A DNA stretch of 37,610 nt, taken from the IMG/VR virus record IMGVR_UViG_3300008450_000152, positions 1 through 37,610 of that record; one strand, 5' to 3'. Source of the stretch: a virus. Under the pieces are notes generated by a model. The model had not been told where the DNA came from. It did no database searches and saw only the letters and a program-made list of their open reading frames with translations. Position numbers and translations under genes: made by a program. Positions 1 to 37,610 of this stretch are shown here, one piece after another; the first letter of the stretch is position 1; every line of letters starts with the position of its first letter.

Positions 1-63
1 AACCGGCATTAGTTGCATAAACAACTATTGCATAGGAAACTATCCGGCCAGGGATTCACCTTG

Positions 64-109
64 GCTAAAACGGTTTAGCATGGCACCCAATATGCTAAAA
101 CGGTTTAGC
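64..109. promoter_or_regulatory. paired 16-bp operator-like near-palindromes
   Basis: Two identical copies of GCTAAAACGGTTTAGC lie at 64-79 and 94-109, exactly 30 bp apart (about three helical turns). Each has 6-bp inverted arms GCTAAA/TTTAGC around a 4-bp centre. A partial copy, GCTTTTAGC, follows at 121-129. Two variants lie at 35728-35743 and 35749-35764. Size, symmetry and phasing fit binding sites for a dimeric repressor or an initiator protein. The protein that would bind them is not identified. Confidence 0.6.
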
Positions 110-158
110 GGGAGGAGGCAGCTTTTAGCCAGGATCTGGGTGTTTACGCCTGTACACC

Positions 159-394
159 GCCAAAAATCTGTCCGGTTTTGAAAGCCCAGCCACCCTACCA
201 CCTGACCGACCCACCGACCGACCGTCTGCCGGCGTGTGCGCAATCTGCTGTGGATCAAGCTGTAACAATGAAAAAAACTGCCGCCAACCTGGAAAATTGC
301 ACGAAAACCGGCGAAAACCAGCGAAACATTTTCGTTGACCGACTACAAAGCAGGATCAAGCGCCAAAAATCTGGCAATTAGTGCCAAAAATCTG
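159..394. repeat. three direct repeats GCCAAAAATCTG plus inverted element
   Basis: GCCAAAAATCTG occurs at 159-170, 362-373 and 383-394; the last two are 21 bp apart, and GCAATTAG follows both at short distance. A reverse-complement copy of the core (CCAGATTTTTGG) lies at 35678-35689. Between them CGAAACATTTTCG (322-334) is the exact reverse complement of 35877-35889. Function is not known; iterons or regulator sites are the likely options. Confidence 0.55.
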
Positions 395-531
395 CCCGAA
401 GCAATTAGAGACGAATTATGCCCGCATAATGACCGAGTGGTGCAATGACATTACCGGGCAACAAAAAGCCCCGCCTTTGGCTTGTAATGGCCTTTGGCGA
501 GGCTTGGACACAACACACCGTACCTGTGAGA

Positions 532-867
532 CTATTTCTTGCTTTTGCTCTTCCTATCCCGACCGAAAATCCAGTCTATAATGGGGGTAGGGGGGGGCGG
601 GGGGTCATGGGGGGAGAGAGGGGGAGTCCGCAATTGATACTTTGCAAATACTTCACCGCGCTCTACTAATTGTGTCGTAACTATATCATGCCCTTCCATG
701 CGCATCCGAAATATGACAGCGGACAGACGGTAAAGCCCGAACCGTTCCAATGCCTGCTTCCCGGTGATGCTCTTGCCAGATAGGATGTGAATCTTTAGCT
801 GGTCGGTCTTGCTTAGGGGCTTACGGGGGGTCTTACCCCCCTTATTAGAAGGGGACATCGTTGTCAT
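532..867 (-). CDS. HTH_39-like DNA-binding protein
   Basis: A 111-residue basic protein. Residues about 19-75 read as a small winged-helix domain: a helix KTDQLKIHILSGKSIT, a recognition-type segment with LERFGLYRLSAVIFRMR, then a wing ending in FAKYQL. This resembles the HTH_39 family of phage helix-turn-helix proteins. The C-terminus is low complexity with a run of prolines and a lysine-rich end. It is the last gene of the leftward early block and overlaps the SSB-tailed gene by 23 nt; a start nine bases further in (858) is equally possible. The stop is TAG. It may be a transcription or excision regulator; the partner site is unknown. Confidence 0.7.
   Translation of the reverse strand: MTTMSPSNKGGKTPRKPLSKTDQLKIHILSGKSITGKQALERFGLYRLSAVIFRMRMEGHDIVTTQLVERGEVFAKYQLRTPPLSPHDPPPPPTPIIDWIFGRDRKSKSKK
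583..624 (+). other. G-rich tract with quadruplex potential
   Basis: Five G-runs of at least five bases (583-587, 590-597, 599-604, 609-614, 620-624) are separated by spacers of one to five bases on the plus strand. This satisfies the usual G-quadruplex pattern. The tract lies inside the HTH_39-like gene, where the minus strand encodes the proline-rich tail. A structural role in DNA or in the tail of the protein is inference only. Confidence 0.6.
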
Positions 868-1150
868 CCTGGTACCTTGCTTTGGGTTGATAGCCTTGGT
901 TGAAGTTCGGTTGAGGCGCAGGGGCCTTTTGGGGGGTCGAGCCGTATGGCTTTACCGATAGGTTCATCCTGCTTTTGCCGGCTGCTGTCTGCCGAATCCA
1001 TCCACCGATTTCATACACAATTCCATTGATGCGGAGGAAGCCCCGATAGTCGGGATGCTTTTCCTCCTTTTTCTGGCCATTCTTGTTCAGGCTGCCCTTC
1101 CCCTCAGGGATAGACGCAATGAACTCATCGATGTTGAACTTCTGATCCAT
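845..1150 (-). CDS. small protein with SSB-like acidic C-terminal tip
   Basis: A 101-residue protein. The middle (about residues 35-70) contains YRGFLRINGIVYEIGGWIRQT and a strand-like segment ending NLSVKPYG, followed by a Pro/Gln-rich linker and the tip QDDNDVPF. Bacterial single-stranded DNA-binding proteins end in a closely similar D-D-D-I-P-F tip that docks SSB-interacting proteins. The core is shorter than a standard OB-fold SSB (about 110 residues), so this may be a minimal SSB or a mimic of the tail. It sits among replication and nuclease genes. Its start overlaps the stop of the DUF3310 gene by one base. Confidence 0.6.
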   Translation of the reverse strand: MDQKFNIDEFIASIPEGKGSLNKNGQKKEEKHPDYRGFLRINGIVYEIGGWIRQTAAGKSRMNLSVKPYGSTPQKAPAPQPNFNQGYQPKARYQDDNDVPF

Positions 1151-1428
1151 CAGATTTGGTTTTTGTATTGAAGACTGATAATGATGTCGATATAATGCTT
1201 GGCTTTCATAAGGTCCTCAACCCCACCCTTCAGTTTATGGCGGCAGATGTACTTTATGACACAGCCTTCCAAATAGCCTATGTTATTAGTATGTATGAAC
1301 TCCGCAGGCTGTATCTCAAACCCTTTGTAATGATTTCCACCCTCCTGGGTCCTAAGGGGGTTCGGCGCTACTGCGGACGCTGCGGCTTGCTCTACTTTCT
1401 CCACGAGGGACTTAATTCTTGCAAACAT
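1150..1428 (-). CDS. DUF3310 protein (T7 gp1.7-like)
   Basis: A protein of 92 residues from the chosen start, which reads MFARIKSLVEKVEQ. The C-terminal half has the DUF3310 signature: GGNHYKGFEIQPAEFI, then GYLEGCVIKYICRHK, then a helix with DLMKAKHYIDIII. This family includes T7 gp1.7, a nucleotide kinase, and is common next to replication genes in phages. The frame stays open upstream to 1488, but that extension would run into the tRNA-like gene, so the start at 1428 is preferred. No Shine-Dalgarno is visible, as expected for Bacteroidota. A role in nucleotide metabolism is inferred from the family only. Confidence 0.82.
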   Translation of the reverse strand: MFARIKSLVEKVEQAAASAVAPNPLRTQEGGNHYKGFEIQPAEFIHTNNIGYLEGCVIKYICRHKLKGGVEDLMKAKHYIDIIISLQYKNQI

Positions 1429-1445
1429 ATTGAATATACATTTAG

Positions 1446-1571
1446 TAGTCAGGACTGGACTCGAACCAGTATGAGATACCTTTCTCATTATCTACTCATC
1501 CATTTGGCACAGGGGGTTTTCCAACCTTTTACTGATGAGCAATTCAGCGTCTACCATTCCGCCACCTGACT
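1446..1571 (-). tRNA. class II tRNA-like gene with oversized anticodon region
   Basis: Read on the minus strand it starts AGTCAGG and ends CCTGACT plus A73, giving a perfect 7-bp acceptor stem. The T-arm is perfect (ACTGG, loop TTCGAGT, CCAGT). The D-arm GGCGGAATGGTAGACGC is typical of tRNA-Leu. A 6-bp variable arm ATGAGA/TCTCAT marks class II. No CCA is encoded. Between the D-arm and variable arm lie 58 nt where about 19-20 are expected. They fold as an 8-bp stem TGCTCATC/GATGAGTA with a 33-nt loop, and I cannot place an anticodon with confidence. It may hold a small intron-like insertion, be a degenerate tRNA or be a tRNA mimic. The amino acid is not assigned. Confidence 0.55.
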
Positions 1572-1599
1572 AAAAGCCCCCGGCGTAGAAACGCCAGGG
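1572..1599 (-). terminator. intrinsic-terminator-like hairpin ahead of the tRNA-like gene
   Basis: On the minus strand CCCTGGCG / CGCCGGGG pair around a TTTCTA loop (1578-1599), including one G-U wobble, and are followed by GGCTTTTA. The U-tract is short, so termination may be weak. It could equally be a processing element just 5' of the tRNA-like gene. Confidence 0.45.
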
Positions 1600-1685
1600 T
1601 TGATTGCTTGCCATATGAAACACAGGACGCTGTGCAGGCCCCGCCCCTGCATTCCCACCGATTCGATGGGTTCTGTCTATGCCTG

Positions 1686-1805
1686 TCACTTGCAGGCTTG
1701 AATTAACAGCGTCACCGCGATTCGCATGACCTCGGTGACGTTGCCGACCGTCACATCCGTATCCCCGTTAAGGGAGACCCGAGGCTTTCTTCGCGTTATA
1801 TCCAT
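1686..1805 (-). CDS. possible 39-residue small protein
   Basis: An ATG-initiated minus-strand frame beginning MDITRRKPRVSLNGDTDV and ending LLIQACK, with a normal residue mixture and an amphipathic C-terminal part. It resembles no family I know. It lies in the structured stretch between the VRR-NUC and tRNA-like genes, so the signal could come from an RNA. No Shine-Dalgarno or promoter match is seen. Kept as a low-confidence candidate because it is short and overlaps two of the hairpins. Confidence 0.25.
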   Translation of the reverse strand: MDITRRKPRVSLNGDTDVTVGNVTEVMRIAVTLLIQACK

Positions 1806-1821
1806 CCGAGAAACCGATTTT

Positions 1822-1854
1822 TCAAAGAAACCCCGGATGTAGAAACAACCGGGG
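1822..1854 (-). terminator. hairpin with U-rich tail
   Basis: On the minus strand CCCCGG, a 12-nt loop and CCGGGG (1831-1854) are followed by TTTCTTTGA. The loop includes TTTCTAC, like the other hairpins at 1578-1599 and 8121-8140. It lies downstream of the VRR-NUC stop (1927) and probably ends or attenuates the helicase/nuclease transcript. Confidence 0.45.
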
Positions 1855-1926
1855 GAAACACATTAACTATCAATAACCCTTCACAAAACTATGTCGGTTA
1901 AATGACATTTCAAAATGTTTTTAATG

Positions 1927-2298
1927 TCATTTCAGTATGTTTAACATATGGGAATTGATTGCAAGTATAAAGGTGTCAAGGTCAGATATTATTTCAAACC
2001 TGTAGCCCAGTTCCTGAAAGCTATTCCCGTTCTCAATCTGCTCCGCACTTGGCTTTCCTCCCTGCTTCTTCAGTTCTATGTAGAAACCATGGTACCCATA
2101 GGCCGGTATGCTCAGGAATAGATCTGGGATACCCCTTCTGACGCCCATGCGTTTGAACTTGGCGCCTTCTCGCGCACTTTTAATGCTTCCGCCGTTCCGT
2201 ATATGAAACAGGAACTTAGACCAGTACGGATACTGGGCATCAAACCACCGAATACATTGTATTTGTAGGCTGGCTTCAGAAAGCTGGGGCTTGCTCAT
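1927..2298 (-). CDS. VRR-NUC domain nuclease
   Basis: A 123-residue stand-alone VRR-NUC protein, a branch of the PD-(D/E)XK nuclease fold. The catalytic core is visible as RNGG at about 34-37, the acidic motif GIPDLFLSIP at about 56-65, then FYIELKKQGGKPSAEQ at about 72-87, which supplies the E-x-K pair, and the closing Gln region. Stand-alone phage VRR-NUC enzymes of this size act on branched or flapped DNA. The start overlaps the end of the helicase gene by 23 nt, so the two are probably co-translated. A role in replication, recombination or resolving packaging intermediates is inferred. Confidence 0.88.
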   Translation of the reverse strand: MSKPQLSEASLQIQCIRWFDAQYPYWSKFLFHIRNGGSIKSAREGAKFKRMGVRRGIPDLFLSIPAYGYHGFYIELKKQGGKPSAEQIENGNSFQELGYRFEIISDLDTFILAINSHMLNILK

Positions 2299-3595
2299 AA
2301 TCGCTGAACTTCATTCTTTCTCCGTCAAAGAACAAAGGTATAGTCATCCGGCTACCGTTCCTGTTTTTGGCAATTATCAGTTCGGCCTTACCCTTTGTGC
2401 TTTGCCCCGTTTCGTCTGTCTCTATTCCCATTGCTTCGTCCCTGTGCAGAAAGAAGACACTATCCGCATCCTGCTCTATCGCACCAGACTCCCTCAAATC
2501 TGCCAGTATGGGCCTCTTTACTGTCCTATTCTCTACTCCCCTGTTTAACTGGCTTAGCGCAATCACCGGGATGCTCAAATCGCGCGCTAATAGCTTCAAG
2601 CCCCGGCTTATGGATGCTACTTCCTGCTCCCGGGACCTACCCCCCTTCTGATCTATCAACTGCAAATAGTCTATAAAAAGTATATCCAACTTTTTCTTCC
2701 TGTGCAGAGAATAGCAAAAAGACTTGATGCTCTCTATATTGAGATTGATAGAAGGATTGATAGTGACAGGCAGATTTGCCATATCCCCCATGACCTTGTA
2801 AAACTTGTCACGGACAGATTGGTCGTACTTGAAACCTGTTATGATTTTAGTAAAGGGTATGTCTGTGTACAGACTGCTAAGGCGTCCTACCGTCTGCTCG
2901 ATTGACATTTCCAGTTGAATGATACCCACCGCCTTGCCGGCCATTGCAGCCCCCAGTACGTTTCTTCCCATGAAGGCTGACTTTCCTACGGAAGGCCTGG
3001 CGGCTATGACATACAGTCCCCCATCTACAAATCCGGATGTCGCGTCATCTATTGACCTGAATCCCGTGCTTATGCCCATCATGTCCTGCGTCTGCATCAT
3101 ATCCTGATACTTGGTCAGTTGTATGATGGCATCCTCCATGGATATGGCCGATAGCATCGCTTCACTTCGCAGCCCCGCTATCTGCTGCTCTAACTTCTGT
3201 ATGGCGGCATTCGGATCGTCATCCAAGTTAATCCCCGAAGTAGTAATTTTCAAAAGTTCCCTACGCCTGAACATACCCGATAGGATATAACTGTTCTGCA
3301 TCAAACTGGAGGACGATGCCACCTGATTGGTGCAGGACATTATGTATCCTATGATGTCGGTAGGTTTCTTGTACTTCCGGATGCAGATATTGGTGACGGT
3401 CATCATGTCTATGACACCGCCATCCGACTTGACATCGGTAATGGCTTGAAAAATGGTTTGATTGTCCGAGTCGTAGAAATGCTTTGGCTGCAATAACCCG
3501 CTAATTTGCTCATAGGAGCCGGGGTCTATAAGGCATATGCCTATTACATATTTCTCCAAGCCCTTGCTGTAATCTAATCCGTCTTGGTAGTTCAT
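2276..3595 (-). CDS. dnaB: replicative DNA helicase, DnaB family
   Basis: About 439 residues, close to bacterial DnaB length. The N-terminal helical domain (about 1-110) begins with the typical LEKYVIGICLIDP. The RecA-like motor has Walker A ARPSVGKSA at about 199-207 and Walker B LDILFIDYLQLI at about 300. Downstream come the glutamine-containing LSQLNRGVENR, SGAIEQDADSVFFLHR and the C-terminal KNRNGSR. It would unwind DNA ahead of the host polymerase as a hexamer. The start forms an ATGA overlap with the gene upstream; an earlier ATG at 3619 exists but lies within that gene. The neighbour is a candidate loader. Confidence 0.93.
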   Translation of the reverse strand: MNYQDGLDYSKGLEKYVIGICLIDPGSYEQISGLLQPKHFYDSDNQTIFQAITDVKSDGGVIDMMTVTNICIRKYKKPTDIIGYIMSCTNQVASSSSLMQNSYILSGMFRRRELLKITTSGINLDDDPNAAIQKLEQQIAGLRSEAMLSAISMEDAIIQLTKYQDMMQTQDMMGISTGFRSIDDATSGFVDGGLYVIAARPSVGKSAFMGRNVLGAAMAGKAVGIIQLEMSIEQTVGRLSSLYTDIPFTKIITGFKYDQSVRDKFYKVMGDMANLPVTINPSINLNIESIKSFCYSLHRKKKLDILFIDYLQLIDQKGGRSREQEVASISRGLKLLARDLSIPVIALSQLNRGVENRTVKRPILADLRESGAIEQDADSVFFLHRDEAMGIETDETGQSTKGKAELIIAKNRNGSRMTIPLFFDGERMKFSDYEQAPAF

Positions 3596-3885
3596 TGCCC
3601 ATACTTTTTCCCGTCCCACAATCCTATTTGCTGCGTCTTCGCAGGCGTTGGCATCTCATTGACTGCCCGTGGCGCGAATAGGCCTACCCAGTTGAAGTTG
3701 ATACTGTTGTCTATTGATCGTATTGCTTCAGCCTCCTGCAAGGTTGCCAGGAAGTTCAACTGCCTCTTTGAGGCAACGTCTGTGATAGGTGCCTTCAACG
3801 CCTTCCTATGCTCTTTCCAATCTTCCCATGCCTGCTTAAACTCGGGTGAATCAAATGGCAAAACTTCAAATAGTTTGGGTTTCAT
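3592..3885 (-). CDS. putative helicase loader / replisome organiser
   Basis: A 97-residue protein. The pattern SPEFKQAWEDWKEHRK, then SKRQLNFLATL, then AIRSIDNSINFNWVGLF is the short helical C-terminal domain found in many phage replisome-organiser and DnaT-like proteins. The usual DNA-binding N-terminal domain is absent, so this is a stand-alone version. Its stop forms an ATGA overlap with the DnaB start, which supports a job in loading that helicase. Its start overlaps the methyltransferase gene by 20 nt. Loader function is inferred from pattern and context, not proven. Confidence 0.6.
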   Translation of the reverse strand: MKPKLFEVLPFDSPEFKQAWEDWKEHRKALKAPITDVASKRQLNFLATLQEAEAIRSIDNSINFNWVGLFAPRAVNEMPTPAKTQQIGLWDGKKYGQ

Positions 3886-4765
3886 ATGCTTCTATTGCTT
3901 TGAAGATTAAATATGGAATCTGAGGCACTACTGCATTTCCTCCTCCCTTGATGCTTTCGTTTCTCCACTTTGAAAAGGTAATTCCGTCCAATCGGTCGGA
4001 AATCCCATCATTTCCATGACAAATTGGGGAGACAGTTGGGAAGGCTTCCCAGTCATTTCTCTTGTAATTTTTACCAAAGAATCTTGAGTTTCCAATCCCG
4101 TCACTTTCTCCCCGCAATCCGATGCCATTGGTGTCGGCAGCATGCCTGAATAAAGAATCTGACTCGTTAGGCAGTTGTATTTGTTCCCCGGATGCGGTGC
4201 CTGATTGCGTCCCTCTTCCGTTCTTTTGCGCTGCCTCTCTTGATACTTCTCCGGGGTTTCCGCTATCTCTACCAGTCCGGGCGTGAGCAACAAACCAGAC
4301 CCTGTCCCTTCTGTGCGGGGCGTTGACGCTTGCAGCTGGAATAAGAAACGGGATGACTTCATATCCTTCGCCCTCCAATTCAGCGCACACCTCGTCGAAT
4401 ACCAATCCTCCATTCCAACTAACAAGTCCACGAACGTTCTCGCCAACGACCCATCTTGGCTTAATTTCTTTGATTGCTCTAAGCATCTGAGGAAAGAGAT
4501 GTCTTTCGTCGGCCTTCCCAAGCCTCTTTCCTGCGTGGCTGTAGGGTTGGCAGGGAAATCCTCCCGTGAGGATGTCGATTGATCCTCTATGAACGGTAAA
4601 GTCAGTTGTGCATATGTCTTCATAACTGATTGCATTTGGCCAATAGTATTTTAATAGTCTTTGTCCAAAAGGGTTCCACTCACAATGGAAAACATTTTCC
4701 CAACCCATCCATTCGGCTGCAAGGTCAAACCCTCCTATGCCTGAAAACAAGGAACCGTGTCTCAT
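3866..4765 (-). CDS. dcm: DNA (cytosine-5) methyltransferase
   Basis: 299 residues with the ordered motifs of C5 methyltransferases: motif I FSGIGGFDLA at 7-16 (AdoMet binding), motif IV GGFPCQPYS with catalytic Cys72, motif VI ENV at 109-111, motif VIII HRRDRVWFVA at 151-160, and motif X GGGNAVVPQIP near residue 280. The target-recognition stretch lies between about 165 and 270. No matching restriction enzyme is seen, so it is probably a solitary phage enzyme protecting DNA from host restriction or marking it. Most of the gene (3928-4623) is also open in a second frame that looks coding. It follows a gene-poor stretch and leads into the helicase genes. Confidence 0.93.
   Translation of the reverse strand: MRHGSLFSGIGGFDLAAEWMGWENVFHCEWNPFGQRLLKYYWPNAISYEDICTTDFTVHRGSIDILTGGFPCQPYSHAGKRLGKADERHLFPQMLRAIKEIKPRWVVGENVRGLVSWNGGLVFDEVCAELEGEGYEVIPFLIPAASVNAPHRRDRVWFVAHARTGRDSGNPGEVSREAAQKNGRGTQSGTASGEQIQLPNESDSLFRHAADTNGIGLRGESDGIGNSRFFGKNYKRNDWEAFPTVSPICHGNDGISDRLDGITFSKWRNESIKGGGNAVVPQIPYLIFKAIEAYETQTI
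3928..4623 (-). CDS. overprinted protein inside the methyltransferase gene
   Basis: A 231-residue frame (start MKTYAQLTLPF) lying wholly inside the C5 methyltransferase gene in another minus-strand frame. Recognisable segments are SLARTFVDLLVGMEDWYST near the middle, then RFLFQLQASTPRTEGTGSGL, LLPTP-like MLPTPMASDC, and LSPQFVMEMMGFPTDWTELP near the end. From memory, phage proteins with LPTP and MGFP..WT patterns are common alongside methyltransferase genes, so this may be a truly dual-coded region. No biochemical function is known to me. The alternative is that the second frame is open because conserved motifs constrain the first. Confidence 0.5.
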   Translation of the reverse strand: MKTYAQLTLPFIEDQSTSSREDFPANPTATQERGLGRPTKDISFLRCLEQSKKLSQDGSLARTFVDLLVGMEDWYSTRCALNWRAKDMKSSRFLFQLQASTPRTEGTGSGLLLTPGLVEIAETPEKYQERQRKRTEEGRNQAPHPGNKYNCLTSQILYSGMLPTPMASDCGEKVTGLETQDSLVKITREMTGKPSQLSPQFVMEMMGFPTDWTELPFQSGETKASREEEMQ

Positions 4766-5013
4766 TATTGATGTTTGTGCAATATCGGCCTATATCCCTG
4801 GATATCCCCAGGGGCTGTTGGACTTAGGCATTTATTCCAACTATGCAGGATAACAGCTTACCTCCACATCCCCGGGTGGGTAACGACTACTTCTTGGGAT
4901 ATCCAGGTCAAGAGTTGACGCCGATAGGTCATTGCTCTCACTTTCGTAGCCACATAACGCTGTCCCTACAGCCATTCTTTCTGCCAGCGGGAGAATGACT
5001 AAAAAAACCGCAT
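4766..5013 (-). other. gene-poor stretch with long-range inverted repeat
   Basis: CCTGGATATCCC (4797-4808) and GGGATATCCAGG (4896-4907) are an exact 12-nt inverted repeat. Inside the first arm a local hairpin CCCTGG/CCAGGG (4796-4813) competes with it. GTTGGA/TCCAAC (4818 onward) forms another. A 44-residue frame (4841-4975, start MAVGTALCGYESES) covers part of it but resembles nothing I know. I favour a structured leader or small RNA ahead of the methyltransferase gene over a protein. Confidence 0.35.
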
Positions 5014-5048
5014 AAAAAAAGGGGAGCAAGCGCGCATGCTTACCCCCC
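5014..5048 (-). terminator. strong intrinsic terminator
   Basis: On the minus strand a GC-rich stem of about 11 bp (5021-5048, with two G-U wobbles) around the loop ATGCGC is followed directly by TTTTTTT. It lies between the PD-(D/E)XK nuclease gene and the methyltransferase gene. It either ends the upstream half of the early transcript or ends the small RNA proposed here. Confidence 0.7.
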
Positions 5049-5107
5049 AGCGTATATGTGGCTCGCTTAATATCCGAAAATCCATGCGCTGATTTTCGGC
5101 TTAACGA
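5014..5107 (-). ncRNA. candidate small RNA of about 95 nt
   Basis: On the minus strand a promoter-like TATTTTTG (5121-5114) is followed by a perfect 9-bp hairpin CCGAAAATC/GATTTTCGG (5074-5099), a short linker and an intrinsic terminator ending in seven T (5014-5048). No open frame of useful length fits inside. The arrangement of box, stem, linker and terminator is that of a compact phage-encoded small RNA. No -33 element TTTG is seen. It could also be the 3' leader structure of the nuclease gene upstream. Confidence 0.4.
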
Positions 5108-5113
5108 CCACAG

Positions 5114-5121
5114 CAAAAATA
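5114..5121 (-). promoter_or_regulatory. possible Bacteroidota -7 box
   Basis: TATTTTTG on the minus strand matches TAnnTTTG. It is placed so that a transcript would begin just before the 9-bp hairpin at 5074-5099. The spacing region upstream has no TTTG at 19-21 nt, so the match is half complete. Confidence 0.3.
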
Positions 5122-5169
5122 AGACTCTGTTTCTATCCTGTTCGTTGCACGAAGATAAGGGTAAAGTTA

Positions 5170-5928
5170 TTATACTTCAAAACTTTCTATCTCCGGCACC
5201 ACCTTGTAATAGTTGCAATAGGATGTAACACGGCAGTTACGGCACTTTTCGTACTCATGGGTAGGCTTCCATCCGGTGTTCTCCCATTGCAAAAGCATGT
5301 TCCTAACTACCTGAATCTCAGACAGATGCACGTCAAGACTATCAGCAGTCAGAATACATTTTATCACCCTGCACCAACCGGCTTTTCCGAACACAAGAAA
5401 GTAGTATGGCAGGTACTCGCCATGCATCTGCTGCCACAGATGGATATAATGTTTAGCCTGCCTCTTGGACGATATTTTGGTCTCAAGATCGGCCCAACCA
5501 TTGAACCTATCGTCGTATTTCGTTTCGGTGTACTTCAGGTCGTAGATGGCCTTGCGCTTGGAATCCTGAATATCGGTAGCCACCATGTCGATAAGCCCGG
5601 ACAATCCATTGCCCTCCACCCGGACCTGCGTAATGGCTTCCTTTAGGTCAATCCCGAGTTCCAGCATCGTCCTCTTGGCTATTGCTGCCAGTTCGTCTAT
5701 ATCCTTTTCAGCCTGGCTCTTGCCCCCGCTCTTCAGCTTCTCAAGTTGCGGTGCTGCGGAGGAACTATCGCCAATAACGCAATACTCGAAATAATGCCCG
5801 CGCTTCATGACATCGGTAGGCTGGATGTCTACCTTCTGAAACCACCGGAGCATAATGGCCTGAGGGCACGGATTTGACAATACCTCATTCATGAGGCTTT
5901 GGCTGATAGGGATTTCACTTGCTTTCAT
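5170..5928 (-). CDS. PD-(D/E)XK nuclease, RecB/Cas4-like exonuclease
   Basis: 252 residues from the chosen start (MKASEIPISQS). Key elements are RGHYFEYCV at about 43-51, which supplies a conserved acidic residue, GLIDMVATD at about 111-119 and AIYDLKYTETK at about 128-138. The last two give the D...DxK metal site of the fold. The C-terminus carries a Cys cluster CRNCRVTSYC; with Cys21 this resembles the iron-sulphur site of Cas4/AddB-type nucleases. A 5' exonuclease working with the annealing-protein candidate at 6964-7491 is the likely role. Earlier in-frame starts up to 5967 lie inside the upstream HTH gene; this start overlaps it by 14 nt. Confidence 0.75.
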   Translation of the reverse strand: MKASEIPISQSLMNEVLSNPCPQAIMLRWFQKVDIQPTDVMKRGHYFEYCVIGDSSSAAPQLEKLKSGGKSQAEKDIDELAAIAKRTMLELGIDLKEAITQVRVEGNGLSGLIDMVATDIQDSKRKAIYDLKYTETKYDDRFNGWADLETKISSKRQAKHYIHLWQQMHGEYLPYYFLVFGKAGWCRVIKCILTADSLDVHLSEIQVVRNMLLQWENTGWKPTHEYEKCRNCRVTSYCNYYKVVPEIESFEV

Positions 5929-6172
5929 CTTCGTTGGTTTGGAGTTTAATTTTCTGGAAAGCGTCATGCAACATCAATTTCCGCATCAGATAGTATTCCT
6001 GCATAATGGCAAACAAATGGCTTGTAACCTTCTTTCGGTGGAATACATTGTAAACCGTCTGCGTGCTCACATTCGCCTTGGCGGCGATTTCCGCGACATC
6101 CGTAGGCTTTTTCAGTTTCTGCCATTCCTCTATGATGGCAAGTTCAAGTTGTTCTGGCTTCATATCTGTCAT
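5915..6172 (-). CDS. small helix-turn-helix protein
   Basis: 85 residues. Residues about 22-50 read KPTDVAEIAAKANVSTQTVYNVFHRKKVT, split here as DVAEIAAKANVS plus TQTVYNVFHRKK, which is a classic helix-turn-helix with the recognition helix in the second piece. The rest is helical and ends acidic. It forms an ATGA overlap with the gene upstream (6169-6172) and overlaps the nuclease downstream by 14 nt. It is probably a transcription regulator of the early block and a possible binder of one of the repeats at the window ends; that link is inference. Confidence 0.65.
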   Translation of the reverse strand: MTDMKPEQLELAIIEEWQKLKKPTDVAEIAAKANVSTQTVYNVFHRKKVTSHLFAIMQEYYLMRKLMLHDAFQKIKLQTNEDESK

Positions 6173-6513
6173 TTTGCGTATGTTTCGATGTAGTATTCTT
6201 CTGCAAGTTGGTTTAACTCTTTCGGAGAATATGCGCTATCGTTATCTCCATTTCTCCACGCATCTATTATTTGTTTCTTCTCATGTTGCTTTGCTACATC
6301 TTCTCTTTCGCACAAGAAGTCTATTAAATTGGCGGTTTTATCATCGCCCGCAAATCTACTAGACTCGGACAATGCCTTGAATTCCGCAAACAATAAATCC
6401 ATTGCTGTTTGTTGTGCCATATTATTAGGTATTGCTGAACTCCACATTTCTTTAATTTGTTCTATAGAAAAACTATCTTTTATGTGTTTTGCTTCATCAA
6501 ATATTTGTGCCAT
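6169..6513 (-). CDS. tandem paralogue 3, YYxETY-tail protein
   Basis: 114 residues and the longest of three neighbouring relatives. It begins MAQIFDEAKHIKD, has an inserted middle part with LLFAEFKALSESSRFAG, and ends QIIDAWRNGDNDS...LAEEYYIETYAK. The tail matches those of the genes at 6515-6742 and 6744-6962. Small proteins with an E-x-I-x-A-W core and a YYNET-type end are frequent in Bacteroidota phages but have no assigned function. Its middle contains a second MAQQTAMDLLFAEF start-like segment, suggesting that it arose by fusion or partial duplication. Confidence 0.65.
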   Translation of the reverse strand: MAQIFDEAKHIKDSFSIEQIKEMWSSAIPNNMAQQTAMDLLFAEFKALSESSRFAGDDKTANLIDFLCEREDVAKQHEKKQIIDAWRNGDNDSAYSPKELNQLAEEYYIETYAK

Positions 6514-6514
6514 A

Positions 6515-6742
6515 TTATTTGCTTTGTTTGTTATAGGTTTCGTTGTAGTCTTCCTGAGCCATTTGCCTCAACTCCTTTCCTGTGTAATACCCGCTGTTAT
6601 TTTGTCCATTCATCCAAGCATCAATGTATTCCTGTTTGTGCATGGCTTTGGCTTTTTCGTAATCTTCGTACAATTCGTTGTATGAGTTTTTGTCAACAAA
6701 CTTTAACTTATCCATCAACCATTCAATGCTTGTTTGTGCCAT
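6515..6742 (-). CDS. tandem paralogue 2, YYxETY-tail protein
   Basis: 75 residues. It starts MAQTSIEWLMDKL and ends QEYIDAWMNGQNNSGYY...MAQEDYNETYNKQSK. The core IDAWMNG and the tail DYNETY align with both neighbours. It is tightly packed (one base to the next gene on each side), as expected for translational coupling in one transcript. No domain is recognised; helical, acidic at the N-terminal half. Function unknown. Confidence 0.65.
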   Translation of the reverse strand: MAQTSIEWLMDKLKFVDKNSYNELYEDYEKAKAMHKQEYIDAWMNGQNNSGYYTGKELRQMAQEDYNETYNKQSK

Positions 6743-6743
6743 G

Positions 6744-6962
6744 TTATTCGGGTTTGAAAGTTTCGTTGTAGTATTGTTCTGCTGCTATTCTTTGTAGTTC
6801 ATTATCCGTAGCCATCCAAGCTTTAACTATCTGCTCCTTCTCCATTGGAAGTAATTCTTCTGCTTTGCTTTTTATGCAAATCCAATCAATACATTGTTGC
6901 TCTTTATCTTTTAATGATATTGCCCATTCAATAAATTCTTGCATTGCCGTTTGTTGTGCCAT
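6744..6962 (-). CDS. tandem paralogue 1, YYxETY-tail protein
   Basis: 72 residues. It starts MAQQTAMQEFIEWAISL, followed by EQIVKAWMATDNE and RIAAEQYYNETFKPE. It is the first of the three tandem relatives after the annealing-protein candidate, one base downstream of its stop. A predicted all-helical protein with no catalytic motif. Function unknown; conservation of the W and the YYNET tail across the three copies suggests that these residues matter for a shared partner. Confidence 0.65.
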   Translation of the reverse strand: MAQQTAMQEFIEWAISLKDKEQQCIDWICIKSKAEELLPMEKEQIVKAWMATDNELQRIAAEQYYNETFKPE

Positions 6963-6963
6963 A

Positions 6964-7491
6964 TTACTGGTTTAAGGTTTTAGAATCGGTATCAAAAGGA
7001 GCATAGGCATCTTCCACCTTCCGGTTCAAATCAGCACCGAAGATGGCACCTATCTTCTTGGCGGCATTCTTGACAGCAAAGGCATAGGCCGCAGGAAGGT
7101 TCTTATGCAAGGCATCCTTCTTCTTTGTCTGCATGAACTGATCTACCGGAGAACCACTGTTTTGCTGGACGGGAACGGCAGCAATGCCATCGTAGAACAG
7201 CCAGTCCTTCAGTATCGGATGATACACATGGATGCGAACCTGGACCGTAATCTCGTTCACAATCATTCGGTAGTCAACAATTTCAATTCGATACAGGCCG
7301 AAGAAGTATTTTTTGAGCAGATTCTCAATAACACCAATGGGAAGATGCTGGAAGGTCTGGCCACCGATGTTCTCTGTGTAGACGCGCTTAGGCTTGGCAT
7401 TAAGGGCCTTTTGAAAGGCTTGCAGGCTATTTACCTGCTCTGTGGATAGGGGTGCCAATTCCCCCGGTCTTTGGGTTGTTGCAAGTTCCAT
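6964..7491 (-). CDS. putative single-strand annealing protein (Rad52/ERF-like)
   Basis: 175 residues. A beta-rich centre (about 60-120: GLYRIEIVDYRMIVNEITVQV, then HVYHPILKDWLFYDGIAAVPV) is followed by DALHKNLPAAYAFAVKNAAKKI, then GAIFGADLNR. The order of a helix, a set of strands describing binding of DNA and an A-x-K-N-A-A-K-K-I-G...FG..LN helix is what I expect of phage recombinases of the Rad52 or ERF superfamily. The nuclease at 5170-5928 would be its exonuclease partner. I do not recognise the exact family, so the call rests on pattern and context. Confidence 0.5.
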   Translation of the reverse strand: MELATTQRPGELAPLSTEQVNSLQAFQKALNAKPKRVYTENIGGQTFQHLPIGVIENLLKKYFFGLYRIEIVDYRMIVNEITVQVRIHVYHPILKDWLFYDGIAAVPVQQNSGSPVDQFMQTKKKDALHKNLPAAYAFAVKNAAKKIGAIFGADLNRKVEDAYAPFDTDSKTLNQ

Positions 7492-7499
7492 ATCGTAGT

Positions 7500-7715
7500 T
7501 TAATAGTGAAGAAGACTAATATAACAGGTCCAGTTCTTCCCCTTGAGTTGGGGCTGTAATTGCTTCACAAATGCCTTGGCGTAACTTGGTCCGTCGGATG
7601 CCATCTCAATTTCCATTTCTCGGTACACCTTACCATCCACTTCGACCACAACCTTGGCTACCTCGGTGTAGCGATTATTGATCTTGTTGTCCGCTACCGT
7701 CTTCAGTTTCTTCAT
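7500..7715 (-). CDS. hypothetical small protein
   Basis: 71 residues beginning MKKLKTVADNKINNRYTEVA. The body looks like a small alpha/beta fold with strands VAKVVVEVDGK and WTCYISLLHY around a helix. No family recognised. It overlaps the end of the preceding regulator gene by 41 nt and is eight bases ahead of the annealing-protein candidate, so it is probably co-expressed with it. Composition and strand agree with its neighbours. Confidence 0.55.
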   Translation of the reverse strand: MKKLKTVADNKINNRYTEVAKVVVEVDGKVYREMEIEMASDGPSYAKAFVKQLQPQLKGKNWTCYISLLHY

Positions 7716-8016
7716 ACATCGAAATCATATCGTTTACGGAAGGCACATCTGCCACAGGGACTACCTCCCCATCTACCTGATCAAGCCTCTTGGAAACATA
7801 GTTCATAGCCTGCGACTCCTGCCGTTTCCTGCGCTCGAAATACTCTACCACCTGCGCTTGGATGGCAGGGTTTACCTCCATGCCAGTCAGATGCTTTTGC
7901 AGGGTCGGAAACGACAGGCACAGCATATTCTGCAACCTCAATTTGTCTCCCCTTCGGTAATTTTTGGACACATAGTTACGAAACTTCCAGTCAATCTCCT
8001 TTACTTTTTCAAACAT
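7675..8016 (-). CDS. first early gene, possible small regulator
   Basis: 113 residues from the chosen start (MFEKVKEIDWKFRNYV). The N-terminal 70 residues are basic and helical, with RRGDKLRLQNMLCLSFPTLQ, then KHLTGMEVNPAIQAQVVEYF, which reads like a helix-turn-helix of the Cro/XRE sort with the loop following LSFPTLQKHL. The C-terminal 40 residues are acidic. The frame is open to 8112, but that extension covers a terminator and the promoter at 8034-8041, so the start at 8016 is clearly better. Being promoter-proximal, it may regulate the early block. Assignment as HTH is tentative. Confidence 0.6.
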   Translation of the reverse strand: MFEKVKEIDWKFRNYVSKNYRRGDKLRLQNMLCLSFPTLQKHLTGMEVNPAIQAQVVEYFERRKRQESQAMNYVSKRLDQVDGEVVPVADVPSVNDMISMYEETEDGSGQQDQ

Positions 8017-8033
8017 TTCAACATCATTTTCAG

Positions 8034-8041
8034 CAAAACTA
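8034..8041 (-). promoter_or_regulatory. early promoter, Bacteroidota -7 box
   Basis: TAGTTTTG on the minus strand matches the Bacteroidota consensus TAnnTTTG exactly and lies 17 nt before the ATG at 8016. A T-rich stretch (TTTT) lies at the -33 position. It sits just after the terminator at 8056-8084, which is where a promoter for a new leftward unit is expected. Confidence 0.6.
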
Positions 8042-8055
8042 AGGCATATTTTAAT

Positions 8056-8084
8056 AAAAAAACCACTGGATAGACATCCAATGG
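8056..8084 (-). terminator. strong intrinsic terminator ending the late operon
   Basis: On the minus strand CCATTGGAT, loop GTCT and ATCCAGTGG form a 9-bp stem with one G-U pair (8063-8084), followed by TTTTTTT. Placed between the lysis cassette and the early promoter, it stops late transcripts from running into the early genes. Confidence 0.75.
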
Positions 8085-8112
8085 TTAAATGTTCCCAAAA
8101 AACACAACGCAT

Positions 8113-8140
8113 GAAAGAAACCAGGTATAGAAATACCCGG
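8113..8140 (-). terminator. intrinsic terminator behind the spanin gene
   Basis: On the minus strand CCGGGTAT/ATACCTGG form an 8-bp stem with one G-U pair around TTCT (8121-8140), followed by TTTCTTTC. It is the first of two consecutive terminators after the lysis cassette. The TTTCTA loop sequence is shared with hairpins at 1578-1599 and 1831-1854. Confidence 0.6.
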
Positions 8141-8214
8141 TTTTCTACGATATATGCCAGAAACAGAGATAATATCTAACGAAATCCATCATTGTTTGAC
8201 GGATATATCATGCA

Positions 8215-8706
8215 CTATTTGAGAATCTTGAGCATAATGTAGCATATAACTACCGAAATCAGGCCAAACAAGGCCCACATATACCCATTAGCCTTCCTTT
8301 TGGCTGCACTATACCTATCCTCCAAGATGATGTTTTTGTCCCTGTATTGCGCATACTCAAGACAATCGCTCACCTTTTGGATGATTGTATCCCGGACATA
8401 AGCCGTAGTGAGATACTCGCGCCACTTCGTCTTTGTGATGAATACCGTGTCATTCAACCACACCGTGTCCACGTAGATATTTTCGTTGACGATTGTGTCA
8501 GTGTGGTAAATGGTGTCACCCGGTAGGTACAGCGTGTCGGCCCGTGGCGGGTTCCGGCGCAGGTACTCGGACACGGCAGCATCAAGCCTTTCCTGCCGCT
8601 TCATTGCCCGCTTAATTGGGTCACAGCTGGACAGTAGCAGGAGGAACAATGCAGCCACAAACAGGCAGAATGCCCTTATCACCCAGTCGGCTTGTCGGTC
8701 AGTCAC
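8215..8706 (-). CDS. unimolecular spanin-like lipoprotein
   Basis: 163 residues from a GTG start that forms a GTGA overlap with the holin stop. The N-terminus is a lipoprotein signal: hydrophobic FCLFVAALFLLLLSSC with lipobox Cys28. The central part is strand-rich with repeated D-T pairs (DTLYLPGDTIYHTDTIV, then VDTVWLNDTVFI). The C-terminus is a membrane segment, MWALFGLISVVICYIMLKIL. Outer-membrane anchor plus inner-membrane helix in one chain is the layout of u-spanins, which fuse the two membranes in the last lysis step. The frame runs upstream to 8805 inside the holin gene. The stop is TAG. Confidence 0.72.
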   Translation of the reverse strand: MTDRQADWVIRAFCLFVAALFLLLLSSCDPIKRAMKRQERLDAAVSEYLRRNPPRADTLYLPGDTIYHTDTIVNENIYVDTVWLNDTVFITKTKWREYLTTAYVRDTIIQKVSDCLEYAQYRDKNIILEDRYSAAKRKANGYMWALFGLISVVICYIMLKILK

Positions 8707-8930
8707 TTCTCGGCCTTGAACAGTTGCTCCTGACTGTTGGTGAACAGGTTTTTCAGCAGGTAGGAAACGATGGCGGCCCCGGCCATCTTGGCGATATTGC
8801 CCCACTGGTCGGCGGTCGGCAGTTCACCTGCTTCAAGGATAGTCTGCACAGAGCCGAGGACGGCCACCAAGGCAGCGACAACAAGGCCTTTTACAAGGTC
8901 TTTGGCGTTCAATGAAAGGAAGCTACTCAT
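8703..8930 (-). CDS. putative holin
   Basis: 75 residues with two likely membrane segments: LVKGLVVAALVAVLGSVQTI (about 12-31) and MAGAAIVSYLLKNLF (about 49-63), separated by a polar loop with ELPTADQWG, and a charged tail. Small size, two membrane helices and direct coupling to the spanin gene fit a holin that would release the endolysin through the inner membrane. The endolysin itself is encoded far away at 35017-35517. Some Bacteroidota phage holins look like this, but there is no catalytic motif to prove it. Confidence 0.68.
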   Translation of the reverse strand: MSSFLSLNAKDLVKGLVVAALVAVLGSVQTILEAGELPTADQWGNIAKMAGAAIVSYLLKNLFTNSQEQLFKAEK

Positions 8931-8943
8931 ATTGTATTGGTTT

Positions 8944-9153
8944 TTATGCGCGGTCTGCTTTGTCTTTCAGGTCAAGGGCTATCTGATGGATGGCCTTGAT
9001 GATCTGGTCCAATTTCTCATTCATCGCCTTGTCGGTCTGTTCCAGGCTTTTCACCCTAACGTCCAGTTCCTTCAATTTCAGTTCCATCCTGACGTAGATA
9101 CCGATCAGGCACCCGACCATCCCGATGCCCCACATGATGACACCCATTTCCAT
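8944..9153 (-). CDS. small membrane/coiled-coil protein of the lysis region
   Basis: 69 residues: an N-terminal membrane helix (MGVIMWGIGMVGCLIGIYV) followed by a coiled coil (KLKELDVRVKSLEQTDKAM, then NEKLDQIIKAIHQIAL). This layout is a mirror of XhlA-type haemolysin proteins, which carry the coiled coil first. It lies just upstream of the holin gene, so a role as holin partner or as a tail-associated anchor is plausible. Translation starts one base ahead of the previous gene's stop region and there is no SD. Confidence 0.55.
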   Translation of the reverse strand: MEMGVIMWGIGMVGCLIGIYVRMELKLKELDVRVKSLEQTDKAMNEKLDQIIKAIHQIALDLKDKADRA

Positions 9154-9154
9154 C

Positions 9155-9664
9155 TTATCCGACCTTATTAACGGTTACAATTAGTGAAGGGATGGCAGGA
9201 CGTGTGGGGTTGGATTGGGCTGCGATGTAGTCCAATCGAATGTCAACGTCAGGTGAATGCCAGCACAGCTCATAATAGTCCCCGGCACCGGCACTCACAA
9301 ATAAGTTCCATGCGGCCACAAAGTTGCCGTTGTTGCCCAATACGGTGAACTGTGTGTTTGTATTGGCCACATTGTTGCCGTTCTTGCACAACCAAATGTC
9401 CACGATATCATCACCTCCGTCGGTCTTTGCAAGTTGGGCTGAGAACTGGATGTTGTAGATACCGGGGTTTGCAATCGTGATACGTGAATTGCTGACGATG
9501 CTGACCCCGTATGAAAGGTCTGTGACGTTCAGCGTCATCTTGTTCACCGATGTAGCACCAGCGTTTGTCTGATCGGCAGTCGAATAGAAAGAGCCATAAT
9601 AGCGCAACTCCCCTACATAGACATTTACCGAGCTATCGGTAACTGAAAGATTTACGTCACTCAT
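9155..9664 (-). CDS. C1q/TNF-like jelly-roll protein, possible receptor-binding head
   Basis: 169 residues, almost all strand and loop. Patterns are GSFYSTADQTNAGATSVNKM, then MTLNVTDLSYGVSIVSNSRI, then TIANPGIYNIQFSAQLAK and a C-terminal PSLIVTVNKVG. The triplet of a D-quality strand, S-R-I-T-I-A-N-P-G-I-Y-N-I-Q-F-S-A and the closing I-V-T-V strand is typical of phage trimeric C1q-like tips. It probably binds the host surface at the tail tip or a fibre end. It forms an ATGA overlap with the gene before it. Confidence 0.62.
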   Translation of the reverse strand: MSDVNLSVTDSSVNVYVGELRYYGSFYSTADQTNAGATSVNKMTLNVTDLSYGVSIVSNSRITIANPGIYNIQFSAQLAKTDGGDDIVDIWLCKNGNNVANTNTQFTVLGNNGNFVAAWNLFVSAGAGDYYELCWHSPDVDIRLDYIAAQSNPTRPAIPSLIVTVNKVG

Positions 9665-9999
9665 AGCGTAATGTCCTCCATGACCACAAAAGGCCCTTTG
9701 ACGTAAGTAGTTACAACCCCGGATGTGAAAGTTGCCTGCAAATCATAGAAATAGGTGCAACCATCGGTTATAGGTACCACCTTAGATACCGTTACAACAT
9801 TGTTGTTAGCCCCTCCAACAGTCAGGCCATCGCCATCAGTTAAGGTCATTTTAACCTCACCATCAGGCTTTGTGCGCACTTCCATCTTCATGGTTGCATT
9901 GGCCAACGATATAGGAAGATTGCTTCCATCGTTTATGGTAAACGTCAGTTGCAGGGTATCGTTCCTATATGCCCGTATCGTGTAGATCCCAGGTGTCAT
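9661..9999 (-). CDS. BppU-like/immunoglobulin-fold tail accessory protein
   Basis: 112 residues. It begins MTPGIYTIRAYRNDTLQLTF and continues with strands and the phrase SKVVPITDGCTYFYDLQATF, then GPFVVMEDITL. This is the pattern of an N-terminal BppU-type or Ig-like phage domain that links fibres to the baseplate. The start forms an ATGA overlap with the preceding gene and the end does the same with the C1q-like gene, so the three are translationally coupled. Attachment of the C1q-like tip to the tail is a reasonable inference. Confidence 0.55.
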   Translation of the reverse strand: MTPGIYTIRAYRNDTLQLTFTINDGSNLPISLANATMKMEVRTKPDGEVKMTLTDGDGLTVGGANNNVVTVSKVVPITDGCTYFYDLQATFTSGVVTTYVKGPFVVMEDITL

Positions 10000-10466
10000 A
10001 ATTTATGGATGATGATGGTAATGTCGTGTGGTGCGACTTGATTCCCACCAAAATAAGGCCCAAGAGCATATCCAAACCTTTGACCTTGAACAGGTACAGT
10101 ATATGCTATTCCTCGACCCTGCACCGCTAAATTATGATAATTAGCGGAAGGCAATATGAGAAACGTGTGCCGCATGCCAATCTTAACGTAGCCAAGATAT
10201 TTAGATGCCCGTTGACCCTTACTATACCAATAGGCAAATATATTTATGTCATCACCTTTCAGATAGTTCCACCCGAACCGGACACTATTTTGATGATGAT
10301 GCGGCCAGTACGCAATGCCGAACAGTTTGTTTATGTCACCTTGATCTTCCTTGCCGATGTCGTACATGCAGGAGTCGGTGAACATCACATCATAGCGAAT
10401 GACCTGCATCTGCCATTGCAGCGCAGGCCATCGGAATGGTGCGTGGTGTCCGGCTTTGATTGTCAT
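9996..10466 (-). CDS. conserved hypothetical protein, NKLFGIAYW family
   Basis: 156 residues rich in Tyr, Trp and His. Distinct segments are DVMFTDSCMYDIGKEDQGDI, then NKLFGIAYWPHHHQNSVRFG, then WNYLKGDDINIFAYWYSKGQ and KIGMRHTFLI. I recognise this pattern (...DxxDxNKLFG...HxxSARFGW...) from proteins of Bacteroidota phages and genomes, but no function has been tied to it that I know. It is coupled by ATGA overlaps to both neighbours, so it is made with the small virion-accessory set. The aromatic clusters suggest an extracellular or virion surface role. Confidence 0.6.
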   Translation of the reverse strand: MTIKAGHHAPFRWPALQWQMQVIRYDVMFTDSCMYDIGKEDQGDINKLFGIAYWPHHHQNSVRFGWNYLKGDDINIFAYWYSKGQRASKYLGYVKIGMRHTFLILPSANYHNLAVQGRGIAYTVPVQGQRFGYALGPYFGGNQVAPHDITIIIHKL

Positions 10467-10855
10467 TGCTTGGACGTGGTTGCCGTTGCTGCTGCTCTTG
10501 CTGCCTGTATAGCTTGGACCTGCGCCCTGCGTGCGAGGTTCAGTTGCTGTATGACCCAGTTAGTGGCCCGCTGCGCGTGGTTGTTCTGGGTCGAGTATTG
10601 CGTGTAGTCGGCACCCGTCATTTTCAGGAATCCCTGCGCCAAAGATGCACCCGTCGAGTCCTTCAGCGTGTAGCGGAAGTTCGCGGTGGTGGCGAGGTCA
10701 TCCTCGACGCAGTCAACGTCGATGAGCGATGCATCGACCTGCTTGCCGTCCACCCATACCTTGAACTTTGCCACGGGAACAGGTCGCTTCCCTGTGCTGT
10801 CCTGAGCGCATGCGAACGAAATGAGACCCGCGAGAATCATTACTACCTTCTTCAT
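10463..10855 (-). CDS. secreted hypothetical protein
   Basis: 130 residues with an N-terminal signal peptide: MKKVVMILAGLISFACA, cleavage probable after ACA or at the Cys (the lipobox fit is poor). The body has FKVWVDGKQVDASLIDVDCV and a later TLKDSTGASLAQGFLKMTG, and the C-terminus is an Ala/Gln-rich helix. No family recognised. Its Ala-rich tail and the signal peptide suggest an exported structural or surface protein. It is coupled by ATGA to both neighbours. Confidence 0.55.
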   Translation of the reverse strand: MKKVVMILAGLISFACAQDSTGKRPVPVAKFKVWVDGKQVDASLIDVDCVEDDLATTANFRYTLKDSTGASLAQGFLKMTGADYTQYSTQNNHAQRATNWVIQQLNLARRAQVQAIQAARAAATATTSKQ

Positions 10856-11058
10856 TTCTTATCGGTTTTGTTTTGTTCGTTGACTTGTTGGACGAGCTTG
10901 AAACGGATGACCTCTGCCTTCTTTGCAGGAAGTTCACCGAGAGCGTCATAAATGGTCTGCGTCTCTTCTGCCGTGAACTCCAACTTGTAGGTCTTGGTCT
11001 GCTGCGGCGCGAAAGCCATGAGGGCTAGGATGCCCACGATTGCTAGTGTTCGCTTCAT
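10852..11058 (-). CDS. small exported hypothetical protein
   Basis: 68 residues: a signal peptide (MKRTLAIVGILALMAFA) and a short helical domain reading KTYKLEFTAEETQTIYDALG, then ELPAKKAEVIRFKLV. The ETQTIYDALGELPAK type of segment is familiar from small Bacteroidota phage proteins of unknown function. It follows the fibre gene and forms an ATGA overlap with the next gene. With two exported small proteins side by side, a job in the periplasm or at the cell surface is possible, for example exclusion of other phages; that is speculation. Confidence 0.55.
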   Translation of the reverse strand: MKRTLAIVGILALMAFAPQQTKTYKLEFTAEETQTIYDALGELPAKKAEVIRFKLVQQVNEQNKTDKK

Positions 11059-11068
11059 TTTTTTATGT

Positions 11069-11761
11069 TTAGTGTAAGTCTACCCATGTAGTACCGTTGT
11101 AAACTTTTAGTTTATTGTCGTCGGTGTCGTAATAAACGGTTCCGGCTTCTGCGTTAGGTGCTGCGGATTGTCCTACGAACTTCAAGCCTCCGTTTTCGTG
11201 TATGCGGAGCCTCTCTGTACTATTCGTACCAAACTGCAATGTTTTTGTGTTCCCTGCGCTGTACACCTGCATGAGCATCGTTCCGCTTGCGTTGGTCTCG
11301 ATATTCAATCCGGGATTATCTGTTCCGTCAATAGTTCGGAACTCTGCGAGCACTCCTTGCGTTGCTTGTCTTACGGCTAACTTATATGCGGGCGATGTCG
11401 TTCCGATTCCAACATTCCCACTACTCGCTGCCAATACCGCACCTGTGGTATTGTAGATACTTCCCGCAACCTGAAGGGCGTATGCTCCTGCGTCGGTGGT
11501 GGTGCCGATCAGGAGTTCGCCAGCAGTATTTAACGTCAACCTGAATGCCGCGGCAGTAGCGTCATACACGTTCCAATTCGCATCACCATTTCCGCCGACA
11601 CCTGTCCACCATATTTGCGCGCCTCGTGTTTGTCGAATGATTGCAGCATTCGTAGAATTAGGTACTTGGTCAAAAAAAGCATTTCCCGAACTTTCTTGGA
11701 AAAAAGTGCCTGTTCGTACTCGCATTGTACCAGATACATCCAATGTATATGCAGGGTTCAC
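11069..11761 (-). CDS. C-terminal part of the tail fibre, behind an in-frame TAG
   Basis: 230 residues from the first Met (MNPAYTLDVSGTMRV). It is in the same frame as the fibre gene upstream, separated only by the TAG at 11816-11818 and 18 sense codons. It carries the fourth DAGAYALQVAGSIYNTT module and ends with a fibre-type tip reading GTVYYDTDDNKLKVYNGTTW. So it is either the detached end of an interrupted fibre or is made by amber suppression, or it starts internally. Read through, the fibre would be 882 codons. The tip is where receptor contact would be expected. Confidence 0.65.
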   Translation of the reverse strand: MNPAYTLDVSGTMRVRTGTFFQESSGNAFFDQVPNSTNAAIIRQTRGAQIWWTGVGGNGDANWNVYDATAAAFRLTLNTAGELLIGTTTDAGAYALQVAGSIYNTTGAVLAASSGNVGIGTTSPAYKLAVRQATQGVLAEFRTIDGTDNPGLNIETNASGTMLMQVYSAGNTKTLQFGTNSTERLRIHENGGLKFVGQSAAPNAEAGTVYYDTDDNKLKVYNGTTWVDLH

Positions 11762-11815
11762 CGTTCCAATGCCTACGCTGCCACTTGTATGCGCGAAGAC
11801 AGCACCTGATGTATT

Positions 11816-13717
11816 CTATATTGAACCCGCTACCTGAAGAGCGTAGGCACCGGCGTCGGAGGTGGTGCCGATCAGGAGTTCGCCGTCATCTTTTATCCTC
11901 ATCCTCTCTGTATTATTTGTGCCAAATTGAAGCATAGCTGAAGCAGATGTGGATATGAAAGGAATCCCAGAATTATCTCCCATATACACTGAGTTCCCTG
12001 TACTTGTGGCTGTATATCTAATTCCATTTCCTGAACTTGCGGCAACATCTAATTTATAGCCAGACAAACTTGTTCCAATAGCAACAGTTCCGCTTGTTGC
12101 CGCAAAAACAGCATTTGTCGTGTTGTATATGCTCCCCGATACCTGAAGAGCGTAGGCGCCTGCGTCGGTGGTGGTGTTGATATACATTTCACCCGCCGGG
12201 AAATATGTACCGACGGTTGATGTATTGCCTATCGTTGTTGTATTGCTTCCGTTACCTCTTCCGTTATGCCCTATGACAATCTCATTTGTATTCCCATTCG
12301 CTGACGCTCGCGTATCTCTTCCGATATAAATTGAATTTGTGGATGTAGCATTCGAGCCGCCTGCGTTCAAAAATGCGCCAGCAAATTCTCCCAACGCTGT
12401 GTTAAGCCCACCTGTCGTTATATTGTTTAGCGACCTGTATCCAACGGCAGTATTGCTGCTCGCGGTAGTCGCTCTTGAAATTGATCCCCCACCTACGGCA
12501 GTATTGAAACTTCCCGTCGTATTTTCCAGCATGGCAGGAAGGTCGTTCCAATACGAACCGATTGCCGTATTATCTTCTCCCGTAGTATTTTTATACAGCA
12601 CTTGCCTTCCAATGGCAGTACTTCCATTCCCGGTTGTGTTTGCATTCAATGACCCTTCCCCCACGGCAGTTAAAAGACTCCCGCTTGTATTTGATTGCAA
12701 TGCACCAGAACCTACGGCAACAATGTTGCTCCCGGTTGTGTTTGCGTTCAGCGCACTTGCTCCAAAAGTTGTATTGGATGCGACATTACCAGCACCTCTA
12801 CCCGCTCTGATGTTCGCGTAAATGTATGCGTCCTGCGTTGCGTAGATGCTACCAGACACTTGTAGCGCAAATGCCCCGGCGTCTGCGATGCCAATATGTA
12901 CCTCACCATCATTCGCAATCCTCATCCTTTCTGCATTGCTACCGCTTCCACTTGGCGTGAAGAATGCGAGGTAGTTCCGCACGTTAAACGTATCGCTCGG
13001 ATAGAAAGTTATGCGTCCTCGCGTTGATGTATTCGGCGATAAGAAATTGATACTTTCTTCGCGTATCGTTCCGCTTGCATTCGGATTGGTGTGGCGCAGT
13101 TCGATGACCATGTTTTTGTCTGATGCCGTCTGCTCGAATCTCGCCACGTCTGAATTGCTTGTGACGTACAATTTCCGTGATGCGGAAGATGTTGAACCGA
13201 CTATCAATTCACCGTTCCCAATCTTTAGCGTGCTATCCATGTAGGATTGACCGGAGTACACATTAAACACCCCGTTACTCGTGGTTGTGCTACCAATGGC
13301 GAACCGACCCGCGCTGTGATACAACCGTGTCGTGTCAAGGTTCGTAGATGTCGTGAACTCTGGCATATATCCTGCCACCCCGCTGCCTGTGATAGCGGAG
13401 CCACCAGTACCAGCCATTTCAGCCCATTTCACTCCGACTGAATCCCAATACAGGTATTTGTTTTTCTGGATCGAGAATATCAGCAGGCCATTGCGCTTAG
13501 TTCCGCTGACGCTTGCCGTGTCCGTAACCATGGGTGGCATCATACCCCTGATCGCATTGTAACGTGGGCCAATGGAAAAGTAGGCTGCTGTATCCGTCAC
13601 CGCATTGCGTCCTACCGACATCCGGTTGGAGAACACATAGTCAGGCACAGGGTTGATCTGCTGTCCTTGGGTACGGATGAAAATGAAAAGACAAAGGCAC
13701 AGTATAATGCGCTTCAT
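11816..13717 (-). CDS. long repetitive tail fibre, N-terminal part
   Basis: 633 residues, ending at a TAG. It starts with a signal-like hydrophobic segment MKRIILCLCLFIFIRTQG. The body has a stretch of NTTGS-type repeats with N-T-A-V-G or N-T-A-I-G (about 12385-12790), resembling the head repeats of trimeric autotransporter adhesins (YadA/Hep_Hag type). Modules reading DAGAYALQV occur three times here and once beyond the TAG. The protein probably forms a trimeric fibre or adhesin at the tail tip. The stop falls at the codon that is Tyr (TAC) in the other copies, so it looks like a single-base change. Confidence 0.72.
   Translation of the reverse strand: MKRIILCLCLFIFIRTQGQQINPVPDYVFSNRMSVGRNAVTDTAAYFSIGPRYNAIRGMMPPMVTDTASVSGTKRNGLLIFSIQKNKYLYWDSVGVKWAEMAGTGGSAITGSGVAGYMPEFTTSTNLDTTRLYHSAGRFAIGSTTTSNGVFNVYSGQSYMDSTLKIGNGELIVGSTSSASRKLYVTSNSDVARFEQTASDKNMVIELRHTNPNASGTIREESINFLSPNTSTRGRITFYPSDTFNVRNYLAFFTPSGSGSNAERMRIANDGEVHIGIADAGAFALQVSGSIYATQDAYIYANIRAGRGAGNVASNTTFGASALNANTTGSNIVAVGSGALQSNTSGSLLTAVGEGSLNANTTGNGSTAIGRQVLYKNTTGEDNTAIGSYWNDLPAMLENTTGSFNTAVGGGSISRATTASSNTAVGYRSLNNITTGGLNTALGEFAGAFLNAGGSNATSTNSIYIGRDTRASANGNTNEIVIGHNGRGNGSNTTTIGNTSTVGTYFPAGEMYINTTTDAGAYALQVSGSIYNTTNAVFAATSGTVAIGTSLSGYKLDVAASSGNGIRYTATSTGNSVYMGDNSGIPFISTSASAMLQFGTNNTERMRIKDDGELLIGTTSDAGAYALQVAGSI
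12385..12790 (-). repeat. adhesin-head-like repeats inside the fibre gene
   Basis: About eight units with the pattern N-T-T-G-x-x-N-T-A-V/I-G are spaced roughly 14-20 residues apart. Diversity between units is high at the third codon, so they are old repeats under protein selection, not recent duplications. They match the left-handed beta-roll head repeats of YadA-like adhesins. Confidence 0.6.
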
Positions 13718-14562
13718 TTCTGAAAGATTTTGATGGTTTCGCCTATGTTTAGATTGCCGTCAAACCATATACGCTGGTTATAGTAGTCTATGACGCATTC
13801 CCCTGCCGGAACATTCCCTACGGCTGGGATTTCAGTCAAAGCAGTCGTATTGGTAACGCTATCGCTATATGAATAAGTACTATTCGGTTCAGCTAAATAT
13901 CCCTCGACAGTAACGCCCGATGGTACAAGCGTAATAGCATTAAGGGCATAACTCGCCGCAACAGCAGGCAAGGTAGGATATGCCGTTGGCGATTCTGCCT
14001 CGTACAGTATGTAATATCTCCCTAAATAGATTATATAGTATCCTTTCTTGTACTTCTCTGTTCCAAGTTGAATCGTAGGGTATGTGAAATCGCCAGAGAC
14101 GTTTACCTGAAGCCTGTTTGTAGAAACGGACGTTGTAGTCAACGTAGTTCCTACAGGCCATGTAAGGGCATCTAATTCCGCTTTAATGGCATCCCTGACA
14201 GTCTGAGTGGAATTGCCGGATGCGACCTTGTACTTGGCTACCTTATTGCCGAAATAAATGGAATAGACCACCCCCGGTGTAGGAGTAGGTCCAAACTCGT
14301 ATAGTACATCCAAAGACCTTGGGTCCGGCACAAAGTCTTCGGTAATAGGAATGATATAGTCGCTTGCGGATATTTGGGTAGCCTTGACTTGGTAGTACAA
14401 ATATGTATATACATCCAAATTGATAGATCCACCCGAGAATGTCGTATTGTGCTTTATGCCTATACCATTTCTGTCAATAATCAAAACATTGTCGGCATAA
14501 ATGCCAGCAATATCCAAATACGCATCAGATATAGCAACCTTGTATTGAAATGCTTTGTACAT
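13714..14562 (-). CDS. tail/fibre-associated protein of unknown family
   Basis: 282 residues from the start that shares one base with the previous stop (TGATG). Mostly strand-rich, with FQYKVAISDAYLDIAGIYAD, a middle part with QTVRDAIKAELDALTWPVGT, and an end DYYNQRIWFDGNLNIGETI. No catalytic motif. It sits between the tube-like protein at 14562-15239 and the fibre gene, so it is probably part of the tail tip or fibre attachment. The frame is open nine codons further upstream, but that adds a segment inside the previous gene. Confidence 0.55.
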   Translation of the reverse strand: MYKAFQYKVAISDAYLDIAGIYADNVLIIDRNGIGIKHNTTFSGGSINLDVYTYLYYQVKATQISASDYIIPITEDFVPDPRSLDVLYEFGPTPTPGVVYSIYFGNKVAKYKVASGNSTQTVRDAIKAELDALTWPVGTTLTTTSVSTNRLQVNVSGDFTYPTIQLGTEKYKKGYYIIYLGRYYILYEAESPTAYPTLPAVAASYALNAITLVPSGVTVEGYLAEPNSTYSYSDSVTNTTALTEIPAVGNVPAGECVIDYYNQRIWFDGNLNIGETIKIFQK

Positions 14563-15239
14563 CAGTTCACATATATGACCACTATCCACTCCCCAGCACC
14601 CAACGCCATCCCAAACTCGAAACTACCCGTTGATGGGATATACTTTACTTGATTCCCGGTCGGAGAACCTGCGCTGATAATTTCAAGGCCAATGCCGTTC
14701 CTGCGAACATCCAAAACCTCATCATTGATAATCGCAGCATTGGAAATAGTAGTCTCCCCTCCCGTAGCGTCATATTCCCATGCATCCACGTCAGTACCGC
14801 CAGGGTCAGGAGCAGTCTGTACAAATGCTGGATCTGATGTCATTGTCATAGTCATGGAGTAGGTCGCATTGCCACCAGACTCTGTGTCTATTGTCACATC
14901 GTCCACCAAACATACGACCTCATATGTCCGGCTATTCCCATTAGGGTCGCTTATGACATACTTGGTCAGTACCTTTTGAAATGCCAACTGATAGTCAAGC
15001 AAATCAATAGGGCTGTAGTTCGTAGCACCAGCGTTTATCTTAATCAGGCCGGATGTGCTAATGGTACCTGTAACCCTTCCGTATTCATAGGACCTCCATT
15101 TACCGGAAGTAAACGGAGCCAGTTCAAGTTTATCGGTAGTAATACTAATGCTGCCAGACGTTCCACAAGCTATGGGGTAAAAGTTTGACCCAAGTTTATG
15201 GTATATAACTATCCCATCTGCTTTAACTATATCTGACAT
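14562..15239 (-). CDS. tail-tube-like protein with extra C-terminal domain
   Basis: 225 residues. The N-terminal two thirds (GTSGSISITTDKLELAPF, then TGTISTSGLIKINAGAT, then TYEVVCLVDDVTIDTESGG and TYSMTMTMTSDP) follow the tail-tube pattern of alternating strands and a closing S-M-T-M-T strand. After about residue 145 comes a different domain with NDEVLDVRRNGIGLEIISAG and AGEWIVVIYVN. The phage has another tube protein at 20073-20486, so this may be a tail-tip component built on a tube fold or a decorated tube cap. Placement between baseplate and fibre genes fits a tip role. Confidence 0.55.
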   Translation of the reverse strand: MSDIVKADGIVIYHKLGSNFYPIACGTSGSISITTDKLELAPFTSGKWRSYEYGRVTGTISTSGLIKINAGATNYSPIDLLDYQLAFQKVLTKYVISDPNGNSRTYEVVCLVDDVTIDTESGGNATYSMTMTMTSDPAFVQTAPDPGGTDVDAWEYDATGGETTISNAAIINDEVLDVRRNGIGLEIISAGSPTGNQVKYIPSTGSFEFGMALGAGEWIVVIYVN

Positions 15240-15251
15240 TCGGCAAAATTA

Positions 15252-17273
15252 TCATGATTTGAAATAAACATCAATTTTCTTTACGTCTGTGACACTCGGT
15301 AGAATGTTTGTATCTACATCCTCATCCCATATCTCGACCAAGTCCGCAGACCAAGTGCAATTCAGAAAATCTATCTCTCGCAGATTTACAATGGCAAACG
15401 TTTTGTCAGGATCGTCATCCACAAACTTTATGGTGTTTATCAAACCTATAGGTCGCTTATTTCCACCAGTAGTCCATTCGAGGCCAAAGAAATTAGCCTC
15501 CAAGACAGTCCGGTACCTACGGTTAAAGAATAGCCTTGACCTACTATTCTGCTCTTTGAAGTCGTACAAATAAGCCGGTAGGTTTCTATTAAACCATACA
15601 TTCTGCGTCTTAGTAGCACCATCGCTTAGGTAAATAGTTCCCTTGTAACCATCATACCCGTTGTCAAGGTATATCTGATATTCTGAGGACTTATTCAAGT
15701 TGGCAGCAATCGTCCATTGTACATAACTACCTGTGACCTGCCGGAACCTTAGAATGTCTATCGGTGGAACTATCTCTACGTTAAGGTCCTTGATTTGCTT
15801 GTAGAACTGACCTACAGCATTATCAATAATCAGCCTGACGGTCAATAACCCTGGATATGGAATCGTAGCCTCAATCTCCTTTTTGATGTATTCAACATCG
15901 TCCTTATTGGTTACCGTCCGGGTAATCCATATATGAGTATTGCTCGGACCGTAGGTATCCCACGTCCCTGCATTAGTAAGGCCATAAACAGGCCCTCCAT
16001 CGCTCTCCAAAATGATGGACAACACCTTCTCCTGATTGCCAACGACCCCGCTCTCAAGGTCTGCCCATTTCTGTAGGTAGTTTAGTTTGAGCAGGTAATT
16101 TGCGCTAACCCTTGTTTGGCAACTTTGGATATAGGAATCTACGGTGCCATCCTCTACCTCTACCTTGACGTATGCATCCTCTATGCCCTGCCCCAACAGC
16201 ACATATCTTTTAAACTCTTTGGTAGAAGGGAATATGGTAGGCCCCGGGAAATCTAATCTGTGGTCCCAATCATCAACATCATAAATGAAGTTTATGACAC
16301 TCCCTACCGTTATTTCTGAACTGAATGCTCCTTTTTGGAACGATTGGTTACATACCAATGCCTCCACAGGATCATACTCAAATGATACGGTAGTGTTTTT
16401 AGATGGCTTATTAAGGGACCGCAACATTTCAGGCATGATGGGCTTTACAAGTTCATTTACGCCCACATTAGCCATAAACCTTGTCAAGGTGTTTGCCCTT
16501 TGACCTAAAATCGGCTTGTTGGCCTGAAAGCCAGCCAAGCTATCCGATTGTGGTATGAATAGTTCAGGTATCCTAAGAATCCACCATTCTCCTCTGTATT
16601 GCAATACCGTTTGATTCCATGCGCTATTTATCTTCTCTATTACAGTATATGCGTCATCAAATGTTTCAGGGTCAGACTCAAACGTATTGACATCTATAAG
16701 GCATTGGTCAAGGCCCGTTTGCCTTACGGATGTATCCATCCCTGTATAGAACAGGTTGCTTATGACATTCCAAAAGGTTGTGGTAAGCGCAGTATTCTGC
16801 ATAGCATATTGCAGCAGATTGTATGGGGTATGCTGCCCAACCAATGCGTTGCCATCAAAATCTTGCAGCTGCACAGTTTTCAAAGAGCCAAAACCGTCAT
16901 CTGCCCGGATAGTTATGATATGATTCTGGGCTATCCAGTTCTCTGATATATCATCCTGTGACACTATACCATACCAATACTCACCATAACTGCCATAAGT
17001 GAATATGACCTTCATGGCCTTATCATCATCCGGTACAAGAAAGTCATCAATAGTTACACCGCTGGCGCTTGCAAGAATCTCTATGGTAGCCTGCTGAGAA
17101 CGTATAGGACGGAACAGGTCTTTGTCATTATTGAACTCCTGTAGAACAAAAGGTCTCCCACCTCCATAAATAGTTATAGGGGCATCGCTATATATGCTGT
17201 CATCTACATAGAACTTTACAGTACACTCAGTTTCCTGAGCATTCATAAAAGTCATTTGGAACTTTACAGACAT
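15252..17273 (-). CDS. large tail-tip/baseplate protein
   Basis: 673 residues. The first 150 (with TIYGGGRPFVLQEFNNDKDL, then FRPIRSQQATIEILASAS) look like a distal-tail domain, followed by KVIFTYGSYGEYWYGIVSQD. The middle contains a hub-like portion with AWNQTVLQYRGEWWILRIPE. The end is strand-rich. Large fused Dit/Tal-type proteins at this position are usual in Bacteroidota siphoviruses and form the ring and hub at the tail tip. Start and stop overlap neighbouring genes by a base or a few bases. The exact family is not recognised; role inferred from size, position and pattern. Confidence 0.65.
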   Translation of the reverse strand: MSVKFQMTFMNAQETECTVKFYVDDSIYSDAPITIYGGGRPFVLQEFNNDKDLFRPIRSQQATIEILASASGVTIDDFLVPDDDKAMKVIFTYGSYGEYWYGIVSQDDISENWIAQNHIITIRADDGFGSLKTVQLQDFDGNALVGQHTPYNLLQYAMQNTALTTTFWNVISNLFYTGMDTSVRQTGLDQCLIDVNTFESDPETFDDAYTVIEKINSAWNQTVLQYRGEWWILRIPELFIPQSDSLAGFQANKPILGQRANTLTRFMANVGVNELVKPIMPEMLRSLNKPSKNTTVSFEYDPVEALVCNQSFQKGAFSSEITVGSVINFIYDVDDWDHRLDFPGPTIFPSTKEFKRYVLLGQGIEDAYVKVEVEDGTVDSYIQSCQTRVSANYLLKLNYLQKWADLESGVVGNQEKVLSIILESDGGPVYGLTNAGTWDTYGPSNTHIWITRTVTNKDDVEYIKKEIEATIPYPGLLTVRLIIDNAVGQFYKQIKDLNVEIVPPIDILRFRQVTGSYVQWTIAANLNKSSEYQIYLDNGYDGYKGTIYLSDGATKTQNVWFNRNLPAYLYDFKEQNSRSRLFFNRRYRTVLEANFFGLEWTTGGNKRPIGLINTIKFVDDDPDKTFAIVNLREIDFLNCTWSADLVEIWDEDVDTNILPSVTDVKKIDVYFKS

Positions 17274-19363
17274 TATCCTACCCTATTTATTCTGCTGTTA
17301 GCCGCTGTCAATACTCCTACAAGATCGGGACCTCTTTGCACAAAAGTTACGTTGCCTGCTATAGCCAAACCACCAGGACCTACCTGAAGCCCAGATGTAA
17401 TGCCGGCTGGAGCCTTAGCCCCTATTAGACGCGACAAAACAGGCAAAGCGGCAGTACCGCCAGTACCTCCAGTAGCAGCATTAAGGCCAGCCTCAATGGT
17501 TTTTAATACAGCAAACTTTACTAAGGCTATTGCAATCTGTTTGCCCAGTTCTTTAAAGGATTCTTTTAGATTGTCAATAGCCTTTTCCCCTTCAAATACG
17601 CCACTTACGATATTCTCCCCAAAGTTTAAAAACGCATTCTGCAAATCAGCATTAAATCTTTTTATTTGCTCTTGCGATATTTGCAATTTCTTGTCAAACT
17701 CTTTATTCTGCGCATCAAGATTTTTAAAAAAATTGCCAATGCCCTTGAATATTCCTCCGGGATCTTCTTTTGCAGATTCTCTTGTTGTGGCATCTATATA
17801 TGCCATTTCAGCCTCTAAAACTCTTGCTATATCCTTGATTCTATTGTCTGCCCATGCCTTATAGATTGCTTCCCTGTCTTTCACTAATTGCAAATCAAGG
17901 TCATAGACAATTTGGGTATATTCCTTTGTATCCTCTATTTCTTTGCCTAACTGTAATTTTTTCTGTTCATTTTCCTGATTCAAAATATCTAATCTTTTCT
18001 GCAATGCTTCTTGCGAAGTTGCATCTATAGAACTTAGATATTCTTTGTCTATATTGATTTTTGCTTGTAGTGTCTTAATTTCTGCATTTACAGCATTGAA
18101 ATATGCTTTATCTATAGCTGTCTTTCTTTTCTTTTCTACTTCTTCTATATCGTCAATTTTTTTCTTTGTTGATTTACCGCTTTCTTTTTCCTCCTGCTCG
18201 AATACTCCGGTAAAATCTATTGCTTGGAAAAAACTTTTTTGCGCATCAAGTAGTTCTGTTGTGTTTTTCTTAAACCTGTTCGTTAACTCTCCAATAAGTT
18301 CTTGGAATGTCTTTGGGGGTTGTTTGACTAATATCTCTACACCTATTCCAATATCTCCAGTTCTACGAAGAGACTGGTTTGATTTTGCAAGTTCTTCCTG
18401 TAGTTGTATCTGCCTTCGTGTCGCATTAACCCTATTAGCCTGCTCTTGTCTAACCGCCTTTTCTTTTTCAAGAAGTGACAGTAATTCTTGCGCATAAGAT
18501 TTGGCTACTTCCTCAAGTTGCTTTGTCTGTTGTTCTATGAATATCTTGGCAACAAAACTCTTGATATATCTATCATACGATTCGGTTAGTTTATCAATCG
18601 TGGTTTTTTCGGTATTCAAGTCTTTGAAATACTGTGGAGCTATGTTGTTTAACTTCTTCAGTATTCCTTCTTGGTCTTTCCGACTATTTGTAAGATTTGG
18701 ATATGCGTTTACAAGTACGGCAATCTCGGCAATCTCGCTACCTAACTGCTCTGTATATTTAATTTGGTCCTCGGTAAGTTTGCTGCCTGAACCGATTATG
18801 GCATCAATAGCCTTTCCAAGGGAACCATATTGTTGTACCAATGCAGTTATTACACCTATGACTGCGCTGATGCCAATAGATATGCCAGCAGGTCCTGTTA
18901 AAGTGCTGGCAAACAATTTCAGGGCGTTCGAGGTACCTCCGGTCTCGCTTTTAAGTTTGCCGAATTGGTCAAATAGAATTGGTAGGTTGTTGCTAATTGC
19001 AATAAAACCAAATGGCGCATCCCTAACAACCTGATTTAAGCCATAGACTGTAATTCTGGCTTGTCTTGCGTTTGTGCTTAGTTTTTCTAAATCAGTATTA
19101 ACCTCATTGATACCAAGATTCCTAATGTTAATGCCTTGCCTACTTAACTCCTGCAATGCTCTATTGAGCCTTGCTATCGCCTCTGGGTCAAGTGATGTTT
19201 TTCTTGCTTTGTTTAATTCCCTAAATGCAGTACCTATCTGCTCTAAACTCGTCTCTCCGGCCTTGCCAAAATCCTGCAAAGCATTTTCGGCAGTAGCAAC
19301 CGCTTGTACAAGACCTACAGTCTCTGCACTAAACTCAACTATTAGTTTCTCCTGCTCTGCCAT
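17273..19363 (-). CDS. tape measure protein
   Basis: 696 residues, mainly helical. The N-terminus has coiled-coil segments of the type LVQAVATAENALQDF and NRALQELSRQG. Hydrophobic stretches lie at about 150-180 (LTGPAGISIGISAVIGVITA) and near the C-terminus (QIAIALVKFAVLKTIEAGL), and the middle is lysine/glutamate-rich coiled coil. The order matches tape measures that set tail length and later help DNA entry. At about 1.5 angstrom per residue the tail would be around 100 nm. The gene follows the chaperone pair and its start overlaps the end of the second chaperone by 29 nt. Confidence 0.88.
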   Translation of the reverse strand: MAEQEKLIVEFSAETVGLVQAVATAENALQDFGKAGETSLEQIGTAFRELNKARKTSLDPEAIARLNRALQELSRQGINIRNLGINEVNTDLEKLSTNARQARITVYGLNQVVRDAPFGFIAISNNLPILFDQFGKLKSETGGTSNALKLFASTLTGPAGISIGISAVIGVITALVQQYGSLGKAIDAIIGSGSKLTEDQIKYTEQLGSEIAEIAVLVNAYPNLTNSRKDQEGILKKLNNIAPQYFKDLNTEKTTIDKLTESYDRYIKSFVAKIFIEQQTKQLEEVAKSYAQELLSLLEKEKAVRQEQANRVNATRRQIQLQEELAKSNQSLRRTGDIGIGVEILVKQPPKTFQELIGELTNRFKKNTTELLDAQKSFFQAIDFTGVFEQEEKESGKSTKKKIDDIEEVEKKRKTAIDKAYFNAVNAEIKTLQAKINIDKEYLSSIDATSQEALQKRLDILNQENEQKKLQLGKEIEDTKEYTQIVYDLDLQLVKDREAIYKAWADNRIKDIARVLEAEMAYIDATTRESAKEDPGGIFKGIGNFFKNLDAQNKEFDKKLQISQEQIKRFNADLQNAFLNFGENIVSGVFEGEKAIDNLKESFKELGKQIAIALVKFAVLKTIEAGLNAATGGTGGTAALPVLSRLIGAKAPAGITSGLQVGPGGLAIAGNVTFVQRGPDLVGVLTAANSRINRVG

Positions 19364-19715
19364 CTTCCAAAGGTTTCAAGAAGCCCCGTTGCTTGAACCT
19401 CTCGATGATAAGTAAGTTTTCTATTTCTTGCTCTCTTGATAATTTCTTCGGCTCATTATCATCAAATGGCAATGGGAGGAACTTCGTCAGGTCATTTGTG
19501 ACCGATTTGCTTCCTCCCATCACTTTAACCATCGTGTGTATCGTTAGCCTTGTCTGCCTCCAACTTTCAACCATGTACTTTTCATGCTGCTCTCTTGCTG
19601 CCATGAACTCCCAAGGCAACATGCAGTAGAAATCTTTTGGGCTTAGCATCATATGGCCTACTGCGTAGCCATACAATTCTCTATAATCTATTTCTTCTCC
19701 TGCTTGCTTTTTTTT
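19335..19715 (-). CDS. tail assembly chaperone extension, made by -1 frameshift
   Basis: About 126 residues in the -1 frame relative to the first chaperone. Directly after the slip the frame reads AGEEIDYRELYGYAVGHMML, then SPKDFYCMLPWEFMAAREQ, which is the typical GT-type domain (Y-R-E-L-x-G-Y-A...SP.dF..LPWEF). It has an internal ATG at 19676, but the conserved segment starts before it, so frameshifting is the better explanation. The fusion would be about 240 residues and would bind the tape measure while tail subunits are recruited. The end overlaps the tape-measure start. Confidence 0.72.
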   Translation of the reverse strand, partial: KKKQAGEEIDYRELYGYAVGHMMLSPKDFYCMLPWEFMAAREQHEKYMVESWRQTRLTIHTMVKVMGGSKSVTNDLTKFLPLPFDDNEPKKLSREQEIENLLIIERFKQRGFLKPLEDGRAGETNS

Positions 19716-20053
19716 TGCTCTTCCTTCTGTTTACTAAGCACCTTGCTTTCGCTAAATGCTTTCACAATGTCACTAAAAAGAGTAGGATTTGTGACGTATG
19801 CTTCATCGAGCAAATCAAAGAACGTTCCCCGGTCGATAGGCTTCGTGACATCTGCATATAGACACCAATTCTGGTATCCATGCCATGCCATTTTGCTTAT
19901 CTGCGCAACAGTCATGTAGGCCTTCTGCCCATCTCCAGTATGTTCTATATCCTCGAAAGCGCCATCTGCGCTAAGGCCAATAATAGCTTGCATACCGAAG
20001 CGAATGCCGAATGTAACATCGGCAACAGAGACCATCAAAGTCCCGTTGTTCAT
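19688..20053 (-). CDS. tail assembly chaperone (upstream frame)
   Basis: 121 residues: a folded part with VADVTFGIRFGMQAIIGLSA, then AQISKMAWHGYQNWCLYADV and TLFSDIVKAFSESKVL, and a lysine-rich end (EEQKKSKQEKK) before a TAG stop. Position between the tail tube and tape-measure genes plus the downstream -1 frame identify it as the G-type chaperone, which keeps the tape measure soluble. The lysine-rich end is coded by the A-run that serves as the slippery site. Confidence 0.78.
   Translation of the reverse strand: MNNGTLMVSVADVTFGIRFGMQAIIGLSADGAFEDIEHTGDGQKAYMTVAQISKMAWHGYQNWCLYADVTKPIDRGTFFDLLDEAYVTNPTLFSDIVKAFSESKVLSKQKEEQKKSKQEKK
19706..19718 (-). other. -1 ribosomal frameshift site
   Basis: On the minus strand an A9 run (19716-19708) lies in zero-frame codons CAA AAA AAA AGC. 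The heptamer A-AAA-AAA followed by G allows a -1 slip that reads AAA AAG next. The -1 frame then continues with a recognised chaperone domain to 19335. Confidence 0.72.
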
Positions 20054-20072
20054 ATATCGTAGTTTTTATGAA

Positions 20073-20486
20073 TTAGTAGGTGATGTCAAGCGTACCCGTC
20101 ATGTCCAGCTGGCCGGAGAACGTAAGGGTAGTACCTGCATCGCCCGTAAGATCAAGAGAGGTCACATAGGCCGTTCCGGCAGTAAAGAACTGATTGCCGG
20201 ATGTACCATTGTATATCCTCCAATAAAGGAGAGTACCATTAGCCATCCAGTTGAGCATATTCTTGTACGTTACCTGTGCGGCAGTCGGAGCCGTTTCACA
20301 GATAGCCGCAAAAGGAACAGTCACCTGGAGGTTGCCAAGCGATACGCTGATGCCGCAGAAGGTTTCAGTCCTCGTTACGTCCCGGGTCATATTGGTGCCG
20401 GTAGACGTAAGACAAACCAAGGTAGAATAGTTTACGCCATCTACACTCAGCTCAAGCGGCGCATTGATTGCATCTATTGCTGCCAT
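20073..20486 (-). CDS. major tail (tube) protein
   Basis: 137 residues in the compact tube fold: LELSVDGVNYSTLVCLTSTG, then TRTETFCGISVSLGNLQVTV near the middle, and a closing pair of strands TTLTFSGQLDMTGTLDITY. Small size and the final F-S-G-x-L-x-x-T-G pattern fit siphovirus tube proteins of the TP901 type. It stands between the tail terminator and the chaperones, the standard place. It should polymerise around the tape measure to form the tail. Confidence 0.82.
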   Translation of the reverse strand: MAAIDAINAPLELSVDGVNYSTLVCLTSTGTNMTRDVTRTETFCGISVSLGNLQVTVPFAAICETAPTAAQVTYKNMLNWMANGTLLYWRIYNGTSGNQFFTAGTAYVTSLDLTGDAGTTLTFSGQLDMTGTLDITY

Positions 20487-20495
20487 GTCTATTTT

Positions 20496-20939
20496 TTATT
20501 GGTCTTGTTGGATTTCGCATCTATATCTCTCAATCTTCCGAATCACCCATTTTGTATTGTTCTGCTCCGAAAGATAAGAGGAAGTTTCCCTGTACAGATT
20601 GTTCACCGAAAACCCTGCATCAACCGTTATCCCAAAGGCCCCAAGAGATGGCAGAAGAATGTTTTTTATGCTATTGGAAATAGCATCTACTACATCCTTT
20701 GTCATCGCCCGATTCTGGTGATGAACTATATCTATTACAATGACACTTCCGGTTACAAACTTAGTATAATTTCTCCTATCGTCTCCATACTGATTTCCAA
20801 GCACAATAAAAAGATTAGGTGCCGTATCAGATGCAAACTCGTCATAAACAGGAACGATAGTACCGTTATAGGTAACGTTATTATGCAAGGCATTGTAAAT
20901 GGCCTTTCTAAATACCCGTTCAGGATCTGCGTATATCAT
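20496..20939 (-). CDS. tail terminator / tail completion protein
   Basis: 147 residues. It begins MIYADPERVFRKAIYNALHN, followed by strands around DTAPNLFIVLGNQYGDDR and IVIDIVHHQNRAM, then a helix VDAISNSIKNILLP. This alpha/beta pattern and gene order (after a gp10-like protein, before the tube) fit the neck-end terminator ring that caps the tube. It forms an ATGA overlap with the gene before it. Assignment is by position and fold pattern. Confidence 0.68.
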   Translation of the reverse strand: MIYADPERVFRKAIYNALHNNVTYNGTIVPVYDEFASDTAPNLFIVLGNQYGDDRRNYTKFVTGSVIVIDIVHHQNRAMTKDVVDAISNSIKNILLPSLGAFGITVDAGFSVNNLYRETSSYLSEQNNTKWVIRKIERYRCEIQQDQ

Positions 20940-21496
20940 TTCAATGCCTTTTTCAGTAACCCATTTAGTCTAACACCTATCCTATTTCGTGCCTCATAAT
21001 ATGGTTGAAAGAAGAATCCACCCATCCCAGCAAGAACAGATTTGCCCCCGGGTATAGGGAAGCCATCGTCCATAATCTTTTTGTATATGGCATACCAATG
21101 CTTCTTATTTATACCTTTTGCTTCCGCCCATTTGTATATGTTCTCCATACCCGTTAGGCCAGTTCCATTATTTGAAATCCCCTTAAACCGCATTGCAGTC
21201 TTCTCGAACCCAGGCTTTTTGACATATCGTGTCCTAATCCCAAACTCTACAAATGCAGAATAAGGTGCGGCTGATATATACTGCACTTTTTTGCCATCCC
21301 TTAGACTACTTATGCCATTAACAAGCTCGCCGGTAGTATTGAGCTTCATCGCATTGCTTTTGGCTTGCTGCACGGCAATCTTTACCTCGCTTTCAATAAT
21401 GTCGTAGGCGCTATCCTTGATTTTTGTCGGGATAGACCTGAGAAGGTTCCTCAGTTCAGTATTATTCTTGATATTAAACTTAAACCCGTCTGCCAT
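20936..21496 (-). CDS. HK97 gp10-like head-tail protein
   Basis: 186 residues. The start KFNIKNNTELRNLLRSIPTK, then the helix SEVKIAVQQAKSNAMK and the strand part YISAAPYSAFVEFGIRTRYV are the usual signature of the HK97 gp10 family, which completes the neck. The C-terminal region with GMGGFFFQPYYEARNRIG also fits. Its stop forms ATGA with the terminator gene and the start shares one base with the stop of the head-closure gene. It is probably a neck or tail completion factor. Confidence 0.76.
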   Translation of the reverse strand: MADGFKFNIKNNTELRNLLRSIPTKIKDSAYDIIESEVKIAVQQAKSNAMKLNTTGELVNGISSLRDGKKVQYISAAPYSAFVEFGIRTRYVKKPGFEKTAMRFKGISNNGTGLTGMENIYKWAEAKGINKKHWYAIYKKIMDDGFPIPGGKSVLAGMGGFFFQPYYEARNRIGVRLNGLLKKALK

Positions 21497-21813
21497 TACT
21501 TTTCAGCTATTGCAAAGATTCGCCACATCCTTCTGCGCTCCTGTATATTGGTAATGCCGTTGATGGCATACCTTTTACCCCTGTAAAGGATAGTATAACT
21601 TTTTGTTGGAGTGAAGCCAGTCGTATATTGTACGTCAAAGTTGTAGGAATCTATAATTACACCTTCGTTATGCAAGAAAGTACGGTTGCTGGAAGTAGGC
21701 CTGGCCCATGCAAATGCCTCGTATATAGTTGTCATCGTCTCTACCGCACCGCCAGAGTCCTGCCCAGTCAAGGTAGATTGCTGAAAGGCTATCTTCTGCA
21801 TCCGACCCGTCAT
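21496..21813 (-). CDS. head closure protein (stopper)
   Basis: 105 residues. The phrase IYEAFAWARPTSSNRTFLH, then FTPTKSYTILYRGKRYAING and the ending RRMWRIFAIAEK give the pattern of SPP1 gp16/HK97-type head closure proteins (a small beta barrel). It is coupled by ATGA to the connector gene and precedes gp10, the standard order. It would plug the portal after packaging. Confidence 0.72.
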   Translation of the reverse strand: MTGRMQKIAFQQSTLTGQDSGGAVETMTTIYEAFAWARPTSSNRTFLHNEGVIIDSYNFDVQYTTGFTPTKSYTILYRGKRYAINGITNIQERRRMWRIFAIAEK

Positions 21814-22355
21814 ATGACAAACCTTTTGTTGTTCATAATCGTCCTTTCCGCCTCTACAGAAATATCCAATCTGCCATCATTGTACTCACCTCTATGATTG
21901 AAGATAAAGGTAAACATCTGCAATATGGCAAGTTTCAAATCGGCAGGTACGGTAGTATAGCCTGCCTTGTATTCTATTTCATAAATACCGGCCTTACTGA
22001 CTACAATGACTTCATCATTAGCACCATAATTGACAGGCTGGCCGCTACTATTGACAATGTATTGACCGCATTCGTCAATACCAAGCTCATAGCCGTAATT
22101 AAACGTCTTTACGGGGCTATAAGATAGTTTGAACAAGGTATTAGGGTATAGTTGCACTACCTGCTTGACCGTCTTTTCTATCAGCGCAAGTCCAGTCGCA
22201 TTTTCTATCGCTATTCGTGCGGCAGATATGTAGATTGGAATTATGCTGTCATAATCAGGGTAGTCTATTGCAGCGTGCAATTTGGCCTGCTCGACAGTTA
22301 TAGGCTCGGAACCTGTATCAGAGATTTTGGTACTTATTACGGTATTGATGGGCAT
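21810..22355 (-). CDS. head-tail connector, gp6-like
   Basis: 181 residues. EPITVEQAKLHAAIDYPDYD, then IPIYISAARIAIENATGLAL and the long helix KLAILQMFTFIFNHRGEY are typical of the HK97 gp6/QLRG-type connector that docks on the portal. It is the first head-tail joining gene after the glycosyltransferase island; its 5' end overlaps the last glycosyltransferase gene by 38 nt. That overlap hints that the island's last gene has settled into the operon. Confidence 0.82.
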   Translation of the reverse strand: MPINTVISTKISDTGSEPITVEQAKLHAAIDYPDYDSIIPIYISAARIAIENATGLALIEKTVKQVVQLYPNTLFKLSYSPVKTFNYGYELGIDECGQYIVNSSGQPVNYGANDEVIVVSKAGIYEIEYKAGYTTVPADLKLAILQMFTFIFNHRGEYNDGRLDISVEAERTIMNNKRFVI

Positions 22356-23349
22356 AATTGTACTTGTAGTCGATTGCTATTTTTGTTATCCATGACTCAA
22401 ACGCTTTAAGTTCCGTATTTGGATCTAATTCCCTGCTCCTTTCCCTTGCCTTTGCGCTCCACTTACGATAAACTCTTTCGTTATTGAGTCTGTTTATGGC
22501 ATTTACCCATGCATCTATATCGTCTCTATCTTCCACAAATATACCTGCATTTAAACAATTTTCTTCCAATCCGGGCGTCTTGGTCGCTATGACAGGAATG
22601 CCATTACACATAGCCTCGGTTGCAGTTCTGCCCCAACTTTCATATTTGCTGGGCATTAGCAATATCCGAGTCTGCCTATACACAGGCCTAATGTCTACTT
22701 GCTTATCATAGACTATAACATTGCTCGGCTGATCCGTTATTTGGCCAATTTTTATAGGTTCAGAGTAGGATCCTTTAACGCCTAAGAACTTTACGTCTGG
22801 CATCCTTTCCGCTATAGCCTTTAGGATATGTCCACCCTTGTTATGGTCGAGGTTTATCAGCGTTACATATTTTCCATCCCAAGGGTCATTTGCCACGTCA
22901 TAATACCTCCAATCCGTAGGTGGATGCATTACAATGCTTGGATGCTGATATTGCAGTTCATTCTTAGTCCATTCGGAATTATATACAACGAATTGGGTTA
23001 ATTCAGCATTAGTTAGATGCTCCCTTTTGTAATTATTGTGAATTAAATGGAAAACAGGTTTCTTGAACATACCTGCTAAAGCCTGCGACCATGCAGAATA
23101 ATCAAGATGGGTTATGATTGCGTCTGCTTGGTTAAATAGCATTGTCTCATTATACTGATCTGGAGGAAAAACATCTACATCGTCGAAAATGTAATGGCTA
23201 TCTATCCTATGCTTATTTGCCTGCTTGAGCAATACTTTGACAGTGTGTCCCTTTGATTGCAGGTATTTGTTGATTTGATGCAACATCATTTCTGCGCCAC
23301 ATACGTGGTGGGGAGGATAAAGATGGATGGAACACAATATATTCAGCAT
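22318..23349 (-). CDS. GT4-family glycosyltransferase
   Basis: 343 residues. The N-terminus reads MLNILCSIHLYPPHHVCGAE, then MMLHQINKYLQSKGHTVKVL, as in GT-B enzymes that begin with an acceptor-side Rossmann fold. The C-terminal half has ILLMPSKYESWGRTATEAMC, then NGIPVIATKTPGLEENC, which is the E-x-x-G/E-x7-E type nucleotide-sugar site of GT4. It should transfer a sugar from a nucleotide donor; the substrate is not known. It lies with three related genes between the capsid and connector genes, so the acceptor might be a virion protein. Confidence 0.88.
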   Translation of the reverse strand: MLNILCSIHLYPPHHVCGAEMMLHQINKYLQSKGHTVKVLLKQANKHRIDSHYIFDDVDVFPPDQYNETMLFNQADAIITHLDYSAWSQALAGMFKKPVFHLIHNNYKREHLTNAELTQFVVYNSEWTKNELQYQHPSIVMHPPTDWRYYDVANDPWDGKYVTLINLDHNKGGHILKAIAERMPDVKFLGVKGSYSEPIKIGQITDQPSNVIVYDKQVDIRPVYRQTRILLMPSKYESWGRTATEAMCNGIPVIATKTPGLEENCLNAGIFVEDRDDIDAWVNAINRLNNERVYRKWSAKARERSRELDPNTELKAFESWITKIAIDYKYNYAHQYRNKYQNL

Positions 23350-23352
23350 ATA

Positions 23353-24102
23353 TCAAAGGATTTTCCAATTATGGCAGTATATGTCTTTAGTTTCTAAATG
23401 CGAGGCGTCAGGACCAAACCATTTGGAAGGGGCCATAACATCCCCTCCTGCCAGCCAGGCTGCCCACCAAGAGTACGTACTATTCGCTATTATGTGGGCT
23501 TTGCAAGCCTTCATTACTCTAAAACTATCTATTGTGTTGCCATCATACCACCAATGGTCACCGGGAGGCAATGTGCCTAAATGCTCTTTGGCCTTCATCA
23601 TATCGTCAGAGAATATCATATATGGGCCGGGCAATTCAGACATAGCCTCTTGGTAATATTCTCTGGTGCAGATAGGATGGTAATTAGATCCATAATCTCC
23701 CATACGGATATGTACTGCCGTGTATGCTACAGGGCTATGTTCCTCTGCAAGAGTAAAGTAATGTCTTACCTTATCTGCGCAATGTGTAAAGTATTTGCTT
23801 GACTGCATATGACCGGAGTAACTATAGCCATCGGGATGCTGCAAGCCTTGCCAACCCCAATTTACATGATATTCTGGAAGGCATTTATGCTCTTCTTGTT
23901 GCTTAGGCAAAGGATTTGCAAAGTATTTCGCAATAGATATATCTTCCTTAGTTCCAAACCGTTCTAAAGCATCGTAGTTTACCCATTCAGGAAATGAATA
24001 ATTGTATCCATTTGCCTCGGCAATGCCTATGACCCCTGCAATCTGGAACATCTGATTGCCTAATCTGCCGTATCTGCCAAGCGCATTATATGTTATTGCC
24101 AT
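23353..24102 (-). CDS. GT11-family (alpha-1,2-fucosyltransferase-like)
   Basis: 249 residues. The family marks are visible in order: GRLGNQMFQIAG near the N-terminus, then HIRMGDYGS in the middle (the H-x-R-x-G-D fucosyltransferase signature), then MIFSDDMMKAKE and NSTYSWWAAWLAGG near the end. GT11 enzymes use GDP-fucose and transfer to a galactose-type acceptor. The start is fixed by the 10-nt overlap with the gene before it. In this phage a fucosylated glycan on the virion or on a host surface is possible; the substrate is inferred. Confidence 0.85.
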   Translation of the reverse strand: MAITYNALGRYGRLGNQMFQIAGVIGIAEANGYNYSFPEWVNYDALERFGTKEDISIAKYFANPLPKQQEEHKCLPEYHVNWGWQGLQHPDGYSYSGHMQSSKYFTHCADKVRHYFTLAEEHSPVAYTAVHIRMGDYGSNYHPICTREYYQEAMSELPGPYMIFSDDMMKAKEHLGTLPPGDHWWYDGNTIDSFRVMKACKAHIIANSTYSWWAAWLAGGDVMAPSKWFGPDASHLETKDIYCHNWKIL

Positions 24103-24806
24103 TCGTTATCGCGCTTCCTGTGGTGATGAAATATAACCGGATATGGCCTGTCGTTCATTCCATCGTCATATACAAATGCGCCATAATTATAGTGCGCAGG
24201 CCACCACCAGGTCTTTATATTATGCTTATGAGCCAAACAAGTCAGGATGGCTTGATCGTGTCTATGCTCTCTAAAGTCAGAATGATTCGGCAAAACAGAA
24301 GGGCTATCATCTATCAGATTTGGGACCTCGCACCAACCGAGCCATTCTTTTACAAAACTCCTGCTTCTATCGCATACTCTGAGTAAAATACCAGAGGCCT
24401 GACATTGTTTAATTGGCATTGATTTCCAGCCAGTTATCGTATGCATTGTATCCATCTTGCACCATTGCTCATGTATGTACATATTACGAAATACCATGAT
24501 GTCATTGCCTAAATCCGTCAAATGCTTCAAAGGTGCTATAATTTCAACTCCGGCATCTGTATATAGTAACCAGTCTCCATCGGCGCCCCATTTCAGCTCC
24601 ATATCTATTATATATGGCTTCCAAAGCCAATATCCAGCGCCTCTTTCGTGCCGCAATATGTCATAATGAGCATGCACCCAATCCGGGTCTAAATCCTTTG
24701 GAACATATATCGTCGAACAATTAGCGCCCCACTTTATCGCACTATCAAATGCCAGTTGGGCGGAAATATCCATGTTTCCGCTGCTGAAAGTTATGTGTCT
24801 GAGCAT
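24093..24806 (-). CDS. glycosyltransferase-like protein (GxGYWLWKP family)
   Basis: 237 residues. Visible marks are RGAGYWLWKPYIIDMEL, then WLLYTDAGVEII, which carries a D-x-G nucleotide-sugar type motif, and EHRHDQAILTCLAHKH. I recognise this as the pattern of a putative GT-A enzyme found in bacterial polysaccharide clusters, with Y-W-x-W-K-P, a D-A-G donor site and an H-R-H-D-Q-x-I end. The exact CAZy family is not certain. It overlaps both neighbours by 10 and 16 nt, so the four genes form one tight unit. Confidence 0.68.
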   Translation of the reverse strand: MLRHITFSSGNMDISAQLAFDSAIKWGANCSTIYVPKDLDPDWVHAHYDILRHERGAGYWLWKPYIIDMELKWGADGDWLLYTDAGVEIIAPLKHLTDLGNDIMVFRNMYIHEQWCKMDTMHTITGWKSMPIKQCQASGILLRVCDRSRSFVKEWLGWCEVPNLIDDSPSVLPNHSDFREHRHDQAILTCLAHKHNIKTWWWPAHYNYGAFVYDDGMNDRPYPVIFHHHRKRDNEWQ

Positions 24807-25426
24807 ATGTTTCGTAGATATTCTTCTGACGCCTTAAATGTATCGCTATAGTCTACATTCCTGTTCCATAAATCTGAAAATGCAGGCTTTTGTACGCAAA
24901 GAAAAGGAATACTAACGTGTGCGGGTATAGAAGGCAAAATAAGCCTGTCTAAGAACGCATCATACATTTCGGCTGTGTTAGGTCTATAATAGCTTAAAAT
25001 GGCTGTAATGAGGCTGTGCGTGTATCCTATGGCATGTGTCGTATATGCCGAAGATATAGTTCTTAAATGGGTTGAGCAAAACCCTGGAGTCCTATGATTC
25101 GGGTAAGGCCTTGCGTTGCACCCATAATACATCCAAGCCCAATTCTGTTTGATAAGTTCTATATGTATTTTCTCAAACCAATGTACCGACTCAAATGCGC
25201 AATCATCCTCAAGGATTAGTACTCTATCGTACTCAGCCTCTGCGCAATGCATAAGTATTTGGTAATGAGACCAGTTAAAAGAATCTCTGGGCGTATCCTT
25301 TTTGACTGAATCAAAGAACTCGAACTCAAGTTCTATGGCATCAGCGTTACGCATGAACTGCTTTCTCCTGTCAATCCTTTCCGGTTGGGAAAGCACAATA
25401 ACTTTATCGTAAAATGTTTGGAACAT
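24791..25426 (-). CDS. GT25-like glycosyltransferase
   Basis: 211 residues from the start at 25426. Marks are KVIVLSQPERIDRRKQFM near the N-terminus, then the acceptor segment RDSFNWSHYQILMHCAEAEY, and RVLILEDDCAFES, whose E-D-D is the usual GT25 metal site. GT25 enzymes (LgtB/LPS galactosyltransferase-type) add sugars to glycans. The frame is open to 25471, but that part covers the capsid-gene terminator, so the ATG right after its T-tract is the probable start. It is the first gene of the island. Confidence 0.75.
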   Translation of the reverse strand: MFQTFYDKVIVLSQPERIDRRKQFMRNADAIELEFEFFDSVKKDTPRDSFNWSHYQILMHCAEAEYDRVLILEDDCAFESVHWFEKIHIELIKQNWAWMYYGCNARPYPNHRTPGFCSTHLRTISSAYTTHAIGYTHSLITAILSYYRPNTAEMYDAFLDRLILPSIPAHVSIPFLCVQKPAFSDLWNRNVDYSDTFKASEEYLRNICSDT

Positions 25427-25455
25427 AAAAAAGGGGGTACCCAAAGGTACGCCCC
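25427..25455 (-). terminator. intrinsic terminator after the capsid gene
   Basis: On the minus strand GGGGCGTACC, a short loop and GGTACCCCC pair with one C-C mismatch (25433-25455), then TTTTTT follows. The first GT gene's ATG begins directly after the T-tract. Capsid mRNA would be cut off here, with some read-through needed for the glycosyltransferases and the neck and tail genes unless another promoter exists. Confidence 0.72.
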
Positions 25456-25481
25456 TCTTTATGAAACTCACACACCAAACG

Positions 25482-26636
25482 TTAGGTGCCAGTCGTACCG
25501 TACACAGCAGCCTTCGGCTGGAAGGACAGCAGTTCGATACGAGCCTCAGCGCGGTAGGTGACCAAGTTCTTGATGAAGTCCGACTGATCGAACTCCGTTG
25601 AACGAACTTGGAAGCCCGAGGCCTGTGCGATGGCGAAGGCGTCAGTATTGATGATGTAGAACCTGGAGCCGGTAACTTGGCTGTGGGGAACTACGGGAAC
25701 ACCATTGATGCGTACAGAGCCGTTGGCGTCGATGGCTACAGAGGCAGGTACAGAATAATCACCAGGCTTGGTCAGAAGTACCTTGGACCATGCATCCCAT
25801 GTGGTCAGGATGATGTTTGCCATACCGAGGCCGAGGTTGCCATGCTGGGCGAGACCCGAAATCATCTTAGCAACAGTAACCGTCTCAGTCGTGGTAAGGG
25901 CGGTGCTGTTGGTGGCGATGTTGTTCAGGAAGCGAGTGTTGACAGCCTGGTTCCAGTCTTCAACCAGAGACTGGCTCAGGTAGGACTGGAGGAAGGGAAG
26001 GTCCTGAAGCATCTGGCGGCTCACCTTGACATAGCCGGCGATGAAGGGAACGGAAGTGTTCACCATTTCAACATCGTAGTCAAGCTGGGCCTTGTCATTG
26101 CCTTCGGTCTGTGCGCCGAAAGAACCTTCTCCAACCGGGGATTTGCCGCGGGGGAAAGTTACGTTGCCCGTGCCGGTCGGGATAATGCGGAAGACATCGT
26201 ACAGATGCGGGTTGTAGAAGCTGCGCAGGATGGGGTTCTGAACGTAGCTGATCTGGGAAGTGCCAGTCAGGTTGTTGCTCATAGTCATCGTAGCTACATC
26301 CTTCATGGACATAAACGACTTTTCCGACTTGATGGAATCGTAGTTGTCGTTGACGATGTCGATGACGGCCTGCTTCAGGTGCTGGCTGTTGCTCCAACCG
26401 GACTTGTAGTCGGCAGTAATAGCAGATTTGACCTTGCCGGAATCGGCCAGCAGGCGGTCTACATTCTGCTTCAGCTCGATTAGGCTTTCGCCCTTCTTGG
26501 CGCTGTCTTCATTGAGCTGCGATACCTTGGCCTCTATCTCCTTATTAACCTTGGCAAACTCGGCAGCCAGTTCGTCCTTGTATCCTTTAATCTTAGGATC
26601 AAGAACGTCCGTAATTGCTTTAACGGTTTCGTTCAT
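25482..26636 (-). CDS. major capsid protein, HK97 fold
   Basis: 384 residues. The first ~110 are a coiled-coil delta-type scaffold (ELAAEFAKVNKEIEAKVSQL, then LIELKQNVDRLLADSGKV), expected to be cut off by the prohead protease. The folded part has GTGNVTFPRGKSPVGEG, then FIAGYVKVSRQMLQDLPFLQ, which are standard HK97 major capsid signatures, and ends ARIELLSFQPKAAVYGT. It follows the protease gene by one base and is followed by a strong terminator. The absence of a separate scaffold gene agrees with the delta domain. Confidence 0.92.
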   Translation of the reverse strand: MNETVKAITDVLDPKIKGYKDELAAEFAKVNKEIEAKVSQLNEDSAKKGESLIELKQNVDRLLADSGKVKSAITADYKSGWSNSQHLKQAVIDIVNDNYDSIKSEKSFMSMKDVATMTMSNNLTGTSQISYVQNPILRSFYNPHLYDVFRIIPTGTGNVTFPRGKSPVGEGSFGAQTEGNDKAQLDYDVEMVNTSVPFIAGYVKVSRQMLQDLPFLQSYLSQSLVEDWNQAVNTRFLNNIATNSTALTTTETVTVAKMISGLAQHGNLGLGMANIILTTWDAWSKVLLTKPGDYSVPASVAIDANGSVRINGVPVVPHSQVTGSRFYIINTDAFAIAQASGFQVRSTEFDQSDFIKNLVTYRAEARIELLSFQPKAAVYGTTGT

Positions 26637-26637
26637 T

Positions 26638-27468
26638 TTAGAAATGTTTGAGAGTGATAAGATTTATTGCATCTAACAGGTCGCCATTATCACTCTTTTG
26701 CTGAGCAGGTGCTTCATCGGCTACCTCCTTGCTACTCATAGTTTCTACGACCTGATACAACTGCTTGATTTCCAAAAGACACATTTCGATAGCTTCATCC
26801 GTAGCATTGCTGTTCCGGACGAACTTCTCGAACGTTTTGATTCTATCTTTAATGTCTTTGGTGCTTTTCATGCCCAACAACGGCGTAAACTCATTGGCCC
26901 CCCATGCTGTCAGGGAAGAGCCTTCGTAAAGTTTAAGGTCGAACATTTCATTGCCATCCTGACCTTTCTGCTCCCTGACTACCGAAAAACCGATGCTGTG
27001 TTCCTTCACAAGTTCGGACTCTACCATCTTGATGAAGTCCTGACCCAGATTGTGCGTCCCTACCTTGGACTCGTAATAAAGGCCGTAGGAATCCTCATTC
27101 AATACCTGCAGTACACCCAATGGCTTGCTCGGATCGTGGTTCATTAGGTGCTTTATCCGGCCCTTAGGGAACCATTCATCTATGCTGCGCTTGAATGCGC
27201 CAGGGCGAATAATATCTCCGTCAGAGTCTTTAACGTCGAATGCAGAAAAGTATCCAGTTACGATACCCTTCTTTGCATCTACGTCTTTTATGCTGTGCCC
27301 AATGGCCTTGTAACCGTATATCATTGACTTATGGTTGTCATCATCCTCGTCTTCATCTTCTTGCGCAAGATAAGCAACATATGCACTAATGGCAGATTCG
27401 CGGCTTGTGTATTTACATAACCCATCGCCAATGCGATATGTTCCGTCTCCGCAGGAATTGACAGGCAT
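26638..27468 (-). CDS. prohead protease, S78 family
   Basis: 276 residues. The catalytic part shows FDVKDSDGDIIRPGAFKRSI near 78-95, His111 in LMNHDPSKPLG and Ser158 in KEHSIGFSVV, the His/Ser pair of herpesvirus-like S78 proteases. The N-terminus adds a short Cys-containing mini-domain (PVNSCGDGTYRIGDGLCKY), followed by an acidic linker. The enzyme would cleave the scaffold part of the capsid protein. It is directly ahead of the capsid gene, as usual. Confidence 0.9.
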   Translation of the reverse strand: MPVNSCGDGTYRIGDGLCKYTSRESAISAYVAYLAQEDEDEDDDNHKSMIYGYKAIGHSIKDVDAKKGIVTGYFSAFDVKDSDGDIIRPGAFKRSIDEWFPKGRIKHLMNHDPSKPLGVLQVLNEDSYGLYYESKVGTHNLGQDFIKMVESELVKEHSIGFSVVREQKGQDGNEMFDLKLYEGSSLTAWGANEFTPLLGMKSTKDIKDRIKTFEKFVRNSNATDEAIEMCLLEIKQLYQVVETMSSKEVADEAPAQQKSDNGDLLDAINLITLKHF

Positions 27469-27493
27469 TACTTCTTGGGTTTCTTCGGCTTTT

Positions 27494-28411
27494 TCAAAAC
27501 AAATCGGTTAATCTGAACAATATATCTGTATCTAAAATGCTCCGCTCTCTTACAATGGGCCTCCCAAGGTTGTCCAAGTTTGGTAGTAGATTCAAGGTGC
27601 ATCGGCAATTTATCACGTTGTCTGCGCTTGCCAATGGATCGCCCGGGAATCTAATTTCTTCACCATTATTGAAAGCAACATTCAAAGGTAGTACCGTTCC
27701 ATGTAGCCTTGTATGACTAAATGGTTTATCCCTTACCCTTTCATCCTCTGCGGTATTCCATTCCTTGTACACCTCGAATGGTAAAGCCGCGCCGGCTAAC
27801 AATATACCAGCGTTCAATGCTCTTGTAACTTCAGTACGGGCAATCCTCATGGCCCGAATGGAGGGTATATTGCTCTTGAGCAAGGTTCTAATAATCTCTT
27901 CCTCTTTAATATTTGCCGATGCTGAATTACTCAATATCTTGAGCAAATCCTTGCGTGTAGTCTCATTTATGTCTCCAACAAAGGTCACAGCATGCTGGCG
28001 CAGAAATGTATCTATTGCACTCTCCCATACCGGAATGAAGCGATTGATAGACTTCCATTCATAGGGTAGTCTTACGCTTTTGTTCGTAGTATAATCTCTA
28101 TTTACGACCTCTTTGTATGTACGCTTTGCATAGAACATGGCTACATCCCGGTACATCTTCATCAATGGCTCGAATATCTTATCGTCGTATAGCAACCTTG
28201 ATGTAGATGCCATCGCCATTGAAACGCCCTGCATGCGTACTATATCGGACACATACTTAAACCTTTTGGAAATCGCTTTATGCATGGCATCATACAAGAC
28301 AGTTTCATGCCTTACAGATGGCCTAATTTGCTCCCTCCATGCCATCTTCTGCATCAACTGCTTGTTGGTACCTTGATAGTAGTTTTTGGTAATATGACTG
28401 TCTGGCGGCAT
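27494..28411 (-). CDS. Mu gpF-like head morphogenesis protein
   Basis: 305 residues. Helices at the N-terminus precede the family region, in which IRAMRIARTEVTRALNAG, then EVYKEWNTAEDERVRDKPFS, then HTRLHGTVLPLN and DNVINCRCTLNLL follow in order; R-T-E, W-x-x...H, H-x-x-L-H-G and N-C-R-C-x are the usual Mu gpF/SPP1 gp7 marks. The protein is made in the head and may be injected with DNA. It comes straight after the portal gene, the usual order. Its start overlaps the small protein at 28323-28502, and a later Met at 28354 is also possible. Confidence 0.82.
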   Translation of the reverse strand: MPPDSHITKNYYQGTNKQLMQKMAWREQIRPSVRHETVLYDAMHKAISKRFKYVSDIVRMQGVSMAMASTSRLLYDDKIFEPLMKMYRDVAMFYAKRTYKEVVNRDYTTNKSVRLPYEWKSINRFIPVWESAIDTFLRQHAVTFVGDINETTRKDLLKILSNSASANIKEEEIIRTLLKSNIPSIRAMRIARTEVTRALNAGILLAGAALPFEVYKEWNTAEDERVRDKPFSHTRLHGTVLPLNVAFNNGEEIRFPGDPLASADNVINCRCTLNLLPNLDNLGRPIVRERSILDTDILFRLTDLF

Positions 28412-28502
28412 CTCGTAGTCTCTTCTCTATGATACAGTTCCTTTCTTCGGGAATCTTAGGGTATTTGGTCATCACCTCGGCCCAAAGCGTTGGGTTGTAC
28501 AT
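28323..28502 (-). CDS. small overlapping protein between portal and gpF-like gene
   Basis: 59 residues from MYNPTLWAEVMTKYPKIPEE. It is charged and helical, with NCIIEKRLRDAARQSYYQKL and a short acidic tail, and ends in TAG. It overlaps both the portal end and the start of the gpF-like gene in other frames. The composition is normal for a real small protein, and such genes are seen between portal and gpF-like genes of Bacteroidota phages. No family is known. The alternative is that it is only a by-product of overlap. Confidence 0.42.
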   Translation of the reverse strand: MYNPTLWAEVMTKYPKIPEERNCIIEKRLRDAARQSYYQKLLSRYQQAVDAEDGMEGAN

Positions 28503-29868
28503 TGCTTGGTATAGGTTGCATGTCTTGTATAGGCTGCATCCCACTTGGGACGTATATCATATTCATCTCCGGTTCCGGCCTTGCGCCATAGCGAAGTACC
28601 GCCCTGCGCTCGTTATAGGTCAGCCAATGTGCGTCCCGGACAGAATCATTGAGGTCCTTTAGATCCTTCTGTATCTCGGGAAGTTCTGTGTAGTCAAAGT
28701 CGATGTAAAGTTTCCTGCCCCTTGTGGCTGCAAACCTTGGCGTCAACTGCCGGTTAAGCAAGTCCCGGAGAGATTTCCATTCTGGAAGCAGCTTGTTTAC
28801 AATCAACTGCTTGATGGCAGATTCATAGTTGTTGTATGTCGTATGCTCTGCGTCAAACAAGACGGTAGGTACCCCGTATATATTGCAGAGACGTTGCAGG
28901 TTCAATCGCTGGGCATCCAAAAGTTGCATGTCAATGGATGTCATCCCAAAATTGTGGTAGCCCCAGTCCCCGGCAATAGCCGCAACGGCACCCTTTTGGG
29001 AGGTGTTGTTTATCCGCTCGTTGATGTCAGTCATGATGGCCGACATTTGATCACGGGACATCGTTCTGGGCAAAGACTTGCCAAACAGCGCACCCTTGGC
29101 CCCGTTATTGGCGTACATGCCACCGGAAGCCTTTTGCGCGTTGACGCTGTTGTCCAATATGTTCATGGCAGCAGTCAGCGGAGACAAACCCCTTAGATGC
29201 ATGTATTCGACATCATCGACTACAGGGTTAAAGTACTTCCACATGATTAGGTCTCTACGGTCTACCATCATAATAGGAATGCCGCCCTGCTTGATATAGT
29301 ATCCGTCAACACCGAAGGCATCGTCCGTCTTTTGGAGGACACCTATCATTGGAGGAGGAATTACCTGCATCTCCAATGGCCTGCCACCTGCAACACCGCC
29401 CGTGTTTAGGTACAAATCACCTTCACCGAAGATTAGTTTATAGCCATAGTAGTTCTCAAGTAGTTCGGTCAGGGATTGGTATTCATTGGGGGTCTCAAGT
29501 AGCCTGGATAGGTCATTCTCTACCACTATCTCCATTGAAAGATTCTTGAGCATCAACGACCTCTCAAGATTTGCCCCGGACATAAAACCTTGCGGGTTCA
29601 TCGCCTTGTACTGAGCAAACTTCTGTAGGTCCTTTATCTCATAGACGTAGACAGGGAAGGAACTGAACTTCTGCGCCAACATCGACACAATGGCATATAT
29701 GCCCTCATGTGTGTTGTATGTCTTGGCGTATCTGTAATTCAGTAGATCTTGCTGGTACATCCTCGGCCTGTACTGATACAGCTCCGGCATGGTTGTCGGA
29801 GACACCGGGATGTAGGGGAGGGCTTTTTCGCCTTGGAAAACACCCTTTATTCTGTCGATTAGTCCCAT
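28456..29868 (-). CDS. portal protein
   Basis: 470 residues of the HK97-type portal family. After an N-terminal part with GLIDRIKGVFQGEKALPY come THEGIYAIVSMLAQKFSSFP, then RLLETPNEYQSLTELLENYY and FGEGDLYLNTGGVAG. The region DLIMWKYFNPVVDDVEYM, then LRGLSPLTAAMNILDNSVNA is the central clip and stem. The C-terminus has the usual Pro-rich extension. Twelve copies form the DNA gateway and dock the terminase. The start shares one base with the TerL stop (TGATG). Confidence 0.93.
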   Translation of the reverse strand: MGLIDRIKGVFQGEKALPYIPVSPTTMPELYQYRPRMYQQDLLNYRYAKTYNTHEGIYAIVSMLAQKFSSFPVYVYEIKDLQKFAQYKAMNPQGFMSGANLERSLMLKNLSMEIVVENDLSRLLETPNEYQSLTELLENYYGYKLIFGEGDLYLNTGGVAGGRPLEMQVIPPPMIGVLQKTDDAFGVDGYYIKQGGIPIMMVDRRDLIMWKYFNPVVDDVEYMHLRGLSPLTAAMNILDNSVNAQKASGGMYANNGAKGALFGKSLPRTMSRDQMSAIMTDINERINNTSQKGAVAAIAGDWGYHNFGMTSIDMQLLDAQRLNLQRLCNIYGVPTVLFDAEHTTYNNYESAIKQLIVNKLLPEWKSLRDLLNRQLTPRFAATRGRKLYIDFDYTELPEIQKDLKDLNDSVRDAHWLTYNERRAVLRYGARPEPEMNMIYVPSGMQPIQDMQPIPSNVQPNALGRGDDQIP

Positions 29869-31130
29869 CAGATTACATACCAGTCAGGCTGGTCAACCTT
29901 TGAATGAGTGAATATAGCGTACCGGCATGCATCAATTAAGTGGTCCTTGTACTTTACAGGTACATCCAAGGGGGTACCACTTTTATCCAATTTCCAGCAA
30001 TATCCCTTCAACTCAGCCATAAAATTAGATGAAAACTCCGTAATGTACAGAGGAAGGGATTTCATCTTGCGGATTCCCTCCAATACATCCTTGTCGGCCT
30101 TGTTTGCATTCCAACCGCCGCGTAACAATTCCTCTATGCTTTCTGCTGCGGCAGCGTCACAATACAGCATATCTTCCTTGTAAACGCCCTCGATACCCAT
30201 CTTCACCATTAAGTCTGCCGTAGTCAAGTTGCGCTCATATATAACCTCATGGGCAAACACTTTATCGTCCTTAAAGCCTACCTTGACTACAGCGCTTGGG
30301 GCATTAAACCCAAAGTCAACCCCGTAGACTATATCTTGGCAATCATCAGGAAACCTGGGTACGGTTTTCCAATGGGTGAAGATTTTATGAAGGGAGACGC
30401 CTTTCAAGCCCAGACCGAAGACGCGCCAATAGTTGTCATCGGCTTGCTTCATGCTCTCGATTCGCTTTATCAGCGATTCTTCCAGGTATGGGTTGTCCTT
30501 GTAGGTCGTTATGTAGAAATCTGCCTCCGGCTTCGTTTGCCAGTCGTAGAACCAACCATCGTCATCGGAAGGGTTGAAGTCAGCAACGGTTTTTTCCGTA
30601 GTCCGGAGGATCAACTGCATAGCCGCCTCCTTCTCTATCTCGTTCGCCTCGTTCATGTAGAGGTAGTTCCTCTTACGTCCCCTTATCTTTTGTGGCTGGT
30701 CCGTGCTTATGAACTCAATCAGATTGCTGCCCAGTTCGTAGGTTAACTGGGTTTGGTTAAACCGATTGTCATCCCATATCCCAAGACGCAACATGACCTC
30801 CTTAAAGTCCCTAAGTACCGTACCGCGTATCGTAGGAAGGGATGCTCGGCAAATAGACAGGACCTTATTCTCCTCGCTCATCAACTTGATGCAGAACCAT
30901 ATGAGGGTATTGACTGTTTTGCCGGATCGGGCGCCCCCTTGGAGGATTGTAATTTCCTTGGAACTATTTTCAAGGTAATGGAAAACAACGGTGGTGCCGA
31001 TGTCGATTTTACGCTCGACACCCATCGTTACCATCTGCTCCGCAGCCTCTATCCCCTTGGTCAGCCTTGCAGCCTCCCGGGAGATATGGAACTCTGCATT
31101 ATCAGGAATTGCTAACCTCTTCCTCGCCAT
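29868..31130 (-). CDS. terL: terminase large subunit
   Basis: 420 residues. The ATPase has Walker A GGARSGKT at 65-72, the sensor/Walker B zone NYLYMNEANEIEKEAAMQL with the usual E near its centre, and a coupling part IRTTEKTVADFNPSDD-like. The nuclease has VDFGFNAPSAVVKVGF (metal-binding Asp), CDAAAAESIEEL and a last acidic HLIDACRYAIF, together the RNase H-like active site. It is the motor and cutter of packaging. It overlaps TerS by 29 nt. Confidence 0.95.
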   Translation of the reverse strand: MARKRLAIPDNAEFHISREAARLTKGIEAAEQMVTMGVERKIDIGTTVVFHYLENSSKEITILQGGARSGKTVNTLIWFCIKLMSEENKVLSICRASLPTIRGTVLRDFKEVMLRLGIWDDNRFNQTQLTYELGSNLIEFISTDQPQKIRGRKRNYLYMNEANEIEKEAAMQLILRTTEKTVADFNPSDDDGWFYDWQTKPEADFYITTYKDNPYLEESLIKRIESMKQADDNYWRVFGLGLKGVSLHKIFTHWKTVPRFPDDCQDIVYGVDFGFNAPSAVVKVGFKDDKVFAHEVIYERNLTTADLMVKMGIEGVYKEDMLYCDAAAAESIEELLRGGWNANKADKDVLEGIRKMKSLPLYITEFSSNFMAELKGYCWKLDKSGTPLDVPVKYKDHLIDACRYAIFTHSKVDQPDWYVI

Positions 31131-31527
31131 TTGCAGTTATTTCTATGGTCTCAGACTCCCTATTAGGCACATTCACCAATACATTGATTTTTGTCTTGGT
31201 TGGCACGTTCATGCCGGCCTTCAAATCCTCCTGATAGCCCCGGTGCTTCAATTTTGTCTTGCAATAGAAAATAGTTGCCTGCGTATCACCCTCCTGTATC
31301 CTGCGCATCAACTGGTCTTCAACGAAATCCCCAATTTCCTCCATCAGGACCATTACTTGGAAGCGGAAATCCCGGTCATCGTTCAGCCACCGAAGGTACA
31401 TATCGCGCCCCAGTTTCATGGTTCGGCAGGCTTCGCCTATATTGCCTTTGGCAATCCTCAGCATGTCAAGGAATTGAAACTGAAGTTTTTGCGTATTGAG
31501 GTCATCTATTTTTTGTAAATCTGCCAT
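31102..31527 (-). CDS. putative terminase small subunit
   Basis: 141 residues. The N-terminus reads NTQKLQFQFLDMLRIAKGNI, then GEACRTMKLGRDMYLRWLND, i.e. a helix-turn-helix like those of TerS. The centre has MRRIQEGDTQATIFYCKTKL, then KHRGYQEDLKAG, which is the oligomerisation-type stretch, and the end is acidic. It precedes TerL with overlap, the usual order, and would recognise the phage packaging site. It is the first gene of the late operon. Confidence 0.78.
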   Translation of the reverse strand: MADLQKIDDLNTQKLQFQFLDMLRIAKGNIGEACRTMKLGRDMYLRWLNDDRDFRFQVMVLMEEIGDFVEDQLMRRIQEGDTQATIFYCKTKLKHRGYQEDLKAGMNVPTKTKINVLVNVPNRESETIEITANGEEEVSNS

Positions 31528-31556
31528 TTTAATGATTTTTTAATGATTTTTCTCCA

Positions 31557-31564
31557 TATCTTCG
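31557..31564 (+). promoter_or_regulatory. possible promoter of the plus-strand gene cluster
   Basis: TATCTTCG matches the Bacteroidota -7 box TAnnTTTG at five of six fixed positions and lies 15 nt before the ATG at 31580. A T-rich stretch lies at the -33 distance, part of two repeated TAATGATTTTT units (31530-31551). The minus-strand terminase starts at 31527 in the opposite direction, so this gap must hold promoters for both. Confidence 0.32.
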
Positions 31565-31579
31565 ATTAAACTTTAAGCA

Positions 31580-31909
31580 ATGGAGGCAATACATGCAGTT
31601 GAACTATCGCTGGTAATGTTCGGCATATATGCTCTCGTAACCAAAATTTGTAATCGTAAAACCATGGATGTCTATGATTCGCTCGACCATGACGCAAAAT
31701 TGATTTGCGATGCTATGTGGGGTCAGACAAATATAGTCAGACTCAGATATTTCTATAAATACGGAAGTTTGCTGCTGGTTCGTAACTATTCTGACAAGGT
31801 TGATAAGGACCTGTTAGACTCATATCTTAACATTCTTTGGGAAACCTACCTGCTATGCAAATCAACTCTGGCCCAAAATTACCGACAAAGTATTGCATCA
31901 TTGAACTGA
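31580..31909 (+). CDS. small membrane-anchored hypothetical protein
   Basis: 109 residues. The N-terminus holds a probable membrane helix (HAVELSLVMFGIYALVTKI) followed by a basic residue cluster and a helical cytoplasmic part with DVYDSLDHDAKLICDAMWGQ and YLNILWETYLLCKSTLAQ. No family is known. It is the first gene of a plus-strand set of small genes inserted among minus-strand late genes. Cell-surface or takeover functions are possible but not shown. Confidence 0.6.
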   Translation: MEAIHAVELSLVMFGIYALVTKICNRKTMDVYDSLDHDAKLICDAMWGQTNIVRLRYFYKYGSLLLVRNYSDKVDKDLLDSYLNILWETYLLCKSTLAQNYRQSIASLN

Positions 31910-32082
31910 ACCTTACCAAAGCCATCGTGACTGACCCCATGTCTATGGCTGAGGTAGATCAGTTTATCAAGAAAAAATATGGGGAGCAGCCCCTTAACTA
32001 CTTTAACGACTCGCATTCACTTTGGTTGATAGACATTGCCAACCGAAGCATTCGACCCTTGTCTGTTAGAATTGAGATATGA
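31855..32082 (+). CDS. hypothetical protein
   Basis: 75 residues from the ATG giving MQINSGPKLPTKYCIIELNL. The pattern ITDP-like IVTDPMSMAEVDQFIKKKYG, then LNYFNDSHSLWLIDIANRSI looks like a compact alpha/beta protein. It overlaps the first gene by 55 nt and the next by an ATGA. No family is known. The close packing says it belongs to the same plus-strand operon. Confidence 0.55.
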   Translation: MQINSGPKLPTKYCIIELNLTKAIVTDPMSMAEVDQFIKKKYGEQPLNYFNDSHSLWLIDIANRSIRPLSVRIEI

Positions 32083-32459
32083 AAGGAGTAAGCCAACTAA
32101 TAGATTACGTCCACCATCTCCGGTGCGCATACGAGTACATGCAGGGCTTTCGTAGGGATAAGCCTGGGACCAATGCCGAACGCATAGGCAATAAGTATGC
32201 GGAAAAGGTACAATGGCTCTATAAGGACCTGGTTACAAACCCTATCTTCCCGGAGCAAATCCGCAATGGTTTGCGATTGGAATGGGAGTCGGATACGTTT
32301 GCAATCGACGCCATAAGGGAAAAGATTGCTCTACTACTCCCGGAGCATAGGGCCGCCGTAGAAGCAGTTATAGAATCAATCATAAAAGGCGAAAAACTCG
32401 AAATCGTAATCAATGAAACAAACCGCAATGATGATGATGCTGGACATGATTCCGCATGA
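32079..32459 (+). CDS. hypothetical protein
   Basis: 126 residues, starting in an ATGA overlap. Mainly helical, with RCAYEYMQGFRRDKPGTNAE, then FPEQIRNGLRLEWESDTFAI near the middle and EAVIESIIKGEKLEIVINET. The tail is acidic (NRNDDDAGHDSA). No family is recognised. Its length and coupling support a real gene. Confidence 0.6.
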   Translation: MKGVSQLIDYVHHLRCAYEYMQGFRRDKPGTNAERIGNKYAEKVQWLYKDLVTNPIFPEQIRNGLRLEWESDTFAIDAIREKIALLLPEHRAAVEAVIESIIKGEKLEIVINETNRNDDDAGHDSA

Positions 32460-32631
32460 CCAGCCCGCTCTCCGCGAAAATGCTATGCAACTGCTTTTTA
32501 TCGAGCATTCGCATTTGGTACAGGCCTTCAATGCAGGGGCCGTGCAAGCCCTGGGCATGAACAACCATTTTTATGACGGGGATGACTATTACAAAAAAAC
32601 CTACCCCGAAGGTGTTACCGATGTCATCTAA
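32413..32631 (+). CDS. hypothetical protein
   Basis: 72 residues with a helical middle (RENAMQLLFIEHSHLVQAF) and an acidic/aromatic end DGDDYYKKTYPEGVTDVI. It overlaps the previous gene by 47 nt in another frame, as is common in this operon. No function can be inferred. Confidence 0.5.
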   Translation: MKQTAMMMMLDMIPHDQPALRENAMQLLFIEHSHLVQAFNAGAVQALGMNNHFYDGDDYYKKTYPEGVTDVI

Positions 32632-32655
32632 TCTATAACCTATAAACTACGATGT

Positions 32656-32949
32656 ATGTCTGCATTTGAAATTGGGCAATTAAAAACCTTGCTTAGGAAG
32701 CAAAGCGAGAAAAACAGGCGCAATGAATTGATTATTGATATTTTGATTAGGCACAATGTGCCATCTGTGTGGGATTTGGTTACATATGTACGCAAGATGC
32801 CCAACGACATTTTATTGCAATATGAGTCATGTGGGTTTGCCGTATCGGATGTTTCAAGTGCATTTATTATAGACCATAAAGCTTGGATTGCAGAAGAAAG
32901 CGAACTCACATTTGAAGAATACTTGGAAAACAAACACCAAAAGGCATGA
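32656..32949 (+). CDS. hypothetical protein
   Basis: 97 residues, helical, with ALEI-like SAFEIGQLKTLLRKQSEKNR, then ELIIDILIRHNVPSVWDLVT, and IIDHKAWIAEESELTFEEYL. No cysteine or catalytic motif is seen. It begins 25 nt after the previous stop and ends in an ATGA overlap with the next gene. No known family. Confidence 0.6.
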   Translation: MSAFEIGQLKTLLRKQSEKNRRNELIIDILIRHNVPSVWDLVTYVRKMPNDILLQYESCGFAVSDVSSAFIIDHKAWIAEESELTFEEYLENKHQKA

Positions 32950-33239
32950 AACATATAACTGAAATCCTACGGGTCAACTGCAAAATCCAAAAATATCAAA
33001 TCAAGTTTATTGTAGCAGTCCAATATGGATACGACGATTGCATTGGAGGCAAGAAACTCAATGTCATCATTGGGAAATGCTATGTAAATAGCATGGTACC
33101 TGTCGATCTGTTCCTTGAACTCGGTGACACCATATACTCAATCATACATCAGGCCATACATGAGCAATATGACCTCAAAGAAAGGTACGATAATCTTACC
33201 GCCGGCATCGAATATCCCGAACCCAACACATTACCCTGA
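32946..33239 (+). CDS. hypothetical protein
   Basis: 97 residues. Strand-rich N-terminus (ILRVNCKIQKYQIKFIVAVQ), then GGKKLNVIIGKCYVNSMVPV, and a helix at the end (SIIHQAIHEQYDLKERYDN). No family recognised. It starts in an ATGA overlap with the gene before it and its end overlaps the next by about 70 nt. Confidence 0.55.
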   Translation: MKHITEILRVNCKIQKYQIKFIVAVQYGYDDCIGGKKLNVIIGKCYVNSMVPVDLFLELGDTIYSIIHQAIHEQYDLKERYDNLTAGIEYPEPNTLP

Positions 33240-33597
33240 TCGTTTCGTCCTATGGCTGGGTATTTCCCCCATAAGGAGGGTGTACAAGAGCCATCTGAAC
33301 TGCGCTGATTGCAATCTTTACTGCGACTTCTCCGGTTCACCAGTCCATATCGGATTGGCAACCGGGTACTCTATGCACAAAGGGCATAGTAGCAACCCTT
33401 GGAGGATTCCCTTGTATAACCTTTACCTGTACACCCCTCTTGTAAAACTTTACAGGCTGAAGGTCAGCGAACTATATTGTGGGTACCTGCAATTGGTCAA
33501 GGACCCCTACCATGTCTGCATATCCAAGTTTCCAGACAAGCCCTGCGTCAGTTTCGGCAGCATCATGTATCAGGACCAAAAACTGACCAAGTTTTGA
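33169..33597 (+). CDS. Cys-containing hypothetical protein
   Basis: 142 residues from MTSKKGTIILPPASN (a start nine bases before is equally good). It has SHLNCADCNLYCDFSGSPVH, whose C-x2-C-x3-C may bind a metal, and an aromatic-rich part IPLYNLYLYTPLVKLYRL. A further C is near the end (CVSFGS). No family recognised. It is the penultimate plus-strand gene; its 5' end overlaps the previous gene. Confidence 0.52.
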   Translation: MTSKKGTIILPPASNIPNPTHYPDRFVLWLGISPIRRVYKSHLNCADCNLYCDFSGSPVHIGLATGYSMHKGHSSNPWRIPLYNLYLYTPLVKLYRLKVSELYCGYLQLVKDPYHVCISKFPDKPCVSFGSIMYQDQKLTKF

Positions 33598-33628
33598 AAA
33601 ACTTTACCTTAGCCACAAAAAATTGGCT

Positions 33629-33856
33629 ATGATACAGGTTTATCTCGCCACAGACTTGGAAAATCCGGTACGCGAGTACAAGTCCGTCTACCAGTACGCG
33701 AAGGAGGAAATGGCCGCCAGGGCAAATACTGCCCTATGCCCAACCCATAAAGCCATTGCCACCGGAGCCTACATCAACATAAACGGCAAAAAGACGCACC
33801 GGAAGATGTACTCAGCCCTCTTTGGATGCCATATACAGCTTAGGCGCATCAAATAG
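33629..33856 (+). CDS. small basic hypothetical protein
   Basis: 75 residues from MIQVYLATDLENPVREYKSV. It is basic, with EEMAARANTALCPTHKAIAT and a tail HRKMYSALFGCHIQLRRIK. A basic small protein of this sort could bind nucleic acid, but no fold is recognised. It ends convergently with the minus-strand gene at 33849-34055, overlapping it by eight bases. Confidence 0.55.
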   Translation: MIQVYLATDLENPVREYKSVYQYAKEEMAARANTALCPTHKAIATGAYININGKKTHRKMYSALFGCHIQLRRIK

Positions 33857-34055
33857 CCTCTATTAAGGCATTCTGCGTCTGTATGATGATCTGGAACGCA
33901 TTTGCCAGAACCATAACCTTGTCCTCAGCCATTCGATCATATATCTCATCCGGGTACTCTATTACGGCGCTTATTAGGTTTATCTGACTCTCTATGATGG
34001 ACAGGTAGTCAATCTGTACCTGATCGCCCTCTACCTTTGCTTCTACCTCACTCAT
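33849..34055 (-). CDS. small acidic hypothetical protein
   Basis: 68 residues: MSEVEAKVEGDQVQIDYLSI, then NLISAVIEYPDEIYDRMAED and a helical end. Acidic and helical, no motif. It is coupled by ATGA to the metallophosphoesterase gene before it. It may be a partner of that enzyme; no function is known. Confidence 0.58.
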   Translation of the reverse strand: MSEVEAKVEGDQVQIDYLSIIESQINLISAVIEYPDEIYDRMAEDKVMVLANAFQIIIQTQNALIEAI

Positions 34056-35023
34056 AGGATAATACCTTTATGTATCCTATAATTCTTGACCGAAAAATCG
34101 TCCCCCTGCTTTACCGCGATGGCAAAGCCTTGGGACCATTTGTTCAACTTTGCGTAATCCGGGTGCATATCACATAGGCATCCTACACTCCAGGTAGTGG
34201 TAATCTTGCCATTCATGTCCGTTTCCGTATGCTCGGACACCTGATGGGCATGCCCTTGCAGGCTACTGACCTTAGACTTGAGGAACAAGCCCCGGGCAAC
34301 GTTTACCGACTGGAAGATGCCGGATGCGTACTCATGTCCGTGAATAATGGACAAATGTCCAAACTTTACTATCCGTTTGTCCTTGATAATTTTCACCCCC
34401 GGCATCCGGTTCGTAATCACATTCTCCAAGCTGAACTCCGGTACCCCAATAATTTCAGCCGCCTTCATCCACAAAAAGTGATCGTAGCGCTCCTCGTGGT
34501 TGCCATACTTGTAATATATCGGGACTTGTAGTATTTCCTTCAAGGCACGGTAAAAAAATCCCAACATATCCAACTCTTCTGCAACACTTCGCTTCTTCGG
34601 GTCCCTCGTAAAGCGGGAAAGGCCGTAGAAATCCAGAATATCGCCATTAAGCAACACAGCATCTATCTTCTGCCCCTGTATATGGTCGAAAATCGCCGTT
34701 AAAGCGTCAATATCGTGATAGGGTATATGGACGTCCGATAGTATCAGCAGACTATCCTCCTTTATGTCATAAGCCTCATACTCCCTTGCATCGCTCTCGG
34801 GCAACTTATATGGGTTTCTGGGCCTGTCAGGCAACCTTGGATGTATAATCTTGCCATTACCCTCTACCACCTTACCCTCAATGTAGCGCAAATGCTTCCG
34901 GGCATTCTCTACATTGGTAAAAAGCAACGGATTCTCATTGTACATAATCCGCGCCAGCTTCAAGGTAGGCATCTCCCACCCGTACTTCGTCCGATACTCC
35001 TTGGCCTTCTTAGTCTTTAGCAT
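34052..35023 (-). CDS. metallophosphoesterase
   Basis: 323 residues from MLKTKKAKEYRTKYGWEMP. The calcineurin-like site is complete: DVH at 97-99, GDILD at 127-131, GNHEE near 180, HGHE near 233 and GHAH near 260. About 85 residues precede this domain and look helical, possibly for DNA or protein binding. The likely action is hydrolysis of a phosphodiester or a nucleotide; phage enzymes of this sort have varied roles. The start overlaps the endolysin stop by seven bases. An earlier Met at 35068 would extend it into the endolysin gene. Confidence 0.85.
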   Translation of the reverse strand: MLKTKKAKEYRTKYGWEMPTLKLARIMYNENPLLFTNVENARKHLRYIEGKVVEGNGKIIHPRLPDRPRNPYKLPESDAREYEAYDIKEDSLLILSDVHIPYHDIDALTAIFDHIQGQKIDAVLLNGDILDFYGLSRFTRDPKKRSVAEELDMLGFFYRALKEILQVPIYYKYGNHEERYDHFLWMKAAEIIGVPEFSLENVITNRMPGVKIIKDKRIVKFGHLSIIHGHEYASGIFQSVNVARGLFLKSKVSSLQGHAHQVSEHTETDMNGKITTTWSVGCLCDMHPDYAKLNKWSQGFAIAVKQGDDFSVKNYRIHKGIIL

Positions 35024-35517
35024 AGGTATATGAATCCGACCAAGTTCAACCCTGGTCCATTTGTCCAATCAAACCTTCTGCGCTTCTGCGCCACCTCCTT
35101 TCCTTCCCTCGACCCGCCATCGTTTGTATTGCCCTCAATAGTGGTCATAATGCCATCCTTCACGCTCTCCACAATCCCTATATGCCCCTTCCAACCTTGA
35201 CCCAGCCTCCAAACAACCAAAGCACCAGCCCTCGGAGTCCGACCCACCTTGAACATACTACTCCCCGAAAAATTGGCAAAGGTAGCCGTGCAACTCGGCG
35301 CAAACAGCCTGTCAAAAGCCTTGACCTTCTCCGGATCGGAAGAAAAAGCCTCCTTGGCCACCAACTCGGTAAAATAACAGCACCACGAATCGCCCATGTT
35401 CCAACCCACAGCCTTCATCTTCCGCTCAAACACAGGATCAAACCAACCCCTATTCCCAGCCTTCTCTTCCTGCCCCATATACGACCTGGCAACCGCAATA
35501 ATCCCGTAAGCATCCAT
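35017..35517 (-). CDS. endolysin-like peptidoglycan hydrolase (NlpC/P60-CHAP fold)
   Basis: 166 residues. The active-site zone is GWNMGDSWCCYFTELVAKEA (nucleophile Cys46 or Cys47), followed by RTPRAGALVVWR and the His of GHIGIVESVK (His112), then TIEGNTNDGG. This is the Cys-His papain-like pattern of small phage lysins of the TIGR02594 kind. It has no signal peptide, so the holin at 8703-8930 would be needed. A TACTTTTG box lies 16 nt before its ATG. It is the first gene of a short unit with the metallophosphoesterase, away from the rest of the lysis genes. Confidence 0.8.
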   Translation of the reverse strand: MDAYGIIAVARSYMGQEEKAGNRGWFDPVFERKMKAVGWNMGDSWCCYFTELVAKEAFSSDPEKVKAFDRLFAPSCTATFANFSGSSMFKVGRTPRAGALVVWRLGQGWKGHIGIVESVKDGIMTTIEGNTNDGGSREGKEVAQKRRRFDWTNGPGLNLVGFIYLC

Positions 35518-35533
35518 GGCATTCTCGTTTCAC

Positions 35534-35541
35534 CAAAAGTA
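35534..35541 (-). promoter_or_regulatory. promoter of the endolysin unit, Bacteroidota -7 box
   Basis: TACTTTTG on the minus strand matches TAnnTTTG exactly and ends 16 nt before the ATG at 35517, the same distance as the early promoter at 8034-8041. No clear TTTG is seen at the -33 position. Confidence 0.48.
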
Positions 35542-36259
35542 CAACCACCGCGCAATCATATCCCATAGACTAATCATTTTAATACTATAAGAATATAAAA
35601 CATATTTATGAGCAACTCCAAATTATTATCAACATTTTTTATAGTTAAATGATATTTTAAGAAACCATTGGGGAAAACCAGATTTTTGGGGGACACCTAT
35701 GGGGTTGCCGGTCGCGGTTCTTGAATTGCTAAATCGATAAAGCACATTGCTAAATCGTTTTAGTGATATGCCTTCCTGGCGCCTATTTTCGTAGATTTTC
35801 GTACGAAAATGCGTAATTGGCATCCGTTGTCTGATAACCGATATTATGTTAAATAGGAATCCGGCCTGCATCATTGCGAAAATGTTTCGGAGATTTTACG
35901 CAAACGGTGAAGGATGACGCATCGGCAGGTCGACGAACGTTTACGCATTTATTGCATCCCATATATGATTAATACATTCCCTTATACAATACTATATTCT
36001 ATCTTATTATATATATAATTAGAATAAGCGCAAATATGTATCCTATAAATTGGATACCCATATATCCTATTATGTTCCTCTTATTTATATGCGCAGTATT
36101 ATATCAGTTTAATTTAGATCCTCTTATTGCCCATTATTAGCCTTATGGCTGGCTTATTCCCCCATGGGTAATACCTTCCTATAGTTAGCCTATTATTGGG
36201 CCTTATTGGGCCTCTAATGGCGTCCTGGATGATATGGCATCCATGCTATCCATATAGGC
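35542..36259. other. right control region, no convincing gene
   Basis: A stretch of about 700 bp with no believable gene; an 81-residue open frame (35629-35874) has no family and covers the motif cluster. The first 350 bp carry the operator-like repeats (35678-35889). From about 35950 to 36130 the DNA is strongly AT-rich with runs such as TATATATATAATTAG, then comes a stretch of repeated CCTTATTGGGCC-like words (36120-36220). AT-rich unwinding DNA next to repeats fits a replication origin or packaging/control site; this is inference. Confidence 0.5.
35678..35889. promoter_or_regulatory. right repeat cluster, shared with the left end
   Basis: In order: CCAGATTTTTGG (35678-35689), GCTAAATCGATAAAGC (35728-35743), GCTAAATCGTTTTAGT (35749-35764), the perfect 16-bp palindrome ATTTTCGTACGAAAAT (35795-35810) and CGAAAATGTTTCG (35877-35889). 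The two middle sites are 21 bp apart, near two helical turns. All three motif families also occur at 64-394. The cluster lies upstream of the endolysin promoter. Confidence 0.6.
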
Positions 36260-36286
36260 AAAAAGAAAGGGGGCATATTAGCCCCC
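36260..36286 (-). terminator. intrinsic terminator after the rightmost small genes
   Basis: On the minus strand GGGGGC, loop TAATAT and GCCCCC (36269-36286) are followed by TTTCTTTTT. It lies downstream of the stop at 36314 and ends the leftward transcript of the GP88-type gene group before the control region. Confidence 0.68.
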
Positions 36287-36313
36287 CCCCCTTTATTTGT
36301 TGTTCGGTTCGGC

Positions 36314-36535
36314 TCAGCATCCGCGCTCATGAAAGGTCGCGTTCAAATACATCGCGTCACAGACAATAGCGCGAAAGATTGGTTTGTAGTCGCTGTCCAT
36401 ACCTTCGATGCATAGCGACTCCCCTACATCCGTTATTATCGACCTAACTTGATAGTTAGGGCATGTCCCTTTGACGATATGATAAGCCAATTCGAAGCGG
36501 TCGAAGGGATAAATTCGCGTTTCAACTTGTTGCAT
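36314..36535 (-). CDS. hypothetical protein
   Basis: 73 residues starting MQQVETRIYPFDRFELAYHI, then KGTCPNYQVRSIITDVGESL and the strand-rich end FRAIVCDAMYLNATFHERGC. It looks like a small alpha/beta protein and has three cysteines. No family recognised. It is followed by a terminator and preceded closely by the GP88-type gene. Confidence 0.55.
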   Translation of the reverse strand: MQQVETRIYPFDRFELAYHIVKGTCPNYQVRSIITDVGESLCIEGMDSDYKPIFRAIVCDAMYLNATFHERGC

Positions 36536-36554
36536 TGCTTAATTTTTGGGGGGG

Positions 36555-37262
36555 TTATTTCGAATAACTGAATTTGACATTGTCTTTCCTCATCTGATTG
36601 AGCGCGCGCGCGGCATCCGTTCCCGATTTTTGCGTTCCATGGAGTAAGAGCGCAAATGACTCATTTCCGTCAAATGCGTGAGAGTCATCATGGTCGACGG
36701 TGAGACCTAAAATGTCGGCTTCCTCAGGTGAAAAAACGACCTTTGCCGATTTAATGCCTAACTGAGGGATAAGACTGTCGTTTTTCCCACCTTCGCTGAG
36801 CGTTAAGCGGAAGTTTTCGGGGATAACTGACAAGTTAGCGCGCACAATTTTTATGCTTTTTGTATACGCGTAAAAAATAGTCAACGGCCTTTGCGTCGCT
36901 ACGTATGCCCAAGCTCTGAAATAATGAGAGTTGAAGAAATCACCGCTTACATGGATGCGAACGTACTTCGCGCTCGTGTCTAAGGACGATAAAATTAACT
37001 CAGCCATTGCATCCGCCGTTTTGACGGCCTTAAGCATTTCGTAATTCGTCCATCTACTTTTCCGAACTGACGGATGCATGGACTCTTGAGACGCAGCGAA
37101 GCAGCGGAATTCAGTATGCTGGCCGTCGGTGATCTTTCCGCTGACTCTGTCGGCATACGATGCACAAAGGTGCGCACCGGGACATGTATGGCCAGCGGGT
37201 AGGGAGAAGGTATAAATGTCTTTTGATAATTTGGCGTTTCCGCGAGAAAAAGATAGTTTCAT
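36555..37262 (-). CDS. GP88-family phage protein
   Basis: 235 residues. The start MKLSFSRGNAKLSKDIYTFS, then SLPAGHTCPGAHLCASYADR is the signature of the GP88 family named from mycobacteriophage gp88, with G-N-x-K-L and a C-P-G-A-x-x-C motif. The centre has YVRIHVSGDFFNSHYFRAWA and TIFYAYTKSIKIV, also conserved in the family. The biochemical role is unknown; Cys and His residues could bind metal. Upstream is a small gene, downstream another. Confidence 0.8.
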   Translation of the reverse strand: MKLSFSRGNAKLSKDIYTFSLPAGHTCPGAHLCASYADRVSGKITDGQHTEFRCFAASQESMHPSVRKSRWTNYEMLKAVKTADAMAELILSSLDTSAKYVRIHVSGDFFNSHYFRAWAYVATQRPLTIFYAYTKSIKIVRANLSVIPENFRLTLSEGGKNDSLIPQLGIKSAKVVFSPEEADILGLTVDHDDSHAFDGNESFALLLHGTQKSGTDAARALNQMRKDNVKFSYSK

Positions 37263-37294
37263 AAATTGTAGTTTAATGTGTTTTTTGTTTGGGA

Positions 37295-37522
37295 TTAAAG
37301 AATAAATATGGTTTTTATATGGAATTCATTGCCGTTTATTTGATTTGCGCAATAATCGTAAACGACAGCATCGTATTTTATTATGACCACTTGATTCATT
37401 GTGGGGTAAAAGAATAAACATGCCGCATGCATTGCCCCAACGCCGTAAGAATGTACTTCAATTGTTTCGGCGACGGGAATGTCTAGAACGACGCCGTCGA
37501 AGTGAATTTTTTGTGTATTCAT
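37295..37522 (-). CDS. hypothetical protein
   Basis: 75 residues, MNTQKIHFDGVVLDIPVAET, then VHSYGVGAMHAACLFFYPTM and VIIKYDAVVYDYCANQING. Strand-rich, probably a small compact fold. No family recognised. It lies between the GP88-type gene and the gene cut by the window end, and shares their strand. Confidence 0.5.
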   Translation of the reverse strand: MNTQKIHFDGVVLDIPVAETIEVHSYGVGAMHAACLFFYPTMNQVVIIKYDAVVYDYCANQINGNEFHIKTIFIL

Positions 37523-37534
37523 TTGTGTGTTTTT

Positions 37535-37610
37535 TTAGGCGTTAAAAAATATGACAGCAAATGTGTATCCATCTTTCCCGTAGCGATTTACGTTATATCC
37601 AGTATATGCG
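37535..37610 (-). CDS. C-terminal end of a gene cut by the window edge
   Basis: The minus-strand frame is open from the window edge to a TAA and reads AYTGYNVNRYGKDGYTFAVI, then FFNA. The tyrosine-glycine spacing (GYN.NRYGKDGY) resembles repeats of the G-Y-D-K-x-G type found in phage and bacterial proteins. The start is outside the window, so nothing more can be said. Confidence 0.42.
   Translation of the reverse strand, partial: AYTGYNVNRYGKDGYTFAVIFFNA

Follow-up and report, generated by a model that had tools for sequence, protein, structure and literature searches.

The window is the whole stretch of DNA that was analysed (37,610 nucleotides; positions 1 to 37,610 of IMG/VR virus record IMGVR_UViG_3300008450_000152). 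Four glycosyltransferase (GT) genes, co-directional and all on the minus strand, were located between the genes for the major capsid protein (MCP) and a head-tail connector, as follows:

25482..26636, minus strand: HK97-type MCP (PF05065, E 3.4e-17; phrog_10), the upstream border of the locus
25429..25459, minus strand: terminator-like hairpin and, behind it, a U-rich stretch, in the gap from the MCP stop to the GT25 start
24791..25426, minus strand: GT25-family glycosyltransferase (PF01755, 23.6 bits; invariant EDD)
24093..24806, minus strand: GT-A-fold glycosyltransferase of an unnamed family, here YWWK (AlphaFold2, pLDDT 92.9; conserved RGAGYWLWKP and YTDAG motifs)
23353..24102, minus strand: GT11-family (fucosyltransferase-type) glycosyltransferase (PF01531, E 8.9e-22; phrog_2644)
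22318..23349, minus strand: GT4-family glycosyltransferase, adjoining the connector (PF00534, E 1.4e-15; phrog_26352, E 2e-68)
21810..22355, minus strand: gp6-like head-tail connector (PF05135, E 1.4e-6; phrog_442, E 2.4e-15), the downstream border

The first-pass annotation had described four consecutive GT-like genes between capsid and connector, and the open reading frames, their strand and the outer limits (22318 and 25426) were confirmed. GT25 and YWWK overlap by 16 nt, YWWK and GT11 by 10 nt, and GT4 and the connector by 38 nt; 3 nt separate GT11 from GT4. For GT25, the ATG at 25426 (codon 16 of a longer ORF that opens with a GTG at 25471) is the preferred start, and in the alignment the start residue of most close relatives falls on this ATG.

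The G+C content was 0.41-0.42 over the GT genes, 0.41-0.44 over the connector and downstream tail genes, and 0.54 in the MCP gene. A recent foreign island was rejected on base composition, since the GT genes resemble the genes downstream and the MCP gene is the outlier. Nearly all informative comparisons show purifying selection on the GT genes: dN/dS was 0.02-0.13 in nearly all those with unsaturated dS, the exception being one pair (dS about 0.01) with a dN/dS of 0.75 for GT25, a value resting on a handful of changes. Because dozens of related contigs share the arrangement and dN/dS is low, it is real and not a product of chance. A DNA-level search of INPHARED returned zero matches.

Three of the enzymes were placed in CAZy families by sequence. 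GT4 scored 57.7 bits against PF00534 (cut-off 26.4) and carries the E-x7-E motif (ESWGRTATE in the alignment). GT11 scored 78.1 bits against PF01531 (cut-off 23.9), with the conserved motifs GNQxFQ, HxRxGDY, FSDD and NSTxSWWxAW and with invariant columns in the alignment. The window copy of GT25 fell just below the Pfam cut-off of 24 for PF01755, which was matched by 13/17 of its homologues (best E 1.4e-15); with the EDD motif invariant in the alignment, the assignment to GT25 is made through these homologues. The GT25 family profile also matched procollagen galactosyltransferase 1 (PDB 9u7j, E 2.5e-11), which modifies a protein side chain with sugar, and mimivirus R655 (9crz, E 1.1e-9), a likeness that spans only part of those enzymes. 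Known members of GT11 are fucosyltransferases, and fucose is a reasonable expectation for the sugar transferred here, by analogy with the family; epimerase-family sugar enzymes were sought in the window and not found.

YWWK has no family in Pfam, PHROG or NCBIfam, and none of 21 members gave a Pfam match. Its model adopts a GT-A fold, and the best PDB matches were GT6 (ABO transferases, BoGT6a) and GT8 (LARGE1, XXYLT1) enzymes, with TMq of about 0.44-0.63 and 8-14% identity (about 10%), so that the likeness is one of fold. Membership of CAZy GT6 was rejected at the sequence level (hhalign against a bacterial GT6 protein, probability 0.3%). Bacterial homologues of YWWK sit among glycosyltransferases in apparent polysaccharide loci.

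For the comparison of relatives, 50 distinct loci were retrieved by MCP similarity alone. In 50/50 no recognised gene stood between GT4 and the connector, and GT4 is a near-universal member of the locus; YWWK and GT11 were also present in 28/50, GT25 in 29/50 and all four genes in 28/50. The first-pass annotation had proposed looking for GTs at the capsid-connector border of related phages, and there they were found. The locus is not an insertion peculiar to this phage: from this distribution it is ancestral and clade-wide, not a local island. In a sister group the order is capsid, methyltransferase, GT4, connector, the methyltransferases of these loci matching PF13489 (x0) or PF05050 (x5); the window's own interval has no methyltransferase. 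Other glycan-type genes in the interval of relatives were FkbM-type and other methyltransferases, GT2 and MptE-like genes, and there was also cargo: a DNA methylase (L018), homing endonucleases (L216, L307), an RNA-ligase-like gene (L300) and DUF3310 (L013).

Three loci were compared further. L013 and L032 are close to the window in MCP (76/62% identity), protease (67/64%) and GTs (37-61%), and distant in TerL (41-42%), portal (36-37%), connector (23-36%) and tube (39%). The third, L056, has a portal and protease of Mu type, and its MCP belongs to another family (phrog_1005); directly after this MCP gene come GT11, MTase, NTP-transferase, YWWK, GT25 and GT2-like genes. By sequence comparison, an unrelated phage has thus gained GT11, YWWK and GT25 independently in the corresponding position. 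The GTs of the locus occurred in 0/29 MCP relatives in bacterial genome contigs, and the four families were at this place in none of the prophage-type relatives and in neither of two cultured flavophages. Since these distant capsid relatives do without the GTs, the locus is dispensable for assembly in general.

A hairpin with a U-rich stretch lay 80 nt or less from the MCP stop in 106/114 of the relatives' loci, and the same search after seven other genes gave 23/534 (0-12% per gene). Its stem is 12 bp long, with five pairs retained through two-sided changes, and it is a probable attenuator. Transcription of the GTs with late genes, as first annotated, has to be qualified as regards the capsid gene by this terminator-like element right behind the capsid stop. 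Matches to sigma-70-like promoters within the locus were at the level of shuffled sequence, and an Rfam search found nothing.

Near-identical phages differ only by swapped GT11 or GT-A alleles. L012 and L006 are mostly 90-100% identical, with GT11 at only 60-79%; L008 and L010 mostly reach at least 90%, falling to 64-90% over YWWK/GT11. This exchange suggests that the glycan is under diversifying pressure.

A Bacteroidota host is suggested by 27-28% identity to flavophages 11b and phi10:1. The nearest matches in genome contigs are at only 22-30% identity over the MCP, and for this reason the host is a guess.

Mycobacteriophage virion glycosylation would be the closest precedent by analogy. It is attributed to Freeman et al. 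2023 for Che8 (cluster F), Corndog (cluster O) and Myrna (cluster C) in three citing papers (PMC12619734, PMC12363180, PMC11600133). These papers describe cluster O phages as having an O-methyltransferase gene followed by three GTs in tandem that modify capsid and tail tube (PMC11600133), and name Che8 gp110 and Corndog gp38 as essential to glycosylation of the capsid (PMC12363180). As here, these are phage-encoded GTs in tailed phages, with capsid and tail tube as the proposed target, and in the window the enzymes are of recognisable families or fold (Pfam GT4, GT11 and GT25; GT-A fold). The systems are likened by description, with Actinobacteria hosts there against probable Bacteroidota here; the present locus has a fixed MCP-connector placement, a hairpin conserved behind the capsid gene, and exchange of alleles.

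Two further phages offer analogues that favour a virion role. A tblastn search with GT4 against 50,697 phage records gave only Streptomyces phage TurkishDelight at E 1e-8: gp20, with two GT4-like halves, is a homologue (31.6% identity, E 5e-28) that lies between the major capsid and major tail genes. It is a single long GT gene accompanied by two other genes with no Pfam match, and GT11, GT25 and YWWK were not found there. In the cultured flavophage Cellulophaga phi18:1 (PMC11946311), a methyltransferase (PF13578) adjoins a GT-like gene (PF04765) within the head block (gp40-gp41); this gene belongs to a different GT family and sits between a MuF-like gene and the protease.

Because dozens of related phages keep a variable version of the set at exactly this place, a sugar coat on the virion is the most likely product. 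We judge it probable, from comparative sequence data, that late cytoplasmic enzymes make a strain-variable glycan on a virion protein, the MCP being the best candidate. The four enzymes would act sequentially in the cytoplasm during head and tail morphogenesis, using host nucleotide sugars as donors, and would build a short oligosaccharide, with fucose expected from GT11, on the acceptor before or after capsid maturation. The hairpin behind the MCP gene would pass only part of transcription, giving enzymes in catalytic, not structural, amounts. GT4 would perform the near-constant step (with a methyltransferase partner in the sister phages), and the remaining enzymes would elaborate the glycan and differ from strain to strain as genes are gained and lost and alleles exchanged; near-identical phages may therefore bear different head glycans. 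Ecologically, the glycan may shield the particle from binding by the host or the environment, or help it adhere to surfaces rich in glycans.

The idea of the first-pass annotation that the GTs may glycosylate capsid, tail or fibre proteins is strengthened as regards the virion by the position in 50/50 relatives, the independent gain in L056 and the mycobacteriophage precedent, but capsid, tube and fibre are indistinguishable as targets from sequence. Mirror-tree correlations of MCP with GT divergence were 0.46-0.78, but MCP correlates with other late genes too. GT divergence follows that of the MCP no more clearly than that of the other structural genes, and for GT4 the correlations with tube and protease are equally good. 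A Thr-rich MCP C-terminus (YGTTGT) tracks the four-GT state within one clade, and other four-GT clades have different tails; being confounded with ancestry, it is a lead only. The locus keeps the connector as its neighbour just as faithfully as it keeps the MCP; this, like its absence from distant capsid relatives, counts against the preferred reading.

The main rival is that the enzymes alter the host surface (LPS, capsule or a surface glycoprotein) late in infection, so as to prevent superinfection or keep progeny from re-adsorbing to debris; the place in the head block would then only set late expression. Enzymes of the GT4, GT25, GT11 and YWWK families are of kinds typical for surface-polysaccharide loci, the YWWK homologues of bacteria lie beside other GTs and apparent transporters, and in cyanophage P-TIM68 a GT11 and a YWWK homologue are adjacent in a sugar cluster away from the capsid genes. 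This reading nevertheless leaves unexplained why every retrieved relative has the genes precisely between MCP and connector and why they reached the corresponding position in an unrelated phage; the locus contains no recognisable flippase or polymerase gene, and the bacterial genome contigs with MCP relatives are without these GTs. Nor was an integrase or serine recombinase found (no PF00589 or PF00239 match in a record of unknown completeness), which makes lysogenic conversion unlikely for this phage. We regard host-surface alteration as unlikely.

Less likely again is a glycan carried by a virion protein other than the capsid, such as tail tube, connector or fibre. The tube and protease correlations of GT4 would fit, as would the reported modification of both capsid and tail tube in mycobacteriophages, but L013 and L032 combine close MCP, protease and GTs with distant tube and connector, and in L056 these enzymes are encoded next to a capsid gene of an unrelated family.

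Glycosylation of phage DNA at modified cytosines, demonstrated in other phages and serving as protection from host nucleases, seems very improbable here. The phage does encode a C5-cytosine methyltransferase (3866-4765), and DNA glycosylation by virus-encoded GTs has been published (Pyle et al. 2024, as cited in PMC12619734). Against this reading, about 20 kb separates that methyltransferase from the GT genes, which belong to the structural block; partners such as FkbM and GT2 are atypical of DNA modification; and a TET/JBP-type hydroxylase was not found in the window, in a search whose control likewise matched nowhere. Metabolic cargo (a moron) with no dedicated virion role, here only through past insertion, is scarcely credible: clearly unrelated cargo does gather in the interval, but sporadically, against a GT4 retained in all 50 relatives under purifying selection and the independent gain of the same enzyme families by L056.

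Within the preferred reading of virion glycosylation, a more tentative proposal is that the capsid-connector interval is a dedicated, fast-diversifying capsid-glycan locus with a logic comparable to that of a bacterial O-antigen locus, its alleles traded between near-identical phages, perhaps aided by the homing endonucleases found in the interval, to give different head glycotypes within one lineage. In a bolder form, GT11 followed by an enzyme of GT6-like fold might build a branched fucosylated structure like histo-blood-group antigens.

In the literature searched, experimental virion glycosylation in tailed phages is documented only for a few mycobacteriophages. If the reading of virion glycosylation is true, head glycosylation would be a broad, predictable trait across a large uncultured clade, readable from genome maps. 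The enzyme set, including one unnamed GT-A family, may provide tools for protein glycosylation, and the allele exchange opens the purpose of phage glycans to direct testing.

The window is a virus record 37.6 kb long. Its late genes lie on the minus strand in an HK97-type order, as judged from ORF calls and Pfam/PHROG families: TerS, TerL, portal, SPP1-gp7-like, S78 protease, major capsid protein (MCP), four glycosyltransferase (GT) genes, gp6-like connector and tail genes. Neighbouring GT genes, and the connector gene at their end, overlap or almost touch. The first-pass annotation had placed four GT genes between MCP and connector at 22318-25426; the genes and the limits were both confirmed, the ATG at 25426 being the start of most close GT25 homologues. 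Features of the window were as follows:

34052-35068 and 35017-35517, minus strand: calcineurin-like phosphoesterase gene, which overlaps with the end of a gene with a CHAP domain (probable endolysin)
25429-25459, minus strand: terminator-like stem-loop and U-rich stretch, directly after the MCP gene
24791-25426, minus strand: GT25-like gene
24093-24806, minus strand: YWWK gene (working name; Y-W-x-W-K-P-type motif)
23353-24102, minus strand: GT11 gene
22318-23349, minus strand: GT4 gene
11069-13717, minus strand: long repeat-rich proteins with GIGTTSP / DAGAYALQVSGS repeats, at the fibre position, without Pfam match
3866-4765, minus strand: C5-cytosine DNA methyltransferase (PF00145), in the early block

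The GT4 and GT11 products scored above Pfam cut-offs. The GT25 copy of the window fell 0.4 bits short, and the family was matched by 13 of its 17 homologues; against PDB, the GT25 family profile matched procollagen galactosyltransferase 1 and mimivirus R655. GT11 enzymes characterised so far are fucosyltransferases. No Pfam, PHROG or NCBIfam model searched matched YWWK, and its AlphaFold2 model (pLDDT 92.9) has a GT-A fold, nearest among solved structures to GT6 and GT8 enzymes (identity ~10%). Assignment to GT6 was rejected at the sequence level, since sequence-profile comparison with a bacterial GT6 protein was negative. Of 248 Bacteroidota genomes, 5 contain homologues of YWWK, which in several of these genomes adjoin other GTs and transporter-like proteins (ORFs judged by eye).

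Relatives were collected as IMG/VR matches to the MCP and their loci were compared gene by gene. Fifty distinct loci were fetched solely through the similarity of their MCP and span the whole stretch between the MCP and connector genes. In all of them (50/50) the final recognised gene ahead of the connector was GT4; GT25 was present in 29/50, and YWWK and GT11 in 28/50. The search for GTs at the capsid/connector border of related phages found them in these relatives. The earlier interpretation is supported in part, for gene families, place and the idea of virion glycosylation, and is extended; a one-off insertion is not borne out. Once loci found via GTs were added, GT4 was present in 112 of 114 intervals, which are non-independent samples and, where found via GTs, biased; the only two without it belong to the cultured flavophages 11b and phi10:1. 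A second common layout was MCP, methyltransferase, GT4, connector. The MCP tree required at least 4 changes for the four-GT state and 6-7 for GT25 alone; genes have therefore been gained and lost at a fixed place. The four GT families were not recognised in any of 29 MCP relatives from bacterial genome contigs (22-30% identity).

A stem-loop with a U-rich stretch was found no more than 80 nt past the MCP stop in 106/114 loci. The same element was found after other late genes as follows: portal 3/46, protease 0/81, connector 2/104, tube 8/67, GT4 8/114, gp11 2/84 and HTadap 0/38. Among nine close relatives, two-sided changes preserving pairing occurred at 5 of the 12 hairpin pairs. This conservation suggests that the hairpin is probably an attenuator, so that the GT genes are late genes 3' of it. 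The proposed transcription with the late genes therefore stands in part: the GTs are late genes, but a probable attenuator separates them from the MCP gene. In the window the hairpin touches the GT25 start codon, and a translational effect is therefore possible.

The intervals of relatives also contain FkbM and other methyltransferases, GT2 and an MptE-like protein, gene kinds typical of glycan loci. Sporadic cargo comprised an N6/N4 DNA methylase gene between YWWK and GT11 (contig L018:10489-11094), an RNA-ligase-like gene (L300), DUF3310 (L013) and homing endonuclease genes (HNH/NUMOD4, L307:5146-5682; GIY-YIG, L216:3174-3854), the last being possible drivers of allele exchange. Between relatives L012 and L006, identity is mostly 90-100% over 4.7 kb and falls to 60-79% in GT11; between L008 and L010 it is mostly 90% or more, with a dip to 64-90% across YWWK and GT11. 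These dips in near-identical pairs reflect allele exchange confined to the middle genes. Where dS was usable, nearly all pairs gave a dN/dS of 0.02-0.13 for the four GT genes, similar to MCP and connector; one GT25 value of 0.75 is uninformative (dS near 0.01).

Against the window, L013 and L032 are nearer in protease, MCP and GTs than in TerL, portal, connector and tube; overall, gene-divergence correlations did not single out MCP. In the main four-GT clade the MCP C-terminus (25485-25510, minus strand) is a Thr-rich tail, AVYGTTGT(A/S); GT4-only relatives end in YGSAS/YGAI/YGNI. This association of tail and four-GT state is confounded with ancestry.

Similar enzymes occur in other phages. 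In the unrelated siphovirus contig L056 the portal is of Mu type and the protease Mu-like; a cement protein is also present, and the MCP, of phrog_1005, is directly followed by:

L056:4802-12338: GT2-like, unassigned gene, GT11, methyltransferase, NTP-transferase, YWWK, GT25, GT2

Small unassigned genes and a tape-measure gene come next. This GT set beside a capsid gene is an independent acquisition. A similar set in contig L073 lies directly upstream of the genes for terminase and portal. GT11 also adjoins a YWWK homologue in cyanophage P-TIM68, which supports both acting on one glycan; that sugar cluster is apart from the capsid genes, so the pair is not limited to head blocks. In the head block of the cultured Cellulophaga phage phi18:1 (L348:6057-7726), a methyltransferase gene is accompanied by a TOD1/MUCI70-type GT gene; this phage is a possible laboratory model.

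The most likely role of the locus is glycosylation of virion proteins, foremost the MCP. The enzymes would act in the cytoplasm on a virion protein, MCP first, fed by host nucleotide sugars. A search of the window for epimerase-family genes found none, and neither a flippase nor a polymerase gene could be recognised in the locus. Lysogenic conversion by the GTs is unlikely, because neither an integrase nor a serine recombinase was found in the record, which may be incomplete. Glycosylation of phage DNA, with which the C5 methyltransferase would agree, is not supported: a TET-type gene was looked for in the window and not found, although the control of this search was weak.

According to papers citing Freeman et al. 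2023, mycobacteriophages glycosylate their capsid and tail tube (PMC12619734, PMC12363180), and cluster O phages carry three tandem GTs 3' of an O-methyltransferase (PMC11600133). In kind of gene, these systems are the closest precedent for the window locus. In the open-licence literature searched, no account was found that places GT genes between capsid and connector in comparable phages. Virion glycosylation by the present locus is a prediction from sequence; the interest of the locus lies in its clade-wide position, repeated acquisition and allele exchange.
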